NCBI RefSeq assembly: GCF_029919115.1
Contig: NZ_CP123990.1
Location: 4,614,501 to 4,678,500, forward strand
Source: Variovorax paradoxus
GTDB lineage: Bacteria; Pseudomonadota; Gammaproteobacteria; Burkholderiales; Burkholderiaceae_C
Reading direction: 5' to 3'
DNA: 64,000 nt
The notes under the pieces were generated by a model that saw nothing but the letters and a program-made list of their open reading frames with translations, was not told the origin of the DNA and ran no database searches. The translations under genes and the position numbers were made by a program. Of this stretch, positions 1 through 64,000 are shown piece by piece (within the stretch, counting starts at the first letter, position 1; the number at the start of each line of letters is the position of its first letter).

Positions 1-95
1 AGCCGCCGCTGTACCTGAAGAAGGGCGACGTGATGACGCTGGGCATCGAAGGGCTCGGCGAGCAGCGCCAGGAAGTGATTCCGTTCAAGCTATAA
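1..95 (+). CDS. Fumarylacetoacetate hydrolase family protein, C-terminal fragment
   Basis: The window opens inside this gene; only the last 30 codons and the TAA stop are present. The end of the protein, with YLKKGDVMTLGIEGLGEQRQ, matches the closing beta-strand region of the FAH / 2-keto-4-pentenoate hydratase superfamily, whose members hydrolyse or hydrate C-C bonds of beta-keto acids using a divalent metal. The metal ligands lie upstream, outside the window, so the substrate cannot be judged. A strong hairpin terminator follows, which separates this gene from the GntR gene downstream. Confidence 0.72.
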   Translation, partial: PPLYLKKGDVMTLGIEGLGEQRQEVIPFKL

Positions 96-116
96 GCGGC
101 AAGCGAACAGCCACAA

Positions 117-155
117 ACGGCGCGGCGGGCAATTCCCGGCGCGCCGTTTCTCTTT
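117..155 (+). terminator. Rho-independent terminator after the FAH-family gene
   Basis: Two 13-base arms (117-129 and 135-147) pair at 12 of 13 positions around a 5-base loop (130-134). A T-rich tail (TTCTCTTT) follows the right arm. It lies 21 bases after the stop codon of the partial gene and before the GntR gene, which is where a terminator for the preceding transcript is expected. Confidence 0.75.
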
Positions 156-217
156 GTGAAGTCGCCGTTTTAAATGTCCCATTGACAGAACATTGAAACT
201 GCAAAAACATCAAAGGC

Positions 218-1009
218 ATGTCGCAAATGCCTTTGCCGAAGTACCACCAGATCTATCTGGTCCTGCGTGAGCAGTTGCACGAAGGGCGTTTTGCGGAGGG
301 GCTGCCCGGTGAACTCGCGCTCATGGCGCAGTTCGGCGTGGCGCGCGTCACGGTGCGCCGCGCGCTCGAACAGCTCTCCTCCGAAGGGCTGATCGCACGC
401 AACCCCGGCCGCCGCACGCGCGCACTGCCGCCGCCAGGGGCGGGCGACCCTTCCGGCACCACGAGCCTTGAGCGCGCCAACCTGCGCGGCCTGCTCGAGA
501 ACCTCGTCACCATGGGCCTGCACACCTCCGTGAAGGTGATCGAGGTGGCGACGATCACGGCCTCCACCCAGGTGGCCGAGGCGCTGCAGCTGCAGCTGGG
601 CGATGCCGTGCAAAAGGCGGTGCGCGTGCGCTCCACCAAGGAGGGGCCGCTCTCCCACATCACCACCTACGTGCCCGACACCATCGCGCGCCGCTTCGGC
701 CGCCGCGAGCTGTCGAAGAAGCCGATCCTCGTGCTGCTGGAGGAGTCGGGCGTGAAGGTGGGCCGCGCTCACCAGACGATCTCGGCGCGCCTGGCAGACA
801 ACGTGCTTGCGCAGCACTTGGACGTGTCGGTCGGCTCGGCCCTGCTCGCGGTGCGCCGCCTCATCTACGACGAAGACGAGCGGCCCGTGCAGTGGCTGCA
901 CGGCCTCTACCGCCCCGACCGCTACACCTACGAGATGCAGCTCTCCCGCGTGGGCAGCATCGACGCGAAGGTGTGGGTCAGCAAAGACGTGTCAGCCAAG
1001 TTCAACTGA
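218..1009 (+). CDS. GntR-family (HutC/UTRA) transcriptional regulator
   Basis: 263 residues. An N-terminal winged helix-turn-helix spans about residues 8-70, with the typical GntR recognition stretch VARVTVRRALEQLSSEGLI. A UTRA ligand-binding domain spans about 95-240, so the protein belongs to the HutC-type subfamily that senses small metabolites. It lies 21 bases upstream of the large catabolic operon starting at 1031 and is probably its local regulator, perhaps cotranscribed with it. The start is not settled: ATG 218 has an AAAGG only one base upstream, while ATG 227 (Met4) sits at a better distance from it. A TTGACA hexamer lies at 182-187. Confidence 0.9.
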   Translation: MSQMPLPKYHQIYLVLREQLHEGRFAEGLPGELALMAQFGVARVTVRRALEQLSSEGLIARNPGRRTRALPPPGAGDPSGTTSLERANLRGLLENLVTMGLHTSVKVIEVATITASTQVAEALQLQLGDAVQKAVRVRSTKEGPLSHITTYVPDTIARRFGRRELSKKPILVLLEESGVKVGRAHQTISARLADNVLAQHLDVSVGSALLAVRRLIYDEDERPVQWLHGLYRPDRYTYEMQLSRVGSIDAKVWVSKDVSAKFN

Positions 1010-1030
1010 AGAGAAAAAGGAAAGCCCACC

Positions 1031-2236
1031 ATGCAGAACCGCCGCAGTTTCGTGTCGCAGTCCGCCGCCCTGGCAACTGCCGTTGCCTTCCCGCTCGTGG
1101 CCGGCGCGCAGCCCAAGGCCGTCAAGGTCGGCGTGCTGCATCCGGTCACCGGTGCGCTCGCCTATTCGGGCCAGCAGTGCCGCCTGGGTGCGCTCATGGC
1201 CATCGAGGACATCAACGCAGCGGGCGGCATCAAGTCGCTCGGCGGCGCAAAGCTCGAGGCCCTGCTCGGCGATGCGCAGTCGCAGCCGCAGGCGGGCGCT
1301 GCCGAGGTCGAGAAGATGAACGAGGCAGGCGTCTCGGCCATTGTGGGTGCGTATGCCTCGGCCATCTGCCTGGCAACCACGCAGGCTGCGGCCAAGTACA
1401 ACCTGCCGCACGTGGTGGACGTGGGCGTGGCCGACCAGATCGTGGAGCGCGGCCTGAAGAACACCTTCCGCTTCGGCCCGGGCTACAAGAAGTCGACCGA
1501 GGTGGCCATGGCCAACCTGCTGGTGCTCAACAAGGCCGCTGGCAACCCCGCCAAGACGGTGATGATCATCCACGAAGAGTCGCTCTTCGGCGCAGGCACC
1601 GCGCAGCTGCTCTCGCGCGAGCTGCCGGGCTACGGCTTCGAGGTGAAGGAGGTGGTCAAGCACGCCAACCCCACGCGCGACTTCAACAACATCGTGCTGC
1701 GCATGAAGTCGATCAACCCCGACATCGTGATTCCGGCCAACTACTACAACGAGTACGCGCTGCTCGTGCGCACCATGCAGCAGCAGAAGGTGGTGCCCAA
1801 GGCGATCTTCTCGGTGCTGGGCGGCGCGGCGTCGAGCTACAAGTTCGTGAAGGAGTTTCCGGATGCGGCCAACGGCATCATCGACTGCAACCACTGGTTC
1901 AACCCCAAGGACAAGCGCGCGCAGGACCTGCGCAAGCGCGTGGAGGCCAAGGGCCAGTTCTTCAGCTACGAGGTCTTCATGACCTACGCGTCGATGTGGC
2001 TGCTGGCCGATGCGCTGGAGCGCGCCAAGTCCGCAGAGCGCGCGGCTATCGTCGATGCGCTGGAGAAGAGCACCTTCTCGAACCACTTCATGCCCTACGG
2101 CCCGACCAAGTTCGTCAACGGCCAGAACGAGGGCGCGCAACCGCTCATGACGCAGGTGGTGAAGAACGACATCAAGGTCATCATTCCGCGCGACTACCGC
2201 GAAGTGGACCCGGTGTTCCCGCTGCGCACGGCCTGA
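1031..2236 (+). CDS. Branched-chain amino-acid-type ABC transporter, periplasmic substrate-binding protein
   Basis: 401 residues, type I periplasmic binding fold (Peripla_BP_6, LivJ-like). The N-terminus, with NRRSF and a hydrophobic stretch ending AGA-Q near residue 26, looks like a Tat-type or twin-arginine-like export signal. VKVGVLHPVTGALAYSG is the usual first strand of the family. It captures the transported compound in the periplasm and delivers it to LivHM. In this operon, rich in amide and dicarboxylate enzymes, the ligand is more likely an amide, imide or organic acid than leucine. First gene of the transport block; the permease follows 13 bases later. Confidence 0.92.
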   Translation: MQNRRSFVSQSAALATAVAFPLVAGAQPKAVKVGVLHPVTGALAYSGQQCRLGALMAIEDINAAGGIKSLGGAKLEALLGDAQSQPQAGAAEVEKMNEAGVSAIVGAYASAICLATTQAAAKYNLPHVVDVGVADQIVERGLKNTFRFGPGYKKSTEVAMANLLVLNKAAGNPAKTVMIIHEESLFGAGTAQLLSRELPGYGFEVKEVVKHANPTRDFNNIVLRMKSINPDIVIPANYYNEYALLVRTMQQQKVVPKAIFSVLGGAASSYKFVKEFPDAANGIIDCNHWFNPKDKRAQDLRKRVEAKGQFFSYEVFMTYASMWLLADALERAKSAERAAIVDALEKSTFSNHFMPYGPTKFVNGQNEGAQPLMTQVVKNDIKVIIPRDYREVDPVFPLRTA

Positions 2237-2249
2237 AGCGGAAGGCGGG

Positions 2250-3122
2250 ATGTTCGATTTCGGCATTCTTTTCCCGTCGGTCCTGAACGGGCTGACGACG
2301 GGCGCGGTGTACGCACTGATCGCGCTGGGGCTCACGCTGATCTACGGCGTCCTGCACATCATCAACTTCGCGCATGGCGCCAGCCTCATGCTGGCGCTGT
2401 ACGCGGTGTACTTTCTGAAGGAGCGGCTGGGAATCGATCCCTACCTTGCGCTGCCCATCGTCGTGACCGGCATGTTCGCGCTCGGCTATGCGCTGCAGCG
2501 CGTGGTCATCAACCGCGCGGGCCACGGCAAGGACGAGAACATCCTGCTCGCAACGCTGGGCATCGCCATCGTCATGGAGAACCTCGCGCTGCTGTTCTTC
2601 AAGTCGGACACGCGCAACATCGACACCGCCTATTCGCTCAGCACCGTTGCCATCGGCCCCGCGATGATCGCGGTGCCCAAGCTCGTGGCCTTCGCGGGCG
2701 CGCTCGTGGTCTCGGGCATCCTGTTCTGGATCATGGGGCGCACCGATCTCGGCCGTGCCATCCGGGCGGTTGCCAAGGAGAAGGAGGGCGCCAAGCTCAT
2801 GGGCATCGACGTGGACCATGTCTACGCAATGAGCTTCGGCATCGGCTTGGCGTGCCTGGGCGCGGCGGCGTGCTTCCTGTTGCCGGCGTACTACGTCAAT
2901 CCGCAGGTGGGCGGCGGCTTCGTGCTCGTGGCCTTCACCATCGTGGTGCTCGGCGGCATGGGCAGCTTCGTGGGCGCGCTGGTCGGCGGCTTCCTTGTCG
3001 GCATCGTCGAATCGCTTGGTGGTCTCTACCTTGGCGAGTCGCTTGGGCAGATCGGCATCTTTGCGATCTTCATCGGCGTGGTGCTGTTCCGGCCGCAGGG
3101 CATGTTCGGGGCCAAGGCATGA
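2250..3122 (+). CDS. livH: ABC transporter permease, LivH family
   Basis: 290 residues with about eight hydrophobic segments and the family hallmark INFAHG near residue 40. The cytoplasmic coupling loop GRAIRAVAKEKEGAKLMGID is recognisable near residues 170-190. It forms the membrane channel with the LivM-type protein encoded next. The stop codon overlaps the start of livM (ATGA at 3119-3122), pointing to translational coupling. The family assignment is firm; the transported compound is unknown. Confidence 0.93.
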   Translation: MFDFGILFPSVLNGLTTGAVYALIALGLTLIYGVLHIINFAHGASLMLALYAVYFLKERLGIDPYLALPIVVTGMFALGYALQRVVINRAGHGKDENILLATLGIAIVMENLALLFFKSDTRNIDTAYSLSTVAIGPAMIAVPKLVAFAGALVVSGILFWIMGRTDLGRAIRAVAKEKEGAKLMGIDVDHVYAMSFGIGLACLGAAACFLLPAYYVNPQVGGGFVLVAFTIVVLGGMGSFVGALVGGFLVGIVESLGGLYLGESLGQIGIFAIFIGVVLFRPQGMFGAKA

Positions 3123-4099
3123 AAGGCGCACACAGGCAACTCGCGGGCATCGCGCTTTTTGCGGTGCTGGTCGGCTGCGTGCCACTCGTCACAAAGTCGG
3201 GCGTCGCGCTCAACTTCGTGATGATGGCGCTCTACGCCACGCTCATCGCACAGGCCTGGAACATCCTGGGCGGCTTCGGCGGGCAGTTCTCGTTCGGGCA
3301 CGCCCTGTTCTTCGGCACCGGGGCCTACATCCAGGCCATCGCGCAACTGCAAGGCGGCATCAACGCCTGGATCGCGCTGCCGCTGGCCATCATCGGCGGT
3401 GCGCTTGTCGGGCTCTTCGTCGGCGCGCTCAGCTTCCGCTATGGCCTCAAGGGGTCTTACTTCGCGCTCGTCACGCTGGCCTTCGCGGAAGTGTTCCGCA
3501 TCCTCGCGCTGTCGGTTAACTTCACGGGCGGCGGCGTGGGCCTGATGGTGCCGCTGCGCGAATCGGTGGCCAACCTGCAGTTCTCGTCGCGCGCGGGTTA
3601 CCTGTGGGTCGTGCTGGCAATGGTCGTCGCGGCGCTGCTGGTCACCTGGTGGCTGCGCAACGGACGCTTCGGCGCCTACCTGCAAGCGGTGCGCGACAAC
3701 GAAGATGCGGCCCGCGCCGTCGGCGTCGACCCGTTCCGCGTGAAGCTCGGGGCCATCGGCCTTTCGGCGGCGTTCATGGGCGCCGCGGGCGCGTTCTACG
3801 TGCAGGTGTTCCAGTACATCGACGCGGGCATTGCCTACGGCCCGGCCGTGTCGATCGAGGCGCTGGTCGCGGCCATCGTCGGCGGCATGGGAACGATGTG
3901 GGGGCCGGTGCTCGGCGCGGTCGTGCTCCATGTGCTGTCGGACCTCACGCGCAACCTCTTCGGCGAACTGCCCGGCATCAACATGGTGATTTACGGCACG
4001 GTGCTTGTGCTGATCGTCATCTTCGTGCCGCGCGGCATCGCGGGCATCGGGCTGTCGGTGCGGCAGCTCTGGCAGTCGAAAGGAGACCGCCATGACTGA
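3119..4099 (+). CDS. livM: ABC transporter permease, LivM family
   Basis: 326 residues from the ATG that overlaps the livH stop; a longer open frame continues upstream through livH but has no reason to be used. Features of LivM are GGFGGQFSFGHALFFGTGAY and the coupling helix AVRDNEDAARAVGVDPFRVK. Multiple membrane helices are visible. It pairs with LivH as the second half of the importer channel. Its end overlaps livG by 8 bases. Confidence 0.92.
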   Translation: MKGAHRQLAGIALFAVLVGCVPLVTKSGVALNFVMMALYATLIAQAWNILGGFGGQFSFGHALFFGTGAYIQAIAQLQGGINAWIALPLAIIGGALVGLFVGALSFRYGLKGSYFALVTLAFAEVFRILALSVNFTGGGVGLMVPLRESVANLQFSSRAGYLWVVLAMVVAALLVTWWLRNGRFGAYLQAVRDNEDAARAVGVDPFRVKLGAIGLSAAFMGAAGAFYVQVFQYIDAGIAYGPAVSIEALVAAIVGGMGTMWGPVLGAVVLHVLSDLTRNLFGELPGINMVIYGTVLVLIVIFVPRGIAGIGLSVRQLWQSKGDRHD

Positions 4100-4853
4100 C
4101 GCCCTGCTGGCCATCGACGGCCTTTCGCGCTCTTTCGGCGGCCTGAAGGCCGTGCAGAACGTGAGCCTCTCGGTGCGCGAGGGCAGCCTCAGCGCGCTGA
4201 TCGGACCGAACGGCGCGGGCAAGACCACGCTGTTCGCGCTGATGTCCGGCTTCCTGAAGCCCGACACCGGCACCGTGCGCTTCGCGGGCGAGGACATCAC
4301 CGGCCGCGAGCCGCACCGCAATGCCGCGTTGGGCATGACCCGCACCTTCCAGATCGTGAAGCCCTTTGCGGCGCAGACGGTGCGCGAGAACATCGCCGTG
4401 GGTGCGCACCTGCATGTGCGCGGCCGCGCCGAGGCGCTGCAGAACGCCGAGGCCGTCGCGCTGCGCGTGGGCCTTGCGCCGCAGCTCGATAAGCCCGCAT
4501 CGGACCTCACCGTGGCCGGCCGCAAGCGCCTCGAACTGGCCCGCGCGCTTGCCACGAAGCCGCGCCTTCTGCTGCTGGACGAAGTGCTCGCCGGCCTCAA
4601 CCCCCAGGAGATTGCCGAGATGATGCCGGTGGTGCGCGGCATTGCCGACAGCGGCGTCACGGTGCTGATGATCGAGCACGTCATGCAGGCCGTGATGAAC
4701 CTCGCCGAGCACGTGTGGGTGCTCGCGCAGGGCCAGCTCATTGCCGAGGGCAGCCCGGCGCAAGTGACCTCCGACGACAAGGTCGTCGAAGCCTATCTGG
4801 GCCATGGCACCGCGGCGCGGTTGCGCAAGGCCGCATCGGGAGTTGAGGCATGA
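4092..4853 (+). CDS. livG: ABC transporter ATP-binding protein, LivG family
   Basis: 253 residues. Walker A GPNGAGKTT is at residues 38-46, and Walker B LLLLDEV lies in the C-terminal half, followed by a switch His (IEHVMQAV). The signature motif is unusual: where most family members have LSGGQ or LSYGE, this one reads LTVAGRKRLELARAL. A degenerate signature of this type occurs in some LivG proteins, and the protein still looks functional. It powers uptake with LivF. It overlaps livM by 8 bases and livF by 4. Confidence 0.92.
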   Translation: MTDALLAIDGLSRSFGGLKAVQNVSLSVREGSLSALIGPNGAGKTTLFALMSGFLKPDTGTVRFAGEDITGREPHRNAALGMTRTFQIVKPFAAQTVRENIAVGAHLHVRGRAEALQNAEAVALRVGLAPQLDKPASDLTVAGRKRLELARALATKPRLLLLDEVLAGLNPQEIAEMMPVVRGIADSGVTVLMIEHVMQAVMNLAEHVWVLAQGQLIAEGSPAQVTSDDKVVEAYLGHGTAARLRKAASGVEA

Positions 4854-5560
4854 GCGCGCTTTTGGAGATTCAAGGCCTGCGCGGCGGGTACGGCCGCGTC
4901 GAGGTGCTGCGCGGCGTCGACCTGCAGGTAAATGCCGGCGAGATGGTCGCGCTGCTCGGCAGCAACGGCGCGGGCAAGTCCACGCTCAACAAGATGGTCT
5001 GCGGCCTGTGCCCCGCCTGGGGCGGCACGGTGCGCTTCGACGGCAAGGACCTGAGCGGGGCGCACTACCGCGACGTGGTCAAGGCCGGCCTCATCCAGGT
5101 GCCTGAGGGCCGCAAGGTGTTTCCCAACCTGAGCGTGCTGGAGAACCTGGAACTCGGCTCCTTCACCCGCGCTCGCGAGCGGCGCGCGGCCAACGTGGAG
5201 AAGATGTTCCACATCTTCCCGCGGCTGCGCGAGCGCATGGCGCAGCACGCCGGCACGATGAGCGGCGGCGAGCAGCAGATGCTGGCCATCGCACGCGGGC
5301 TCATGGCCGAGCCGGTGTTGCTGATCCTGGACGAACCTTCGCTCGGGCTTTCGCCGCTCCTGGTCGAAGAGATGTTCTCGCTGATCCGCGAGCTGCGCGA
5401 CGGCGGCCTTGCGGTGATGCTGGTCGAACAGAACGTGGGTCAGTCGCTCGAAATTGCCGACCGCGCCTACGTGCTGGAGAACGGCAGCGTGCGCTTCTCG
5501 GGCCTGCCCGGCGAATTGCTTGGCAGCGACGAACTGCGGCGTGCCTACCTGGGGCTCTAA
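4850..5560 (+). CDS. livF: ABC transporter ATP-binding protein, LivF family
   Basis: 236 residues. Walker A GSNGAGKST is at residues 37-45, a normal signature MSGGEQQMLAIARGL follows, then Walker B LLILDEPSLGL. With LivG it forms the ATPase dimer of the importer. The start codon overlaps the livG stop (ATGA, 4850-4853). The C-terminal ELRRAYLGL is typical of LivF. It is the last gene of the ABC block; 41 bases separate it from the Bug receptor. Confidence 0.93.
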   Translation: MSALLEIQGLRGGYGRVEVLRGVDLQVNAGEMVALLGSNGAGKSTLNKMVCGLCPAWGGTVRFDGKDLSGAHYRDVVKAGLIQVPEGRKVFPNLSVLENLELGSFTRARERRAANVEKMFHIFPRLRERMAQHAGTMSGGEQQMLAIARGLMAEPVLLILDEPSLGLSPLLVEEMFSLIRELRDGGLAVMLVEQNVGQSLEIADRAYVLENGSVRFSGLPGELLGSDELRRAYLGL

Positions 5561-5601
5561 GCCCGAATAAAACACCCCCGATTTCCTCGGAGACACAACA
5601 C

Positions 5602-6558
5602 ATGAAAAGACGCGACATCCTCCTCTCGTCGCTGGCCGCGGCATGGGCCGGCGGCGCCTTTGCGCAGATCGGCAATGCGCCGGTACGCATCCTCGTGGGC
5701 GCGCCCGCGGGCGGCTCGACCGACACGCTTGCGCGCTCGCTCGCCGTGAGCATGGGGCCGGCACTCGGCCGAACGGTCATCGTCGAGAACCGGCCCGGCG
5801 CGGGCGGCAACATCGCCGCCGATGCTGTGGCCAAGGCCGCGCCGGACGGCAACACGCTGCTCATGAGCTTCACCAGCCACGCGATCAACGCCACGCTCTA
5901 CCCGACGCTTCCCTTCGACCCGGTGAAGGACTTCACTGCGCTCACCTGCGTGGCCACTTCGCCCTCGATCCTCGTGGCACACCCGTCGGTGCCCGCCAAG
6001 GACGTGCGCGAGCTCATCGCGCTCGCCAAGGCCAAGCCGGGGCAGCTGAACTTCGCGATCGGCGCGGTGGGCTCGTCGCTCCACATGGCAGGCGAGGCCT
6101 TCAAGATGCAGTCAGGCGTGGACATCGTGAACATTCCCTACAAGGGCACCTCGCCCGCGGTGCAGGACGTGCTCGCGGGCCAGGTGCAGCTGATGTTCGC
6201 GGCCGTGGGCAACGTCAAGGCGCACATCCAGGCCGGCAAGCTCAAGGCGCTGGGCGTCACCACGGCCAAGCGGCTGCCGGCCTTTCCCAGCGTGCCGGCG
6301 ATTGCCGAGGCACTGCCGGGCTATGAGTCGAGCGCATGGTTCGGGCTCTTCGGGCCGGCCCACATGCCTGCCGAGCGGGTCAGGCAGATCGGCGATGCCG
6401 CGCGCAACGCGCTGCAGCAGGCCGACATGCGACAGCGCCTGGAAACCGAAGGCGCGATTCCCGTCGGCAACTCGACCGAGCAGTTCTCCGTCTTCGTGCA
6501 GAGCGAAATCACGCGCTGGGCCCAGGTGGTCAAGTTCTCGGGAGCCAAGCCGGAATGA
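5602..6558 (+). CDS. Bug-family tripartite tricarboxylate receptor (TctC-like)
   Basis: 318 residues. A signal peptide (KRRDILLSSLAAA..., probable cleavage after AFA near residue 25) precedes the Bug fold. Family motifs include VRILVGAPAGGSTDTLAR and VIVENRPGAGGN. Bug proteins bind small carboxylates and amides in the periplasm. No TctA/TctB membrane partners are encoded nearby, so this is an orphan receptor, as is common in Burkholderiales. Its stop overlaps the start of the LeuC-like gene by 4 bases, so it belongs to the same operon. Confidence 0.92.
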   Translation: MKRRDILLSSLAAAWAGGAFAQIGNAPVRILVGAPAGGSTDTLARSLAVSMGPALGRTVIVENRPGAGGNIAADAVAKAAPDGNTLLMSFTSHAINATLYPTLPFDPVKDFTALTCVATSPSILVAHPSVPAKDVRELIALAKAKPGQLNFAIGAVGSSLHMAGEAFKMQSGVDIVNIPYKGTSPAVQDVLAGQVQLMFAAVGNVKAHIQAGKLKALGVTTAKRLPAFPSVPAIAEALPGYESSAWFGLFGPAHMPAERVRQIGDAARNALQQADMRQRLETEGAIPVGNSTEQFSVFVQSEITRWAQVVKFSGAKPE

Positions 6559-7841
6559 CGTCGACGGCTCCAACCCGCGCGCCGGCCCAGACGCTGGCGC
6601 AGAAGCTCATCGCACGCGCGAGCGGACGCGAGCGGGTGTCGGTGGGCGAGATCGTCACCTGCGGCGTCGACCTGGCGATGTTCCACGACTCATCGGGCCC
6701 GCGGCGCCTCCAACCCATGCTCGAGGAGCTGGGCGCGCAGATCTGGGACCGCTCGCGCGTGGTGCTGGTCATGGACCACTACGTGCCTGAGCGCGACGAC
6801 GACTCGCGCCGCATCGTGCGCATTGCGCGCGACTGGGCGCGCGACCAGCAGCTGCCGCATGTGTACGACAGCCAGGGCATCTGCCACGTGGTGGTGCCGC
6901 AGCACGGCCACATCCGCCCCGGCATGCTGTGCGTGGGCGGCGATTCGCACTCGCCCACCGGAGGCGCGTTCGGTGCCTACATGTTCGGCATCGGCAGCAC
7001 CGAGATGCTGGGCGTGATGGTGACCGGCGAGATCTGGCTGCGCGTGCCCGAGACCATCCGCATGTGGTGGGACGGCGCACTGCCCGCCGGCGTGACCGCC
7101 AAGGACATGATGCTGCACATGATCGGCCGCTTCGGCATGAACGGCGGGCGCTACCAGGCGGTCGAGTTCGCGGGGCCGGCGGTTACCGCGCTGTCGATGC
7201 AGGAGCGCATGACGCTCTCGAACATGAGCGCCGAGCTGGGGGCGCAGGCCGGATTGATTGCGCCCGATGCGACCACAGCCAAGTTTCTGGCTGGCGCCGG
7301 CGCGCCGGCTGTCGACATGGCGCCGTGGTTTACCGACGAAGATGCCGCACTCACCGACCATCGCTTCGATGCCTCCACGCTCGAGCCCTACGTGGCCGCG
7401 CCGCACAGCCCGGCCAATGCGCACGGCGTGAGCCGTTACGCGGGAACGCCGGTCGATGTGGCCTACATCGGCGCCTGCACCGGCGCCAAGCTCGACGACC
7501 TGCGCGCCGCCGCGCAGGTGCTGCGCGGGCACAAGGTCGCGAGCGGCATTCGCCTGATCGTGGCGCCCGCGAGCATTCGCGACCAGGAACAGGCGCGTGA
7601 AGAGGGCGTGCTGCAGGTGTTGATGGATGCGGGCGCCGAGCTGTTCCCCACCGCGTGCGGCGCTTGCTCCGGCTACGGCGACCCGATGGGCGACGACGTC
7701 ACCGTCATCTCCACCACCGCGCGCAACTTCAAGGGCCGCATGGGCTCGCCGACCGCGCAGGTCTACCTGGGCTCACCCTACACGGTGGCGGCGGCCGCAT
7801 TGCGCGGCTTCGTGACCGACCCGCGCGAGGTGCTCGCATGA
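6555..7841 (+). CDS. Aconitase-family hydratase, large subunit (LeuC/DmdA-like)
   Basis: 428 residues. The active-site signature GGDSHSPTGGAFG is at about 128-140. The three [4Fe-4S] cysteines are Cys308 (in IGACTGAK) and the CxxC pair Cys368/Cys371 (ACGACSG), so the cluster site is complete. The family moves water across the double bond of isopropylmaleate, methylmaleate or dimethylmaleate type substrates. The setting among amide hydrolases and an isocitrate-lyase-type lyase argues against leucine synthesis and for hydration of a substituted maleate. The start was chosen at the ATG overlapping the Bug stop; an open frame extends further upstream. Confidence 0.9.
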   Translation: MTSTAPTRAPAQTLAQKLIARASGRERVSVGEIVTCGVDLAMFHDSSGPRRLQPMLEELGAQIWDRSRVVLVMDHYVPERDDDSRRIVRIARDWARDQQLPHVYDSQGICHVVVPQHGHIRPGMLCVGGDSHSPTGGAFGAYMFGIGSTEMLGVMVTGEIWLRVPETIRMWWDGALPAGVTAKDMMLHMIGRFGMNGGRYQAVEFAGPAVTALSMQERMTLSNMSAELGAQAGLIAPDATTAKFLAGAGAPAVDMAPWFTDEDAALTDHRFDASTLEPYVAAPHSPANAHGVSRYAGTPVDVAYIGACTGAKLDDLRAAAQVLRGHKVASGIRLIVAPASIRDQEQAREEGVLQVLMDAGAELFPTACGACSGYGDPMGDDVTVISTTARNFKGRMGSPTAQVYLGSPYTVAAAALRGFVTDPREVLA

Positions 7842-8356
7842 AAGACCAGGCCCTGCACCGGGTGTGGCGCCTGGGCGCCGACATCGACACCGACGCGCTC
7901 GCGCCCGGCCACGCGATGAAGCACGGCATCGACATCATCGCCAAGCATTGCCTGGAGGCCATCCGCCCCGATTTCGCGAGCCAGGTGCAACCGGGCGACG
8001 TGATCGTGGCCGGCCCCAACTTCGGCATCGGCTCCTCGCGCGAGCAGGCCGCGGCCGTGCTCGTGCAACTGGGCGTTGCGGCGGTGATCGCACCGTCATA
8101 CAGCGGGCTCTACTTTCGCAATGCGTTCAATGTCGGCCTGCTGCTGTTGACCTGTGCCGAAGCCGAATCGCTGGTCGATGGAGAACGCGTCGCGCTCGAC
8201 ATCGCGGCTCCCACGGTCGTTTCGTCCCGGGGTACGCGGCTGGCATGCGAGCCCGTGCCGGATTTCCTCATGGACATGGTCCGCGCCGGCGGACTGATGA
8301 ATCAATTGCGCCAGCGCGCCGGCGCCACGCTTATCCAGAAAGCAAGCAATGCCTGA
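7838..8356 (+). CDS. Aconitase-family hydratase, small subunit (LeuD/DmdB-like)
   Basis: 172 residues from the ATG overlapping the large-subunit stop (ATGA, 7838-7841). The swivel-domain signature GPNFGIGSSREQAAAVL and the following VAAVIAPSYSGLYFRNAFNVG are clear. It closes over the Fe-S site of the large subunit and contributes substrate specificity. At 172 residues it is in the short, archaeal-type LeuD size class rather than the ~200-residue enterobacterial type, as is usual for catabolic hydratases. Its end overlaps hyuB by 8 bases. Confidence 0.9.
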   Translation: MKDQALHRVWRLGADIDTDALAPGHAMKHGIDIIAKHCLEAIRPDFASQVQPGDVIVAGPNFGIGSSREQAAAVLVQLGVAAVIAPSYSGLYFRNAFNVGLLLLTCAEAESLVDGERVALDIAAPTVVSSRGTRLACEPVPDFLMDMVRAGGLMNQLRQRAGATLIQKASNA

Positions 8357-10076
8357 ACCTTCTTCCCCCACGGGCACCCTCGACCCGGTCACGCTCGCCG
8401 TGCTGCGCGGCCGCCTCGAGCAGGTGGCCGACGAGATGGACGCCACGCTCTACCGCAGCGCGTTCAACCCCATCATTGCCGAGGCGCACGACGCCTGCCA
8501 CGGCCTGTACGACGCGGCAAGCGGCGACACGCTGGTGCAGGGCAAGTCGGGCCTGCCGGTGTTCGTGGGCGCCATGGCCTTTGCGGTGCGCGCCACCGTG
8601 AAGGCGGCCGAGCCGCGCGGAGGGATGAAGGACGGCGACATCTGGATCAGCAACGACGCGTACGACGGCGGCACGCACGCCAACGACTTCAAGCTGGTCA
8701 AGCCGTTCTTTCGCAACGGCAAGCTCTACTGCCACATGGCCTCGGCCGCGCACTGGCACGACGTGGGCGGCGCGGTGCCCGGCAACTACAACCCGGCGGC
8801 CACCGAGTGCTGGCAGGAGGCGGTGCAGATTCCGCCCGTGCGCATCGTGCGCGGCGGCGTGCTCGATGCCGACGTGCTCGCTATATTGCAGGCCAACACG
8901 CGCCTGCCCGACAGCCTCTGGGGCGACCTGAACGGCCAGCTCGCGGCGCTCGAGCTCGGCGAGAAGCGCCTGCACGGCCTGCTGGACGAATACGGCGACG
9001 ACCTGGTGCTGAACGCGCTGGGCGAGCTGCGCGGCCGAGCGCTGCGCCTCATGCGCTCGCACATCGCTTCGCTGCCCGACGGGCGCTACAGCTTCGAGGA
9101 CGTGCTGGACAACGACGGCATCACCAACGAGCCGCTCACCATCGCGCTCGACATGACGGTTGCCGGCGACCGGCTGCTGCTCGACTTCTCGCGCACCTCG
9201 CCGCAATGCGCGGGGCCGGTGAACATCTCGCGCGCCACCGCGGTGGCCGCCTGCTACGTCGCGCTGAAGCACCTGTTCCCCGATGTGCCCGCCAATGCCG
9301 GCGTGCTCGACGCGGTGGACTTCGACATTCCCGACAAGCTGGTGATCAGCTGCGAGCGCCCGCGCCCGGTCGGTGGCTACACCGAAACCATCCTGCGCAT
9401 GATCGACGTGATCTTCAGCGCCGCGGCGCAGGCCGACCCGACGCGCGCGGTGGCGCAGGCCTACGGCACGATCAACGCGCTGTCGATAGCCGGCCACCGC
9501 AGCGACAAGGGGCGCGAAGGCCAGCGCTGGGTCATGTTCAGCTTCTTCGGCGGCGGCCATGGCGGCCACTCGGGCGGCGACGGGCTCTCGCACGGCAACG
9601 CGCCAATCTCCACCGCGACGATTCCGCCGCTCGAGATTCTCGAAGCCGCGTACCCGGTGCGCTTTACCGAATGGTCGCTGCGTGCCGATTCGGGCGGCGA
9701 CGGCCGGCACCGCGGCGGCCTTGGCGCCGTGTACGAAATTGAACTGCTGGAGAAAGACGCCGAGGTGTTCGTCTTCGGCGAGCGCGGCACCTCGCCGCCC
9801 AAGGGCATTGCCGGCGGAGGCGAGGGTGCGGTCAACAGGTTCAGCTACGAGAACGCCGGCGAGTGGCACACGCCGCCCATGGTCTCGAAGATGCGCGGCA
9901 TCCAGCTTGCGCGCGGCGAGCGCGTGCGGCTCGAAACGCCGGGCGGTGGCGGCTGGGGCCATGCGGCCGGGCGGACCGCGCCCGAGCGCCAGGCCGACAG
10001 CGCGATGGGCTATGTGACCACCGGCACCCAAGCCGGAGCCAATGCCGGCAGCAGCGACAAGAAAGCGTCCGAATGA
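8349..10076 (+). CDS. hyuB: Hydantoinase B / oxoprolinase family subunit
   Basis: 575 residues, HyuB family throughout: LDPVTLAVLRGRLEQVADEMD at the start, the DGDIWISNDAYDGGTHANDF region around residue 100, and the glycine-rich GGGHGGHSGGDG segment near 400. HyuA and HyuB together hydrolyse or activate cyclic amides in an ATP-dependent way (N-methylhydantoin, 5-oxoproline, caprolactam) or carboxylate ketones. The true substrate is unknown. The neighbours favour opening of a cyclic imide or lactam. The stop overlaps the hyuA start by 4 bases. Confidence 0.92.
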   Translation: MPEPSSPTGTLDPVTLAVLRGRLEQVADEMDATLYRSAFNPIIAEAHDACHGLYDAASGDTLVQGKSGLPVFVGAMAFAVRATVKAAEPRGGMKDGDIWISNDAYDGGTHANDFKLVKPFFRNGKLYCHMASAAHWHDVGGAVPGNYNPAATECWQEAVQIPPVRIVRGGVLDADVLAILQANTRLPDSLWGDLNGQLAALELGEKRLHGLLDEYGDDLVLNALGELRGRALRLMRSHIASLPDGRYSFEDVLDNDGITNEPLTIALDMTVAGDRLLLDFSRTSPQCAGPVNISRATAVAACYVALKHLFPDVPANAGVLDAVDFDIPDKLVISCERPRPVGGYTETILRMIDVIFSAAAQADPTRAVAQAYGTINALSIAGHRSDKGREGQRWVMFSFFGGGHGGHSGGDGLSHGNAPISTATIPPLEILEAAYPVRFTEWSLRADSGGDGRHRGGLGAVYEIELLEKDAEVFVFGERGTSPPKGIAGGGEGAVNRFSYENAGEWHTPPMVSKMRGIQLARGERVRLETPGGGGWGHAAGRTAPERQADSAMGYVTTGTQAGANAGSSDKKASE

Positions 10077-12127
10077 CTTCCACCGGTAAATCCCTTGTCG
10101 TCGGCGTCGATGTCGGCGGCACCTTCACCGACCTCTTCGTGCTCGACGAGGCCAACGGCACGGCGCGCATCGTGAAGGTGCCCTCCACGCGCGGCGAGGA
10201 AGCGCGCGGCTTCATGAACGGCGTGGCGCGCGTGGCCGATTCGGCCGCGGCCATTGCAACCATCGTGCACGGCACCACGGTCGGCACCAATGCGCTGCTC
10301 GAACGCAAGGTGGCGCGCACCGGCATCATCACCACGCGCGGTTTTCGCGACGTGCTGGAGATGCGCCGCCGCGACCGCCCCGAGACCTGGGGCCTTCGCG
10401 GCAGCTTCACGCCCGTGGTGCCGCGCGACCTGCGCCGCGAGGTGGACGAGCGCGTGCTGGCCGACGGCACGCTGCACACCGCGGTCGATCTCGAACAGGT
10501 GCGTGCCCAGGCGCGTTCGCTGCTCGAGGCCGGCTGCGAAGCCGTGTGCGTGTTCTTCATCAACACCTACGCCAACCCCGAGAACGAGCGCCTTGCCGTC
10601 GCGGCAGTGCGCGAGCTGTGGCCCAACCCGCACGTCACTTCGGCCTGCGAAGTGCTGCCCGAGATCCGCGAGTTCGAGCGCTGCTCGACCGCCACGCTCA
10701 ACGCGGCGCTGCAGCCGGTGGTGGGCAGCTACCTGGAGCGGCTCGAGTCCGACCTGCGCAGCCAAGGCTTCGCGGGTGAATTGCTGGTGGTGCAGAGCAA
10801 CGGCGGCGTGATGTCGCGCCAGACCGCAAGCGACCTGCCGGTGCGCACGGCCCTGTCGGGCCCCGCGGCCGGCGTGATTGCCTGCGCGGCCATTGCGCGC
10901 GCGGCGGGCTTTCCGAACGCGATCACCGGCGACATGGGCGGCACCTCGTTCGATGTGTCGCTGGTCGCAAACGGCGAGGCCGCGCTGGCCGCGCAGACCG
11001 CCATCGAGTTCGGCATGGTGATCCGCTCGCCGATGATCCAGATCGAGACCATCGGCGCAGGCGGCGGCTCCATCGCTTCGGTCGATGCGAGCGGCATGCT
11101 GCAGGTGGGGCCCGAGTCGGCCGGCAGCGTGCCGGGGCCGGCATGCTACGGACGCGGCAACATGCGTCCGACCGTGACGGATGCGAACGTGCTGCTCGGG
11201 CGCATCGCGGCGGACCGGCCGCTGGGCGGTGGTTTGCTCGCGGCGCTGGATGCGGAGAAGTCGCGCCAGGCCATCGAGGAACACGTCGCACGGCCGCTGG
11301 GCCTGGATGTGCATGCCGCGGCCGAAGCGGTTCTCACGGTGGCCAATGCGCGCATGGCGGGTGCCATCCGTCTTGTTTCCATCGAACGCGGCCACGACCC
11401 GCGCCGCTTCGCCTACATGCCCTTCGGCGGCGGCGGCGCGCTGCATGTGTGCGCCATGATGCGCGAGGTGGGCGTGGCAACGGGCATTGTGCCGCGCTAC
11501 CCCGGCGTGACCTCGGCACTGGGCTGCGTGATGGCGGACATGCGCCACGACGCGGTGCAGACGCTCAACAAGCCGCTGACCGAACTCGACGTGGGCGATG
11601 TGCAGCGCCGCATCGACGAACTGGCGGCAAGCTGCCAGCAACGCCTCGACTCCTCGGGCGTGCGCTTCGACGAAGTGCGCGAGGTGATCGCGCTCGACAT
11701 GCTCTACGCAGGCCAGACGCACACGCTGCCCGTGGTGCTCGCCGATGCGGGCAAGGCGCCGCTCACGGCGGCATCGATCCGCGCCGCATTCGAGGCCAGC
11801 TACACCGCCGCATTCGGCCGTGTGCTCGAAGGCATCCCTGTGCGCGTGATGAACCTGCGCTATGCGCGCATCGGCGTGCGGCCCAAGTTCGACCTGAAGG
11901 TGCTCGCGCCCGAAAGGGAGGGCAGCACCGCGCCGCTGGGCACCCAGCGCGTGTTCCACCACGGCCAGTGGCACGAGGCCGTGCGCTATGCGCGGCTCGA
12001 CCTGCCGGTGGCCGCGCGCATCGAAGGGCCTGCAATCCTCGAACAGGCCGACACCACCGTGTGGCTCGAACCCGGCTTCAACGCCGAGGTCGATGCGCAC
12101 GGCAACCTGCTGGTGAGGCTGTCATGA
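10073..12127 (+). CDS. hyuA: Hydantoinase A / oxoprolinase family ATP-dependent subunit
   Basis: 684 residues from the ATG overlapping hyuB. The first phosphate-binding loop is GVDVGGTFTD (residues 11-20), and the second nucleotide-binding region of the actin-like fold is TGDMGGTSFDVSLV. This subunit binds ATP and phosphorylates the ring amide or its hydrate so that it opens. Length and domain order (Hydant_A_N followed by Hydantoinase_A and a C-terminal domain) are complete. The gene ends in a 4-base overlap with the isochorismatase-fold gene. Confidence 0.92.
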   Translation: MTSTGKSLVVGVDVGGTFTDLFVLDEANGTARIVKVPSTRGEEARGFMNGVARVADSAAAIATIVHGTTVGTNALLERKVARTGIITTRGFRDVLEMRRRDRPETWGLRGSFTPVVPRDLRREVDERVLADGTLHTAVDLEQVRAQARSLLEAGCEAVCVFFINTYANPENERLAVAAVRELWPNPHVTSACEVLPEIREFERCSTATLNAALQPVVGSYLERLESDLRSQGFAGELLVVQSNGGVMSRQTASDLPVRTALSGPAAGVIACAAIARAAGFPNAITGDMGGTSFDVSLVANGEAALAAQTAIEFGMVIRSPMIQIETIGAGGGSIASVDASGMLQVGPESAGSVPGPACYGRGNMRPTVTDANVLLGRIAADRPLGGGLLAALDAEKSRQAIEEHVARPLGLDVHAAAEAVLTVANARMAGAIRLVSIERGHDPRRFAYMPFGGGGALHVCAMMREVGVATGIVPRYPGVTSALGCVMADMRHDAVQTLNKPLTELDVGDVQRRIDELAASCQQRLDSSGVRFDEVREVIALDMLYAGQTHTLPVVLADAGKAPLTAASIRAAFEASYTAAFGRVLEGIPVRVMNLRYARIGVRPKFDLKVLAPEREGSTAPLGTQRVFHHGQWHEAVRYARLDLPVAARIEGPAILEQADTTVWLEPGFNAEVDAHGNLLVRLS

Positions 12128-12738
12128 GCGAAACGGCGAAACCCATTGCGTCGAAGACGGCGCTGGTCATCATCGACCTGCAGAACGACTTTCTGGATGC
12201 CAAGGGCGCCTATTCGCGCGGCGGCGACACCAACCCGCCGGCTCTGCTTTTGCCGGCGCGCGTGGCCGCAGTGGCGCGTGCGCTCAAGGCGGTGGGCGGC
12301 CTTGTCGTCGCGAGCCAGTTCACGCTGTGGCCCGATGCCAACGGCGAACCGATGGTCTCGCCGCACCTGAAGGCGCTGCGCCCGTACCTGAAGAAGGGCG
12401 ACTTCGCACCCGGCAGCTGGGGCCAGGCGAATGTCGATGCGCTGGCCGGGCTCATCGACGTCACGGTGAGCAAGGTCGCGTACTCGGCCTTCTTCAACAC
12501 GCAGCTCGACTGGGTGCTGCGCCGCGCGGGCATCGACACCGTGGCGGTCTGCGGCATCGTCACCAATGGCGGCGTCGCGAGCACGGTGCGCGATGCGCAC
12601 ATGCGCGACTACCGCACGCTGGTGCTTGCCGACGGCTGCGCGGCCTTCGGCGAAGAGCGCCACCAGACCTCGCTGGCCGACATGCGCAATGTGGCCGAGG
12701 TGATGGACTGCGCGGCTTTCGCCGCATCGCTCGCATGA
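12124..12738 (+). CDS. Isochorismatase-fold hydrolase lacking the catalytic cysteine
   Basis: 204 residues. The fold is clear: Asp18 in LVIIDLQNDF, Lys117 in SKVAYSAFF, and the region VCGIVTNGGVASTVRDA. In amidases of the family this last region carries the nucleophilic Cys three residues after the Thr; here that position is Gly150, as in isochorismatase itself (EntB/PhzD) and some uncharacterised relatives. So this may hydrolyse a vinyl-ether-like or other bond by water attack, or an amide by another route (Cys143 and Cys172 are nearby). Context would suit a half-amide hydrolase, but the missing Cys makes that uncertain. It is coupled by 4-base overlaps on both sides. Confidence 0.87.
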   Translation: MSETAKPIASKTALVIIDLQNDFLDAKGAYSRGGDTNPPALLLPARVAAVARALKAVGGLVVASQFTLWPDANGEPMVSPHLKALRPYLKKGDFAPGSWGQANVDALAGLIDVTVSKVAYSAFFNTQLDWVLRRAGIDTVAVCGIVTNGGVASTVRDAHMRDYRTLVLADGCAAFGEERHQTSLADMRNVAEVMDCAAFAASLA

Positions 12739-14150
12739 CTGCAGGCCCCACGCGCCTCATCCGCCGCGTGGCAAGGCTGGAGGCTGATGCGCACGTACCG
12801 GTCGCCATCGTCGGCGGCGGCGCCTGCGGACTCACGGCCGCGCTGATGCTGGCCGATGCGGGCGTGGAGTGCGTGGTGCTGGAGCGCGATGCGCTGCCGA
12901 GCGGATCGACCGCGCTGTCCTCGGGTTTCATTCCCGCGCCCGGCACCCGCACGCAGCGCGCGCACGGTGCGCAGGGCGACAGTGCCGAGCGCTTTGCCGC
13001 CGACATCCAGGCCAAGGCGCACGGACGCGCGGCGCCCGCGCTGGTCGACGCCTATGCAAGGTCCATCGGTCCGGCGCTCGACGCGCTGCAGGAGCGGCAC
13101 GGGCTGCAGTGGATGCTGCTGGACGGCTTTCTCTATCCGGGGCACAGCGTGCATCGCATGCACGCGCTGCCGCAGAAGACCGGTGCCGCGCTGATGGCCG
13201 CGTTGCAGTCGGCGGTAGAGGCAGCGGGCATTCCCGTGCTGACGGAGGCGCTGGTCGATACGCTGGTGCTCGATGCCGAAGACCGCGTGCTCGGCATCGA
13301 CTACACAAGGCCCGACGGCAGCCGCGAAACGCTGGCCTGCGACGCGCTGCTGCTCGCCTGCAACGGCTTCGGCGGCAACGCGCAGATGGTGCGCGCGCTG
13401 CTGCCCGAAATGGCCGAAGCCACCTTCGGCGGGCACGCCGGCAACGACGGCAGCGCGATCCTCTGGGGCGAATCGCTCGGCGCGCGGCTGCGCGACCTCC
13501 GCGGCTACCAGGGCCATGGCTCGTGGGTCACGCCGCAAGGGGCGCTGATGTCATGGGCCGTGATGATGGAGGGTGGCGTGCAGATCAACTCCGACGGCCG
13601 GCGCTTCCACGACGAGACGCAGGGCTACTCGGAGGCCGCGGTGCATGTGCTCGCGCAGCCGGGCGGCATTGCGTGGAACGTGTTCGATACGCCGCTGCTC
13701 GCATTGGCGCGCGGCTTTCCCGACTTCTGTGATGCCGAAGCTGCAGGTGCGCTGCGCCGCTGCGAATCGGTGGCTGCGCTGGCGGATTGCATCGGCTGCG
13801 AGCAAACCGTTCTGCGGGCCACGCTTGACGCCATGCGCGGCAACGAGCCCCTGTCCGACGGCCGCGTGTTCGCACGCGCACTCGATGCACCGTACTTCGC
13901 GGTGAAGGTCACGGGCGCTCTTTTCCACACCCAAGGCGGCCTCGACACCGCGCCCGACATGCGCGTGCTGCACCACAACGGCACGCCCTTCGCCAACCTG
14001 CTTGCGGCCGGCGGCGCGGCGGGCGGCGTGTCGGGTGACGCGGTGTGGGGCTATCTCTCCGGCAACGGCCTCTTGAGCGCCGTGGCCGGCGGCTACATCG
14101 CGGCGCGCACTGCCGCCGCATTGATCCATTCGACGAAAGCGTCCAGATGA
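12735..14150 (+). CDS. FAD-dependent oxidoreductase, fumarate reductase/succinate dehydrogenase flavoprotein-like
   Basis: 471 residues from the ATG overlapping the previous stop; an open frame reaching further upstream is not needed. The FAD dinucleotide-binding motif VAIVGGGACGLTAA is at residues 23-36, with Glu50 at the end of the second strand. The substrate-domain features GVQINSDGRRFHDE and the C-terminal GNGLLSAVAGGYIAARTAA match fumarate-reductase-like and 3-ketosteroid-dehydrogenase-like flavoproteins. It probably desaturates or reduces an alpha,beta-bond in the pathway intermediate (succinate-type to maleate/fumarate-type or the reverse). It has 4-base overlaps on both sides. Confidence 0.85.
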   Translation: MTAGPTRLIRRVARLEADAHVPVAIVGGGACGLTAALMLADAGVECVVLERDALPSGSTALSSGFIPAPGTRTQRAHGAQGDSAERFAADIQAKAHGRAAPALVDAYARSIGPALDALQERHGLQWMLLDGFLYPGHSVHRMHALPQKTGAALMAALQSAVEAAGIPVLTEALVDTLVLDAEDRVLGIDYTRPDGSRETLACDALLLACNGFGGNAQMVRALLPEMAEATFGGHAGNDGSAILWGESLGARLRDLRGYQGHGSWVTPQGALMSWAVMMEGGVQINSDGRRFHDETQGYSEAAVHVLAQPGGIAWNVFDTPLLALARGFPDFCDAEAAGALRRCESVAALADCIGCEQTVLRATLDAMRGNEPLSDGRVFARALDAPYFAVKVTGALFHTQGGLDTAPDMRVLHHNGTPFANLLAAGGAAGGVSGDAVWGYLSGNGLLSAVAGGYIAARTAAALIHSTKASR

Positions 14151-15010
14151 CGAACCCCTCCTTCAAGACCCGGCTCGCGCGCAACGACATCGTGCTCGCA
14201 CCCGGCGTGTATGACGCGCTCAGCGCATTGGTGGCCGAGCAGGCCGGCTTCGAGGCGCTGTACCTCTCGGGCGCCTCCATCGCCTACACCCGGCTGGGCC
14301 GCTCCGACGTGGGCCTGACCACCTTCACCGAGGTGGCCGATACGCTCGCTCGCATCACCGAGCGCGTGAGCCTGCCGGTGATCGTCGATGCCGACACCGG
14401 CTTCGGCAACGCGCTCAACACACAGCGCACGGTGCGCGGCTTCGAGCGCGCGGGCGCGGCGATGGTGCAGATCGAGGACCAGACCTTTCCCAAGCGCTGC
14501 GGCCATCTCGATGGCAAGGCCGTGGTGCCCGAGCGCGAGATGGTCGGCAAGCTCAAGGCCGCACTCGACGCGCGCACCTCGAGCGACACGCTGATCCTCG
14601 CGCGCACCGATGCGGTGGCGGTCGAAGGGCTGGAGGCCGCGCTCGACCGCGCCGAGGCGTACCTCGCCTGCGGCGTGGATGCGCTCTTCATCGAGGCGCT
14701 GCGCTCGCCCGAGCAGATGGACGCGGCCTGCCAGCGCTTCGCTGGCCGTGTGCCGCTGCTCGCCAACATGGTCGAAGGCGGCAAGACGCCGATCCAGGAT
14801 GCGGACGCGCTGCAGAAGCACGGCTTTCGCATCGCGATCTTTCCGGGCGGCACGGCGCGCGCGGTGGCGCACACCCTGCAGGGCTACTACGCCAGCCTGC
14901 ACCGGCACCGCACCACGCAGCCGTGGCGGCCGCAGATGCTGGACTTCGACGCGCTCAACGACGTGATCGGCACGCCGGAGCTGATGCGCATCGGCCAGAA
15001 ATACGACTGA
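14147..15010 (+). CDS. Isocitrate lyase / PEP mutase family C-C lyase
   Basis: 287 residues. The Mg-binding strand DADTGFGN is at residues 81-88 and the lyase signature KRCGH at 116-120 with Cys118. That Cys marks cleaving enzymes (isocitrate, 2-methylisocitrate and 2,3-dimethylmalate lyases) and is absent from PEP mutases and oxaloacetate decarboxylases. The reaction is retro-aldol cleavage of a 2-hydroxy di- or tricarboxylate, giving pyruvate or glyoxylate plus a second acid. The presence of LeuCD-like hydratase genes upstream suggests a (di)methylmalate-type substrate. Last gene of the operon; it ends 21 bases from the convergent LysR gene. Confidence 0.88.
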   Translation: MTNPSFKTRLARNDIVLAPGVYDALSALVAEQAGFEALYLSGASIAYTRLGRSDVGLTTFTEVADTLARITERVSLPVIVDADTGFGNALNTQRTVRGFERAGAAMVQIEDQTFPKRCGHLDGKAVVPEREMVGKLKAALDARTSSDTLILARTDAVAVEGLEAALDRAEAYLACGVDALFIEALRSPEQMDAACQRFAGRVPLLANMVEGGKTPIQDADALQKHGFRIAIFPGGTARAVAHTLQGYYASLHRHRTTQPWRPQMLDFDALNDVIGTPELMRIGQKYD

Positions 15011-15031
15011 CGCGCCGCGGAGGCTGAGGCC

Positions 15032-15916
15032 TCAGCGCAGCACCCGGATCAGCTCGTCGTACACCAGCCGCACGCGCGCCGGCACCGGGGCGCGCTGAGG
15101 GCGGTAGACGTTGATCGGCCATGGCTCCGGTGCATCGGCCTCCAGCACGGCCACGAGCGCACCCGTTTGCAGCCAGGGTTCCGCCAGCGGCGCGATGAGC
15201 TGGCCGAAGCCGACGCCGGCCAGCACGGCGGCACATTCGGCATCGATGTCGTCAGTCACGAAGGCCGGCGACGTCACAGTGACGATGCGCCGCTTGCTGA
15301 AAGCCCACGGCCAGGGGCGGCCCGAGCTCAGGTCGATCAGCGCGGTGAGCGGCAGCGCCGAAAGCGCATCGAGGCTTTGCGGCGTGCCGACCCTTTCGAT
15401 GAGTGCCGGTGCGCCCACCACATGCAGCGGCATTTTCCCGACGGTGCGCGCCACAAAGCGCGCATCACGCATCGGCCCCACGCGGATGCCGATGTCGATC
15501 TGCTCGTCGACCACGTCGGCATGCTGCTCGGACAGGCGCAGGTCGAGCACCAGCCCCGGGTGGGCCGCCAGCAGCGGCGCCAGCGCCTGCGGAATGAGCC
15601 GCGCATACATGTGCGGCGCCGTGACCCGCACCGTGCCCGCATGGCGGGACAGCGTGCGCCGGTCGATCTGGTGAAACAGCTCGTCCACGCCGCCCACCGC
15701 CACGCGGGCGCGCTCCGCAAGCTGCCGGCCGAAATCGGTGAGTTGCACGCCGCGCGTGCTGCGGTGGAACAGCGGCTCGCCCAGTTCTTCTTCGAGCTCG
15801 CGCACCGCGCGCGTCACCACCTGGGGCGACACCGACAGGCGCACGGCCGCCTCGCGGAAGTTGGCGGCATCCGCGGCGGTGCAGAACACGCGCAGGGCTT
15901 CGAGGCGGTTGGCCAT
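15032..15916 (-). CDS. LysR-family transcriptional regulator
   Basis: 294 residues. An N-terminal winged HTH (residues 1-60, including FREAAVRLSVSPQVVTRAVRELE) is followed by a LysR substrate-binding domain from about 90. It is transcribed divergently from the SDR gene at 16062, with 145 bases between the two starts. By the usual LysR logic it controls that gene. It also converges on the end of the catabolic operon, with no overlap. The inducer is unknown. Confidence 0.9.
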   Translation of the reverse strand: MANRLEALRVFCTAADAANFREAAVRLSVSPQVVTRAVRELEEELGEPLFHRSTRGVQLTDFGRQLAERARVAVGGVDELFHQIDRRTLSRHAGTVRVTAPHMYARLIPQALAPLLAAHPGLVLDLRLSEQHADVVDEQIDIGIRVGPMRDARFVARTVGKMPLHVVGAPALIERVGTPQSLDALSALPLTALIDLSSGRPWPWAFSKRRIVTVTSPAFVTDDIDAECAAVLAGVGFGQLIAPLAEPWLQTGALVAVLEADAPEPWPINVYRPQRAPVPARVRLVYDELIRVLR

Positions 15917-16061
15917 GGTGGCGCTTTCAAGAGAGGCGGAAGAAGGAGTATTCCATTTTCAGGAATTCTGAAGTCGCAAGAGTTTCATTTACGGGAATGC
16001 ATGGATTTTCCACACTGCGTGCACTTCCTGTTTTTCTTCATCACCCCCGAAAGGAACTTCC

Positions 16062-16820
16062 ATGACATCCGTTCAAGACAACATCCGCGGCAAGGTTGCC
16101 ATCGTCACCGGCGCGAGCAGCGGGCTCGGCGAATCGACCGCCCGCCATCTGGCGGCGCGCGGCGCCAAGGTGGTGCTTGCGGCGCGCCGCACCGACCGGC
16201 TCGACAAGGTGGTCGCCGAAATCCGCGAGGCGGGCGGCGAAGCCATTGCCGTTGCCACCGACGTGGCCCGGCGCGCCGACCTGGACAAGCTCGCGGCCGC
16301 AACCGTCGAGGCCTTCGGCCGCATCGACGTGCTGGTCAACAATGCGGGCGTGATGCCGCTGTCGCCCATCGACAAGCTCAAGGTCGACGAGTGGGACCGC
16401 ACCATCGACGTCAACATCAAGGGCGTGCTCTACGGCATTGCCGCGGTGCTGCCGCGCATGCAGGCCCAGGGCAGCGGCCACATCGTCAACGTCGCCTCCA
16501 TTGCCGGGCTGAAGGTGTTCACGCCCATCGGCACCGTGTACAGCGCAACCAAGCACGCCGTGCGCGCCATCTCCGAGGGGCTGCGCGTGGAAATGGGCAA
16601 CAGCGGCGTGCGCGTGACCATCGTGTCGCCCGGCGCTGTCGATTCGGAACTGAAGTTCGGCAGCACCGACGCTGAAAGCGCGGCCGGCGTAAAGGCTTTC
16701 TACGAGGCCAACCAGATCCCCGCCGACTCCGTGGCCCGCGCTGTGGTCTATGCGGTGGAGCAGCCCGCGGACGTGGACATCAATGAGGTGGTGCTGCGGC
16801 CGGTTGCTCAGGAGTTCTGA
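16062..16820 (+). CDS. Short-chain dehydrogenase/reductase (classical SDR)
   Basis: 252 residues with every classical SDR element: TGASSGLG (16-23) for NAD(P) binding, NNAG (93-96), catalytic Ser146, and Tyr160-xxx-Lys164. Arg residues after the second beta strand (AARRTDR) favour NADPH. It resembles the NADP-dependent 3-hydroxy acid/serine dehydrogenase (YdfG-like) branch. It is a single gene, divergent from LysR 15032-15916, and is probably the target of that regulator. Confidence 0.9.
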   Translation: MTSVQDNIRGKVAIVTGASSGLGESTARHLAARGAKVVLAARRTDRLDKVVAEIREAGGEAIAVATDVARRADLDKLAAATVEAFGRIDVLVNNAGVMPLSPIDKLKVDEWDRTIDVNIKGVLYGIAAVLPRMQAQGSGHIVNVASIAGLKVFTPIGTVYSATKHAVRAISEGLRVEMGNSGVRVTIVSPGAVDSELKFGSTDAESAAGVKAFYEANQIPADSVARAVVYAVEQPADVDINEVVLRPVAQEF

Positions 16821-16915
16821 TCGGGGCGGGGCCGGCGACGGTCCCGATCCCATCGATTAACCTTCAACCGCGGAAGGGCATTGACATCGAAAAGCGGAAA
16901 GCCCCTGCAAAATAG

Positions 16916-16929
16916 AACGACCGTTCGTT
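16916..16929. promoter_or_regulatory. Probable TetR-type operator upstream of the TetR gene
   Basis: AACGACCGTTCGTT is a near-perfect palindrome, with 12 of 14 positions symmetric. It lies 18 bases before the start codon of the TetR-family gene. Operators of fatty-acid TetR regulators often have this ACGAnCGTTCGT look. A TTGACA hexamer lies upstream at 16881-16886, and CAAAAT (16908-16913) could be a poor -10, although the spacing of 21 is long. Autorepression is the natural reading. Confidence 0.55.
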
Positions 16930-16947
16930 TTATTCGGAGCTTCCACG

Positions 16948-17643
16948 ATGTCTGTCAATGCCGTTCCCGCCAAGCCGGTCCGCGCCGCCCAGAAGGGCCA
17001 GCAGACCAAGGCCGTCATCGTCGACGCGGCGCTGGCGCTGGCTGCGCAGATCGGGCTCGAGGGCCTGTCGATCGGCGCCGTGGCCGAAATCACCAAGATG
17101 AGCAAGTCGGGCGTGTTCGCCCACTTCGGTTCGCGCGAGGAACTGCAGATCTCGGTGGTGCGCGAGTATCACGCACGTTTCGAGCAAGAGGTGTTTTTTC
17201 CGGCGCTCGAGGCGCCCCGCGGCCTGCCGCGCCTGCGCGCCATGTTTGCCAACTGGATGAAGCGCACCTCGGCCGAGATCGATTCCGGCTGCATCTACAT
17301 CAGCGGCGCCTCCGAATTCGACGACCGCCCCGGCCCGGTGCGCGATGCGCTCGTGGAGTCGGTCAGCATCTGGCAGGCGGCCGTTCTGCGCGCCATCGTG
17401 CAATCGAAGAGCGAAGGCCATCTGCGCGCCGACGCCGACGAGCGGCAGGTTGCCTTCGAAATCCACGGCCTGATCCTCGCGCTGCACTACGAAGCACGCT
17501 TTTTGCAGGTGCCGGGCTCCATCGGCCGCGCGAACACCGGCTTCGACAACATCCTCGCGCGCAGCGCCACGCCCGATGCGCCGCCTGCAGCCCAGCCTGC
17601 AGCCGCAAAACCTGCTGCCCGCCGGCTCAAGCCCGTGCGCTGA
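16948..17643 (+). CDS. TetR-family transcriptional regulator of fatty-acid degradation (inferred)
   Basis: 231 residues. The HTH is at about 20-66 (IGAVAEITKMSKSGVFAHFGSREEL), followed by an all-helical ligand domain and an Ala/Pro-rich tail. A GGAG ribosome site stands upstream of ATG 16948. The gene precedes acyl-CoA dehydrogenase, FadB-like and FadA-like genes on the same strand, so it most likely senses acyl-CoA and represses them and itself. A palindromic operator candidate lies just before the gene. The role is inferred from position, not from specific residues. Confidence 0.88.
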   Translation: MSVNAVPAKPVRAAQKGQQTKAVIVDAALALAAQIGLEGLSIGAVAEITKMSKSGVFAHFGSREELQISVVREYHARFEQEVFFPALEAPRGLPRLRAMFANWMKRTSAEIDSGCIYISGASEFDDRPGPVRDALVESVSIWQAAVLRAIVQSKSEGHLRADADERQVAFEIHGLILALHYEARFLQVPGSIGRANTGFDNILARSATPDAPPAAQPAAAKPAARRLKPVR

Positions 17644-17707
17644 GCAGTCCCGCTTTTTTTCGTTTTCCTTTTTCCTTTTATCCAAGTTTCGACCAGGAGA
17701 GTCCCGG

Positions 17708-19504
17708 ATGCCTACCTACAACCCGCCCGTACGCGACATGCAGTTCGTGCTGCACGAAATGCTCAACGTCGCTGATGAACTCAAGGCGCTTCCGGCCCAT
17801 GCCGAGACCGATGCCGACACCATCAACGCGGTGATCGAAGAGGCTGGCAAGTTCGCGGCCGAAGTCACCTTCCCGCTCAACATCAGCGGCGACGAAGAGG
17901 GCTGCACGCTCGACAAGACCACGCATGAAGTGAAGACGCCGAAGGGCTTCAAGGACGCCTACGCCAAGTACGTCGAAGGCGGCTGGCCTGCGCTGTCGTG
18001 CGACCCGGCCTTCGGCGGCCAGGGCCTGCCCTTCGTGGTGAACCAATGCCTGTTCGAAATGCTCAACAGCGCCAACCAGGCCTGGACCATGTACCCGGGC
18101 CTTTCGCATGGTGCCTACGAGGCGCTGGTGGCCCACGGCACCGAAGAGCAGAAGAAGACCTACCTGCCCAAGCTCACGAGCGGTGAGTGGACGGGCACCA
18201 TGTGCCTGACCGAACCCCATTGCGGCACCGACCTGGGCCTGCTTCGCACCAAGGCCGAGCCGCAGCCCGACGGCAGCTACCGCATCACCGGCAGCAAGAT
18301 ATTCATCTCGGCCGGCGAGCACGACATGGCCGACAACATCATCCACCTGGTGCTGGCCCGCCTGCCCGATGCGCCCAAGGGCAGCAAGGGCATCAGCCTG
18401 TTCGTGGTGCCCAAGTACAAGGTCAAGGCCGACGGTTCGCTCGGCGAGCGCAACCCGATCTTCTGCGCCGGCCTGGAGCACAAGATGGGCATTCACGGCA
18501 ACGCCACCGCGCAGATCGTGATCGAAGGCGCCACCGGTTCGCTGGTGGGCGAGCCGAACAAAGGCCTGCAGGCCATGTTCGTGATGATGAACGCCGCCCG
18601 CCTGGGCGTGGGCAACCAGTCGCTGGGCCTGACCGAAGTGGCCTACCAGAACGCCCTGGCCTATGCCAAGGACCGCACGCAGATGCGCTCGCTCTCGGGC
18701 GTGAAGGCCAAGGACAAGGAAGCCGACCCGATCATCGTGCACCCCGACGTGCGCAAGATGCTGCTCACCGCCAAGGCGTATGCCGAAGGCGGCCGCGCGC
18801 TGCAGATCTTCTGCACGCTGCTGCTCGACAAGGAGCACCACCATCCCGACGAGAAGGTGCGCAAGGACTCGGGCGAGCTGGTGGCGCTGCTCACGCCCAT
18901 CGTCAAGGCCTTCATCACCGACAACGGCCACATCGCGACCAACGCGTGCATGCAGGTGTTCGGCGGCCACGGCTTCATCAAGGAATGGGGCATGGAGCAG
19001 TTCGTGCGGGACAACCGCATCAACATGATCTATGAAGGCACCAACACCATCCAGTCGCTCGACCTGCTGGGCCGCAAGGTGCTGGGCAACAACGGCGCGT
19101 CGCTCAAGAAGTTCGGCAAACTGGTTGCGAAGCTGGTCGACGAAGAAGGTGTGAACGAAAAGATGGCCGAGTTCATCAACCCGATTGCGGGCCTTGGCGA
19201 CCAGCTCACCAAGTTCACGACCGAAATCGGCTTCAAGGGCTTCCAGAACCCCGACGAAGTGGGCGCTGCCGCCGTGGACTACCTGCGCGTGGCCGGCCAC
19301 TTCGTCTTCGGCTACCTGTTCGCCCGCATGGCACAGGTGGCACTGCGCGAAATTGCTGCCGGCAACACCGATCCCTTCTACGTCGCAAAGCTGCAGACGG
19401 CGCGCTTCTACTTTGCCAAGCTGTTCCCGGAGACGGCAACGCTGATGCGCACGGCGCGCGCCGGCAGCAAGGTGCTGATGGACACGGAAGCGGCGCTGGC
19501 CTGA
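17708..19504 (+). CDS. Acyl-CoA dehydrogenase (long form, DmdC/FadE5-like)
   Basis: 598 residues, the ~600-residue acyl-CoA dehydrogenase class with an extra C-terminal domain. Visible motifs are MCLTEPHCGTDLG (flavin/substrate loop), FGGHGFIKEWGMEQFVRDNRI, and the catalytic Glu443 in NMIYEGTNTIQ. It introduces the 2,3-double bond in acyl-CoA, the first step of beta-oxidation, passing electrons to ETF. The start at ATG 17708 follows an AGGAG at 17697-17701. It is followed by the DUF2147, FadB-like and FadA-like genes on the same strand. Confidence 0.93.
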   Translation: MPTYNPPVRDMQFVLHEMLNVADELKALPAHAETDADTINAVIEEAGKFAAEVTFPLNISGDEEGCTLDKTTHEVKTPKGFKDAYAKYVEGGWPALSCDPAFGGQGLPFVVNQCLFEMLNSANQAWTMYPGLSHGAYEALVAHGTEEQKKTYLPKLTSGEWTGTMCLTEPHCGTDLGLLRTKAEPQPDGSYRITGSKIFISAGEHDMADNIIHLVLARLPDAPKGSKGISLFVVPKYKVKADGSLGERNPIFCAGLEHKMGIHGNATAQIVIEGATGSLVGEPNKGLQAMFVMMNAARLGVGNQSLGLTEVAYQNALAYAKDRTQMRSLSGVKAKDKEADPIIVHPDVRKMLLTAKAYAEGGRALQIFCTLLLDKEHHHPDEKVRKDSGELVALLTPIVKAFITDNGHIATNACMQVFGGHGFIKEWGMEQFVRDNRINMIYEGTNTIQSLDLLGRKVLGNNGASLKKFGKLVAKLVDEEGVNEKMAEFINPIAGLGDQLTKFTTEIGFKGFQNPDEVGAAAVDYLRVAGHFVFGYLFARMAQVALREIAAGNTDPFYVAKLQTARFYFAKLFPETATLMRTARAGSKVLMDTEAALA

Positions 19505-19545
19505 GGCCGCCCATCTACGTTGAGATCGTTCAATCGGAGCCGCTC

Positions 19546-19980
19546 ATGAAAACGACGCTTGCAGCCATCGTCCTTGCTGCCATTTCTGCCACGGCCATGG
19601 CGCAGAGCACTCCGGTGGGCCTGTGGCGCAACGTCGACGACAAGACCGGCGAGGTCAAGGCCGAGATCCGCATCGGCGAGGCCGGCGGCGCGCTCATCGG
19701 CCGCATCGAGAAGTCGCTGAAGAAAGACACCAAGTCCGACGCGATCTGCGACGAATGCACCGATGACCGCAAGGGCAAGCCCATTGCCGGCCTCGAAATC
19801 ATCCGTGGCGGCAAGAAGGCCGAGGGGAAAGACGTCTGGGAAGGCGGAAAGATCCTCGACCCCGAGAACGGCAAGGAATACCGCGCGAGCTTCACGCCCA
19901 TCGACGGCGGCAAGAAGCTCGAGGTGCGCGGATACCTCGGCCCGTTCTGGCGCACTCAAACCTGGAACCGTGTCCAGTAA
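19546..19980 (+). CDS. DUF2147 family periplasmic protein
   Basis: 144 residues with a clear Sec signal peptide (KTTLAAIVLAAISATAMA, cleavage after AMA near residue 19). The mature part starts with STPVGLWRNVDDKTGEVKAEI, the lipocalin-like DUF2147 pattern, and keeps the short loop CDECTDDRKGKPIAGL with two cysteines. The function of the family is unknown. Its regular placement between acyl-CoA dehydrogenase and FadB-like genes suggests an envelope role linked to lipid or fatty-acid use. It is preceded at 42 bases by the dehydrogenase and followed at 36 bases by the FadB-like gene. Confidence 0.85.
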   Translation: MKTTLAAIVLAAISATAMAQSTPVGLWRNVDDKTGEVKAEIRIGEAGGALIGRIEKSLKKDTKSDAICDECTDDRKGKPIAGLEIIRGGKKAEGKDVWEGGKILDPENGKEYRASFTPIDGGKKLEVRGYLGPFWRTQTWNRVQ

Positions 19981-20016
19981 GCCGCCGCACTTTCAATCCA
20001 AGAAATACCAATCAAC

Positions 20017-22416
20017 ATGTCCCGATTTCAAGTGAAGAAGGTCGCCGTGCTCGGCGCCGGCGTGATGGGCGCGCAGATCGCGGCCCACCTCGTCAACGTG
20101 CGCGTTCCGGTCGTACTGTTCGATCTGCCTGCCAAAGAAGGCCCGAAGAACGGCATCGTCACGCGCGCCATCGACAACCTCAAGAAGCTCAAGCCCGCGC
20201 CGCTCGGCGACGTGGCCGATGCGGTGCTCATCGAGCAGGCCAACTATGAAGACGACCTGGCCAAGCTCGGCGAGTGCGACCTCATCATCGAGGCCATTGC
20301 CGAGCGCATGGACTGGAAGCTCGATCTCTACAAGAAGATCGCGCCGCACGTGGCCAAGCATTCGATCCTGGCCTCGAATACCTCGGGCCTCTCGATCACC
20401 AAGCTGAGCGAAGCGCTGCCCGAAGCCCTGAAGCCGCGCTTCTGCGGCATTCACTTCTTCAACCCGCCGCGCTACATGTTCCTTGTGGAGCTGATCAACA
20501 CGCCCACCACGGAACCGAAGGTGCTCGACGACCTCGAGGCTTTCGTCACCAGCACGCTGGGCAAGGGCGTGGTGCGCGCGCACGACACGCCCAACTTCAT
20601 TGCCAACCGCGTCGGCATTGCCGGCATGCTGGCCACGCTGAAAGAAGTGGAAAAGTTCGGCCTCACGCCTGACGTGGTGGACGACCTCACGGGCAAGAAG
20701 CTGGGCCGCGCGAGCTCGGGAACGTTCCGCACCGCCGACGTGGTGGGCCTGGACACCATGGCCCACGTCGTCAAGACGCTGCAGGACAACCTGAACGCGG
20801 AGACCGATCCGTTCTACGCCAACTTCTCGACGCCGCCGGTGCTTGCCAAGCTGCTCGAACTGGGCAACCTCGGCCAGAAAACCAAGGCCGGATTTTTCAA
20901 GAAGGTGGGCCGCGACATCCTGCGCTTCGACCTGAAGAGCGGCGAGTATGTGCCCGCAGGCGCCAAGGCCGACGAGGTGTATGGCCGCATGCTCAAGAAG
21001 CCCGCGGGCGAGCGCCTGAAGCTGTTGCGCGAGAGCGAAGGGCCGCAAGGACAGTTCCTCTGGGCCATTCTGCGCGACAGCTTCCACTATGCGGCGGTGC
21101 ACCTGGAAACCATTGCAGAGAGCGCACGCGACATCGACTTTGCGATGCGCTGGGGCTTCGGCATGAAGCAGGGCCCGTTCGAACTCTGGCAGGAAGCCGG
21201 CTGGGCGCAGGTTGCCAAGTGGGTGCAGGAAGACATCGACGCCGGCAAGGCGCTGAGCACAGCACCGCTGCCCAAGTGGGTGTTCGAAGGCCCGGTGGCC
21301 GAGGCCGGCGGCGTTCATACGCCTGAAGGCTCGTGGAGCGCATCGCAAGGCAAGTTCGTGCCGCAGCGCAAGCTGCCGGTGCATGACCGCCAGCTGTTCC
21401 CCGAGAGCGTGCTCGGCGCGAACGCGGCCGACGCCAACACGGCCGGCACCACCATCAGCGACGAAGGCGATGTGCGCGTGTGGACGCTGGACGGTGAAGT
21501 GCTCATCGCCAGCATCCATTCGAAGATGCACGCCATCAGCCCCGACGTGGCCGAGGCGCTGGGCGCGGCAGTCGACTTGGCCGAGGCTGAATACAAGGGC
21601 CTGGTCATCTGGTCGCCCGACGAGATGTTCTCGGTCGGCGCCGACCTGCAGGCAATGCTGCCGGCCTTCGTGGTCGCGGGCATCGGCGCGGTCGAAGGCG
21701 CGGAGGAAGAGCTGCAGAACGTGATGCTCAAGATCCGTTACGCCAACGTGCCGGTGGTCTCCGCGGTGCGCGGCATGGCGCTGGGCGGCGGCTGCGAGCT
21801 GGCCGTGTATTCGTCGAAGCGCGTGGCGGCGATGGAAAGCTATATCGGCCTGGTCGAAGTGGGCGTGGGCCTGATACCCGGTGCGGGCGGCCTGACCTAC
21901 ATTGCGCGCCGCGCGGCCGAGAACGCAGCGGCCTCCACGGGCACCGACCTGCTGCCGTTCCTCACCGAAGGCTTCACCGCCGCGGCGATGGCGAAGGTGG
22001 GCACGGGCGCTCTCGATTCGAAGAAGCTCGGCTACCTGCTCGACAGCGACGTGATCGTGCCGAATAAGGACGAACTGCTTTACGTGGCGCTGCAGCAGGC
22101 CAAGGCCATGGCCGACGCCGGCTACCGCCCGCCGCTGCGCCGCACCTTCCGCGTGGCGGGCCGAAGCGGCGCCGCGACGATCAAGGGACAACTCGTGAAC
22201 ATGCGCGACGGCGGCTTCATCAGCGCGCACGACTTCCACATTGCCAGCCTGATCGCCAACGTGGTGACCGGCGGCGACGTGGACGCAGGATCGCTCGTGA
22301 CCGAGGAATACCTGATGACGCTGGAACGCAAGGCGTTCTGCTCGCTGATCGTGCATCCGAAGACGCAGGAGCGGATCATGGGGATGCTGAGCACGGGGAA
22401 GCCGGTGCGGAACTGA
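20017..22416 (+). CDS. 3-hydroxyacyl-CoA dehydrogenase / enoyl-CoA hydratase (FadN-type order)
   Basis: 799 residues. The dehydrogenase half comes first: VAVLGAGVMGAQIAAHLV NAD site near residues 8-25 and IHFFNPPRYM near 145. The hydratase half is C-terminal: GADLQAML, then RGMALGGGCELAVYSSKRV for the oxyanion hole. This order is the reverse of E. coli FadB and like FadN. It hydrates enoyl-CoA and oxidises the 3-hydroxyacyl-CoA for the FadA-like thiolase encoded after the DUF559 insertion. The operon order ACAD-DUF2147-FadB-FadA is interrupted only by that insertion. Confidence 0.92.
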   Translation: MSRFQVKKVAVLGAGVMGAQIAAHLVNVRVPVVLFDLPAKEGPKNGIVTRAIDNLKKLKPAPLGDVADAVLIEQANYEDDLAKLGECDLIIEAIAERMDWKLDLYKKIAPHVAKHSILASNTSGLSITKLSEALPEALKPRFCGIHFFNPPRYMFLVELINTPTTEPKVLDDLEAFVTSTLGKGVVRAHDTPNFIANRVGIAGMLATLKEVEKFGLTPDVVDDLTGKKLGRASSGTFRTADVVGLDTMAHVVKTLQDNLNAETDPFYANFSTPPVLAKLLELGNLGQKTKAGFFKKVGRDILRFDLKSGEYVPAGAKADEVYGRMLKKPAGERLKLLRESEGPQGQFLWAILRDSFHYAAVHLETIAESARDIDFAMRWGFGMKQGPFELWQEAGWAQVAKWVQEDIDAGKALSTAPLPKWVFEGPVAEAGGVHTPEGSWSASQGKFVPQRKLPVHDRQLFPESVLGANAADANTAGTTISDEGDVRVWTLDGEVLIASIHSKMHAISPDVAEALGAAVDLAEAEYKGLVIWSPDEMFSVGADLQAMLPAFVVAGIGAVEGAEEELQNVMLKIRYANVPVVSAVRGMALGGGCELAVYSSKRVAAMESYIGLVEVGVGLIPGAGGLTYIARRAAENAAASTGTDLLPFLTEGFTAAAMAKVGTGALDSKKLGYLLDSDVIVPNKDELLYVALQQAKAMADAGYRPPLRRTFRVAGRSGAATIKGQLVNMRDGGFISAHDFHIASLIANVVTGGDVDAGSLVTEEYLMTLERKAFCSLIVHPKTQERIMGMLSTGKPVRN

Positions 22417-22433
22417 CGAGCTTTCCTCTTCCT

Positions 22434-22467
22434 CCTTCCCCCTCTGGGGGAAGGTTGGGATGGGGGC
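22434..22467 (+). repeat. Inverted repeat, left copy, flanking the DUF559 gene
   Basis: 34 bases beginning CCTTCCCCCTCTGGGGGAAG and ending in a G-run. The first 21 bases form their own hairpin. The same 34 bases recur without change at 32038-32071. The inverse copy lies at 22834-22875, so the pair brackets the DUF559 gene. The element starts 18 bases after the FadB-like stop. Confidence 0.85.
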
Positions 22468-22475
22468 ATCGGCCT

Positions 22476-23057
22476 ATGCAAAACCAATCCACTCCCAACG
22501 CGCAAAAGAATGCTCGCGCTCTTCGGCGCGAGATGACCGACTCCGAACGAAAGCTCTGGAGTGGTCTGCGCAGCGAGCAATTGGGAGTGAAGTTTCGCCG
22601 GCAGCATCCGCTCGGAAATTACATCACCGACTTCGCCTGTCTCGATCCGAAACTGATTGTCGAGCTCGACGGATCGCAGCATCAGACACAGGAAGGCTAC
22701 GACGGGCGACGCGACGCTTTTTTGCGTGCCCAAGGTTTCGAGGTCTTGCGCTTCGGGTCGAACGACCCGTTTGTCAATTTTGAAGGGGTGTTGCAGGCGG
22801 TCATCAATCGACTTGATGAATTGACGGCCGCTTGCCCCCATCCCAGCATCCCAACCTTCCCCCAGAGGGGGAAGGAGCCAAATCCAGGAGCTATCCATGA
22901 AACAAATCCAAGACGCCTACATCGTCTCCGCTACCCGCACCCCCATCGGCAAGTCGCACCGCGGCTACTTCCGCAACTACCGTCCCGACGACCTGCTCGC
23001 GACCACCCTCAAGGCCGCACTCGCCGCCGTGCCCGGCCTCGACCCCAAGGCCATTGA
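22476..23057 (+). CDS. DUF559 (Vsr/PD-(D/E)xK-like) endonuclease-domain protein
   Basis: 193 residues from ATG 22476. The DUF559 core fills residues ~10-115: RRQHPLGNYITDFACLDPKL, then IVELDGSQHQ, then VLRFGSNDPF, which is the Vsr/restriction-like nuclease core with candidate acidic residues Asp and Glu in DF...ELDG. The last ~55 codons read through the right-hand inverted repeat and 161 bases into the thiolase gene in another frame, so the natural protein may have lost its original stop. Function is unknown. The gene sits inside an otherwise uniform fad operon and is bracketed by inverted repeats, which suggests insertion as a unit. Confidence 0.78.
   Translation: MQNQSTPNAQKNARALRREMTDSERKLWSGLRSEQLGVKFRRQHPLGNYITDFACLDPKLIVELDGSQHQTQEGYDGRRDAFLRAQGFEVLRFGSNDPFVNFEGVLQAVINRLDELTAACPHPSIPTFPQRGKEPNPGAIHETNPRRLHRLRYPHPHRQVAPRLLPQLPSRRPARDHPQGRTRRRARPRPQGH
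22834..22875 (-). repeat. Inverted repeat, right copy, flanking the DUF559 gene
   Basis: 42 bases that are the reverse complement of the left copy (22434-22467), except for an 8-base tandem duplication (CATCCCAG-type) near one end. It lies within the last third of the DUF559 reading frame and ends 10 bases before the AGGAG ribosome site of the thiolase gene. Confidence 0.83.
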
Positions 23058-24093
23058 AGACATCATCTGCGGATGCGCGATCCCGGAATCGCAGCAGGGC
23101 CTGAACGTCGCGCGCATCGGCGCCGTACTGGCGGGTCTTCCCACCAGTATCGGCGGCATCACAGTGAACCGCTTCTGCGCTTCGGGCCTCTCTGCAGTGC
23201 AGATGGCCGCGGACCGCATCCGCGTCGGTGAGGCCGACGTGATGATCGCCGCCGGTGTCGAAAGCATGAGCATGGTGCCGATGATGGGCAACTCTCCGTC
23301 GCTCTCGCCCTCGATCTTCGAGCGCGAAGGCGACGTGGGCATCGCCTACGGCATGGGCCTGACGGCCGAGAAAGTCGCGCAGCAGTGGAAGGTGAGCCGC
23401 GAGGCGCAGGACGAGTTCGCGCTCGCCTCGCACCAGAAGGCACTGGCCGCGCAGAAGGCCGGCAAGTTCGCGGACGAGATCACGCCCATCGAAGTGACCG
23501 ATCGCACGCCGAACCTCGAGTCTGGCGAATCGATTGCGAAGACCCGCACGGTGAACCTCGACGAAGGTGCGCGCCCGGACACCAGCCTTGAAGGCCTGGC
23601 CAAGCTGCGCACCGTGTTTGCCGCGCGCGGCACCGTCACCGCGGGCAACAGCTCGCAGACGTCGGACGGCGCTGGCGCCCTCATCCTCGCAAGCGAGAAG
23701 GCCGTGAAGCAATACGGCCTCACGCCGCTTGCCCGCTTCGTGAGCTTTGCAAGCAAGGGCGTGCCGCCGCACATCATGGGCATCGGCCCGATCGAGGCGA
23801 TTCCGGCGGCGTTGCGCTACGCAGGCCTCAAGCATGAGGACATCGACTGGTTCGAACTCAATGAAGCATTCGCCGCGCAGTCGCTCGCAGTCATCAACAC
23901 GCTGGGGCTCGATCCAAGCAAAGTCAACCCGATGGGCGGCGCGATCGCACTCGGCCACCCGCTCGGTGCGACCGGCGCGATTCGCGCGGCGACCGTGGTG
24001 CACGCGCTGCGCCGCGAGAACCTGAAGTACGGCATGGTCACGATGTGCGTAGGCATGGGGCAGGGCGCCGCCGGCATCTTCGAGCGCGTGTAG
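22897..24093 (+). CDS. fadA: Acetyl-CoA acyltransferase (thiolase)
   Basis: 398 residues, complete thiolase. The acyl-accepting Cys94 lies in NRFCASGLSAVQ, His in NEAFAAQSLAV / GGAIALGHPLGATGA, and the second active Cys in VTMCVGMGQGAAG near the C-terminus. It cleaves 3-ketoacyl-CoA to acetyl-CoA plus shortened acyl-CoA, completing the cycle begun by the dehydrogenase at 17708 and the bifunctional enzyme at 20017. AGGAG at 22886-22890 gives a good start. The DUF559 open frame overlaps its first 161 bases. Confidence 0.94.
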   Translation: MKQIQDAYIVSATRTPIGKSHRGYFRNYRPDDLLATTLKAALAAVPGLDPKAIEDIICGCAIPESQQGLNVARIGAVLAGLPTSIGGITVNRFCASGLSAVQMAADRIRVGEADVMIAAGVESMSMVPMMGNSPSLSPSIFEREGDVGIAYGMGLTAEKVAQQWKVSREAQDEFALASHQKALAAQKAGKFADEITPIEVTDRTPNLESGESIAKTRTVNLDEGARPDTSLEGLAKLRTVFAARGTVTAGNSSQTSDGAGALILASEKAVKQYGLTPLARFVSFASKGVPPHIMGIGPIEAIPAALRYAGLKHEDIDWFELNEAFAAQSLAVINTLGLDPSKVNPMGGAIALGHPLGATGAIRAATVVHALRRENLKYGMVTMCVGMGQGAAGIFERV

Positions 24094-24126
24094 GGCGGCT
24101 GCTGCGCGGGCGATCTGCGGCGTTGC

Positions 24127-24187
24127 GGGGCCCGTCGGGAAATCCTCACGACCTTGAAGGTCGCTCCGGTTTCCCGCGACCCGCGCC
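24127..24187. repeat. Intergenic inverted repeat after the thiolase gene
   Basis: A perfect inner palindrome CGACCTTGAAGGTCG (24149-24163) is enclosed by longer imperfect arms (GTCGGGAAA at 24134-24142 against TTTCCCGCGAC at 24170-24180, then GCGGGG against GACCCGC). The unit fills most of the 157-base gap between the thiolase and hydrolase genes. It has no T-run, so a role as a dispersed repeat or mRNA-stabilising hairpin is likelier than a terminator. Confidence 0.6.
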
Positions 24188-24250
24188 TTGCATCTCATCC
24201 CGCTCGCTACGTCGCGGGGCGGTGATCGATCAACGAGAAGGAGACAAGCG

Positions 24251-25147
24251 ATGCAGGCACAACAACTACGGATCGACAACGGCGTGCAGGTGGCCGTACG
24301 CCGCTACGAGCCGGCCGGCCAACCGCGTGCCAGCATCGTCATCGGCGGTGCCATGGGCGTGCGCCAGTCGTTCTACGAGCCCTTTGCGCAGTGGCTTGCG
24401 CAGCAGGGCCTGCAGGTGTGGACCTTCGACTATCGCGGCTCGGGCGATTCGCACAACGGCGCCTCGCTGCGCGGCTTCGAGGCCGATCTGTTCGATTGGG
24501 CGCGCGACTACGAAGCCGTCATCGGCGCCGCAAAGGCCGCGCTGCCGAAGCAGCCGCTCTATCTTCTGGGCCACAGCCTCGGTGCGCAATTGCCGGGCTT
24601 CCTGCAGCGGCCGGAGCAGGTCGACGGCCTCGTCAGCATCGCCGCGGGCAGCGGCTACTGGCGCGAGAACGCGCCCAAGCTCAAGCGCAGCATTCTCTAT
24701 TTCTGGTTTGTGCTGGTGCCGCTGGTCACGCGGCTGTGCGGCTACTTTCCGGGCCGCAAGCTCAAGAAGGTGGGTGACCTGCCGCGCGGGGTCATCCTGC
24801 AGTGGCGCCGCTGGTGCCTTCATCCGCGCTACAGCGTTGGCGCCGAAGGCGAAAGCGCGTTGCAGAGCTACGGGCGAGTGCGCTTTCCGGTGCTCGCACT
24901 GTCGATGACGGACGATGAACTCATGACGCTGGCCGGCACCGAAAGCCTGGTGAGCTTCTATGCGGGCGCGCCACGCGCCGTCGAACGCATTGCGCCCGCC
25001 GATGTGCAGGCGCGGCGCATCGGCCATTTCGGCTTTTTCCGCGAACAGTTCAAGAGCAGCCTCTGGCCGAGCACCGTCGACAAGCTGCACCGCCTGGCCG
25101 CACTTACCGCGGTGCAGCAACCCGGCGTCCCGCACACGACTGCGTGA
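24251..25147 (+). CDS. Alpha/beta hydrolase
   Basis: 298 residues. The nucleophile elbow GHSLG appears in YLLGHSLGAQLPG near residue 115. The oxyanion strand IVIGGAMGVRQSFYEPF and an Asp (MTDDELM) and His (IGHFGFF) in the right order complete a catalytic triad. A lid-like insert of hydrophobic and basic residues (RSILYFWFVLVPLV...) lies in the middle. Such YheT/serine-lipase-like proteins act on esters or thioesters. Substrate unknown. The next gene begins shortly after its stop, so they are probably cotranscribed. Confidence 0.85.
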   Translation: MQAQQLRIDNGVQVAVRRYEPAGQPRASIVIGGAMGVRQSFYEPFAQWLAQQGLQVWTFDYRGSGDSHNGASLRGFEADLFDWARDYEAVIGAAKAALPKQPLYLLGHSLGAQLPGFLQRPEQVDGLVSIAAGSGYWRENAPKLKRSILYFWFVLVPLVTRLCGYFPGRKLKKVGDLPRGVILQWRRWCLHPRYSVGAEGESALQSYGRVRFPVLALSMTDDELMTLAGTESLVSFYAGAPRAVERIAPADVQARRIGHFGFFREQFKSSLWPSTVDKLHRLAALTAVQQPGVPHTTA

Positions 25148-25179
25148 CGCCACGCATCGGAGGCACACTGCAAATCACC

Positions 25180-26010
25180 ATGATCACGCATCCCTTCGAC
25201 AAAGCCCTGGCGCTGGAGCACAGCGACATTCGCGCCGGTCATTTCACCGGCGCCACCAGCCCCGACTACTGGAACATGGTCGGGCCCTTCGGCGGCGCCA
25301 CGGCGGCCGTTGCGCTGCAGTCGGTGCTGCGGCACCCGGACCTGCTGGGCACGCCGCTCGCGCTGACCGTCAACTTTGCCGCGGCGCTCGAGGCCGGCCC
25401 GTTCGACGTGCAGGCCACACCGGTGCGCACCAACCGCTCGACGCAACACTGGACGGTGCAGATCACCCAGCCGGTTGTGGGCGGCGCGCCGAACATGACG
25501 ACCACGGCCACGGTGGTCACGGCTGCACGGCGCGAAACCTGGGGCGAAAGCGACATGCCGATGCCCGAGGTGCCGCCGCCAGAGGCGGTCAAGCGCTTCA
25601 GCATCGGCCCCGCCGGCGTGGCCTGGCTGGATCGCTACGAGATGCGCCCGATCAGCGGCGGCATTCCCGCGAAGTGGGACAGCAGCCTGCAGCACAGCGA
25701 AAGCCGGCTCTGGCTGCGCGATGCCGAGGAGCGGCCGCTCGACTTCTGCTCGCTGGCCGCGATGAGCGACATGTTCTATCCGCGCGTGTGGCTGCGCCGC
25801 GCCAAGCATGTGCCGGCGGGCACGGTGTCGATCACCACCTACTTCCATGCCGGGCCGGAGCAACTGGCCGAGGTCGGCTCGGGCTACCTCTTGGGCCGCG
25901 CGGTGGGGCAGCAGTTCTTCAACGGCTTTTTCGACCAGGCGGCACATCTGTGGAGCGAGAAGGGCGTGCTGCTCGCCACGTCGAACCAGATCGTCTACTA
26001 CAAGGAATAG
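25180..26010 (+). CDS. Acyl-CoA thioesterase, double-hotdog (TesB-like) family
   Basis: 276 residues from ATG 25180. The N-terminal hotdog has WNMVGPFGGATAAVALQSVL and the C-terminal hotdog ends WSEKGVLLATSNQIVYYKE, a typical TesB-like thioesterase ending. It would release free acid from acyl-CoA. A GGAGG at 25159-25163 is rather far from the ATG; an in-frame GTG at 25144 overlapping the previous stop is the alternative start. It belongs with the neighbouring hydrolase and SDR. Confidence 0.85.
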   Translation: MITHPFDKALALEHSDIRAGHFTGATSPDYWNMVGPFGGATAAVALQSVLRHPDLLGTPLALTVNFAAALEAGPFDVQATPVRTNRSTQHWTVQITQPVVGGAPNMTTTATVVTAARRETWGESDMPMPEVPPPEAVKRFSIGPAGVAWLDRYEMRPISGGIPAKWDSSLQHSESRLWLRDAEERPLDFCSLAAMSDMFYPRVWLRRAKHVPAGTVSITTYFHAGPEQLAEVGSGYLLGRAVGQQFFNGFFDQAAHLWSEKGVLLATSNQIVYYKE

Positions 26011-26023
26011 CGAGAGAACGCCC

Positions 26024-26764
26024 ATGCAAAAGACCGCACTCATCGTTGGAGCCGGCGACGCCACCGGAGGCGCCATTGCCCGCCGCTTCGCGCGCGAAGG
26101 CTATGCCGCCTGCGTGACGCGCCGCAGCCTCGACAAGCTGCAGCCGCTGGTTGAGCAGATCGAAGCCGACGGCGGCCGCGCCCATGCGTTCGGCTGCGAT
26201 GCTCGCAAGGAAGAAGAAGTGGTCGCCTTGGTCGAACAGATCGAATCGACCATCGGCCCCATCGAGGTGATGGTGTTCAACATCGGTGCCAACGTGCCCG
26301 AGAGCATCCTGACAGAAACCGCGCGCAAGTATTTCAAGGTATGGGAGATGGCCTGCTTCTCGGGCTTTCTCAACGGGCGCGAGGTTGCAAAGCGCATGGT
26401 GGCGCGCGAACTCCCGAAAGGCGGGCATCGCGGCACGATCATCTTCACAGGCGCCACCGCATCGCTGCGGGGCGCCGCGAACTTCGGCGCCTTCTCGGGC
26501 GCAAAAATGGCTTTGCGTGCGTTGGCCCAGTCGATGGCCCGCGAGCTCGGGCCGCAGGGCATTCACGTCGCGCATGTGGTGGTCGACGGCGCCATCGACA
26601 CCGAGTTCATCCGCACCAATTTTCCCGAGCGTTATGCGCTGAAGGAGAGCGACGGCATCCTGAACCCCGAGCACATTGCGGACAGCTACTGGATGCTGCA
26701 TTCGCAGCCGCGTGATGCATGGACGCATGAGCTTGATCTGCGGCCATGGTCGGAGAAGTTTTGA
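26024..26764 (+). CDS. SDR-family protein with Phe in place of the catalytic Tyr
   Basis: 246 residues from ATG 26024, 13 bases after the thioesterase gene. The nucleotide-binding loop VGAGDATGGAIARRF (variant TGxxxGxG) and the NIGAN strand are present. Where classical SDRs have YxxxK this protein reads FSGAK, so the proton-donating Tyr is replaced by Phe while the Lys is kept. The Ser region is FTGATASLRG. It may be a divergent enzyme with a different mechanism or a non-catalytic binder. The downstream 560 bases hold the large palindromic repeat. Confidence 0.85.
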   Translation: MQKTALIVGAGDATGGAIARRFAREGYAACVTRRSLDKLQPLVEQIEADGGRAHAFGCDARKEEEVVALVEQIESTIGPIEVMVFNIGANVPESILTETARKYFKVWEMACFSGFLNGREVAKRMVARELPKGGHRGTIIFTGATASLRGAANFGAFSGAKMALRALAQSMARELGPQGIHVAHVVVDGAIDTEFIRTNFPERYALKESDGILNPEHIADSYWMLHSQPRDAWTHELDLRPWSEKF

Positions 26765-26800
26765 TGTTGGTGTTTTGTGGTGTGCGTTCGATGGCTCATT

Positions 26801-27267
26801 CAGGGCGCGCACCCGCCGACGGGGTGCCTTTCTCCGCGAATGTCCCCCGGCCTGCGGGCTTCCGCCCCTCCTCCTTTGTTTCGCTGCGGGGAGCACCCGA
26901 TGCCCTGTGCACCTGGGCACGCTCGTGGTGTACCGCTGATCAACCACTGCTCTGTGCAACGCTCCCGCTGGCGGGGTGCCTTGCGCAGCGAAACAAAGGA
27001 GGAGGGGCGGAAGCCCGCAGGCCGGGGGACGTCCCCCGGCCTGCGGCCTCCTCCTTTATTTCGCTGCGCAAGGCACCCCGCCAGCGGGTGCGTTGTAAAG
27101 AGCAGTCGTTGATCAGCGGTACACCAGCAGCGTGCCCCAGTGCACAGGGCATCGGGTGCTCCGCGCAGCGAAATAAAGGAGGAGGGGCGCAGCCCCGCAG
27201 CCCCGGGGGACATTCGCGGAGGGGAGTACCCGGTGGCCTTTGCACACGCCCTGAACAGCAGCGCGCC
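26801..27267. repeat. Large modular palindromic repeat, copy 1
   Basis: This fills most of the 559-base gap between the SDR and isomerase genes. Two long arms run head to head around an exact centre at 27030/27031 (GGGGGACGTCCCCC). Each arm holds the same modules: an end with TCCGCGAATGTCCCCC, the core CCTCCTTTATTTCGCTGCG, and a segment containing CCCGATGCCCTGTGCAC and GGTGTACCGCTGATCAAC. Four copies of the core (26868-26888, 26984-27004, 27048-27068, 27164-27184) alternate in orientation. Open frames inside it are artefacts of the repeat. Related elements lie at 41930 and 63247. Confidence 0.85.
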
Positions 27268-27323
27268 GAACAACAGCCCCAAGAACAAGAGCCCCGAACA
27301 AGCGCACCCCCAAGGAGACTCCA

Positions 27324-27917
27324 ATGAAAAAATCCGTAGATTTCTATTTCGACTTCGGCAGCCCCGCCGCCTACCTGGCCGCCACCCAGCTGCCGCACGT
27401 CTGCGCCGACACCGGCGCCGAGCTCGTCTGGAAACCCATGCTCCTGGGCGGCGTGTTCCAGGCCACCGGCAACCGGTCTCCGGCCGAAGTGGTGCCCAAG
27501 GCGCCGTACATGACCATCGACCTGCAGCGCTTTGCAAAGCGCTACGGCGTGCCCTTTGTGCACAACCCGCACTTCCCCATCAACACGCTGCTGCTCATGC
27601 GCGGTGCCACTGGCATCCAGATGAAGGAGCCGGACCGCTTCGGTGCCTACGTCGACGCCATTTTTCACGCCATGTGGGTCGAGCCCAAGAACATGAATGA
27701 CCCGGCCGTCGTCGGCGCCGTGCTTCAAAATGCGGGGTTCGACGCCACTGCCTTGCTTGCGCTGGCCGGTTCGCAGGAGGTCAAGGATCGCCTGAAGGCC
27801 GTCACGCAAGAAGCCGTGGAGCGCGGCGTGTTCGGCGCGCCCACCATGTTCGTCGGCGACCAGATGTTCTGGGGCCAGGACCGCCTGGATTTTGTGCGAG
27901 AAGCCCTCGACGCCTGA
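27324..27917 (+). CDS. 2-hydroxychromene-2-carboxylate isomerase / DsbA-like (GST kappa) family
   Basis: 197 residues. VDFYFDFGSPAAYLAA at the start gives the glutathione-contacting Ser13 typical of kappa-class proteins, and GVFGAPTMFVGDQMFWGQDRLDFV near the end is the family signature. Known members isomerise aromatic-ring cleavage intermediates with glutathione, or act as thiol reductases. Here it is followed at 37 bases by an enoyl-CoA hydratase, so a role in acid catabolism or detoxification is plausible. AAGGAGA stands just upstream of the ATG. Confidence 0.88.
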   Translation: MKKSVDFYFDFGSPAAYLAATQLPHVCADTGAELVWKPMLLGGVFQATGNRSPAEVVPKAPYMTIDLQRFAKRYGVPFVHNPHFPINTLLLMRGATGIQMKEPDRFGAYVDAIFHAMWVEPKNMNDPAVVGAVLQNAGFDATALLALAGSQEVKDRLKAVTQEAVERGVFGAPTMFVGDQMFWGQDRLDFVREALDA

Positions 27918-27954
27918 GCGTGGCGCCACCCGTTTTTATTCAAGGACCATTCCC

Positions 27955-28719
27955 ATGAGCGACATCCTCGTCCACACCGAAGCCGGTGTGATGACTGTTA
28001 CCTTCAACCGCGTCGACAAGAAGAACTCCATCACCAGCGGCATGTACGCCGAACTGGCCGATGCACTGGCCACGGCCGAGAGCGACGCGGCCGTGCGTTG
28101 CGTGCTGATCCAGGGCGACCCGACCATTTTCAGCGCCGGCAACGACATCGGCGACTTCCTGAATGCCCCGCCCGCGGGCAAGGAGTCGCCCGTGTTCCGC
28201 TTCTTGCGCGGCATCGCCACCTTTCCCAAGCCCGTTGTCGCGTCCGTCTGCGGCCCGGCCGTGGGCATCGGCACCACCATGCTGTTCCACTGCGACCTCG
28301 TCTACGCGGGCGACAACGCGGCGTTTTCGATGCCTTTCGTGAACCTGGGCCTGTGCCCCGAGGCGGCCTCCAGCCTGCTGGTGCCGCAGATGCTGGGCTA
28401 CCACCGCGCGGCCGAGGCACTGCTGCTGGGCGAGCCCTTCATGGCCGAGGCTGCGCTCGAGGTGGGCCTGGTCAACCGCATCGTGCCGCCAACTGAGGCC
28501 AACGCCATTGCCCAGGTGCAGGCCCGCAAGCTCGCGGCCAAGCCGCTGAGTGCCCTGGTCGAGACCAAGCGGCTGCTGAAAAAAGCACAAATGCCCGCCG
28601 TGCTCGAGCGCATGGACGAAGAGGGCGCGAGCTTCGGCCGCATGCTGCGCGAGCCGGCCGCGCGCGAAGCCTTCGGCGCGTTCATGGAAAAGCGCAAGCC
28701 TGATTTTTCGAAGGTCTGA
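27955..28719 (+). CDS. Enoyl-CoA hydratase/isomerase family protein
   Basis: 254 residues. The oxyanion-hole strands are IFSAGNDIGDF near residue 60 and CGPAVGIGTTMLFHCDLVYA near 100. The acidic residue in NLGLCPEAAS is at the place of a catalytic Glu. It adds water to, or shifts, the double bond of an enoyl-CoA. The start at ATG 27955 was chosen over longer readings because the family begins at this point. It is cotranscribed with the isomerase and convergent with the thioesterase gene at 28744. Confidence 0.9.
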   Translation: MSDILVHTEAGVMTVTFNRVDKKNSITSGMYAELADALATAESDAAVRCVLIQGDPTIFSAGNDIGDFLNAPPAGKESPVFRFLRGIATFPKPVVASVCGPAVGIGTTMLFHCDLVYAGDNAAFSMPFVNLGLCPEAASSLLVPQMLGYHRAAEALLLGEPFMAEAALEVGLVNRIVPPTEANAIAQVQARKLAAKPLSALVETKRLLKKAQMPAVLERMDEEGASFGRMLREPAAREAFGAFMEKRKPDFSKV

Positions 28720-28743
28720 GGGCCTTTGGCCCCCGGGCTCCGA

Positions 28744-29163
28744 TTACTTTTCTATCGGGCGGGGGCGGCCGTTGTCGTCGATGGCCACGTAGGTGAACGT
28801 GGCTTGCGTCACCTTGATGTACTCGCCCTGCGCCCGAAAGCGCTCGGCAAACACCTCGACCGTCACCGTGACCGAGGTGCGCCCGACGCGAACCAGCTTT
28901 GAATAGAACGAGAGAATGTCGCCCAGCCGCACCGGCTGCTTGAAGATGAACTCGTTCACCGCCACCGTGGCCTGGCGTCCCTTGGCGTAGCGCGCCGGAA
29001 TGACCGAGCCGGCCAGGTCGCACTGCGCCATGACCCAGCCGCCGAAGATGTCGCCATTGGCGTTGCAGTCCGCCGGCATGGGAATGACCTTGAGCACCAG
29101 CTCCATGTCGGTGGGCAGGCTTTTGAGGGTTGCGGCGGCGGCGGTGCTGGAAGTATCGGACAT
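28744..29163 (-). CDS. Acyl-CoA thioesterase, single hotdog (YciA-like)
   Basis: 139 residues from the ATG at 29161-29163. The hotdog helix NANGDIFGGWVMAQCDLAGS is the YciA/BACH signature with the conserved acidic residue. TVAVNEFIFKQPVRLGD and the SVTVTVEVFAE strand follow. It hydrolyses acyl-CoA to free acid and CoA in the cytoplasm. It is transcribed divergently from the Atm1-type gene, with only 43 bases between starts, and converges on the hydratase gene. Confidence 0.9.
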   Translation of the reverse strand: MSDTSSTAAAATLKSLPTDMELVLKVIPMPADCNANGDIFGGWVMAQCDLAGSVIPARYAKGRQATVAVNEFIFKQPVRLGDILSFYSKLVRVGRTSVTVTVEVFAERFRAQGEYIKVTQATFTYVAIDDNGRPRPIEK

Positions 29164-29206
29164 GGGCACAATCTGAGGCAGAACAAAGCAACCACGATTG
29201 TCCCTC

Positions 29207-31042
29207 ATGCGCCGCAGCGGCGAAGCCCTACCCCCTTCCTCCCATCCCGTCGCCGGGCACCCCCCGGCGCGCAGCGACCGCTCCGACTGGGCCACGCTGC
29301 GCCGGCTTTTTCCCTACCTCTGGCAGTACAAATGGCGGGTGATCGCCGCGCTTGCCTTCATGGTGGGCGCCAAGGTGGCCAATGTGGGCGTGCCGGTTCT
29401 GCTCAAGAACCTCATCGACACGATGACGCCCAAGCCGGACATGGCGCAGGCGCTCCTGATCGTGCCCATCGGGCTTTTGCTGGCCTACGGTTTGCTGCGC
29501 TTTTCGACCGCGCTCTTCGGCGAACTGCGCGAGCTGATCTTTGCCAAGGCCACCGAGGGCACGGCCCGGCAGATTGCGCTGGAGGTATTCGGCCACCTGC
29601 ACTCGCTGAGCCTGCGCTTTCACCTGGAGCGCCAGACCGGCGGCATGACGCGCGACATCGAACGCGGCACGCGCGGCGTGCACTCGCTCATCTCGATGTC
29701 GCTCTACAGCATCGTGCCGACCATCATCGAGCTGGTGCTGGTGCTCACCATCCTGGGCGTGAAGTTCGATTCGCTCTTTGTGTGGATTACCGGCGCGGCG
29801 CTGGTGCTGTACATCACCTTCACGGTCACGGTCACGGAGTGGCGCACCCAGTTCCGCAAGACCATGAACGAGCTCGACTCCATGGCCCAGAGCCGCGCGG
29901 TCGATTCGCTGCTGAACTACGAAACCGTCAAGTATTTCAACAACGAAGAGTTCGAGGCCAGTCGCTACGACGCCAGCCTGGACCGCTACCGCAAGGCCGC
30001 CATCAAGAGCCAGCGCACGCTGAGCATGCTCAACACCGGCCAGCAGCTGATCATTGCGACCAGCCTGGTGCTGATGCTGTGGCGTGCCACCTCTGGCGTG
30101 GTCGAAGGGCGCATGACGCTGGGCGACCTGGTCATGGTCAACGCCTTCATGATCCAGCTCTACATTCCGCTCAATTTTCTGGGCGTGATCTACCGCGAGA
30201 TCAAGCAGAGCCTGACCGACCTGGACAAGATGTTCGTGCTGATGGAAAAGGAGCGCGAGGTGCGCGACGCGCCCGGCGCGCAGCCGCTCGCGGGCGTCGA
30301 CTCCACCATCCGCTTCGAAGACGTCAGCTTTGCCTACGAGCCCGCGCGCCCCATCCTGAAGCACGTGAGCTTCGAAATTCCCGCCGGCAAGACGGTGGCC
30401 GTGGTCGGCCCTTCAGGCTCGGGCAAGTCCACGCTGGCACGCCTTCTCTACCGCTTCTACGACGTGCAGCAGGGCCGCATCACCATCGGCGGGCAAGACA
30501 TCCGCGAGGTGCAGCAGTCGAGCGTGCGCCGCGCCATCGGCATTGTTCCGCAGGACACGGTGCTGTTCAATGACACCGTGGAATACAACATCGCCTACGG
30601 CCGCCCTGGCGCAACGCGTGAAGAAGTGGAAGCCGCGGCGCGCGCAGCCCGCATTCACGACTTCATCTCGGCCACGCCCCTGGGCTACGAAACCACCGTC
30701 GGCGAGCGCGGCCTCAAGCTTTCGGGCGGAGAAAAGCAGCGCGTGGCCATTGCCCGCACGCTGCTCAAGAACCCGCCGATCGTGATCTTCGACGAGGCCA
30801 CCTCGGCGCTCGATTCCGCCAACGAGCGCGCCATCCAGTCCGAGCTCAAGAGCGCGGCACAGGACAAGACCACGCTGGTCATTGCCCACCGCCTCTCGAC
30901 GGTGGTCGATGCGCACGAAATCCTGGTGCTCGAAGCGGGCGTGATCGTCGAGCGCGGCACGCATGCAGAGTTGCTGGCCAGGCAGGGCCGCTATGCGCAG
31001 ATGTGGGCTTTGCAGAAGAGCGAAGCCACACCACTGATGTAG
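29207..31042 (+). CDS. ABC transporter of the Atm1/HMT1 type (fused membrane and ATPase domains)
   Basis: 611 residues. The six-helix exporter domain covers about 30-325 and the ATPase about 345-600, with GPSGSGKST (Walker A), LSGGEKQRVAIAR (signature), VIFDEATSALD (Walker B) and the switch AHRLST. The string NYETVKYFNNEEFE in the membrane domain is diagnostic for the Atm1/ABCB7 group, which exports glutathione-bound sulfur or metal species. The start was taken at ATG 29207; a TTG nine bases upstream is in frame. A D-2-hydroxyacid dehydrogenase gene follows 47 bases later. Confidence 0.92.
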   Translation: MRRSGEALPPSSHPVAGHPPARSDRSDWATLRRLFPYLWQYKWRVIAALAFMVGAKVANVGVPVLLKNLIDTMTPKPDMAQALLIVPIGLLLAYGLLRFSTALFGELRELIFAKATEGTARQIALEVFGHLHSLSLRFHLERQTGGMTRDIERGTRGVHSLISMSLYSIVPTIIELVLVLTILGVKFDSLFVWITGAALVLYITFTVTVTEWRTQFRKTMNELDSMAQSRAVDSLLNYETVKYFNNEEFEASRYDASLDRYRKAAIKSQRTLSMLNTGQQLIIATSLVLMLWRATSGVVEGRMTLGDLVMVNAFMIQLYIPLNFLGVIYREIKQSLTDLDKMFVLMEKEREVRDAPGAQPLAGVDSTIRFEDVSFAYEPARPILKHVSFEIPAGKTVAVVGPSGSGKSTLARLLYRFYDVQQGRITIGGQDIREVQQSSVRRAIGIVPQDTVLFNDTVEYNIAYGRPGATREEVEAAARAARIHDFISATPLGYETTVGERGLKLSGGEKQRVAIARTLLKNPPIVIFDEATSALDSANERAIQSELKSAAQDKTTLVIAHRLSTVVDAHEILVLEAGVIVERGTHAELLARQGRYAQMWALQKSEATPLM

Positions 31043-31089
31043 CCCGATCATTCATTCATCCTTACTTTCATCGATCCAGGAGTTCAGAC

Positions 31090-32028
31090 GTGCCGACCAA
31101 GATTCCCCTGCTGGTGCTCAACAGCCTCTCGAGCGCCCACCAGGCCCAGATTGCCGAGGTCTACGACGTGACCTACGCCTTCGATGCCGCCGCGCGTGCC
31201 GCAGCCGTTGCCGAACACGGCAAGAAATTTCGCGCGGTGCTGACCATCGGCGTGATCGGCATCACGCCTGAGGAAATCGCGGCCATGCCGGCGCTCGAAC
31301 TCGTCTGCTGCATGGGCGCGGGCTACGAAGGCGTGCCGCTCGACGTGACCCGGGCGCGCGGCATCGTGACCGCAAACGGCGCCGGCACCAATGACGATTG
31401 CGTGGCCGACCATGCCTTCGGCCTGCTGATCAGCATCGTTCGCGGGTTTCGCCAGCTCGACCGGCTGTGCCGCGAGGGCGTGTGGCGCGAGGCCATTCCG
31501 CAGCCGCCGAACGTGTCGGGCAAGAAGCTCGGCATCCTCGGTATGGGCACCATCGGTCAGAAGATCTCCAAGCGCGCCGCCGCGTTCGACATGGAAGTGG
31601 GCTATCACAACCGCAAGCCGCGCGAAGGCGCAACGCAGCGCTACTTCGACGACCTGAAGTCGCTCGCCACATGGGCCGACTTTCTGGTGCTCGCCGCGCC
31701 AGGCGGCCCCGCCACGCGCCACCTGGTGAATGCCGAGGTGCTCGATGCGCTGGGGCCGCAGGGCTTTCTCGTCAGCATCGGCCGCGGCAGCGTGGTCGAT
31801 ACCGAGGCGCTGGCCGCGGCGCTGCGCGAGAACCGTATTGCGGGCGCAGGGCTCGATGTATACGAAAGCGAACCCAAGCGGCCCGAGCCGCTGGTGGGCC
31901 TGGACAATGTGCTGCTGACGCCGCACATGGCGGGCTGGTCGCCGGAGGCGACGCAGAAGTCGGTCGACCATTTTCTTGCGAATGCCGAAGGGCATTTCGC
32001 AGGGCGCGGCGTCTTGACCCCGGTCTGA
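31090..32028 (+). CDS. D-2-hydroxyacid dehydrogenase (glyoxylate/hydroxypyruvate reductase-like)
   Basis: 312 residues from a GTG start with AGGAG nine bases before it. The NAD site is LGILGMGTIGQKIS in the middle. The catalytic Arg is in SIGRGSVVDTEAL, the Glu in GAGLDVYESEP, and the His in LTPHMAGWS, so all three active-site residues are present. It reduces 2-keto acids such as glyoxylate or hydroxypyruvate, or oxidises D-2-hydroxy acids. The 3' flank holds a repeat-pair hairpin that may end transcription. Confidence 0.9.
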   Translation: MPTKIPLLVLNSLSSAHQAQIAEVYDVTYAFDAAARAAAVAEHGKKFRAVLTIGVIGITPEEIAAMPALELVCCMGAGYEGVPLDVTRARGIVTANGAGTNDDCVADHAFGLLISIVRGFRQLDRLCREGVWREAIPQPPNVSGKKLGILGMGTIGQKISKRAAAFDMEVGYHNRKPREGATQRYFDDLKSLATWADFLVLAAPGGPATRHLVNAEVLDALGPQGFLVSIGRGSVVDTEALAAALRENRIAGAGLDVYESEPKRPEPLVGLDNVLLTPHMAGWSPEATQKSVDHFLANAEGHFAGRGVLTPV

Positions 32029-32037
32029 TGCCTTGCC

Positions 32038-32134
32038 CCTTCCCCCTCTGGGGGAAGGTTGGGATGGGGGCGGGCAGGGCGCCCATCGGATGCGCCGCTT
32101 GCCCCCACCCCAACCCTCCCCCGGAAGGGGAGGG
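32038..32134. repeat. Inverted-repeat pair of the DUF559-flanking type, without a gene inside
   Basis: The left arm (32038-32071) is identical over 34 bases to the left flank of the DUF559 gene. The right arm (32101-32134) is its inverse, with several substitutions. Only 29 bases separate them, so this is an apparently empty version of the arrangement at 22434-22875. It lies between the stop of the dehydrogenase and the convergent amidase, where it could also serve as a transcription end point. Confidence 0.82.
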
Positions 32135-32136
32135 AG

Positions 32137-33579
32137 TCAGCCCAAAGCCGCGGGACGCCGGGCGCCCCAGCCGCAGGCCTGGTCGTACGCATGCCCAAGC
32201 CGCAGCACATCGAGGTCCGCATGAATGGGCCCGGCCAGCTGCAGGCCCATCGGCAATCCTCCCTCGCCGAATCCCGCGCGCACATTCAGCGTCGGCAGGC
32301 CAGCCAGGGTGAACGGCGTCACGATTTCCATCCAGCGGTGGTACGTGTCGCTCGGCACGCCGGCCACTTCGGCCGGCCAGTGCAGCTCGGCGTCGAAAGG
32401 GAACACCTGCGCCGATGGCGCCAGCACGAAGTCGAAGCGCTCGAACAGCCTGAGGAACGCGCGGTACACATTCGAGCGATAGACCGAAGCCTGGTACAGC
32501 GACGCCGCATCCAGGTGGCGGCTCTGCTCGATTTCCCACTGCGCCTCGGGCTTGAGCTGGGCAAAGAGCTTCGGGTCGCTCAGGTACGCGCCGAGTTTGC
32601 CGCCCACCAGCAGCTGCCGCAGGCGCAGCCAGGCGCTCCAGTTGTGCTCGCGCGGCACGTCGAGCGTGCAGGGCTCCACGTCGCAGCCGATGCCGCGAAA
32701 GGTGTCGAGTGCGCCTTCGCCCAGTTCGCGGATGCCCGGCGCCAGCGGCAGATCGGGCCAGATACTGCCCAGCCAGCCCACCCGCAGCCCCTCCACGTTG
32801 TCATCGAGCCGCAGCGCATCGGGCGCGGGCAAGGCCTGCGGCGACGACAGCGGCACGCGTGTGTCGAAGCCCGCCTGCACTGTGAGCAGCCGGGCAGTGT
32901 CTTCGACGGTGCGGCCCATCGGTCCTTCGGTGCCCAGTTGCTGAAAGAACAGTTCCTGCTCGGGATCGCCGGGCACGCGGCCGCGTGAAGGCCGCATGCC
33001 GATCACGTTGTTGAAGGCGGCCGGGTTGCGCAGCGAGCCCATCATGTCGCTGCCGTCGGCCACCGGCAGCATGCCCAGGGCCAGCGCCACTGCCGCGCCG
33101 CCGCTGCTGCCGCCGGCGCTGCGGTCGGGCGCATGGGCGTTGCGGGTAATGCCGAACACCGTGTTGTAGGTGTTCGAGCCCAGGCCGAACTCCGGCGTGT
33201 TGGTCTTGCCGATGACGATGGCGCCCGACTCGCGCATGCGCGCCACGTGCAGGCTGTCTGTGCGCGCCGGAGAGCGCGGCGAAAGCGGCGAGCCCATCGA
33301 GGTCGGCAGGCCGGCGGCATGGCTCAAATCCTTTACCGCCAGCGGAAAGCCGTGCATCCAGCCGCGCCGCTCACCGCGTGCGAGCTCGGCATCGCGCTCG
33401 TTTGCCTCGGCCAGCAGGGCCTCGGGTTCGCGCAGCGAAACGATGGCGTTGAAGCGGGGGTTGAGCGCCTCGATGCGGGCCAGCGAAGCTTGCATCACCT
33501 CTCGGCAAGACACCTTCCGCGCTGCAATCAGCTGCGACAGTTCGGTGGCGTTCAGTTCGGGCAGGTCGGCAACAGACAT
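32137..33579 (-). CDS. Amidase (amidase-signature family)
   Basis: 480 residues. The Ser-cisSer-Lys triad is visible: Lys in FPLAVKDLSHAAG, the cis-Ser region in GGSSGGAAVALA, and the nucleophile Ser in DMMGSLRNPAAF. It hydrolyses a carboxamide to acid plus ammonia. The substitution of the usual GTDTGGS by GSDMMGS is typical of one sub-branch of the family. It is divergent from the LysR gene at 33640, with 60 bases between starts, which suggests control by that regulator. Confidence 0.9.
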   Translation of the reverse strand: MSVADLPELNATELSQLIAARKVSCREVMQASLARIEALNPRFNAIVSLREPEALLAEANERDAELARGERRGWMHGFPLAVKDLSHAAGLPTSMGSPLSPRSPARTDSLHVARMRESGAIVIGKTNTPEFGLGSNTYNTVFGITRNAHAPDRSAGGSSGGAAVALALGMLPVADGSDMMGSLRNPAAFNNVIGMRPSRGRVPGDPEQELFFQQLGTEGPMGRTVEDTARLLTVQAGFDTRVPLSSPQALPAPDALRLDDNVEGLRVGWLGSIWPDLPLAPGIRELGEGALDTFRGIGCDVEPCTLDVPREHNWSAWLRLRQLLVGGKLGAYLSDPKLFAQLKPEAQWEIEQSRHLDAASLYQASVYRSNVYRAFLRLFERFDFVLAPSAQVFPFDAELHWPAEVAGVPSDTYHRWMEIVTPFTLAGLPTLNVRAGFGEGGLPMGLQLAGPIHADLDVLRLGHAYDQACGWGARRPAALG

Positions 33580-33639
33580 GGCGAGTGCGGGAAAAGGAGG
33601 GGCGCCCAGTATGGCGCGGCGCTCGCATAATCGCCGCGT

Positions 33640-34629
33640 ATGGAAACAAAGTGGCTAGAAGACTTCATCAGCCTGGCGGAAACGCGCAGCTTCAGCCGCT
33701 CGGCCCAATTGAGGCACGTTACACAACCGGCTTTTTCGCGGCGCATCCAGGCGCTGGAGGGCTGGGCCGGCACCGACCTGGTCGACCGCAGCTCGTACCC
33801 CACTCGCCTCACGCCCGCGGGCCAAACGCTCTACAGCCAGGCCATTGAGATGCTGCAATCGCTGCAGAGCACCCGGGCCATGCTGCGCGGCCATTCGGCC
33901 GCCGGGCAGGACGTGATCGAGATTGCGGTGCCGCACACACTGGCCTTCACCTTTTTTCCCTCGTGGGTGACCAGCCTGCGCGAGCACTTCGGGCCCATCA
34001 AGAGCCGGCTCATCGCACTCAACGTGCACGACGCGGTGCTGCGCCTGGTCGAAGGCAGCTGCGACCTGCTGATTGCCTATCACCATCCCTCGCAGCCGCT
34101 GCAGCTGGACGCCAACAAGTACGAGATGGTCAGTCTCGGCGAAGAAACCGTGGCCCCGTGGGTCAAGGCCGACGCCGAGGGCGCGCCGCGTTTTCGCCTG
34201 CCCGGCCGGCCCGGCCAGCCGCTGCCCTACCTGGGCTACGCGCCAGGCGCCTACCTGGGCCGGGTGGTCGACCAGCTGCTGAAGGAATCGGGCACCGCCA
34301 TCCACCTCGACCGGGTCTATGAAACCGACATGGCCGAGGGCCTGAAGGTGATGGCGCTCGAAGGCCACGGCATTGCGTTCCTGCCGCAAAGCGCGGTGCG
34401 CAAGGAGATCAAGGCGCGCAAGCTGGTGAGCGCGCTGCCGCCCGAAATCGACAGCCTGGAAGCGACGATGGAAATCCGCGCCTACCGCGAGCGGCCCAGC
34501 GCGCCCGTGCCCGTGAAGGCCGGCACGGGCCGCTCCGCAAAAGCTGCGGCGGTCACGGAAAGCCTGCAGCCCAAGCGCACGGCCGATGCGCTGTGGTCTT
34601 ACCTGGTTGGCGCCCAGCCGACCCGTTGA
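33640..34629 (+). CDS. LysR-family regulator, HypT/YjiE-like
   Basis: 329 residues. The beginning, ETKWLEDFISLAETRSFSRS and AFSRRIQALEGWAG, places it in the HypT (YjiE) sub-branch of LysR proteins. The HTH spans residues 1-62; the ligand domain continues to about 300, followed by an Ala/Lys-rich stretch and a tail. HypT of E. coli responds to hypochlorite through methionine oxidation; whether this one does is unknown. It is divergent from the amidase and lies 192 bases before the aspartase gene on the same strand. Confidence 0.88.
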   Translation: METKWLEDFISLAETRSFSRSAQLRHVTQPAFSRRIQALEGWAGTDLVDRSSYPTRLTPAGQTLYSQAIEMLQSLQSTRAMLRGHSAAGQDVIEIAVPHTLAFTFFPSWVTSLREHFGPIKSRLIALNVHDAVLRLVEGSCDLLIAYHHPSQPLQLDANKYEMVSLGEETVAPWVKADAEGAPRFRLPGRPGQPLPYLGYAPGAYLGRVVDQLLKESGTAIHLDRVYETDMAEGLKVMALEGHGIAFLPQSAVRKEIKARKLVSALPPEIDSLEATMEIRAYRERPSAPVPVKAGTGRSAKAAAVTESLQPKRTADALWSYLVGAQPTR

Positions 34630-34821
34630 AACGCGTTGCGATGTTGACGCTTCGAATTTGTGCGCTGCACAATCTATAAATGCTGCGCATGAGGCCCCCC
34701 GCAAAAGGCATTGGCGTCGCGGGCTGGCCGCCACTACAGTCGCGGCAGTTTTCAGATCGCTGTCACAGCAAGTCTTACGGCACGCGCCACCCGCGTGCTT
34801 TTTTTTAGCCGAGGAACCTGT

Positions 34822-36273
<1,452 letters not shown>

Positions 36274-36445
36274 TGAAAGTCGGACAATGCCAATGGGTAG
36301 CCTTGCACCACGACGGCGCTGCGATGCGCGGGGCCGGTGCAAACGTCATCGAGAATGCACCGGGTTGGCCCGGGTATTCCCCATGACCTGAATGTCTAAA
36401 ATTTAGTTGTATCTGTATCTTCCAGTCACCTCAGGAGTTTTCCGT

Positions 36446-37348
36446 ATGAAAAAGCAAGTATTGGCATTGGCAATCGCAGCCGTGGCTGCCGGCAGCGCGT
36501 TTGCACAAGCCAATGACACCCTGGCCAAGATCAAGGCCTCGGGCACCATCACCGAAGGCGTGCGGGAATCTTCCGGCCTTTCGTACACGCTGGGCAATGG
36601 CCAGTACACCGGTTTCCACTACGACGTCTGCGCCAACATCATTCGCGACATCCAGAAGCACCTCGGCCTGGCCAAGCTGGAAACCAAGTTCCAGCCCGTG
36701 ACCTCGCAAAACCGCGTGCCCCTGGTGCAAAACGGCACCGTCGACCTGGAGTGCGGCTCCACCACCAACAACGCCACGCGCCAGAAGGACGTTTCGTTCG
36801 CTGTCACCACCTACGTCGAGGAAGTGCGCATTGCAGTCAAGGCCAACTCGGGCATCACCAGCATCAAGGACCTGAACGGCAAGACCGTGGCCACCACCAC
36901 CGGCACCACGTCGGTGCAAACCCTGCGCAAGAACGAACGCGCCGGCGGCATCGACTTCAAGGAGCTGTATGGCAAGGACCACTCGGACAGCTTCCTGCTG
37001 CTCGAATCGGGCCGCGCCGACGCCTTCGTGATGGACGGTTCCATCCTGGCTTCGAACATCGCCAAGTCCAAGTCGCCTGCCGACTACAAGATCGTGGGCG
37101 AAGTGCTCAGCGTCGAGCCCATCGCCATCATGATCCGCAAGGACGACGCCGCCTTCAAGAAGGTGGTGGACGACAGCATCAAGGCGCAGATCAAGAACGG
37201 CGAACTCGCCAAGCTCTGGGACAAGTGGTTCCTGAAGCCGATTCCCCCGGCAAACGTCACCGTGAACCTGCCGCTGTCGGAAGCCACCAAGTCGGCCTGG
37301 GCCAACCCCAACGACAAGCCGATGGAAGAGTACGCCGCGAAGAAGTAA
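36446..37348 (+). CDS. gltI: Glutamate/aspartate ABC transporter, periplasmic binding protein
   Basis: 300 residues. A Sec signal (KKQVLALAIAAVAAGSAFA, cleavage after AFA) precedes a type II amino-acid binding domain with GVRESSGLSYTLG, YTGFHYDVCANI and the basic/acidic contacts typical of GltI. It delivers L-glutamate or L-aspartate to GltJK. AGGAG stands upstream of ATG 36446; an open frame starting 39 bases earlier lacks a site. A TAAAAT at 36397-36402 may be the -10 of its promoter. A hairpin with a T-rich tail follows the stop. Confidence 0.94.
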   Translation: MKKQVLALAIAAVAAGSAFAQANDTLAKIKASGTITEGVRESSGLSYTLGNGQYTGFHYDVCANIIRDIQKHLGLAKLETKFQPVTSQNRVPLVQNGTVDLECGSTTNNATRQKDVSFAVTTYVEEVRIAVKANSGITSIKDLNGKTVATTTGTTSVQTLRKNERAGGIDFKELYGKDHSDSFLLLESGRADAFVMDGSILASNIAKSKSPADYKIVGEVLSVEPIAIMIRKDDAAFKKVVDDSIKAQIKNGELAKLWDKWFLKPIPPANVTVNLPLSEATKSAWANPNDKPMEEYAAKK

Positions 37349-37371
37349 TCGCCACGAAGGTCATCCGCGAA

Positions 37372-37401
37372 CGCCCGCCGCCCCCGGCGGGCGTTTGTTT
37401 T
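37372..37401 (+). terminator. Hairpin between gltI and gltJ (partial terminator or mRNA stabiliser)
   Basis: Perfect 9-base GC arms CGCCCGCCG (37372-37380) and CGGCGGGCG (37385-37393) enclose a CCCC loop and are followed by TTTGTTTT. The structure sits 23 bases after the gltI stop inside the transport operon. In such operons it allows more binding protein than permease to be made, by partial termination or by protecting the upstream mRNA. Confidence 0.72.
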
Positions 37402-37480
37402 CGCAGGCAACGCAATGCGGCGCGCGGGCATGGCCTCTGCAAGCTGGCAGTCTGGAAATCTGAAAGAAGGAGAGTCCCCG

Positions 37481-38212
37481 ATGGGATCAAACTGGGATTG
37501 GCAGGTCTTCTTGCAAGACCCGGGCGGGAAGTACCCGACCTACTGGGAGTGGATGTTGTCCGCATGGGGCTGGACCGTGTCGGTGGCGCTGCTGGCGCTC
37601 ATCGTCGCGCTGGTGCTGGGTTCGCTCATCGGCATCATCCGCACCTTGCCCAACAGCCCCTGGCTCGTGCGCCTGGGCAATGCCTGGGTCGAGCTGTTCC
37701 GCAACATTCCGCTCTTGGTGCAGATCTTCCTCTGGTACCACGTCATTCCGGCGCTGATTCCGGTCATGAAGGGCGTGCCGAGCTTTGTGCTGGTGGTGCT
37801 GGCGCTGGGCTTCTTTACCTCGGCGCGAATTGCCGAGCAGGTGCGCTCGGGCATTCAGGCATTGCCCAAGGGCCAGCGCTACGCAGGCATGGCAGTGGGC
37901 TTTACCACCACGCAGTACTACCGCTACGTGATCTTGCCAATGGCCTACCGCATCATCATTCCGCCGCTCACGAGCGAAACGATGAACATCTTCAAGAACT
38001 CGTCGGTGGCGTTTGCCGTGTCGGTGACCGAACTCACGATGTTCGCCATGCAGGCGCAGGAAGAGACCTCGCGCGGCATCGAGGTGTACCTTGCGGTAAC
38101 CGGGCTCTACGTGATCTCGGCCTTTGCAATCAACCGCATCATGGCTTTCATCGAGAAGAAGACGCGTGTGCCGGGCTTCATCGTCTCGGCCAGCGGCGGC
38201 GGGGGGCATTGA
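37481..38212 (+). CDS. gltJ: Glutamate/aspartate ABC transporter permease
   Basis: 243 residues. The HisM-type permease domain has about five membrane helices and the coupling loop GIQALPKGQRYAGMAVGFTTTQ (EAA-type) near residue 130. WVELFRNIPLLVQIFLWYHV is the usual second-helix motif of the polar amino acid family. AAGAAGGAGAG precedes ATG 37481. With GltK it forms the channel served by GltI and GltL. The 90-base gap to gltK contains a short inverted repeat. Confidence 0.93.
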   Translation: MGSNWDWQVFLQDPGGKYPTYWEWMLSAWGWTVSVALLALIVALVLGSLIGIIRTLPNSPWLVRLGNAWVELFRNIPLLVQIFLWYHVIPALIPVMKGVPSFVLVVLALGFFTSARIAEQVRSGIQALPKGQRYAGMAVGFTTTQYYRYVILPMAYRIIIPPLTSETMNIFKNSSVAFAVSVTELTMFAMQAQEETSRGIEVYLAVTGLYVISAFAINRIMAFIEKKTRVPGFIVSASGGGGH

Positions 38213-38249
38213 CATGACGTACCCCCACGTTCGCGGCTACGCCGTTTCA

Positions 38250-38294
38250 CTGCCCCCCGAGGGGGCGCGTGCCCCCTTTGGGGCGGCCCGGCAG
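38250..38294. repeat. Short GC-rich inverted repeat upstream of gltK
   Basis: 45 bases bounded by CTGCC and GGCAG, with CCCCCGAGGGGG near one end and GCCCCCTTTGGGGCGGC near the other. This looks like a repetitive element that I recall from Comamonadaceae intergenic regions. Its end abuts the AGGAGG ribosome site (38293-38298) of gltK, so pairing in the mRNA could influence gltK translation. Confidence 0.65.
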
Positions 38295-38302
38295 GAGGCA
38301 CA

Positions 38303-38989
38303 ATGAATCTCGACCTGTCGTTCTACAACTGGGACGTCATCAGCAACTTCGTCGTCAAGGGCTTCTACTTCAGCATCATGCTGACGATCGTCGCCACCAT
38401 TGGCGGCGTGCTCTTTGGCACCGTGCTGGCGCTTATGCGGCTCTCGGGCAAGAAGTGGCTCGATGCGCCTGCTGCCATCTACGTCAACGGCATGCGAAGC
38501 ATTCCGCTGGTGATGGTCATCTTGTGGTTCTTCCTCTTGGTGCCGGCCTCGTTCTACGCGGCTTTCGGCTCCATCGGCTCGAACTACCGCTCGGAAATCT
38601 CGGCCGTGATCACCTTCATCGCGTTCGAGGCGGCCTACTTCAGCGAGATCATGCGAGCGGGCATCCAGTCGATTCCGCGCGGCCAGGTGTATGCGGGCCA
38701 GGCGGTCGGCATGACCTACGGCCAGAACATGCGCCTGGTGGTGTTGCCGCAAGCTTTCCGCAACATGCTGCCGGTGCTGCTCACGCAGACCATCATCCTG
38801 TTCCAGGACACCTCGCTGGTGTACGCCATCGGCGCGTACGACATGCTCAAGGGCTTCGAGACCGCGGGCAAGAACTTCGGCCGCCCGATCGAGGCCTACC
38901 TGCTCGCGGCCGTCGTTTACTTCATCATGTGCTATGCCTTGTCGTGGCTCGTCAAGCGCCTCCACAAGAAGATTGCCATCATTCGCTGA
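38303..38989 (+). CDS. gltK: Glutamate/aspartate ABC transporter permease
   Basis: 228 residues. The HisM-type permease has YVNGMRSIPLVMVILWFFLL and the coupling loop GIQSIPRGQVYAGQAVGMTYGQ near residue 130. It is the partner of GltJ. A strong AGGAGG site precedes the ATG. The gene ends 21 bases before gltL. Membrane helices fill most of the protein, and the C-terminus KRLHKKIAIIR is cytoplasmic and basic. Confidence 0.93.
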   Translation: MNLDLSFYNWDVISNFVVKGFYFSIMLTIVATIGGVLFGTVLALMRLSGKKWLDAPAAIYVNGMRSIPLVMVILWFFLLVPASFYAAFGSIGSNYRSEISAVITFIAFEAAYFSEIMRAGIQSIPRGQVYAGQAVGMTYGQNMRLVVLPQAFRNMLPVLLTQTIILFQDTSLVYAIGAYDMLKGFETAGKNFGRPIEAYLLAAVVYFIMCYALSWLVKRLHKKIAIIR

Positions 38990-39010
38990 GTGGCTGAACC
39001 GGAGAAAGAA

Positions 39011-39760
39011 ATGTCCGAAAAAATGATTGAAATCAAGAACGTCTCCAAGTGGTATGGCCCGGTGCAGGTGCTCAACGATTGTTCGGTGAGCATCTCCAAG
39101 GGCGACGTGGTGGTGGTGTGCGGGCCCTCGGGCTCGGGCAAATCCACCCTCATCAAGACCGTGAATGCGCTCGAGCCCTTCCAGAAGGGCGAGATCACCG
39201 TCAACGGCATTCCGCTGCACGACCCCAAGACCAACCTGCCCAAGCTGCGCTCCAAGGTCGGCATGGTGTTTCAGCACTTCGAGCTGTTTCCGCACCTCTC
39301 GGTCACCGAGAACCTCACGATCGCCCAGATCAAGGTGCTCGGCCGCAGTCCCGAAGAAGCCAAGACGCGCGGCCTCAAGATGCTCGACCGCGTGGGCCTG
39401 ATGGCGCACAAGGACAAGTTCCCGGGTCAGCTCTCCGGCGGCCAGCAGCAGCGCGTGGCCATTGCCCGTGCGCTCAGCATGGACCCGATCGTGATGCTGT
39501 TCGACGAACCCACTTCGGCGCTCGATCCCGAAATGGTCGGCGAAGTGCTCGACGTGATGGTGAGCCTGGCCAGGGACGGCATGACCATGATGGTGGTGAC
39601 GCACGAAATGGCCTTTGCCCGCAAGGTGGCCAGCCGCGTGATCTTCATCGACGTGGGCGGCAAGATTCTTGAAGACTGCCCGAAGGACGAGTTCTTCAGC
39701 CACCCGGAAAACCGTCAGCCGCGCACCAAGGATTTCCTCAACAAGATCCTGCAGCACTGA
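39011..39760 (+). CDS. gltL: Glutamate/aspartate ABC transporter ATP-binding protein
   Basis: 249 residues. Walker [10 protein letters not shown] is at 38-46, the Q-loop region [13 protein letters not shown] follows, then the signature [15 protein letters not shown], Walker [15 protein letters not shown] and the switch THEMAFAR. It is a close match to the polar amino acid uptake ATPases (GltL/GlnQ). The start at ATG 39011 has GGAGAAAG upstream; a GTG 21 bases earlier is in frame but lacks a site. Last gene of the operon, followed by a strong terminator. Confidence 0.93.
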
Positions 39761-39790
39761 TCGATTCGATTCGCTGCGGCACAAAAAGCA

Positions 39791-39825
39791 AAAGCCACGC
39801 TGTTCGCAGCGTGGCTTTTTTATTA
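39791..39825. terminator. Bidirectional rho-independent terminator between gltL and the nucleoside hydrolase gene
   Basis: The perfect arms GCCACGCTG (39794-39802) and CAGCGTGGC (39807-39815) enclose a TTCG tetraloop and are followed by TTTTTTATTA. On the other strand an A-rich left flank supplies the U-tract. The site lies between the convergent ends of gltL and the minus-strand nucleoside hydrolase gene, so it can serve both. Confidence 0.9.
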
Positions 39826-39834
39826 CCCCGGTTC

Positions 39835-40773
39835 TCAGGGCAGCCGTGCGATATGTTCGTTCAGCAGGTCGAAGAATCCCTGCGCATCGCCATCGACGAT
39901 CCAGTTTGCGTTGGCGGGGCGGTTCAGGCTGCCGTACCAGTCGGCCGCCGTCTGGCCAAAACCCATGCCTTCTCGGCTGTCGATTTCAACGTTGACCGGC
40001 CTGCCCCTGAAGAGCGAAGGCTGCAGCAGGTAGGCGATGACGGTGGCGTCGTGCACCGGTCCGCCGGGCATGTCGTAGTGCCGCATTTCCTGCGGTGCAT
40101 AGGCGTCCAGAATGTCGGCGACGATGGTGCCGGCCCGGTTGCCGATGCCGCGCAGCCGCGCGATGCGCTCTTCGCTCGTGAGAATCTTGTGCGTCACGTC
40201 CAGCGGCAGCATCGTCGTCGGCACGCCGCTTTTCAGCACAACCTCTGCCGCATGCGGATCGGCGAACACGTTGAACTCCGCGGTCGGCGTGATGTTGCCG
40301 CCGTTGAAATGCGCGCCGGCCATGAGCACGAGTTCTCGCAAGCCGCGCACGATGTCGGGGGCTTGCCCGAGCGCCAGCGCAAGGTTGGTTTGCGGGCCGA
40401 GCATGGCAAGCGTCACGCTTTTCTCGGGCGCCGCACGCAGCGTGCGAATGAGGTAATCGACCGCGTGCCCTTCGGCCAGCGGCACAGCCGGCTCGTGAAC
40501 CTCGACGCCGGTGATGCCTTCGCGTCCGTGGATGTTGGCCGCGTAGATCGGCGTGCGCTGCAGCGGGCGCTCCGCACCGGCGTACACCGGAACATCTGGC
40601 CGGCCGGCCCATTCGCAGGCGAGGCGCGCGTTGCGCGAGGTCTTGGCCAGCGGAACATTGCCGGCCACCGTGGTCAGCGCCTGGAGCTTCAGCGTTTCAG
40701 GCGCCGCCATGGCGAACAGCAGCGCGATCACGTCGTCCGCGCCGGGATCCGTGTCGATGATCAGGGTGTGCAT
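39835..40773 (-). CDS. Inosine/uridine-preferring nucleoside hydrolase family
   Basis: 312 residues from the ATG at 40771-40773. The N-terminal HTLIIDTDPGADDVIALL carries the DxDxxxDD calcium-binding cluster that defines the family. LVLMAGAHFNGGNITPTAEFN and DPHAAEVVLKSG match the second half of the active site. It hydrolyses the N-glycosidic bond of ribonucleosides to base plus ribose. It lies 50 bases downstream of the dctP stop on the same strand and may be cotranscribed with the TRAP genes. Confidence 0.9.
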   Translation of the reverse strand: MHTLIIDTDPGADDVIALLFAMAAPETLKLQALTTVAGNVPLAKTSRNARLACEWAGRPDVPVYAGAERPLQRTPIYAANIHGREGITGVEVHEPAVPLAEGHAVDYLIRTLRAAPEKSVTLAMLGPQTNLALALGQAPDIVRGLRELVLMAGAHFNGGNITPTAEFNVFADPHAAEVVLKSGVPTTMLPLDVTHKILTSEERIARLRGIGNRAGTIVADILDAYAPQEMRHYDMPGGPVHDATVIAYLLQPSLFRGRPVNVEIDSREGMGFGQTAADWYGSLNRPANANWIVDGDAQGFFDLLNEHIARLP

Positions 40774-40823
40774 CGCGACATTGTCGCGGCGCCACCCTGA
40801 AGCGGCACGGTGTTGCTTGCTGC

Positions 40824-41861
40824 TTACTTCTTCCGTGCAGCAATGGCCTTCTCGGCCTTTGCCACGAGGTCGGCACCCACGGTGCCCTTCCACTTTTCGT
40901 ACACCGGCCGCGTGGCCTTCACGAAGGCTTCGCGCTCGGCGGGCGTGAGCTGGGTCACGGTCACGCCCATGCCGGCAATGTCCTTCAGCACCGGCTTGTC
41001 GGCTTCGACAAGGCCTTTGCGTGCAATGGCAATCTCTTGCTGGCCGGCATCAATGGCGGCCTGGCGCACGATGGCCTGGTCGGCTGGCGTCCACGAAGCC
41101 CAGATTTCCTTGTTGACCACGAAGACCAGCGGATCGGCCACGTAGCCCCAGGTGGTGACGAACTTCTGGCCCACGTTCTGCATCTTGAGCACGGTGAACA
41201 GGAAGAGCGGGTTCTCCTGCCCGTCGACCGCGCCGCTGGCGAGTGCGGGCTGGGCATCGGCCCAGCTCATCTGCGTGGGGTTGGCGCCCAGCGCGGTGAA
41301 CATGTCGGAATAAATCGGCGAGCCGACGACACGGATCTTCATGCCCTTCAGGTCTTCAGGCGACTTGATCGGCTTCTTGGAGTTGGTGATTTCGCGGTAG
41401 CCGTTCTCACCCCAGGCAAGGGGCACCACACCGGCCTTGTCGAGGGTCTTGAACATGTCCTTGCCGACTTCGCCTTGCGTGAGCGCGTCGATGGCCGCGT
41501 AGTCGGGCATCAGGAAGGGCATGGAGAAGAGGTTGAGCTGCTTGACTTGCGGCGACCAGTTGATGGTCGAGCCCACGGCCATGTCGATGACGCCCTGGCG
41601 AAGCGCGCTGAACTCGCGGGTCTGGTCGCCCTGGATGAGCGAAACACCGGGGTAGAGCTTGATGTTGATGCGGCCCTGGGTACGCTCCTTCACGAGGTCG
41701 GCCCAGATCTTCCCGGCCTGGCCCCAGGGTGTGGGCGGGCCGAGCACGAGCGACATCTTGTATTCGGGCTTGTAGGCGGCCTGCGCCATGGCGCCGGTCG
41801 AGAACATGCCCAGGGCGGTGGCTACGGCGGCAAGGCCCAAGAGGGTGCGGCGGAATTTCAT
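40824..41861 (-). CDS. dctP: TRAP transporter substrate-binding protein
   Basis: 345 residues. A signal peptide (KFRRTLLGLAAVATALGMFSTGAMA, cleavage after AMA) precedes the DctP fold. The conserved Arg in LKGMKIRVVGSP, which in known structures holds a carboxylate of the ligand, is present, as is QENPLFL. It therefore probably binds an organic acid. The start was set at ATG 41859-41861; the open frame continues into the upstream repeat and gives a meaningless extension. 262 bases containing palindromic repeat copy 2 separate it from dctM. Confidence 0.92.
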   Translation of the reverse strand: MKFRRTLLGLAAVATALGMFSTGAMAQAAYKPEYKMSLVLGPPTPWGQAGKIWADLVKERTQGRINIKLYPGVSLIQGDQTREFSALRQGVIDMAVGSTINWSPQVKQLNLFSMPFLMPDYAAIDALTQGEVGKDMFKTLDKAGVVPLAWGENGYREITNSKKPIKSPEDLKGMKIRVVGSPIYSDMFTALGANPTQMSWADAQPALASGAVDGQENPLFLFTVLKMQNVGQKFVTTWGYVADPLVFVVNKEIWASWTPADQAIVRQAAIDAGQQEIAIARKGLVEADKPVLKDIAGMGVTVTQLTPAEREAFVKATRPVYEKWKGTVGADLVAKAEKAIAARKK

Positions 41862-41929
41862 GAGAGGTCTCCTTGTTTTCTGAACACAACTAAGTGGTGG
41901 ATGTTTTCGGGAACGTTTGCTGATGTTTT

Positions 41930-42074
41930 GGCGCTGCTGTTCAGGGCGTGTGCAAAGGCCACCGGGTACTCCCCTCCGCGAATGTCCCCCGGGGCTGCGC
42001 CCCTCCTCCTTTATTTCGCTGCGGGGAGCACCCGATGCCCTGTGCACTGGGGCACGCTGCTGGTGCGCCCCCTG
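41930..42074. repeat. Modular palindromic repeat, copy 2 (single-arm form)
   Basis: A ~145-base version of the element at 26801-27267. It starts GGCGCTGCTGTTCAGGGCG, continues with the TCCGCGAATGTCCCCC end, one core copy CCTCCTTTATTTCGCTGCG (within 42003-42023) and the CCCGATGCCCTGTGCAC segment, and ends GCGCCCCCTG. Only one arm is present. It lies in the gap between dctM and dctP, two genes of one transporter in the same direction. Confidence 0.83.
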
Positions 42075-42124
42075 AACAAGGAGCTAACCGAACAGCGCGA
42101 AGCAAAGAGAAGCAGGGTCGCATC

Positions 42125-43423
42125 TCAATACCCGAGCTTCCGAGGCAGCCACAACGCAAGTTCCGGGAATGCGATCACCAGCACCATCACCAGGAACATC
42201 GAGAACAGCATCCAGCCCACCCAGCGCACGGTTTCTTCCATGCGCACCTTGGCGATGCGGCACGACACCATCAGGTTGACCGCGAGCGGTGGCGTGAACT
42301 GCCCCAATGCGACCTTCAGCGTGAGGATGACGCCGAACCACACCGGGTCCCACTTGTAGTACTGGACGATCGGCAGCAACAGCGGCACGAAGATCAGGAA
42401 GATCGACACGCCGTCCAGGAACATGCCGACAGTGATCAAGAGCAGGATCAGCAACGCCAGGATGCCGTATTCACCCAGGCCCGAATTGACGATGGCGCGC
42501 GTCACTGGGTCGATGATGCCCAGCGTCGAAAGCGAGTACGCAAAGATCCCCGCGAGCGACACCACCAGCAGGATCACCGCCGAGAGCTCGCCCGATTCGC
42601 GCAAGATCACGAACAGGTCGCGCACCTTGATGGTCCGGTGCACGCACATGCCCACGAACAGGCCGTAGAACACAGCCACCACTGCTGCTTCGGTGGGAGT
42701 GAACCAGCCCGCGCGCATGCCGCCCAGAATCAGCACCGGCGCCGCCAGGCCCCAGATCGCCTCGCGAAAACTCTTCCAGAACGGCGGGCGCGGCAACGTC
42801 GATTCGAGTGCCCCCATCTTGTGTTGGCGGGCCAGCAGCACGGCCGGAATCATCAACGCCAGGCCGGCCATCACGCCCGGGATCATGCCGGCCGCAAACA
42901 GCGCCGGTACCGAGGCGCCGGGCACCAGCACCGAGTAGACGATGAACGCGACCGAAGGCGGAATCAGGATGTCGGTGGCCGCCGCGGCGCCTACTACGCT
43001 GGCCGAGAACGCGGCCGGGTAGCCGGCGCGCGACATGGCGGCGATCATCACTGCGCCCACGGCGGCGGCATTGGCCGGGCCCGAACCCGAGATGCCGCCG
43101 AGGAACATCGCCACCGCAATCGCCACCAGCGGCAGCATGCCTGGGCCGCGGCCGACGATGGCGACCGCAAAGTTGACGAGCCGCAGCGCAACGCCCGAGC
43201 GGTCGAAGATGGAGCCCACCAGCACGAACATCGGAATGGCCAGCAGCGGGTACTTGCCGAGGCCGGCATAAAAGTTCTGCGGCACGGCCAGCAAGCCGAA
43301 CCACTGGGCGTCGCTGTTGGCCAGCGCAATGCAGGCGGCGCCGGCCAGGCCGAGCGCGGCACCGATGGGCACGCCCACCAGCATCATCGCGACGAAGGCG
43401 ACGAAAAGCAGGGTGGCGATCAC
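42125..43423 (-). CDS. dctM: TRAP transporter large permease
   Basis: 432 residues from a GTG start at 43421-43423 overlapping the dctQ stop by 4 bases. It opens IATLLFVAFVAMMLVGVPIGAALG, the usual DctM first helix. Many further helices follow, with the GISGSGPANAAAVGAVMIAAM motif characteristic of the family. It is the sodium-driven channel subunit. A much longer open frame runs through dctQ in another frame and is not the gene. It ends before copy 2 of the repeat. Confidence 0.91.
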   Translation of the reverse strand: MIATLLFVAFVAMMLVGVPIGAALGLAGAACIALANSDAQWFGLLAVPQNFYAGLGKYPLLAIPMFVLVGSIFDRSGVALRLVNFAVAIVGRGPGMLPLVAIAVAMFLGGISGSGPANAAAVGAVMIAAMSRAGYPAAFSASVVGAAAATDILIPPSVAFIVYSVLVPGASVPALFAAGMIPGVMAGLALMIPAVLLARQHKMGALESTLPRPPFWKSFREAIWGLAAPVLILGGMRAGWFTPTEAAVVAVFYGLFVGMCVHRTIKVRDLFVILRESGELSAVILLVVSLAGIFAYSLSTLGIIDPVTRAIVNSGLGEYGILALLILLLITVGMFLDGVSIFLIFVPLLLPIVQYYKWDPVWFGVILTLKVALGQFTPPLAVNLMVSCRIAKVRMEETVRWVGWMLFSMFLVMVLVIAFPELALWLPRKLGY

Positions 43424-43998
43424 GATGCGTCGCCTTTTTTGCGGTCTTGCTCGGGGGTGTACGCCTTGCGGCCGCGGCGGATCATCAGGCCCACGGCGCG
43501 CAGCGCGATGGCAAAGGACACGATGGGCAGCCACATCGAATACCACCAGGCCGGAAGGCCGATGCCGGGCGTGGTCTCGTCGAAGCGGTAGTCGTCCCAC
43601 ACCATGCGGATGCTGAGCGCGCCGATCAGCGTGAACAGAATGGCGATCATGAGCGCGCCGAACTGCGCGAGCCGCTTGCGCCGCGCCATGGAGCCGCTCT
43701 CCGAAAAATATTCGATGCGGATGTGCCTGTCGCGCGCCACGGCGGCCGAGCCGGCCACCAGCGCCAGCATGATCATGAGAAAGACCGAGAACTCCTCCGT
43801 CCAGGCAAACGAAGAGTCGGTGAAGTAGCGCACCAGCACGTTGGCAAAGGTGATGAGTGCCAACGCGCCCATGATGATCACGGTGAGCCAGTCCTCGATG
43901 GCGAGCGGCACCTTGGTGGGCTCGTCGGCGGCTTCGATGTCTGGGGGGAGGGGGCTGGCGGCGTCCAGCAAGGGGCCGGACTCGTTGGGAGTGGTCAT
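43420..43998 (-). CDS. dctQ: TRAP transporter small permease
   Basis: 192 residues from ATG 43996-43998. Four membrane helices are visible, with ITFANVLVRYFTDSSFAWTEE, the DctQ hallmark around the second helix. The C-terminus is charged and cytoplasmic. An in-frame ATG at 44046 would add 16 residues; neither start has a convincing ribosome site, so the N-terminus is uncertain. It opens the transporter operon dctQ-dctM-(repeat)-dctP-nucleoside hydrolase. Confidence 0.87.
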   Translation of the reverse strand: MTTPNESGPLLDAASPLPPDIEAADEPTKVPLAIEDWLTVIIMGALALITFANVLVRYFTDSSFAWTEEFSVFLMIMLALVAGSAAVARDRHIRIEYFSESGSMARRKRLAQFGALMIAILFTLIGALSIRMVWDDYRFDETTPGIGLPAWWYSMWLPIVSFAIALRAVGLMIRRGRKAYTPEQDRKKGDAS

Positions 43999-44112
43999 CG
44001 AGAGGGAGGGGGAAAGCAGCCATGGATGGTAACGATCCATGTCCATCCGTTCATCGGGGTTTTCCTAAGCTGCGGCCCCATTTCCGCCCCCCTCCGGCCC
44101 TCTCGAAACGGG

Positions 44113-45111
44113 CTATTCGAGCTTGGCGCCAGAATCCTTGATCAGGCGCTCCCAGATCGGGCTTTCCTTCTTGTACACGGCGGTAAAGGCCTCGGGCGAG
44201 CTCTCCTTCAGGTCGAAGCCCATGGCTGCCACGCGTGCCTGCACGTCGGGCTGGCGCGTGGCCTTGCCCACTTCTTCGGCAATGCGCTGCACGATCGGCT
44301 TGGGCGTGCCGGCCGGCATGGCAATGGCGAGCCAGCCCGCCACGCGGTAGGCCTCGTCGCCCAGCCCTTGCTCGGCCAGCGTCGGCACGTCGGGCAGCGT
44401 GGCCATGCGGCGCTCGCCGCTCACGCCAACGGCCTTGAGCTTGCCCGCCTCGATGTGCGGTTTTGCCACCAGCGCGCTGGCAAAGGCCATCTGAATCTGG
44501 CCGCCGATGAGGTCTTGCAGCATCGGCGCCTCGCCCTTGTAGGCCACGTGGTTCATTTCGGCCTTCTGCGTGAGGCTCATGTGCGCGCCGGCCAGGTGCG
44601 GATACGCGCCCACGCCGTACGAGCCGTAGGCCACCTTGCCCTTATTGGCGGCCACGTACTTCAAGAGCTCCGGCCCGTTCTTCACCGGCACGCTTGGGTG
44701 CACCACCAGCACCAGCGGCGCGGTGGCAATCTGGTAGACCAGCGTGAGGTCGCGCTGGGTGTCGTAGGGCAGCTTCTGGTAGAGGAACTGGTTGGTCAGC
44801 AGCGAATTGCTCAGCGCCAGCACCAGGGTGTAGCCGTCGGGCGGCGCCTTGGCCACGGTGTCGGTGCCGATGATGCCGGCGGCGCCGGGCTTGTTGTCGA
44901 TGATGACCGGCTGGCCCAGCCCCGCGGCCATCTTCTCGCCGATCACGCGGGCCAGCACGTCGGTGGCGCCGCCCGGGGCAAAGGGCACCACCATGCGGAT
45001 CGGCTTGGCCGGATAGGTCTGCGCCCAGCCGGCGGTGGTGGCCGCGAGCGCGAGCGATGCAAGGACAAGGCCGCGCAGGGCTCGGCGGGTGGTGAATGTG
45101 GCGTTGTTCAT
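44113..45111 (-). CDS. Bug-family tripartite tricarboxylate receptor
   Basis: 332 residues. A long signal peptide (NNATFTTRRALRGLVLASLALAATTAGWA, cleavage near WA-Q) precedes PIRMVVPFAPGGATDVLARVIG, the Bug hallmark. It binds a small acid in the periplasm. It lies downstream of the ligase gene on the same strand and is probably the last gene of the acyl-CoA operon. No TctA/TctB is nearby. Confidence 0.92.
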   Translation of the reverse strand: MNNATFTTRRALRGLVLASLALAATTAGWAQTYPAKPIRMVVPFAPGGATDVLARVIGEKMAAGLGQPVIIDNKPGAAGIIGTDTVAKAPPDGYTLVLALSNSLLTNQFLYQKLPYDTQRDLTLVYQIATAPLVLVVHPSVPVKNGPELLKYVAANKGKVAYGSYGVGAYPHLAGAHMSLTQKAEMNHVAYKGEAPMLQDLIGGQIQMAFASALVAKPHIEAGKLKAVGVSGERRMATLPDVPTLAEQGLGDEAYRVAGWLAIAMPAGTPKPIVQRIAEEVGKATRQPDVQARVAAMGFDLKESSPEAFTAVYKKESPIWERLIKDSGAKLE

Positions 45112-45176
45112 GTTCTCGATGTCTCCGATGGTTGATCTGTTTTTATGTGCGTGCCGCCAGCCAGATGGATACAGGG

Positions 45177-47120
45177 CTATTCGGTGAGCACCTGCGTCTT
45201 GAACGGCAGCGGCGCCAGCGCTGCTTCGATCCGCTCTCGCAGCGGCGCTGCAAGCGCACCTGCGGCGGCGGCCTCGATGCGCACCTGCACCAGGCGCTCT
45301 CCCTCATGGGCGACGCGCGGCATGGCTCCTGCGTCGACGCCAAGCTCGCCGCACGCCTGCTCGACGGCCGCAGCCACCACGCGGCTCGCCGCCATTGCGC
45401 GCAACTCGGGCTTGTAGATCTTGCCGACGTTGGTCATCGGCATGTTCTCGATGACGATCACCGACTTGGGCTTGGCCGGTGCCTCGTCCACGCGCGCGGC
45501 GGTGAAGGCCAGCAGTTCTTCGTCGGTTGCCGATGCGCCCGGCACCAGCGTTGCAAACACCACCGGCAGCTCGCCCGCATACGCGTCGGGCGCACCCACC
45601 GCCGCGCACAGCTGCACCGCCGGATGCGCGCCCAGCGCGTCTTCGATCACCTTGGGGTCGATGTTGTGGCCGCTGCGGATGATCAGGTCTTTCGAGCGAC
45701 CGCTGAGATTGAGCCGCCCTTCGCCGTCGATCCAGCCCAGGTCGCCGGTCGCAAGCCAGCCGTCGGCGGTAAAGGCCTTGGCGTTGTCCGCCGGGTCGAC
45801 GAAACCCGAGAAGAGGTTGGGCGACTTGAACAGCACCATGCCCTGCTCGCCCGGCGGCAGGTCGCGGTCGCTGGCGTTGCCGCTTTCATCGAGCGCCACG
45901 ATGCGCATCTGCATATACGGCAGCGGAAAGCCGACGCAGCCCGCCGGCCCGTCCACGCCCGGCGGCGTGATGGTGGAGATGCCGGCCATCTCGGTCATGC
46001 CCAGGCTCTCGTGCACATGCAGGCCGAACAGCCGCTCGAAGCGCGCGGCCAGCTCCGGCGAAAGCACCGCAGCGCCCGTGCGGCAGTAGCCGATCGATGA
46101 AATGTCGGCGCCGTCCAGCGGCACGTTGGCCAATGCGGCCAGCACCGTGGGCACGGCCGAGAGCGAGGTGGGCCGGTACTTCTCGACCAGCTTCCAGTAG
46201 TTGGCGAGCACCTCCTTGTTGCGCAGCAGCGAGGTGGTCGGAATGATCACTTCCACCCCGGCCGAGAGCGACGCCAGCGAAGCCGGCAGCACGCCCGCCA
46301 CGTGGAACAGCGGATAGCCGTTGATCGAGATGCCCTGGTCGTTCATGCCCGCGACCTGCACGCTGGCCCAGGCGGTGAACACCTGCGCGCCGTGGCTGTG
46401 GCGCGCGAGCTTGGGTGCGCCGGTGGTGCCGCCGGTGTGAAAGTAGGCGGCAATGTCGACGGGCGCGATGTCGCGGCCGCTCACCAGCCGGTCGGCAGGC
46501 TGAGCGGCGCGCAGCGTATTGAACTCGGCGACACCTTCAGGCAGCGCGCCCGCTGCGCCCGGTGCCTCGTCATGCGGGGCCACGCGCAGCACGGAGGTGA
46601 GTGTCGGCACCTGGCTGCGCAGGCGCATCGCCTTCGACCACATGCCCGATTCGCTGTCCGAGCCATAGGTGATCAGCACCTTGGCGCGGCCGGCGGTCAT
46701 CAGCGCAACCAGCTTCTCGTCGGTAAGCAGCGGGTTGAGTGGTTGCACGATGCCCGCCGCTTCTCCGCCCCACAGCGCCAGGTGGTATTCGAGGCAGCCC
46801 GGCAGCAGCACGGCCACCGCGTCTTGGGGGCCCACCCCCAGCGCATGCAGCATGTTCGCGGTCTGGTGGATGCCCGCGAGCAAGTCGGCATACGACCAGC
46901 GAATCGGCTCATCGGCCGGGTTGCCGGTGCGCAGGAAGGTGAGCGCCGTCTTGCCGCCGAAGGCTGCGCCCGCGTTGCGAAAGATCTCGTAGGTGCTGCG
47001 CACCGTCAGCGCCTGCGCGAGCGGCGTTTCTTCAAGCCTGCGGATATCGGCGAGGCTGCGCACCGGAAACAGGGGGCGGAACGGCTCGCCGGCCATCTTG
47101 GTCTTCTTGCTGTCTGCCAT
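45177..47120 (-). CDS. Acyl-CoA synthetase (AMP-forming ligase)
   Basis: 647 residues. The AMP-binding loop FHTGGTTGAPKLARHSHG is near 235-250, ESLGMTEMAGIST near 365, GWLATGDLG and SGRSKDLIIRSGHNIDP (hinge) near 470-500, and the catalytic Lys in NVGKIYKPELR. It activates a carboxylic acid as the acyl-AMP and then the CoA thioester. AGGAGA stands before the ATG at 47118-47120. In this operon it supplies the CoA ester for the two dehydrogenases; the acid itself is unknown. It has ~650 residues, longer than medium-chain ligases, with an extended N-terminus. Confidence 0.91.
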   Translation of the reverse strand: MADSKKTKMAGEPFRPLFPVRSLADIRRLEETPLAQALTVRSTYEIFRNAGAAFGGKTALTFLRTGNPADEPIRWSYADLLAGIHQTANMLHALGVGPQDAVAVLLPGCLEYHLALWGGEAAGIVQPLNPLLTDEKLVALMTAGRAKVLITYGSDSESGMWSKAMRLRSQVPTLTSVLRVAPHDEAPGAAGALPEGVAEFNTLRAAQPADRLVSGRDIAPVDIAAYFHTGGTTGAPKLARHSHGAQVFTAWASVQVAGMNDQGISINGYPLFHVAGVLPASLASLSAGVEVIIPTTSLLRNKEVLANYWKLVEKYRPTSLSAVPTVLAALANVPLDGADISSIGYCRTGAAVLSPELAARFERLFGLHVHESLGMTEMAGISTITPPGVDGPAGCVGFPLPYMQMRIVALDESGNASDRDLPPGEQGMVLFKSPNLFSGFVDPADNAKAFTADGWLATGDLGWIDGEGRLNLSGRSKDLIIRSGHNIDPKVIEDALGAHPAVQLCAAVGAPDAYAGELPVVFATLVPGASATDEELLAFTAARVDEAPAKPKSVIVIENMPMTNVGKIYKPELRAMAASRVVAAAVEQACGELGVDAGAMPRVAHEGERLVQVRIEAAAAGALAAPLRERIEAALAPLPFKTQVLTE

Positions 47121-47169
47121 GCGTGTCTCCTGGTGTTGTCTCTTTGCCGGCCGCGTGCGAAGCGCTGTT

Positions 47170-48168
47170 TTACTGGTTCGTGATCTTGTTGTCGCGAATG
47201 ACCTTGCCCCAACGCTCGAAATCCTGGCGCATGCGCGTGCCCGTCTGCCCGGGTGTGCCGTAGGCCGCAAAGGAGCCGACGCTTTCGAGCTTGTCCTGCA
47301 CGTCCTTGTCGGCCAGCGCGTTTTTCAGCTCGGCGCTCATGCGGTCGACCACGTCCTTGGGCGTGCCCGCGGGCGCCAGCAGGCCACCCCACGAGGTGGC
47401 ATCGAAGCCCGGGAAGCCTTGTTCGGCCACCGTCTTCACGTCGGGCAGCAGGCTCACGCGCTTGCCAGAACCGACCGCAATGGCGCGCAGCGTGCCGGCG
47501 CGGATGTGCGGCATCACCGCCACCAGGTCCGAGAACATGGCCGGCACCTGCCCGCCGATCAGGTCGGTCACGGCCGGCGCGCTGCCGCGGTAGGGCACGT
47601 GCTGCATGTCGAACTTGCCGATGTTCTTGAGCTGCTCGGTCGTCAGGTGGCCGAAGCTGCCTGCGCCGGCGGTCGTGTAGTTGAGCTTGCCGCCTTCGGC
47701 CTTGGCCTTGGCGATCAGGCCTTGCAGGCCGGTGACTTCGGGCAGCGACTTCGGATTGACGACCATCACGATCGGCAGGTCGTACACCGTGCCCACGGGC
47801 GTGAAGCTCTTGAAGATGTCGTAGGGCGTGGGGCCGTACAGATGCGCGGCCAGCAGCGTGGGCGTGGCCAGCATCACGAAGGTGTAGCCGTCGGGCGCGG
47901 CCTTGGCGGCAGCCGCCGCGCCGATGGTGCCCGAGGCGCCGCTGCGGTTGTCGATGAGGATGTTCTGCTTCAGGCCCTGCGACATCTTCTGCGCCACGAT
48001 GCGCGTGGCCACGTCGGTCGGGCCGCCTGGCGGAAAGGGCACGACCACGGTGATCGGCTTGGCCGGCCAGGCTTGCGCGAAGGCGGCGCCTGCCACCAGC
48101 GGAAGGGCCAGGGCGATGAGCGCGCGGCGTGCGGGATTGCGAAGGGAGCGGGAGAAAGGAAATGCCAT
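47170..48168 (-). CDS. Bug-family tripartite tricarboxylate receptor
   Basis: 332 residues. A signal peptide (AFPFSRSLRNPARRALIALALPLVAGAAFA) is followed by PITVVVPFPPGGPTDVATRIV and NILIDNRSGASGTIGAA, both Bug hallmarks. It sits between the CoA-transferase and ligase genes on the same strand, so it probably captures the acid that the operon degrades. It differs clearly from the receptor at 44113, suggesting two ligands. Confidence 0.92.
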   Translation of the reverse strand: MAFPFSRSLRNPARRALIALALPLVAGAAFAQAWPAKPITVVVPFPPGGPTDVATRIVAQKMSQGLKQNILIDNRSGASGTIGAAAAAKAAPDGYTFVMLATPTLLAAHLYGPTPYDIFKSFTPVGTVYDLPIVMVVNPKSLPEVTGLQGLIAKAKAEGGKLNYTTAGAGSFGHLTTEQLKNIGKFDMQHVPYRGSAPAVTDLIGGQVPAMFSDLVAVMPHIRAGTLRAIAVGSGKRVSLLPDVKTVAEQGFPGFDATSWGGLLAPAGTPKDVVDRMSAELKNALADKDVQDKLESVGSFAAYGTPGQTGTRMRQDFERWGKVIRDNKITNQ

Positions 48169-48209
48169 GACTTCTTCAGGGAATCAATGAGGAGAAGGAA
48201 AGAGCGTCT

Positions 48210-49418
48210 TCAGAGAACGCCGTTCGATTTAAGTTGCGCGAGCTTGTCGTCCGAAAGGCCGAGCAGCGACTGCAGCACCTCGTGCGTGGCTTCGCCCAGT
48301 TGCGGCGGCGCGCTGCGCACCGGCAGGCGCTCGCCGTCGAAACGGTAGGGCGGTGCCAGCACGTTGACCTTGCCGGCCACCGGATGCGGCTGCTCGGTGA
48401 CAAGGCCCGCGTCGGTCGCGCGCTTGGAGTTGAGGGCTTCGAGCAGGCCGAGCACCTCGCCGCAGGGAATGCCTGACTGCGTGAGTTTTTCGAGCAGGTC
48501 GGCGCGCTGGCGCTTGGCCAGTTCGGCGTGCAGCTCGGGCAGCAGCACCGCGCGGTTGGCCGAACGCAGGATGTTGGTCTTGAAGCGTTCGTCCGCCGCA
48601 AGGTCGGGCCGCTCGAGCACGTCGGTGCAAAAGCGCGAGAACTGGGCGTTGTTGCCCACGGTAATGACCAGCGGGCCATCCGCCGCGTCGAACACGCCGT
48701 AGGGCACGATCGACGGATGCGAGTTGCCGTAGCGCGGCGGGTCTTCGCCCATCAGCAGTGCTTCGAGGCCGTAGTAGGCGGTGATCATCAGGCCGCAATC
48801 GAACAGCGCCATCTCCACGTGGCGGCCCTTGCCGGTTTTCTCGCGCTGGTACAGCGCGGCCAGCACGGCCTGGGCCGAATACATGCCGGTGAACAGGTCG
48901 ACCACCGCCACGCCGAACTTCAGCGGCGGCTGGTTGGCTTCGCCGTTCAGCGCCATCAGGCCCGCCTCGCCCTGCACCACAAGGTCGTAGCCGGGGCGCG
49001 CGGCCTCGGAGCCGGTGCGGTCATAGCCCGAGATCGAGCAGTAGATGAGCTTCGGGTTTTCCTTGCTCAGCTGTTCGTAGCCGAGGCCCAGCTTGTCGAT
49101 GCCGCCGAACTTGAAGTTCTGGATCACCACGTCGCACTGTCTGGCAAGGTCGCGCGCAATCTGCTGGCCTTCGGGCGTCTGCAGGTCGAGCGTGACCGAG
49201 CGCTTGTTGCGGTTCACGCTGTTGAAGTAGGCCGTCTCGGTGTTGCCGACACGCAGGCCCCAGTCGCGCGTGTCGTCGCCGCGGCCCGGGTGCTCGACCT
49301 TGATGACTTCGGCGCCCATGTCGGCCAGCACCATGCCGCACCAGGGGCCCGCGAGGATGCGGGACAGATCGAGAACGCGCACGCCGGCAAGCGGCAGCGA
49401 GGAATTCAGCACGGGCAT
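48210..49418 (-). CDS. Class III (CaiB/BaiF) CoA-transferase
   Basis: 402 residues from ATG 49416-49418. It opens GVRVLDLSRILAGPWCGMVLADMGAEVIKVEHP, the family signature. The catalytic Asp is in RPGYDLVVQGEAGLM. It moves CoA between carboxylic acids (e.g. succinyl-CoA to a substrate acid). Both this transferase and an AMP-forming ligase occur in the operon, giving two ways to make the CoA ester or a donor-recycling role. The hydratase gene lies 76 bases upstream. Confidence 0.92.
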   Translation of the reverse strand: MPVLNSSLPLAGVRVLDLSRILAGPWCGMVLADMGAEVIKVEHPGRGDDTRDWGLRVGNTETAYFNSVNRNKRSVTLDLQTPEGQQIARDLARQCDVVIQNFKFGGIDKLGLGYEQLSKENPKLIYCSISGYDRTGSEAARPGYDLVVQGEAGLMALNGEANQPPLKFGVAVVDLFTGMYSAQAVLAALYQREKTGKGRHVEMALFDCGLMITAYYGLEALLMGEDPPRYGNSHPSIVPYGVFDAADGPLVITVGNNAQFSRFCTDVLERPDLAADERFKTNILRSANRAVLLPELHAELAKRQRADLLEKLTQSGIPCGEVLGLLEALNSKRATDAGLVTEQPHPVAGKVNVLAPPYRFDGERLPVRSAPPQLGEATHEVLQSLLGLSDDKLAQLKSNGVL

Positions 49419-49494
49419 GAGAGCAACTCCCTTGAAACGAGAAAGCCCCGCAGCGTGTGCGAGGCGTGATGTGGGGTGAATGCGGCTGGCGGCG

Positions 49495-50307
49495 TCAGGA
49501 AGGGTTGGGCTTCTGTCGGCGCAGCGCGGTGAAATCTGCCGTGCGCTTGCCGAGAAAGGCGCCAATGCCTTCAGCCGCTTCGGCGTCGGCTTGCGACTCG
49601 ACCATGTACACGGCCTCGGCGTCGAGCTGTTCTTCGAGCGTGGCCCGGTGCGCCTGCCGGCACAGCGTCTTGATGCGTGCGCTCGCGCGCTGCGGGCCGT
49701 TGGCCACCTTGGCAGCCAGCGCAACGGCCTCGGCCAGCGCGGCGCCCTTGTCGGTGAGGCGGTTGACGGCACCCAGCGCATGCAGGCGCTCGGCCGTCAT
49801 GCGGTCGCCGGTCAGGCACATTTCGGTGAGCACCTGGCGCGAGACGAACTCCGACAGGAAAGCCGTGGCGCCGCCGTCCGGGGTGAGACCCACCTTGACG
49901 TAGGCGACCGTGTAGAACGCATCGCGCGCCGACACCAGCATGTCGCACGCCAGCGCCATCGAAAGGCCCGCGCCGGCAGCGCCGCCTTCGACCGCAGCGA
50001 TGACGGGCTTGCCGCAATCGCGAATGGCGCGGATCAGGTTGTTCAGGCCTTCGAGCTTTTCGCGCCGCTCGGAGGCGGGCAGTTCGCGGCGCTTGGCGAG
50101 CAGGTTCAGGTCTCCGCCCGAGCAGAAGAAATCACCCGCGCCGGTGAAGACGATGGCGCCGACTTCGGGATCGTTCTCCGCATCGGTGAGCGCGGCGCTC
50201 AGTTCCGCATACAGCGTTGGCGTGATCGCGTTGCGCGCGCCCGGGTTGCTGTTGGTCAGGATGCGGACGGCGCCCTGCTGGGAGATGAGAACGGTCTTGT
50301 CGCTCAT
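49495..50307 (-). CDS. Enoyl-CoA hydratase/isomerase family protein (PaaG-like)
   Basis: 270 residues. The oxyanion strands FFCSGGDLNLL and EGGAAGAGLSMALACDMLVS are followed by KVGLTPDGGATAFL, where Asp takes the place of the usual second Glu, as in PaaG-type isomerases. It hydrates or isomerises the enoyl-CoA made by the adjacent dehydrogenases. Its start overlaps the dehydrogenase stop by 4 bases (50304-50307). Confidence 0.9.
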   Translation of the reverse strand: MSDKTVLISQQGAVRILTNSNPGARNAITPTLYAELSAALTDAENDPEVGAIVFTGAGDFFCSGGDLNLLAKRRELPASERREKLEGLNNLIRAIRDCGKPVIAAVEGGAAGAGLSMALACDMLVSARDAFYTVAYVKVGLTPDGGATAFLSEFVSRQVLTEMCLTGDRMTAERLHALGAVNRLTDKGAALAEAVALAAKVANGPQRASARIKTLCRQAHRATLEEQLDAEAVYMVESQADAEAAEGIGAFLGKRTADFTALRRQKPNPS

Positions 50308-51446
50308 TGCACAGTCTCCTTGCCAAGCGCGATGTAGCGCTGCAGATGATGGTCTTCGTCACCGAGCTGATGGTCGATCATCACGAGCCGCTTGGCATAG
50401 TGCGGCAGCGGCAGCTCCCACGTCATGCCAATGCCGCCATGCATCTGGATGCTTTCTTCCGCCACCAGCGCGCCGATGCGGCCGATACTGAACTTGGCGG
50501 CCGAGAGCGCACGCTCGCGCGCCACGCGGTCGGTGCCGTCGATGGCGGCTGCCGCGTTGATCACCGCCGAGCGCGCCTGCTCGATCTCGAGCAGCAGGTC
50601 GGCCATGCGGTGCTGCAGCGCCTGAAAGCTGCCGATGAGCGTGCCGAACTGCTTGCGCGTGCGCAGGTAGTCGAGCGTGGCAGTCTTGGCGGCTTCCATG
50701 GCGCCCACGGCCTCGGCGCACAGCGCGAGCACGCCGCGGCCGATGGCACGTTCCAGCGTGGCGTGGCCCTGGCCTTCGGTGCCCAGCAGCGCATCGGCAA
50801 CCAGCTTCACGCCGTCGAATGCGAGTTCGGCCACGCGGCCGCCGTCGATGGCGGGGCAGCCGTGCACCGTAAGGCCCGCGGTCTTCGCGGGCACGAGGAA
50901 CAGCGAGATGCCCGCTTCGTCGTCGATGCTGCCGGAAGTGCGGGCGGAGACGAGGAACAGGTCGGCCTGCTCGCCCTGCGGCACGACGGCCTTGGCGCCG
51001 TTCAGCACCCAGCCGTCGCCGCTGCGCTCGGCGCGGGTGGCAACGTGCGTGCGCTCGTGGTGCGCGCCGGCTTCGTCGTGCGCAAAGGCGGCGACGATGG
51101 CGCCGTTGATGATGTCGCCGAGTTTTTCTTTCTGCGCATCGCTGCCGGCTGCGCTGAGCGCCTCGCCGACCATTACCGCGCCCAGCAGCGGCTCGACCAC
51201 GAGGCCGCGGCCCAGCGCCTCGAAGACCACGGCAATGTCGAAGCCGCCGCCGCCGAAGCCACCATCGGCCTCGCTGAAGAGCGCGCCGATCACGCCCAGT
51301 TCTGCGAACTGTTGAAAGATCTCCTTGCTGAACCCGTGCTGCGACTTCGCAATGCGGTCGCGCGCATCGAAGGCGTACTGCTCTGCGATGAAGCGGTTCA
51401 GGCTGTCGGCGAGCATGCGCCGGTCTTCGGTGTGTTCGAAGTTCAT
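50304..51446 (-). CDS. Acyl-CoA dehydrogenase, small PimD-like partner
   Basis: 380 residues, acyl-CoA dehydrogenase fold. The C-terminal QMHGGIGMTWELPLPHYAKRL is the flavin-binding end and lacks the usual Glu-for-catalysis pattern GGxxEI seen in its neighbour. It pairs with the 402-residue dehydrogenase upstream, in the same way PimC and PimD (pimeloyl-CoA dehydrogenase large and small subunits) are paired. The two probably form one heteromeric enzyme. 12 bases separate the genes. Confidence 0.88.
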   Translation of the reverse strand: MNFEHTEDRRMLADSLNRFIAEQYAFDARDRIAKSQHGFSKEIFQQFAELGVIGALFSEADGGFGGGGFDIAVVFEALGRGLVVEPLLGAVMVGEALSAAGSDAQKEKLGDIINGAIVAAFAHDEAGAHHERTHVATRAERSGDGWVLNGAKAVVPQGEQADLFLVSARTSGSIDDEAGISLFLVPAKTAGLTVHGCPAIDGGRVAELAFDGVKLVADALLGTEGQGHATLERAIGRGVLALCAEAVGAMEAAKTATLDYLRTRKQFGTLIGSFQALQHRMADLLLEIEQARSAVINAAAAIDGTDRVARERALSAAKFSIGRIGALVAEESIQMHGGIGMTWELPLPHYAKRLVMIDHQLGDEDHHLQRYIALGKETVQ

Positions 51447-51458
51447 TGCATGTCTCCT

Positions 51459-52667
51459 TTAAAGGCCGAGGATCATCTTGCTGATGATGTTCTTCTGGAT
51501 TTCATTCGAGCCGCCGAAGATCGACAGCTTGCGGTTGTTGAAGTAGCGCGCTGCCGCGGCCGACGCGTAGGCGGGTCCGAAGGTTTCGCCGTCGAAGCCG
51601 TCGTGCAGCGCTTCTTCGATGAAGGGCCGGCCGTACACGCCCATTGCGCGGCGCGCGAGCGAAGAAATCTCTTGCCGGATCTCGGTGCCGCGGATCTTGA
51701 GCATCGAGCTCTCCGCGCCCGGCACGCCGCCACCGGCCACTGCGGCAATCACGCGCAGGTTGGTGGTCTTCATGTTCTCCAGGTCGATCTCGACACGCGC
51801 CATGCGCGCGGCAAAGGCCGGGTCTTCCGCCAGCGGCTTGCCGTTCTTCGTTTGCGTGGCCGCAATGCCCTTGAGCTGTTCGAGCGCGGCCACCGAAAAG
51901 CCGACGCCCGCGATGTTGGTGCGCTCGTAGGTGAGCAGGTACTTGGCGCAGGTCCAGCCCTTGTTCTCTTCGCCGACCAGGTTCTCGGCCGGCACGCGCA
52001 CGTCGGAGAAGAACACCTCGTTCACCTCGTGCTCGCCGTCGAGCGTGATGATCGGGCGCACTTCCACGCCGGGCGAAGTCATGTCGATCAGCAGGAAGCT
52101 GATGCCCTCTTGCTTCTTCGCTTCGCGGTTCGTGCGCACCAGGCAGAAGATCATGTTGGCATGCTGACCCAGCGTGGTCCAGGTCTTCTGGCCGTTCACG
52201 ATGTAGTGGTCGCCTTGGGTGTCGATGCCGCGCACGGCCGATGTCTTTACCGCCGCCAGGTCGGAGCCCGCGCCGGGTTCCGAATAGCCCTGGCACCACC
52301 AGTCGGAGCCGTCGAGGATGCGCGGCAGCCAGTGGCGCTTTTGCGCCTCGTTGCCGTACTTGATGAGCACCGGCCCCAGCATGTTCACGCCGAAGGGCAC
52401 GATGCGCGGCGCAAAGGCCAGCGCGCATTCGTGCTCGAAGATGAACTTTTCGACCGCCGTCCAGCCCGGTCCGCCGTACTGCTCGGGCCAGTGGTTGGCG
52501 AGCCAGCCGCGCGCGTTGAGGATGGCGTGCCATTCCTCCATGTCGGCCTTGGCGAGGATCTTGCCGCTGCTCACCTTGGCCGAGAGGCGCGCGGGCAGCT
52601 TGTCGGCCAGGAAGGCGCGCACTTCCGCGCGGAAGGCTTCTTCTTCAGGGGTGAAGTTCAGGTCCAT
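51459..52667 (-). CDS. Acyl-CoA dehydrogenase, large PimC-like partner
   Basis: 402 residues. QGYSEPGAGSDLAAVKTSAV is the flavin loop, YIVNGQKTWTTLGQHAN the substrate strand, and LSIFGGSNEIQKNIISKMILGL the C-terminus with Glu in GGSNEIQ. It introduces the 2,3-double bond of a CoA ester. The pair with the next gene and the FadJ-like gene upstream recall the pimFABCDE dicarboxylate pathway, without the thiolase. Dicarboxyl-CoA is a fair guess, not proven. Confidence 0.9.
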   Translation of the reverse strand: MDLNFTPEEEAFRAEVRAFLADKLPARLSAKVSSGKILAKADMEEWHAILNARGWLANHWPEQYGGPGWTAVEKFIFEHECALAFAPRIVPFGVNMLGPVLIKYGNEAQKRHWLPRILDGSDWWCQGYSEPGAGSDLAAVKTSAVRGIDTQGDHYIVNGQKTWTTLGQHANMIFCLVRTNREAKKQEGISFLLIDMTSPGVEVRPIITLDGEHEVNEVFFSDVRVPAENLVGEENKGWTCAKYLLTYERTNIAGVGFSVAALEQLKGIAATQTKNGKPLAEDPAFAARMARVEIDLENMKTTNLRVIAAVAGGGVPGAESSMLKIRGTEIRQEISSLARRAMGVYGRPFIEEALHDGFDGETFGPAYASAAAARYFNNRKLSIFGGSNEIQKNIISKMILGL

Positions 52668-52691
52668 GGCGTCGCTTCTTTCAGAAAGGGG

Positions 52692-54836
52692 TCAGGCGTG
52701 GTTGAGGCTGTCGAAGTTAGCGCCGCGTTCGACCAGCTCCACCAGCAACGGCGAGGGCTGCCAGAACAACGGATCTTCCTTCGCAAACTCGCGAATGTCG
52801 GCCAGCACCTTCGACAGGCCCACGGTGTCGGCGTACTTCATCGGGCCGCCGCGGTGGCGCGGAAAGCCGTAGCCGTAGAGAAAGGTCACGTCCACGTCGA
52901 GCGGGCGCAGCGCAATGCGCTGGTGCACCACGTTGGCGCCCTCGTTGATCATTGCGGCCATGTAGCGGCGCATGATTTCTTCTTCGGTGAAGGCGCGCGG
53001 CTCGATGCCGGCGCGCTCGCGCTCGGCGTCGATGATGGCCAGCACCTCGGGGTCGGGCACGCCGGTGCGCGCGCCTTGGGGGTACAGGTAATAGCCGCGC
53101 TGCGTCTTCTGGCCGAACCAGCCGCGCTCGCAGATGCGGTCGGCAACCTGCACGTAGCGCGCCTTGGGGTCGCGCGTGGCCGCCTTGCGCTTGCGCGTGG
53201 CCCAGCCGATGTCGCCGCCCGCCAGGTCGGACACCTGGAACGGCCCCATCGGGTAGCCGAAGTTGCGCACCGCCTCGTCGATCTGGTAGGGCGAGGCGCC
53301 GTCTTCCATCATGTGGTCGGCGGCCTGGCGGTACACCGCGAGGATGCGGTTGCCGATGAAGCCGTCGCACACGCCGGCGCGCACGGGCACCTTCTTCAAT
53401 TTCTTCGCAAGCTCGAAGCCCGTGGCCACTACGTCGGCGCTCACCTTGGCGGGCACCACGATCTCGAGCAGCTTCATGATGTTGGCCGGCGAGAAGAAGT
53501 GCAGGCCCACCACGTCCTGCGGGCGCGAGATGCTGGCCGCGATCTCGTCGATGTCGAGGTACGAGGTGTTGGTAGCCAGCACTGCGCCGGGCTTGCACAC
53601 CCGGTCGAGTTCGGCGAACACCGCCTTCTTCACGCCCATGTCTTCGAACACGGCTTCGACCACGATATCGGCCTGCGCGAGCGCGTCGTAGCTCGTGGAG
53701 CCCGAAAAGCGCGCCATCACGGCCGCCTTGGCCTCGGGCGTCATGCGGCCCTTGCCGATCAGGCCGTCGTACACCTTTTCAACGTGCTGGCGGCCGCGCG
53801 CAAGGCTGGGCTCGTCGCGCTCGATCATGGTCACGGGCAGGCCCGCATCGAGCATGGCCACCGCAATGCCCGCGCCCATGGTGCCGCCGCCGATGATGCC
53901 GGCCGATTCGAGCGCGCGCGGCTTGGCGGCCTTGGTTTCGGGCGCCTTCAGCACTTCGCGCTCGGCGAAGAAGGCGTGGATCAGGCCGGCGCGCTGCGGG
54001 CTGTCGATGCACTGCAGGAACAGCTTGCGCTCCAGCGCCATACCTTCGTCGAAGGGCAGCGTGAGCGCGGCTTCGACGGCTTCGATGATCTTCATCGGCG
54101 AGAACAGGCCTCGGCTCTTCTTGGCAGTGTCGGCGCGCGCCGCTTCGAGCGCGGCGCGGCTGGCCTCTGCATCGGCCAGGCCGGCGGCCTCGCGCGCGCG
54201 GCGCACCGGCGTCTTGGCCGCGGCCAGTTCTTCCGCATAGGCAAGGCCCTCGGCGCGCGCGTCGGCCTCGGTTCCCAGGCGGTCGACCAGCCCGAGCGAC
54301 ATCGCTTCCTTCGCACCCGCATGGCGGCCGCTGAGCATGAGCTCAAGCGCGGGCTTCACGCCGATGAGGCGCGGCGCGCGCTGCGTACCGCCCGAGCCGG
54401 GCAAGAGGCCGAGCTGCACTTCGGGCAGTCCCAGCTTGGCCGACGGAGCGGCAAGGCGGTAGTGCGCCGACAGCGCCACTTCGAGCCCGCCGCCCAGCGC
54501 CGCGCCGTGGATGGCGGCAATCACCGGCTTCGTGCAGTTCTCGATCTTCAGGCACACCTCGGGCAGCGAAGGCGGCTGCGGCGTCTTGCCGAACTCGCGG
54601 ATGTCCGCACCCGCGATGAAGTTGCGGCCCGCGCCGACGATCAGCACCGCGGCGGCCGCGCTGTCGGCCTCCGCCGCCTCGATGGCGGCCACCAGGCCTC
54701 GGCGCACATCCACGCCCAGGGCGTTGACGGGCGGGTTGTCGATGGTCACCACGAACACGCCGCCCGGTTTGGGAGAACGCTCGAAGCTGACGGGGTTGGA
54801 AGAAGACGCGGGAAGGCTGGAGTCGGTGGTGGCCAT
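52692..54836 (-). CDS. Bifunctional enoyl-CoA hydratase / 3-hydroxyacyl-CoA dehydrogenase (FadJ/PimF-like)
   Basis: 714 residues. The hydratase half is N-terminal (AGRNFIAGADIREF near 75, then HGAALGGGLEVALSAHYRLA) and the dehydrogenase half starts with SAGIIGGGTMGAGIAVAML near 310, with VGLHFFSPANIMKLLEIV near 440. This is the E. coli FadB/FadJ order, opposite to the enzyme at 20017. First gene of the minus-strand operon, divergent from the LysR gene at 54961 with 124 bases between starts. It performs steps 2 and 3 of beta-oxidation on the CoA ester. Confidence 0.93.
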   Translation of the reverse strand: MATTDSSLPASSSNPVSFERSPKPGGVFVVTIDNPPVNALGVDVRRGLVAAIEAAEADSAAAAVLIVGAGRNFIAGADIREFGKTPQPPSLPEVCLKIENCTKPVIAAIHGAALGGGLEVALSAHYRLAAPSAKLGLPEVQLGLLPGSGGTQRAPRLIGVKPALELMLSGRHAGAKEAMSLGLVDRLGTEADARAEGLAYAEELAAAKTPVRRAREAAGLADAEASRAALEAARADTAKKSRGLFSPMKIIEAVEAALTLPFDEGMALERKLFLQCIDSPQRAGLIHAFFAEREVLKAPETKAAKPRALESAGIIGGGTMGAGIAVAMLDAGLPVTMIERDEPSLARGRQHVEKVYDGLIGKGRMTPEAKAAVMARFSGSTSYDALAQADIVVEAVFEDMGVKKAVFAELDRVCKPGAVLATNTSYLDIDEIAASISRPQDVVGLHFFSPANIMKLLEIVVPAKVSADVVATGFELAKKLKKVPVRAGVCDGFIGNRILAVYRQAADHMMEDGASPYQIDEAVRNFGYPMGPFQVSDLAGGDIGWATRKRKAATRDPKARYVQVADRICERGWFGQKTQRGYYLYPQGARTGVPDPEVLAIIDAERERAGIEPRAFTEEEIMRRYMAAMINEGANVVHQRIALRPLDVDVTFLYGYGFPRHRGGPMKYADTVGLSKVLADIREFAKEDPLFWQPSPLLVELVERGANFDSLNHA

Positions 54837-54960
54837 GTCTTGTCTCTCTTGTCTCTTGCGGGTTCCAGGGTGAACCCAGCATTCTTTGCCCGATGCGCGG
54901 CTTTGACAATTGCATAGCCGGTTGACAGACTGTCAAAGGATTTTTGACACAATCGGGTGC

Positions 54961-55881
54961 ATGGAGCTCCAATCGCTGACTTTGCTGGTGGAAATCCTCG
55001 ACGCCGGCAACCTGAGCGCGGCGGCACGCCGCCTCAAGATGAGCCGCGCCAATGTCAGCTACCACCTGAACCAGCTGGAGCGCTCGGTCGGCGCCCAGCT
55101 GGTGCGGCGCACCACCCGCCGCGCCGAGCCCACGGAGATCGGCCTGCGGCTCTACCAGCACGGCGTTGCCATCCAGGCCGAATTGCTGGCCGCAAAAGAA
55201 TCCGTCACCACTCTGGGCGAGGGCCTGCAGGGCCGCGTGCGGTTGAGCGTGCCAAGCGGCTACGGTCAGTTGGTCATGGCCGACTGGCTGATCGACTTCA
55301 AGCGCCAGTACCCCGGCATCGTGCTGGACGTGGTGTTCGAAAACCGCATCGAAGACCTGCTGCGCGACGAGGTCGACATTGCGATCCGCGTGGTGCCGGA
55401 GCCGCCACAAAACCTGGTGGCGCGGGAACTGGGGCCGGTGCGCTATGTGGCCTGCGCCTCGCGCGACTATGCGCAGAAGCACCCGCTGCCGGTGCAGCTG
55501 GACGAGCTGCAGGGCGCGCCGGTGGTCACCGCCGCGGTCATCGGCCGGGAGCTGCGGGTGTCGGCCTACCAGGGTGAGACCCGGCGCGAGGTGATCCTCG
55601 AGCCGACGCTGATTTCAGAAAACTTCTTGTTCCTGCGCCAAGCCATCCTCGCGGGGCTCGGCATTGGCCTGGTGCCCGACTACGTGGTGCAGGACGACGT
55701 GCGCCGGGGCGAGGTGGTGACCACGCTGGACGACTGGCGCCTGAGCATTTTCGGCACGCAGATGTTCATGCTCTACATGCCGAACCGGCAGCACACGCGG
55801 GCGATCCGCACCTTCATCGACTTCATCCTGGAGCGGGTGCGGCCGCCCGCCATGGATTCGGCCAATCAGTCGCAGCGGTAG
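54961..55881 (+). CDS. LysR-family transcriptional regulator
   Basis: 306 residues. The HTH (ETILDAGNLSAAARRLKMS-type region, residues ~3-60) has RANVSYHLNQLERSVGAQL. The ligand domain follows from about 90. It is divergent from the FadJ-like operon and most likely controls it; the 124-base gap contains the probable binding sites, including TGACAG...TGTCAA-like symmetry around 54923-54948. The last 16 bases overlap the convergent lipoprotein gene. Confidence 0.9.
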   Translation: MELQSLTLLVEILDAGNLSAAARRLKMSRANVSYHLNQLERSVGAQLVRRTTRRAEPTEIGLRLYQHGVAIQAELLAAKESVTTLGEGLQGRVRLSVPSGYGQLVMADWLIDFKRQYPGIVLDVVFENRIEDLLRDEVDIAIRVVPEPPQNLVARELGPVRYVACASRDYAQKHPLPVQLDELQGAPVVTAAVIGRELRVSAYQGETRREVILEPTLISENFLFLRQAILAGLGIGLVPDYVVQDDVRRGEVVTTLDDWRLSIFGTQMFMLYMPNRQHTRAIRTFIDFILERVRPPAMDSANQSQR

Positions 55882-56117
55882 GTGACTTCGCCGACGACCG
55901 GCGCGCGCGAGCCCTTGGGGTCGAGATAGCGCATCGGAGCGCCGAAATTGCGGCAGTAGGCCTCGGCGTCCTGCGGACTGGGCGACTTGAACACGCCGTC
56001 GCCCAACCAGGTGACGCGGGGCGCGGGCCGCGCGGCGCATCCGGCGAGGACGAGGGCCGCGAGGGGCAGGGCGAAAAAAGCGGAGAGAGCAGGTGAGCGG
56101 CGCATCGGAAAGCGCAT
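55866..56117 (-). CDS. Small lipoprotein
   Basis: 83 residues. The signal sequence ends in the lipobox LVLAGC, so it should be lipidated at Cys27 and anchored in the envelope. The mature part is short, contains three further Cys, and ends GSRAPVVGEVTYRCD. I do not recognise the family. It is convergent with and overlaps the LysR gene end by 16 bases. Confidence 0.75.
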   Translation of the reverse strand: MRFPMRRSPALSAFFALPLAALVLAGCAARPAPRVTWLGDGVFKSPSPQDAEAYCRNFGAPMRYLDPKGSRAPVVGEVTYRCD

Positions 56118-56206
56118 CGCTGCGCACGGGTGAACGAGCCCGGGACTTTAGCGGGTGAAAAGCCTGGGGGCTTTCCCCGTTCTGCAAGACACACAGCCTT
56201 CAAAAC

Positions 56207-56222
56207 TGTATATTCATACAGT
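56207..56222. promoter_or_regulatory. LexA (SOS) box upstream of the radical SAM/UdgX operon
   Basis: CTGTATATTCATACAG fits the proteobacterial LexA consensus CTGT-N8-ACAG exactly, with an A/T-rich centre, AA before it and TA after it. It is the only AT-rich stretch in the area and lies 21 bases before the GTG start of the radical SAM gene. It would place the two downstream DNA-repair genes under SOS control. Confidence 0.8.
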
Positions 56223-56243
56223 ATTTTAAGTGCCCAGTTTCCC

Positions 56244-57497
56244 GTGGACCTCCAGCGCAAACTCGCCATCCTTGCGGACGCCGCCAAGTACGACGCCTCG
56301 TGCGCGTCCAGCGGCTCGCAGCCGCGCGACTCCATCGGCGGGCGCGGCATCGGCTCGACCGAGGGCGCCGGCATCTGCCACAGCTTCGCGCCGGACGGGC
56401 GCTGCATCTCGCTGCTCAAGGTGCTGCTCACCAACCACTGCCAGTACGACTGCCTCTACTGCGTCAACCGCGCGTCGAGCAACGTGCCGCGCGCGCGCTT
56501 TCGCGTCGACGAGGTGGTGCAGCTCACGCTCGACTTCTACCGCCGCAACTGCATCGAGGGCCTGTTCCTGTCCAGCGGTATCGTCAAGTCGCCGGACCAC
56601 ACGATGGAGCAGGTGGTCGAGGTGGCGCGCACGCTGCGCGAAGACCACGACTTTCGCGGCTACATCCACCTCAAGACCATTCCCGATGCAAGCGACGAGC
56701 TCATCGCGCGCGCCGGCCGCTATGCCGACCGCCTGAGCATCAACGTCGAGATGCCGACCACCGAAGGCCTGCAGGCGCTCGCACCCGAGAAGGATGAAAG
56801 CGCCATTCGCCGTTCCATGGCGCGGCTGCGGCTGCGCATCGACGACACGCGCGAAGAGGCGCGCCGCGTGGTGCCGATTCGCGCGCTGCCTGGCGCGGCG
56901 CCCGCCGCCGCAAATCCGCCGCCCTTTGCGCCCGCGGGCCAGAGCACGCAGATGATCGTGGGCGCCGACGCCACCGACGACCGTCAGATCCTTGCCTCGA
57001 GCGCCACGCTCTACGGCGCCTACAAGCTCAGGCGCGTGTACTACTCCGCCTTCAGCCCTATTCCCGACGCCGCCCGCGCGCTGCCGCTGGTGGCGCCGCC
57101 GCTGATGCGCGAGCACCGGCTCTACCAGGCCGACTGGCTCATGCGCTTCTACGGCTTCGGGCACCAGGAAATCGTGGCCGAGCCCGACGGCCTGCTGCGG
57201 CTCGACGTCGATCCCAAGATGGCCTGGGCGCTCGCGCATGCCGACCGCTTTCCGGTCGACCTGAACCATGCGCCGCGCGAAATGCTGTTGCGCGTGCCGG
57301 GGCTCGGCGTGAAAGCCGTCGAACGGCTGCTGCAGGCGCGGCGCGTGCGCCGGGTGCGCGCGGACGACCTCCGGCGGTTGCACGTGCCGGCGCGCAAGGT
57401 GCTGCCGTTTGTCGTTGCGGACGGGCACCGGCCATCGCGCGGGGCGCCCATGCCTTCGCCGGTGCCGCAGCGCGCTGCGCAAGCCTCGCTGTTCTGA
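56244..57497 (+). CDS. Putative DNA modification/repair radical SAM protein (TIGR03916-like)
   Basis: 417 residues from GTG 56244, whose DLQRKLAILADAAKYDASCA matches the usual start of the family. The [4Fe-4S]-binding CxxxCxxC is Cys66, Cys70 and Cys73 in NHCQYDCLYC. A helix-hairpin-helix-like DNA-binding segment, LLRVPGLGVKAVERLL, lies near residues 350-365. The family occurs next to UdgX-type uracil-DNA binding proteins and its reaction is unknown. An open frame extends upstream to 56130, but it would cross the LexA box. The partner gene begins 15 bases after its stop. Confidence 0.88.
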   Translation: MDLQRKLAILADAAKYDASCASSGSQPRDSIGGRGIGSTEGAGICHSFAPDGRCISLLKVLLTNHCQYDCLYCVNRASSNVPRARFRVDEVVQLTLDFYRRNCIEGLFLSSGIVKSPDHTMEQVVEVARTLREDHDFRGYIHLKTIPDASDELIARAGRYADRLSINVEMPTTEGLQALAPEKDESAIRRSMARLRLRIDDTREEARRVVPIRALPGAAPAAANPPPFAPAGQSTQMIVGADATDDRQILASSATLYGAYKLRRVYYSAFSPIPDAARALPLVAPPLMREHRLYQADWLMRFYGFGHQEIVAEPDGLLRLDVDPKMAWALAHADRFPVDLNHAPREMLLRVPGLGVKAVERLLQARRVRRVRADDLRRLHVPARKVLPFVVADGHRPSRGAPMPSPVPQRAAQASLF

Positions 57498-57512
57498 GCC
57501 GAGCCATTTGCC

Positions 57513-59489
57513 ATGCACGTGCGGCTCGACGACCCGGTCGATCTCGACGCCTTTCGCCGCCACGCGCGGCAGCTGCTCGCAGCGGGCGTGGCGCCGGACC
57601 GCGTCGAATGGAACGCGGTGCAGGCCGCCGGCGATGCCGCCGATCTGTTCGGTGCGGGGGGCGATGCCGCGCCGCCAGCAGCGCTTGCTACCGCCGCAGA
57701 ACGGCAGCCCGTGCCCGCATGGTTCGTCGAACTGTGCGGCGACGTCATCCTGCACCGCGACCCGCAGCGCCTTGCTTTGCTGTACCGGCTGCTGTGGCGC
57801 CTTTCGCACGAGCCCGCGTTGCGGCACGACCCGCTCGACGCCGACCTGATGCAGGCCCGGCAGATGGCCAAGGCCGTGCACCGCGACATCCACAAGATGC
57901 GCGCCTTCGTGCGCTTTACCCGCGTGACGGGCGAAGACGGCCTGGAACGCCACGTGGCGTGGTTCGAGCCCGAGCACCGCATCGTCGAAGCCAACGCAGC
58001 TTTTTTTGCGCGCCGCTTCGCGCAGATGCGCTGGGCCATCCTCACGCCCGAGCGTTGTGTGGAATGGAACGGCCATGCGCTGGCCTTCCGCGATGGCGCC
58101 GACCGCCGCGAGAAGCCGCCGCCCGATGCCGGCGAGCAGCTCTGGCTGACCTACTACGAACACATCTTCAACCCGGCGCGGCTCAAGCTCGCGATGATGC
58201 GGCGCGAAATGCCGCGCCGCTACTGGCGCAACCTGCCCGAGGCCACGCTGATCCAGCCGCTGGCCGAGGCCGCTGCCGCGCGCAGCCAGTCGATGATCGA
58301 GGCGCCGCCTACCGCGCCGCGCCGCATCCGCGCGCCCATTGCGCTGCACCTGCGGCCGGCGGCGGGCGTGGAACCCGCCAACCTTGGTGAATTGCGCGCC
58401 GCGGCGCGTGCCTGCCGCGACTGCCCCATCGGCGCGCTCGCCACGCAGGCCGTGTGCGGCGAAGGTCCGCTCGGCGCCACGCACATGCTGGTCGGCGAGC
58501 AACCGGGCGACCAGGAAGACCTGGCGGGCCGGCCCTTCGTCGGCCCCGCGGGCCAGTTGCTCGACCGCGCAATGGCACAACTGGGCTGGGCGCGCGACAC
58601 CGTGTACCTGGCCAACGCCGTCAAACACTTCAAGTACGAGCTGCGCGGCAAGCGCCGCATCCACAAGACCGCAGGCCAACGCGAGGCCGAAGCCTGCGCC
58701 CATTGGCTCGAGAGCGAAATTTCGCTGGTCCGGCCGCAGGCCCTGGTGGCGCTGGGTGCCACCGCCGCGCGCACCCTGCTGGGCCGCCCGGTGGCGGTGC
58801 AGGCCGAGCGCGGTGCGTGGCTGCACGAGCGCGGCGATGGCCGGCCCGTGTTCGTGACCCTGCATCCGTCGGCCCTGCTGCGCCTGCCCGACGTGGAGCG
58901 CGCCGAAGCCTTCGAGCGCTGGCTGGCCGACCTTGCGGCGGCGCGGCACGCTTTCTGCTGCAGTCGCGGCATGAAAGAACAAGCTTCCGCTGCAGCCCCT
59001 TTGCGCATCGCACCGCTCACGCCGCACGCCTTTGCGCCCTATGGCACCGTCATCGAGGCGCCCGCTGCCGGAGGCCGCGCCATCAACGGCGGCAACGCAA
59101 GGCGCTTCGACCTGCTCGACAACCTGCAGCTCGATGCCGCGGGCGGCCGCGCGATGCTCGCGCTGTTCCGCGCCGGGGCGCGCAGCTTTCCGCACGACGT
59201 GGCAGAGATGGAACGCCATGCGCTCGGCAGCCAGACCTTCGTGCCGTTGGGCGAGCGGCGCTTTGTGATCGTGGTCGCTCGCGCGGGGGAAGCGCCGGCC
59301 TCTGCGGGAGACCTGGCCGCCTTCGTTACCGACGGTCGGCAGGGCGTGGTGCTCGCGCCCGGCACCTGGCACCACGCGCTGCTGGCGGTGGATGCGGGAG
59401 ATTTCGTGGTGATCGAGCGCGCCGGAGAGGCGGTCGATTGCGATCTCTGCGCGCTCGCGGCACCGGCGGTTGTCGACTGGAAGGGCTAG
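57513..59489 (+). CDS. udgX: Triple fusion: TIGR03915 domain, UdgX-type uracil-DNA binding domain, AllA-like ureidoglycolate lyase domain
   Basis: 658 residues in one uninterrupted frame. Residues 1-~270 are the TIGR03915-type domain that accompanies radical SAM proteins of this kind. About 285-485 is UdgX (uracil-DNA glycosylase superfamily): GEQPGDQED at 328-336, the R-loop KRRIHK with His384, which in UdgX forms the covalent link to abasic DNA, and LHPSALLR at 450-457. Residues 487-658 match ureidoglycolate lyase (AllA): MERHALGSQTF, then GTWHHALLAV. Met487 (ATG 58971) could start a separate protein, but no ribosome site precedes it and no stop separates the domains. The first two parts are a known pairing; the AllA tail is unusual. 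Confidence 0.87.
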   Translation: MHVRLDDPVDLDAFRRHARQLLAAGVAPDRVEWNAVQAAGDAADLFGAGGDAAPPAALATAAERQPVPAWFVELCGDVILHRDPQRLALLYRLLWRLSHEPALRHDPLDADLMQARQMAKAVHRDIHKMRAFVRFTRVTGEDGLERHVAWFEPEHRIVEANAAFFARRFAQMRWAILTPERCVEWNGHALAFRDGADRREKPPPDAGEQLWLTYYEHIFNPARLKLAMMRREMPRRYWRNLPEATLIQPLAEAAAARSQSMIEAPPTAPRRIRAPIALHLRPAAGVEPANLGELRAAARACRDCPIGALATQAVCGEGPLGATHMLVGEQPGDQEDLAGRPFVGPAGQLLDRAMAQLGWARDTVYLANAVKHFKYELRGKRRIHKTAGQREAEACAHWLESEISLVRPQALVALGATAARTLLGRPVAVQAERGAWLHERGDGRPVFVTLHPSALLRLPDVERAEAFERWLADLAAARHAFCCSRGMKEQASAAAPLRIAPLTPHAFAPYGTVIEAPAAGGRAINGGNARRFDLLDNLQLDAAGGRAMLALFRAGARSFPHDVAEMERHALGSQTFVPLGERRFVIVVARAGEAPASAGDLAAFVTDGRQGVVLAPGTWHHALLAVDAGDFVVIERAGEAVDCDLCALAAPAVVDWKG

Positions 59490-59848
59490 GCGCGCTTGCC
59501 GGGCGGCTTTTTCGCGGCGAGGCTTTTTGCCACCAGCACGGCCTCCCTGGCCAGCGCCGCCAACGCCTCGTGGTCTTCGATGATGTCGAGGGGAACCTCG
59601 AAATACTTCCGCACCTGCACCCGCCGCGCCTTCGTGTCGTAGGCAAAGCACCGGCTGCCCAGCTTCTCGTACTTTGGCCGGGTGGTGTCGTCCACCACGA
59701 AATACACGGTGCTGCCCATGATCATCGCGAACTGCGTGGCATCGGCCACGAGTCCCGTTCCGCCGAAGAAGCGCGTCTTGGCGATGCGGGGGATTGCAGA
59801 GAGCCGGTCCACGATGAAATCGACAAACTGCGCCGAGGCTTCCGACAT
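59486..59848 (-). CDS. TfoX/Sxy N-terminal domain family protein
   Basis: 120 residues from the ATG at 59846-59848. KTRFFGGTGLVADATQFAMIMGSTVYFVVDD is the TfoX N-domain pattern, followed by RCFAYDTKARRVQVRKYFEVPLDI. TfoX/Sxy proteins influence competence in gamma-proteobacteria; short N-domain-only relatives like this one are of unknown role. The frame is open further upstream to 59935, overlapping the amidase. It converges on the AllA-fused gene with a 4-base overlap of ends. Confidence 0.8.
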   Translation of the reverse strand: MSEASAQFVDFIVDRLSAIPRIAKTRFFGGTGLVADATQFAMIMGSTVYFVVDDTTRPKYEKLGSRCFAYDTKARRVQVRKYFEVPLDIIEDHEALAALAREAVLVAKSLAAKKPPGKRA

Positions 59849-59921
59849 GATGTGCTGGCGCCATGCGCCGGATGAAAAGAGCGCAGTGTCGCCGACTTGG
59901 ACGAAGCCGCGGTACGCGGTG

Positions 59922-61103
59922 TCAGCCAGCGGCAATGCGCTCGGCCACCCGGATCAATGAACGGTCCGAGCCCGCCGGCCCCAGCAGCGACAGCCCGAGC
60001 GGCGCGCCGTCGCGCCGCGCCAGCGGCATCGACAGTTGCGGAAAGCCGCTGAGTCCCGCAATGCACAGCATCCGTATCGCGCGGTTGCGGTAGTCCTCCA
60101 GCCCGGCCTCGCTCTCGCTGCGCAGCGGCGCAATGTCGGGCATGGTGGGCATCAGCAGCACGCCGTCGGTGCCCAGCAGCGCGGCCAGGTGCGCGCGAAA
60201 CGCGGTGCGAAAGACGCGCGCGGCCACCACCTGCGCATCGGTCACTTCGCGCGACCACGCAAAGCGCTCGGCCACGCCCGGGCCCAGCGGCGGCGCATAG
60301 CGCTCGATCAGCGGGCCGTCGGTGAGCCAGGCCTCGCGCGACTGAAGGTAGCGAAAGTTCCAGTACATCGCGTCGAACGATTCCATTGCCACCGTCGTGC
60401 CCTGCGCGGGACCGAGCAGGCCCTGCACACGGTCGATCACGGCTTGCAGCGCCTTCGTGGCGGCGGGTGCGGCCAGGGCCCACACGTCGTCGGGACCCAG
60501 CAGGCGCATGCGATCGGGCAGGGCCGATGCGTCGGCGCCCAGCAGCACATCGGCCACGCGCGCAAAGGTGCCGATGTCGCGCGCGAACCAGCCGCAGGTG
60601 TCGAAGCTCGGCGCAAGGTCGAGCGCGCCCTCCAGGCTCACGCGGCCGTGCGTCGGGCGAAGGCCGTACAGGCCGCAGTGGTTGGCCGGCGCGCGCACCG
60701 AGCCGCCGGTGTCGGTGCCGAGCGCAAAGTCGCAAAGGCCCGACGACACCGCCGAGGCCGACCCCGACGACGAGCCGCCTGTGATGCGGTCTTTGGCCGC
60801 GCCGTTGATCGGTGCGCCGAAATGCGCGTTGTTGCCGTTCATCGAGAACGCGAGCTCGTCGGTCACCGTCTTGCCCGTAAAGCGCGCGCCCGCATCGAGC
60901 AGCTTTTGCACGGTGGGCGCGGTGCGCGTCTTTATGCCCGACATCGCCAGCACGATCGGGTTGCCGCCCCCGGTGGGGTAGCCGGCCACGTCGAACAGGT
61001 CTTTGGCAGCAAAGCTCAGGTCGGCCAGCGGGCCGGTGGGCGCGTGCGGCACCGGCGCGTCGGGGTACGGAACGAAGGCGTGGGCGGGATCGTGCAAGGG
61101 CAT
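59922..61103 (-). CDS. Amidase (amidase-signature family)
   Basis: 393 residues. The triad regions are Lys in SFAAKDLFDVAGYPT, the cis-Ser in GGSSSGSASAVSSG, and the nucleophile Ser in GTDTGGSVRAPANHCG. It lacks the longer C-terminus of GatA and resembles short amidases that act on small amides. It lies 31 bases downstream of the dipeptide-type ABC ATPase genes on the same strand, so it probably hydrolyses what that transporter brings in. Confidence 0.91.
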   Translation of the reverse strand: MPLHDPAHAFVPYPDAPVPHAPTGPLADLSFAAKDLFDVAGYPTGGGNPIVLAMSGIKTRTAPTVQKLLDAGARFTGKTVTDELAFSMNGNNAHFGAPINGAAKDRITGGSSSGSASAVSSGLCDFALGTDTGGSVRAPANHCGLYGLRPTHGRVSLEGALDLAPSFDTCGWFARDIGTFARVADVLLGADASALPDRMRLLGPDDVWALAAPAATKALQAVIDRVQGLLGPAQGTTVAMESFDAMYWNFRYLQSREAWLTDGPLIERYAPPLGPGVAERFAWSREVTDAQVVAARVFRTAFRAHLAALLGTDGVLLMPTMPDIAPLRSESEAGLEDYRNRAIRMLCIAGLSGFPQLSMPLARRDGAPLGLSLLGPAGSDRSLIRVAERIAAG

Positions 61104-61134
61104 GGTGCGTCAGTAGGAGTTTGTGCGGTGCGGG

Positions 61135-62187
61135 TCAGGCGACCAGCGTGGGCGCGATGGCTGCTGCGGCCTCGGTGTGGATGCAGCGCGCGCGGTGGTT
61201 GGGTGCGAGCTCGACCACCGGCGGCTGCGCGGCGCGGCAGGCATCGGTGGCAAGTGCGCAGCGTTCGGCAAAGGCGCAGCCCGGCGGCAACGCGGAGAGA
61301 TCGGGCGGCGCGCCGCCGATGGTCTCCAGCCGCGCGCCGCGCGCCAGCGCCCCATGCGCGCGGCTCTTGAGCAGCGCGATGGTGTAGGGGTGACGCGGCG
61401 AGCGGATCAGCTCGCGCGCCGTGCCTTCCTCGACGATGCGGCCGGCATACATCACGGCGATGCGATCGGCGACCTCTACCGCGGCGCCGATGTCGTGCGT
61501 CACGAAGATCACCGACAGGCCCAGGTCGCGCTGCAGTTCGCGCAGCAGCAGAAGAATTTGGATCTGCACCGTGGCGTCGAGCGCGGTGGTCGGCTCGTCG
61601 GCCAGCAGCAGCTGCGGCTTGCAGGCCAGCGCGAGCGCAATCATCGCGCGCTGGCGCATGCCGCCAGACATCTCGTGCGGATACGCAGCCAGCCGCCGCT
61701 CGGGGCTGGGAATGCGCACGCGCTCGAACAGCGCGAGCGCACGCTGGTGCGCCTCGGCTGCCGTCACTTTCTTCTCGTGCCGGCGAATCGATTCGACGAT
61801 TTGCGCGCCGACCGAATACACGGGGTCGAGCGCGAGCAGCGGTTCCTGGAAGATCATCGAAGCGACCTTGCCGCGGAAATCGTCGAGCTCGCGCGCGGGC
61901 ATCGCCAGCACGTCGCGCCCGGCCACCTGCACCTGCCCGCCCATGCGCGTGCGGCGCTCGGAGTGCAGGCGCAGCAGCGTGCGCATGGTCACGCTCTTGC
62001 CGGAGCCGGATTCGCCGATGAGCGCGACCACTTCGCCGCGCTGCACTTCCAGGCTCACGCCACTGACCGCATGCACGGGCTTGCGGCCGCCGCTGAAGGT
62101 GACGCTGAGGTCGAGCAGGCGGACCATCGGCTCGCCGGCGGGCATGACGTTGGTGCTGCCGTTGTTGGTGCTGCGGCTGTCGCTCAT
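61135..62187 (-). CDS. Dipeptide/oligopeptide-type ABC transporter ATP-binding protein (DppD-like)
   Basis: 350 residues from the ATG overlapping the upstream ATPase stop (62184-62187). Walker A GESGSGKS, the signature MSGGMRQRAMIALALA, Walker B LLLADEPTTALD and the C-terminal oligopeptide-HPY motif (PPGCAFAERCALATDAC) are present. An open frame continues 117 bases upstream through the neighbouring gene and is not used. It powers uptake with the DppF-like subunit. Confidence 0.92.
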   Translation of the reverse strand: MSDSRSTNNGSTNVMPAGEPMVRLLDLSVTFSGGRKPVHAVSGVSLEVQRGEVVALIGESGSGKSVTMRTLLRLHSERRTRMGGQVQVAGRDVLAMPARELDDFRGKVASMIFQEPLLALDPVYSVGAQIVESIRRHEKKVTAAEAHQRALALFERVRIPSPERRLAAYPHEMSGGMRQRAMIALALACKPQLLLADEPTTALDATVQIQILLLLRELQRDLGLSVIFVTHDIGAAVEVADRIAVMYAGRIVEEGTARELIRSPRHPYTIALLKSRAHGALARGARLETIGGAPPDLSALPPGCAFAERCALATDACRAAQPPVVELAPNHRARCIHTEAAAAIAPTLVA

Positions 62188-63224
62188 GCTGCCTGCCTCA
62201 TCGGCGTTTGCGCCATCGGGTGCCCGCTCCCGGGCTCGAGAACAAGGCAGCTCGCCGCATGCAGCGAACCCGTGGCGACGGGCTCGGGCACCACTTGGCT
62301 GCACACCGGCGCGGCCAGCGCGCAGCGTGGATGAAAGCGGCAGCCGGAGGGCGGGTTGATCGGATTCGGCGGGTCGCCGGCCAGCGCGGCTTCTTCGGTG
62401 CGGTTGTCGGGGTCCATCGAAGGCATCGACGAGAGCAGGGCGCGCGTGTAGGGGTGCGCGGGCGCATCGTAGAGCGCATCGGCCGGGCCGATCTCGGCCA
62501 CCTGGCCGAGGTACATGACCATGACGCGGTCGCTCACATAGCGCACCACGTTGAGGTCATGGCTGATGAAAAGATAGGTCAGGCCAAACTCGGCCTTCAG
62601 GTCGAGCAGCAGGTTGATGACCTGTGCTTCCACCGACTTGTCGAGCGCCGACACGGCCTCGTCCAGAATCACCATGCGCGGCTGCAATGCAAGCGCGCGT
62701 GCAATGTTCACGCGCTGGCGCTGTCCGCCCGACAGCTCATGCGGATACCGTTCGGCAAAGCGCTGCGGCTCCAGGCCCACGCGCGCAAGCAGATCTCGCG
62801 CACGCGCCACAGACTCGCGCCGGCTGACGCCATGCACTTGCGGACCGAAGGCAACCGAGTCTTCGATGGTGAGGCGCGGGTTGAGCGAGGCATAGCTGTC
62901 CTGGAACACCATCTGCACCTGGCGTCGAAACTCCTTGAGCGGAAGTTCGCGGCCACCGACTTCGCGGCCATCAAAAATCACCTCGCCCCGGGTCGGCGCA
63001 ATGAGCTGCATCAGCAGCCGCGCGGTGGTCGACTTGCCACAGCCCGATTCGCCGACAACACCCAGCGTTTCACCTTTCAGGACTTCGAAGTCGACACCGT
63101 CTACTGCACGCACCACACCGCCGCCACGACCCAGAGGGTCTTTCTTGAGCGGGAAGTGCTTGACTAGGCCGGTGATGGTGAGCAGAGGTTGTGCGGGGCC
63201 GCCGATGTCTTTCAGTGCGTCCAT
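62184..63224 (-). CDS. Dipeptide/oligopeptide-type ABC transporter ATP-binding protein (DppF-like)
   Basis: 346 residues from the ATG at 63222-63224 with AGGAGC upstream on its strand. Walker [10 protein letters not shown], the signature [16 protein letters not shown], Walker [13 protein letters not shown] and the HPY motif [17 protein letters not shown] are present. The open frame extends into the repeat at 63247-63583, which would add a spurious N-terminus similar to that in front of dctP. It is separated from the permease gene by 392 bases that contain the repeat. Confidence 0.92.
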
Positions 63225-63246
63225 GTGGTCGTGCTCCTGTGTTCTT

Positions 63247-63583
63247 GGCGCTGTTGTCCAGGACGTGTGCAAAGGCCACCGGGTACTCCCCTCCGCGAAT
63301 GTCCCCCGGGCCACCGGGTGCTCCCCTCCGCGAATGTCCCCCGCCTTCGGCTCCTCCTTTATTTCGCTGCGGGGAACACCCGATGCCCTGTGCACTGGGG
63401 CACGCTGCTGGTGTATCGCTGATCAACGACCGCTCTGAATCACGCACCCGTCGATGGGGTGCCTTGCGCAGCGAAATAAAGGAGGAGGCCGCAGGCCGGG
63501 GGACAGCAGCGAAATAAAGGAGGAGGCCGCAGGCCGGGGGACATTCGCGGAGAAAGGTACCCCGTCGGCGGGGGCGCGCCCTG
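63247..63583. repeat. Modular palindromic repeat, copy 3
   Basis: This fills most of the 392-base gap between the DppF-like gene and the permease gene. It starts GGCGCTGTTGTCCAGGACG and ends GGCGCGCCCTG. The end module TCCGCGAATGTCCCCC is present twice in tandem at the start. Three copies of the core occur (63351-63371 direct; 63467-63487 and 63505-63525 inverted), the last two with a repeated GGCCGCAGGCCGGGGGACA block. It is thus a two-armed element with local tandem duplications, related to copies at 26801 and 41930. Confidence 0.83.
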
Positions 63584-63616
63584 AAGACAGCGCAGCACAT
63601 ACAACGCAAAGCATCC

Positions 63617-64000
63617 TCACCCCTTGTTGTCCATCGCCGACCGCAACCCATCGGACAAGAGATTGAAAGAGATCGAGGTGATGAAGATCATCGCCCCAGG
63701 CAGCGCAGCAACCCACGGCTGCACGTAGATTGCAGTGCGCAGCGTGTTGAGCATCAGCCCCCACTCCGGCTCCGGTGGCTTTACGCCCAGGCCCAGGAAC
63801 GACAGGCCCGACGCCAGGATCATCGACACCGCGATCAGGCTCGTGGCGTACACGAAGATAGGTCCGAGCACATTGCCCAGCACATGCACCCGCACGATGG
63901 TGAACGGGTTGGCGCCCGAGGCGCGCGCCGCCTCAACGTAGTCGCGCGTGCGCACCTGCGTCGTCACGCTTTCGGCCACGCGCGCAATCTGCGGAATGAA
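63617..64000 (-). CDS. Dipeptide-type ABC transporter permease (DppC-like), C-terminal part
   Basis: Only the last 127 codons are in the window; the gene continues past position 64000. VRTRDYVEAARASGANPFTIVRVHVLGN is the coupling (EAA) loop of binding-protein-dependent permeases. SFLGLGVKPPEPEWGLMLN and FNLLSDGLRSAMDNK are the standard DppC C-terminus. It belongs to the importer with the two ATPases downstream on the same strand. Confidence 0.9.
   Translation of the reverse strand, partial: FIPQIARVAESVTTQVRTRDYVEAARASGANPFTIVRVHVLGNVLGPIFVYATSLIAVSMILASGLSFLGLGVKPPEPEWGLMLNTLRTAIYVQPWVAALPGAMIFITSISFNLLSDGLRSAMDNKG

Follow-up and report, generated by a model that had tools for sequence, protein, structure and literature searches.

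Spore photoproduct lyase and SplB are radical SAM enzymes tied to DNA repair and to the SOS response. The paper that links SplB to SOS also describes an SOS-regulated COG1573-COG4277 operon in Bacteroidetes, cited there for Verrucomicrobia and Alphaproteobacteria as well (PMC8565304), and SOS control of this operon is already reported for other phyla. In the accessible text of a 2013 study, an association of DUF4130, an SplB-like radical SAM protein and UDG was noted (PMC3765255), and this was the only paper in the literature searched in which radical SAM, uracil DNA glycosylase, SOS and LexA co-occur. In the same search no paper combined UdgX with radical SAM, whether or not LexA was added, and none contained TIGR03915 or TIGR03916; DUF4130 was named in one paper, and COG4277 in one of the ten papers listed for COG4277 or LexA. 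For Caulobacter, the accessible part of one paper counts four uracil-glycosylase-family genes (PMC1839093), and the part available of an SOS paper mentions neither glycosylase nor radical SAM (PMC12700426).

Here we describe a two-gene operon of this kind in a 64-kb stretch of DNA (the window, meaning the whole stretch analysed). The features of the locus are collected in Table 1. Upstream of the radical SAM gene, CTGTATATTCATACAG is the sole perfect CTGT-N8-ACAG site of the window, and sites with one mismatch are fewer (8 matches) than in shuffled sequence (mean 16.2). Genome-wide there are 26 perfect sites, compared with 15 for the reversed pattern, and the exact 16-mer occurs in 3 copies in 5.81 Mb. 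The bare pattern is by itself weak evidence, and the weight of the assignment comes instead from the position and conservation of the box. An earlier note on this DNA was right about the box, but set its start one base too far downstream, at 56207, and the spacing at 21 nt, whereas the box ends 22 nt before the likely GTG start. One sigma-70-like promoter was found in 56050-56350 (shuffle mean 0.0), and its TATATT hexamer, at 56209-56214, lies within the box. The LexA-type operator at the promoter that marks a member of the LexA/SOS regulon is present here as a perfect, conserved box enclosing a -10-like hexamer. A genome search found one LexA DNA-binding domain, and the gene that encodes it has two tandem CTG-N10-CAG sites upstream.

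Table 1. Positions of the operon features in the window.
Feature	Position	Strand	Basis or remark
Sigma-70-like promoter, AAGACA, 17 nt, TATATT	56186..56214	+	consensus match only
LexA (SOS) box CTGTATATTCATACAG	56206..56221	+	perfect CTGT-N8-ACAG; box type conserved in same-family loci
Radical SAM protein (TIGR03916) with CxxxCxxC (Cys66/70/73); GTG is the likely start	56244..57497	+	profile match; model pLDDT 86.5
Stretch spanning Cys20, Cys45, Cys54	56301..56405	+	invariant in 83-sequence alignment
HhH-like segment LLRVPGLGVKAV and following residues	57285..57350	+	sequence; weak matches
DUF4130 / TIGR03915 domain	57513..58244	+	profile matches; model pLDDT 88
UdgX domain (TIGR03914)	58248..58940	+	profile; motifs; solved relatives 6ail, 6ajo
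UdgX motif GEQPG	58494-58508	+	residue 328
UdgX loop KRRIH	58650-58664	+	residues 380-384; His384 at 58662-58664
UdgX motif HPSALLR	58863-58883	+	
Ureidoglycolate lyase (AllA-like)	58971..59489	+	in frame with UdgX; PF04115

Absence of the box from close relatives had been named in the earlier note as grounds for giving up its SOS assignment. The comparison did not go against it. Of 87 same-family loci, 80 carry a CTGT-N8-ACAG-type box within -120 to +12 of the conserved start (a perfect one in 55 loci), against an expectation of 0.34 in Markov-shuffled sequence; control regions gave 0/87 inside the gene and 1/87 far upstream. These 87 loci are the window and 86 fetched loci from 85 genomes (one with two copies), including three that are split or fragmentary (L113-L115); L119-L125, far below the family cut-off, were excluded from all counts, and L116 is a duplicate of the window. 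A box of this type also precedes the radical SAM gene in 15 of 18 loci of other Gammaproteobacteria. The association persists under other LexA motifs, with the alphaproteobacterial box in all 47 loci of other Pseudomonadota, and the Bacteroidetes-type box in 36 of 72 Bacteroidota loci; GGA-N5-TCC is noisy, being found also in 5 of the 72 far-upstream Bacteroidota controls, 2 of the 18 other gammaproteobacterial loci and 2 of the 47 alphaproteobacterial ones. The expected box was lacking at 7 of the 87 same-family and 3 of the 18 other gammaproteobacterial loci, at all 8 Moraxellaceae loci, where the motifs scored were those of other groups, and at the sole Brachymonas locus (L208), which falls outside the groups counted; 36 of the 72 Bacteroidota loci had neither reported motif.

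The box overlaps the start codon of the radical SAM gene in 38 of the 80 boxed same-family loci, and a -10-like hexamer lies inside it in 71 of these 80, compared with 6 of 15 other gammaproteobacterial and 23 of 47 alphaproteobacterial loci. It is supported, as a prediction, that the LexA operator covers a -10-like promoter element and touches the start codon in many same-family members. SOS control of the operon, as first suggested from the window alone, is strongly supported by the sequence comparisons. Retention under several LexA recognition motifs makes an SOS gene a good candidate for a genuine repair activity, and this pair is such a case. Bacteria of very different kinds share the arrangement under LexA switches of their own, and on this ground we regard the radical SAM-DUF4130 pair as a genuine DNA-repair system of unsolved chemistry; we consider it probable that the operon is a LexA-repressed unit for a two-protein system of this kind.

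SOS control might also be seen if the genes were mobile or defence-type cargo, regulated in this way as part of selfish elements. The distribution is indeed patchy (86 of 399 same-family genomes, and 4 of 229 in a sample taken from the whole class) and the radical SAM gene is found on 158 plasmid records, but 142 of these plasmids are typed as non-mobilizable and 2 relatives were found on viral contigs. A defence system was rejected, with no PADLOC match at E <= 0.01. Phage carriage was likewise rejected: of 10 phage records, the single one examined goes under the label Acinetobacter phage, but it contains glyQ/glyS and looks like part of a bacterial chromosome. We regard cargo of this type as very improbable.

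The first gene scored 549.7 bits against TIGR03916 (rSAM_link_UDG; cut-off 343.5), a family that we take to be the same as COG4277, and Cys66, Cys70 and Cys73 of its CxxxCxxC motif are invariant columns when 83 radical SAM sequences are aligned, so that both the family and the residues named earlier hold. Three further cysteines, Cys20, Cys45 and Cys54, were overlooked at that time and are also invariant in this alignment. Lipoyl synthase and MiaB hold a second iron-sulfur cluster on an N-terminal cysteine set, and it is possible that the three extra cysteines are ligands of such a cluster here. In a rival reading the enzyme, with such a cluster, would repair no lesion but modify either DNA or the partner protein, sulfur insertion and methylation being examples. 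That the three cysteines precede CxxxCxxC, and that lipoyl synthase, MiaB and RlmN are among the fold matches listed for the protein, would suit such a modifying enzyme; SOS-type regulation, however, fits a damage response better than modification, and the model has too low a confidence in the N-terminal region to show a cluster site. On balance we find modification quite unlikely. Spore photoproduct lyase was not in the best 50 matches of either structure comparison, an absence that excludes nothing, and for the HhH-like segment the sequence matches, to RuvA and ComEA-like chains, were no more than weak (E 0.058 to 0.14). The genome also has a separate radical SAM gene of the PA0069 type, with its own SOS box.

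The second gene (ORF2, 57513-59489) joins DUF4130/TIGR03915, UdgX and ureidoglycolate lyase in one frame. Its DUF4130 part matches TIGR03915 with 208.4 bits (cut-off 112.25) and PF13566 with 127.6 (cut-off 27), and its UdgX part matches TIGR03914 with 268 bits (cut-off 189.95), carrying GEQPG as motif A and the KRRIH loop with its nucleophilic His; the TIGR03915-UdgX protein with KRRIHK loop and His384 had thus been correctly recognized. Residues 497-654, overlooked before, form a PF04115 ureidoglycolate lyase domain (148.8 bits), which in two close relatives is a separate gene whose ATG overlaps the UdgX stop. DUF4130 found no statistically firm match by fold or sequence, and no solved structure firmly matched it or the radical SAM protein in sequence search. 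Against RecJ, hhalign gave DUF4130 a probability of 0.3% with a shallow RecJ set and 0.1% with 36 RecJ sequences, compared with 0.2% for a reversed control, a null outcome at the sensitivity of this comparison.

Comparison of the two partners separates the constant from the variable. DUF4130 accompanies the radical SAM gene in 70 of 70 genomes, which suggests a near-obligate partner. UdgX is present in 50 of 86 same-family genomes with the radical SAM gene, compared with 15 of 313 without it (p = 6e-27); a whole-genome search at the curated cut-off found none in the other 36, and no UDG domain was seen on the operon strand in the fetched stretches of all 72 Bacteroidota loci. On a fast tree of 169 rows, UdgX changed state at least 13 times (15 with all labels; 13 with L153, L154, L155, L177 and L193 unlabelled, since these loci show either a truncated second gene or none); the tree left out L113, L114, L115, L087 and L116, rows of fewer than 330 residues and all but one in five of the Bacteroidota rows. 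Among Pseudomonadota, the box is retained in 92 of 98 loci with a UdgX match and 50 of 54 without, or 45 of 49 after dropping five loci with the second gene cut or outside the stretch. These comparisons support a radical SAM enzyme plus DUF4130 as the conserved unit predicted to be under LexA control, and UdgX as a putative detachable C-terminal module, an optional extra.

The earlier note had predicted a joint role on uracil or a modified base, with UdgX perhaps tagging or holding what the radical enzyme repairs. As the core function this is not supported by the comparison, as DUF4130 is the constant partner and UdgX is often absent. A model of this kind would make UdgX the working part, covalently trapping uracil or AP sites during SOS, with the radical SAM enzyme and DUF4130 resolving or repairing the adduct. 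UdgX adducts are called irreversible in the accessible text of PMC10359453, which leaves their resolution to RecA pathways or proteases, and in this genome UdgX is fused to DUF4130. The covalent-loop His is kept in 96 of 101 UDG matches beside the radical SAM gene (4 of the other 5 end before the loop), and therefore, given the enrichment as well, the versions that bear UdgX probably have to do with uracil or AP sites; with an enrichment this strong, uracil may even be central to the role of the operon in this lineage. UdgX as the working part is nevertheless unlikely in our judgement, since it is missing from so many genomes with the pair and 15 same-family genomes have UdgX without it. With DUF4130, and not a uracil glycosylase, as the constant partner, the radical SAM-DUF4130 pair becomes the first target and UdgX a variable.

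We infer lesion repair by this pair from family names, regulation and fold only. DNA damage would lead to cleavage of LexA and production of the radical SAM and DUF4130 proteins; the C-terminal HhH-like segment of the enzyme, together with DUF4130, may keep it on DNA, and its SAM radical chemistry may then process or undo a lesion that builds up in the course of the SOS response. In fusions with UdgX, covalent capture of uracil or AP sites by this domain could position or protect the site. A fuller reading, which we consider doubtful, would be an undescribed two-protein repair machine acting on an SOS lesion in many bacteria. In it the radical SAM enzyme would carry a second iron-sulfur site in its N-terminal part, DUF4130 would be an inactive DNA clamp of RecJ-like (DHH) fold, and UdgX would be a covalent anchor that is optional; in many relatives the proteins would be made from leaderless messages, with the operator touching the start codon. 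SOS box, leaderless and LexA already co-occur in five papers, and we therefore claim no priority for the leaderless idea.

Like SplB and spore photoproduct lyase, the first gene encodes a radical SAM enzyme linked to DNA repair and SOS; in sequence search at E <= 1 it matched no radical SAM chain among solved structures. ORF2 shares the KRRIH loop and GEQPG with Mycobacterium smegmatis UdgX (6ail, 6ajo) and can be aligned with it over residues 288-477, but the solved UdgX chains have 205-229 amino acids, whereas the UdgX of this SOS operon forms the C-terminal part of a fusion with DUF4130. The COG1573-COG4277 operon (PMC8565304) has the same radical SAM family, two genes and a LexA-type operator, and differs in that the box here is CTGT-N8-ACAG and accompanied by a true UdgX domain; in the Bacteroidota loci analysed, the partner is DUF4130 and no UDG domain was seen, and therefore "uracil-glycosylase operon" looks inaccurate there. 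The SOS-network study of 2013 names the same three components together, in its accessible text as a statement of gene neighbourhood (PMC3765255). What is added here is the predicted conservation of the operator across LexA motifs, the apparent dependence on DUF4130 rather than on UdgX, and the start-codon geometry.

In the window's genome (5.81 Mb, one contig) we confirmed the arrangement described in the earlier note, in which a LexA box precedes a two-gene radical SAM/UdgX unit: a perfect palindromic box is followed by a TIGR03916 radical SAM gene and by an ORF with TIGR03915 and TIGR03914 (UdgX) parts, the latter having its GEQPG, KRRIH (His384) and HPSALLR motifs all intact. Of the protein matches labelled with an organism, the best belong to Variovorax and its relatives.

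Layout of the operon in the window
Feature	Position	Residues in second ORF	Remarks
LexA box CTGTATATTCATACAG	56206-56221		perfect palindrome
-10 hexamer TATATT	56209-56214		within box
TIGR03916 radical SAM protein	56244-57497		417 residues; likely GTG start, 22 nt past box; profile match
Second ORF	57513-59489		658 codons; begins 15 nt past radical SAM stop
TIGR03915/DUF4130 part		10-244	profile match
TIGR03914 UdgX part		246-476	profile match
Ureidoglycolate lyase part	58971-59489	497-654	profile match

As a bare pattern, the box is not strongly above chance: the genome has 26 perfect sites versus 15 for the reversed pattern, and with one mismatch allowed the window contains 8 matches, fewer than its shuffles (mean 16.2). 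Its position and conservation argue that it is more than chance. TIGR03916 was over cut-off in 86/399 genomes of the same family and in 4/229 drawn across the class. Among the 87 family loci (86 fetched plus the window), 80 have a box at -120 to +12 of the conserved start, counting a perfect site or one whose position 13 is C or position 4 is G, versus 0.34 expected from Markov-shuffled sequence; controls gave 0/87 within the gene and 1/87 far upstream, and a looser count (any one mismatch, wider stretch) gave 82/87. The window's genome yielded a single LexA DNA-binding domain, and two tandem CTG-N10-CAG sites lie upstream of its gene. Three other perfect sites precede what we take, from translations, to be SRAP, imuA and PA0069-type radical SAM genes, and most of the remaining ones have no obvious gene behind them. 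Across loci L007, L008, L028 and L276-L279 of this genome, clean LexA-like boxes stand before these three kinds of gene and near repeated small ORFs.

SOS control of the operon, predicted in the earlier note, is strongly supported by comparison, through the family box and through other LexA motifs. The same box type occurs in 15/18 loci of other Gammaproteobacteria, and the alphaproteobacterial motif (GAAC-N7-GAAC or GTTC-N7-GTTC) in 47/47 Pseudomonadota loci outside Gammaproteobacteria, which were taken as Alphaproteobacteria (0.28 expected; controls 0/47 and 0/47). A Bacteroidetes-type motif is present in 36/72 Bacteroidota loci: CTAA-N5-TTAG in 23 (controls 0 and 0) and GGA-N5-TCC in 13 (controls 0 and 5); both are described as LexA motifs of Bacteroidetes in passages of a 2021 study (PMC8565304). 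Among the compared loci, no CTGT or CTAA box fell outside its expected group; off-group matches were seen for the alphaproteobacterial motif (4/72 Bacteroidota) and for GGA-N5-TCC (2/18 other gammaproteobacterial, 2/47 alphaproteobacterial loci). Eight Moraxellaceae loci (L126, L190-L194, L235, L237) bear a Bacteroidota-type radical SAM/DUF4130 pair and none of the tested boxes, except that the loosest of the patterns matched once; the comparison suggests a pair acquired by transfer, its control lost or changed.

The sole promoter-like site found in 56050-56350 has its -10 hexamer within the box. Such a hexamer (at least 4/6 matches) lies within the box in 71/80 boxed family loci, 46 of them at the window's position, and in only 6/15 other gammaproteobacterial and 23/47 alphaproteobacterial boxed loci. 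In 38/80 boxed family loci the final G of the box doubles as the G of the GTG start, and the box ends within 10 nt of the start in 31/47 alphaproteobacterial, only 1/15 other gammaproteobacterial and 6/36 Bacteroidota loci. With second-gene starts being approximate, a Shine-Dalgarno-like word precedes 3/86 radical SAM versus 23/85 second-gene starts in the family; the contrast is slight in other Gammaproteobacteria (2/18 versus 4/18) and reversed in Alphaproteobacteria (10/47 versus 5/45). We infer that the transcription start lies under LexA, with a leaderless message in many members of the family; for the window's own message a short leader is expected.

The genome lists of the two core genes, compared by eye, coincide almost completely: across the phylum TIGR03916 was over cut-off in 70/349 genomes, all of which also have TIGR03915 (73/349), found alone in three (G813, G828, G894). 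UdgX, over cut-off in 65/399 family genomes, is associated with the radical SAM gene (50/86 genomes with it versus 15/313 without; odds ratio 28, p = 6e-27), which favours the joint role on uracil or a modified base proposed in the earlier note. Against this stand the 36 pair-bearing family genomes with no UdgX over cut-off and the Bacteroidota, where DUF4130 occurs in 70/72 loci and a UDG match on the operon's strand of the fetched stretch in 0/72. The joint uracil mechanism is unproven and probably explains the system at most in part. On a fast tree at least 13 changes in UdgX presence are counted (15 before cut loci were left unlabelled), and PF13566 was the sole match in eight scanned DUF4130-only proteins, four from Bacteroidota. 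In Pseudomonadota the box is kept about equally with UdgX (92/98 loci) or without it (50/54, or 45/49 when five loci that are cut or have an intervening gene are excluded), and thus SOS control goes with the radical SAM-DUF4130 pair.

In two close relatives (G285 and G215, whose radical SAM proteins share 98% and 97% identity with the window's), ureidoglycolate lyase is a gene of its own, and its ATG overlaps the TGA that ends UdgX. The window's frame runs on because it has two bases fewer just before that point, so the fusion is either a recent event or an assembly error, and of UdgX it replaces the tail alone. The stretches fetched from three less close relatives showed no lyase gene.

Several further occurrences were seen. 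The window's genome has a second, standalone UdgX with a KRRIHK loop (L275:2553-3245; G000:C1:2281552-2282244), adjoining ORFs that we take for an AlkB-like protein and a DinG-like helicase with box CTGTATGAAAGAACAG near its start. The UDG domain of locus L164 lacks the covalent-His loop despite a nearly full-length match, and is possibly a decayed or variant UdgX. The radical SAM gene is on 158 plasmid records, many, among the matches listed (H11-H35), from Phaeobacter, Paracoccus, Azospirillum and Leisingera; in the one record examined UdgX lies directly downstream. In L332 (CAKLQH020000003.1), labelled Acinetobacter phage MD-2021a, glyQ/glyS and other chromosomal genes flank the pair, so the record looks like mislabelled bacterial DNA.

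In passages of earlier studies, DUF4130 was linked to SplB-like radical SAM proteins and uracil glycosylases by neighbourhood (2013; PMC3765255), and LexA-type motifs were reported upstream of a Bacteroidetes 'COG1573-COG4277' operon, for which Verrucomicrobia and Alphaproteobacteria were also cited (2021; PMC8565304). The words 'radical' and 'SOS' are absent from the text of two UdgX studies (PMC10776899, PMC10359453), and in the passages of the earlier studies we found neither DUF4130 as the constant partner with UdgX optional, nor an operator overlapping the start codon. Compared with the SOS-regulated operons reported earlier, the window's operon is a further member that differs in its LexA motif.
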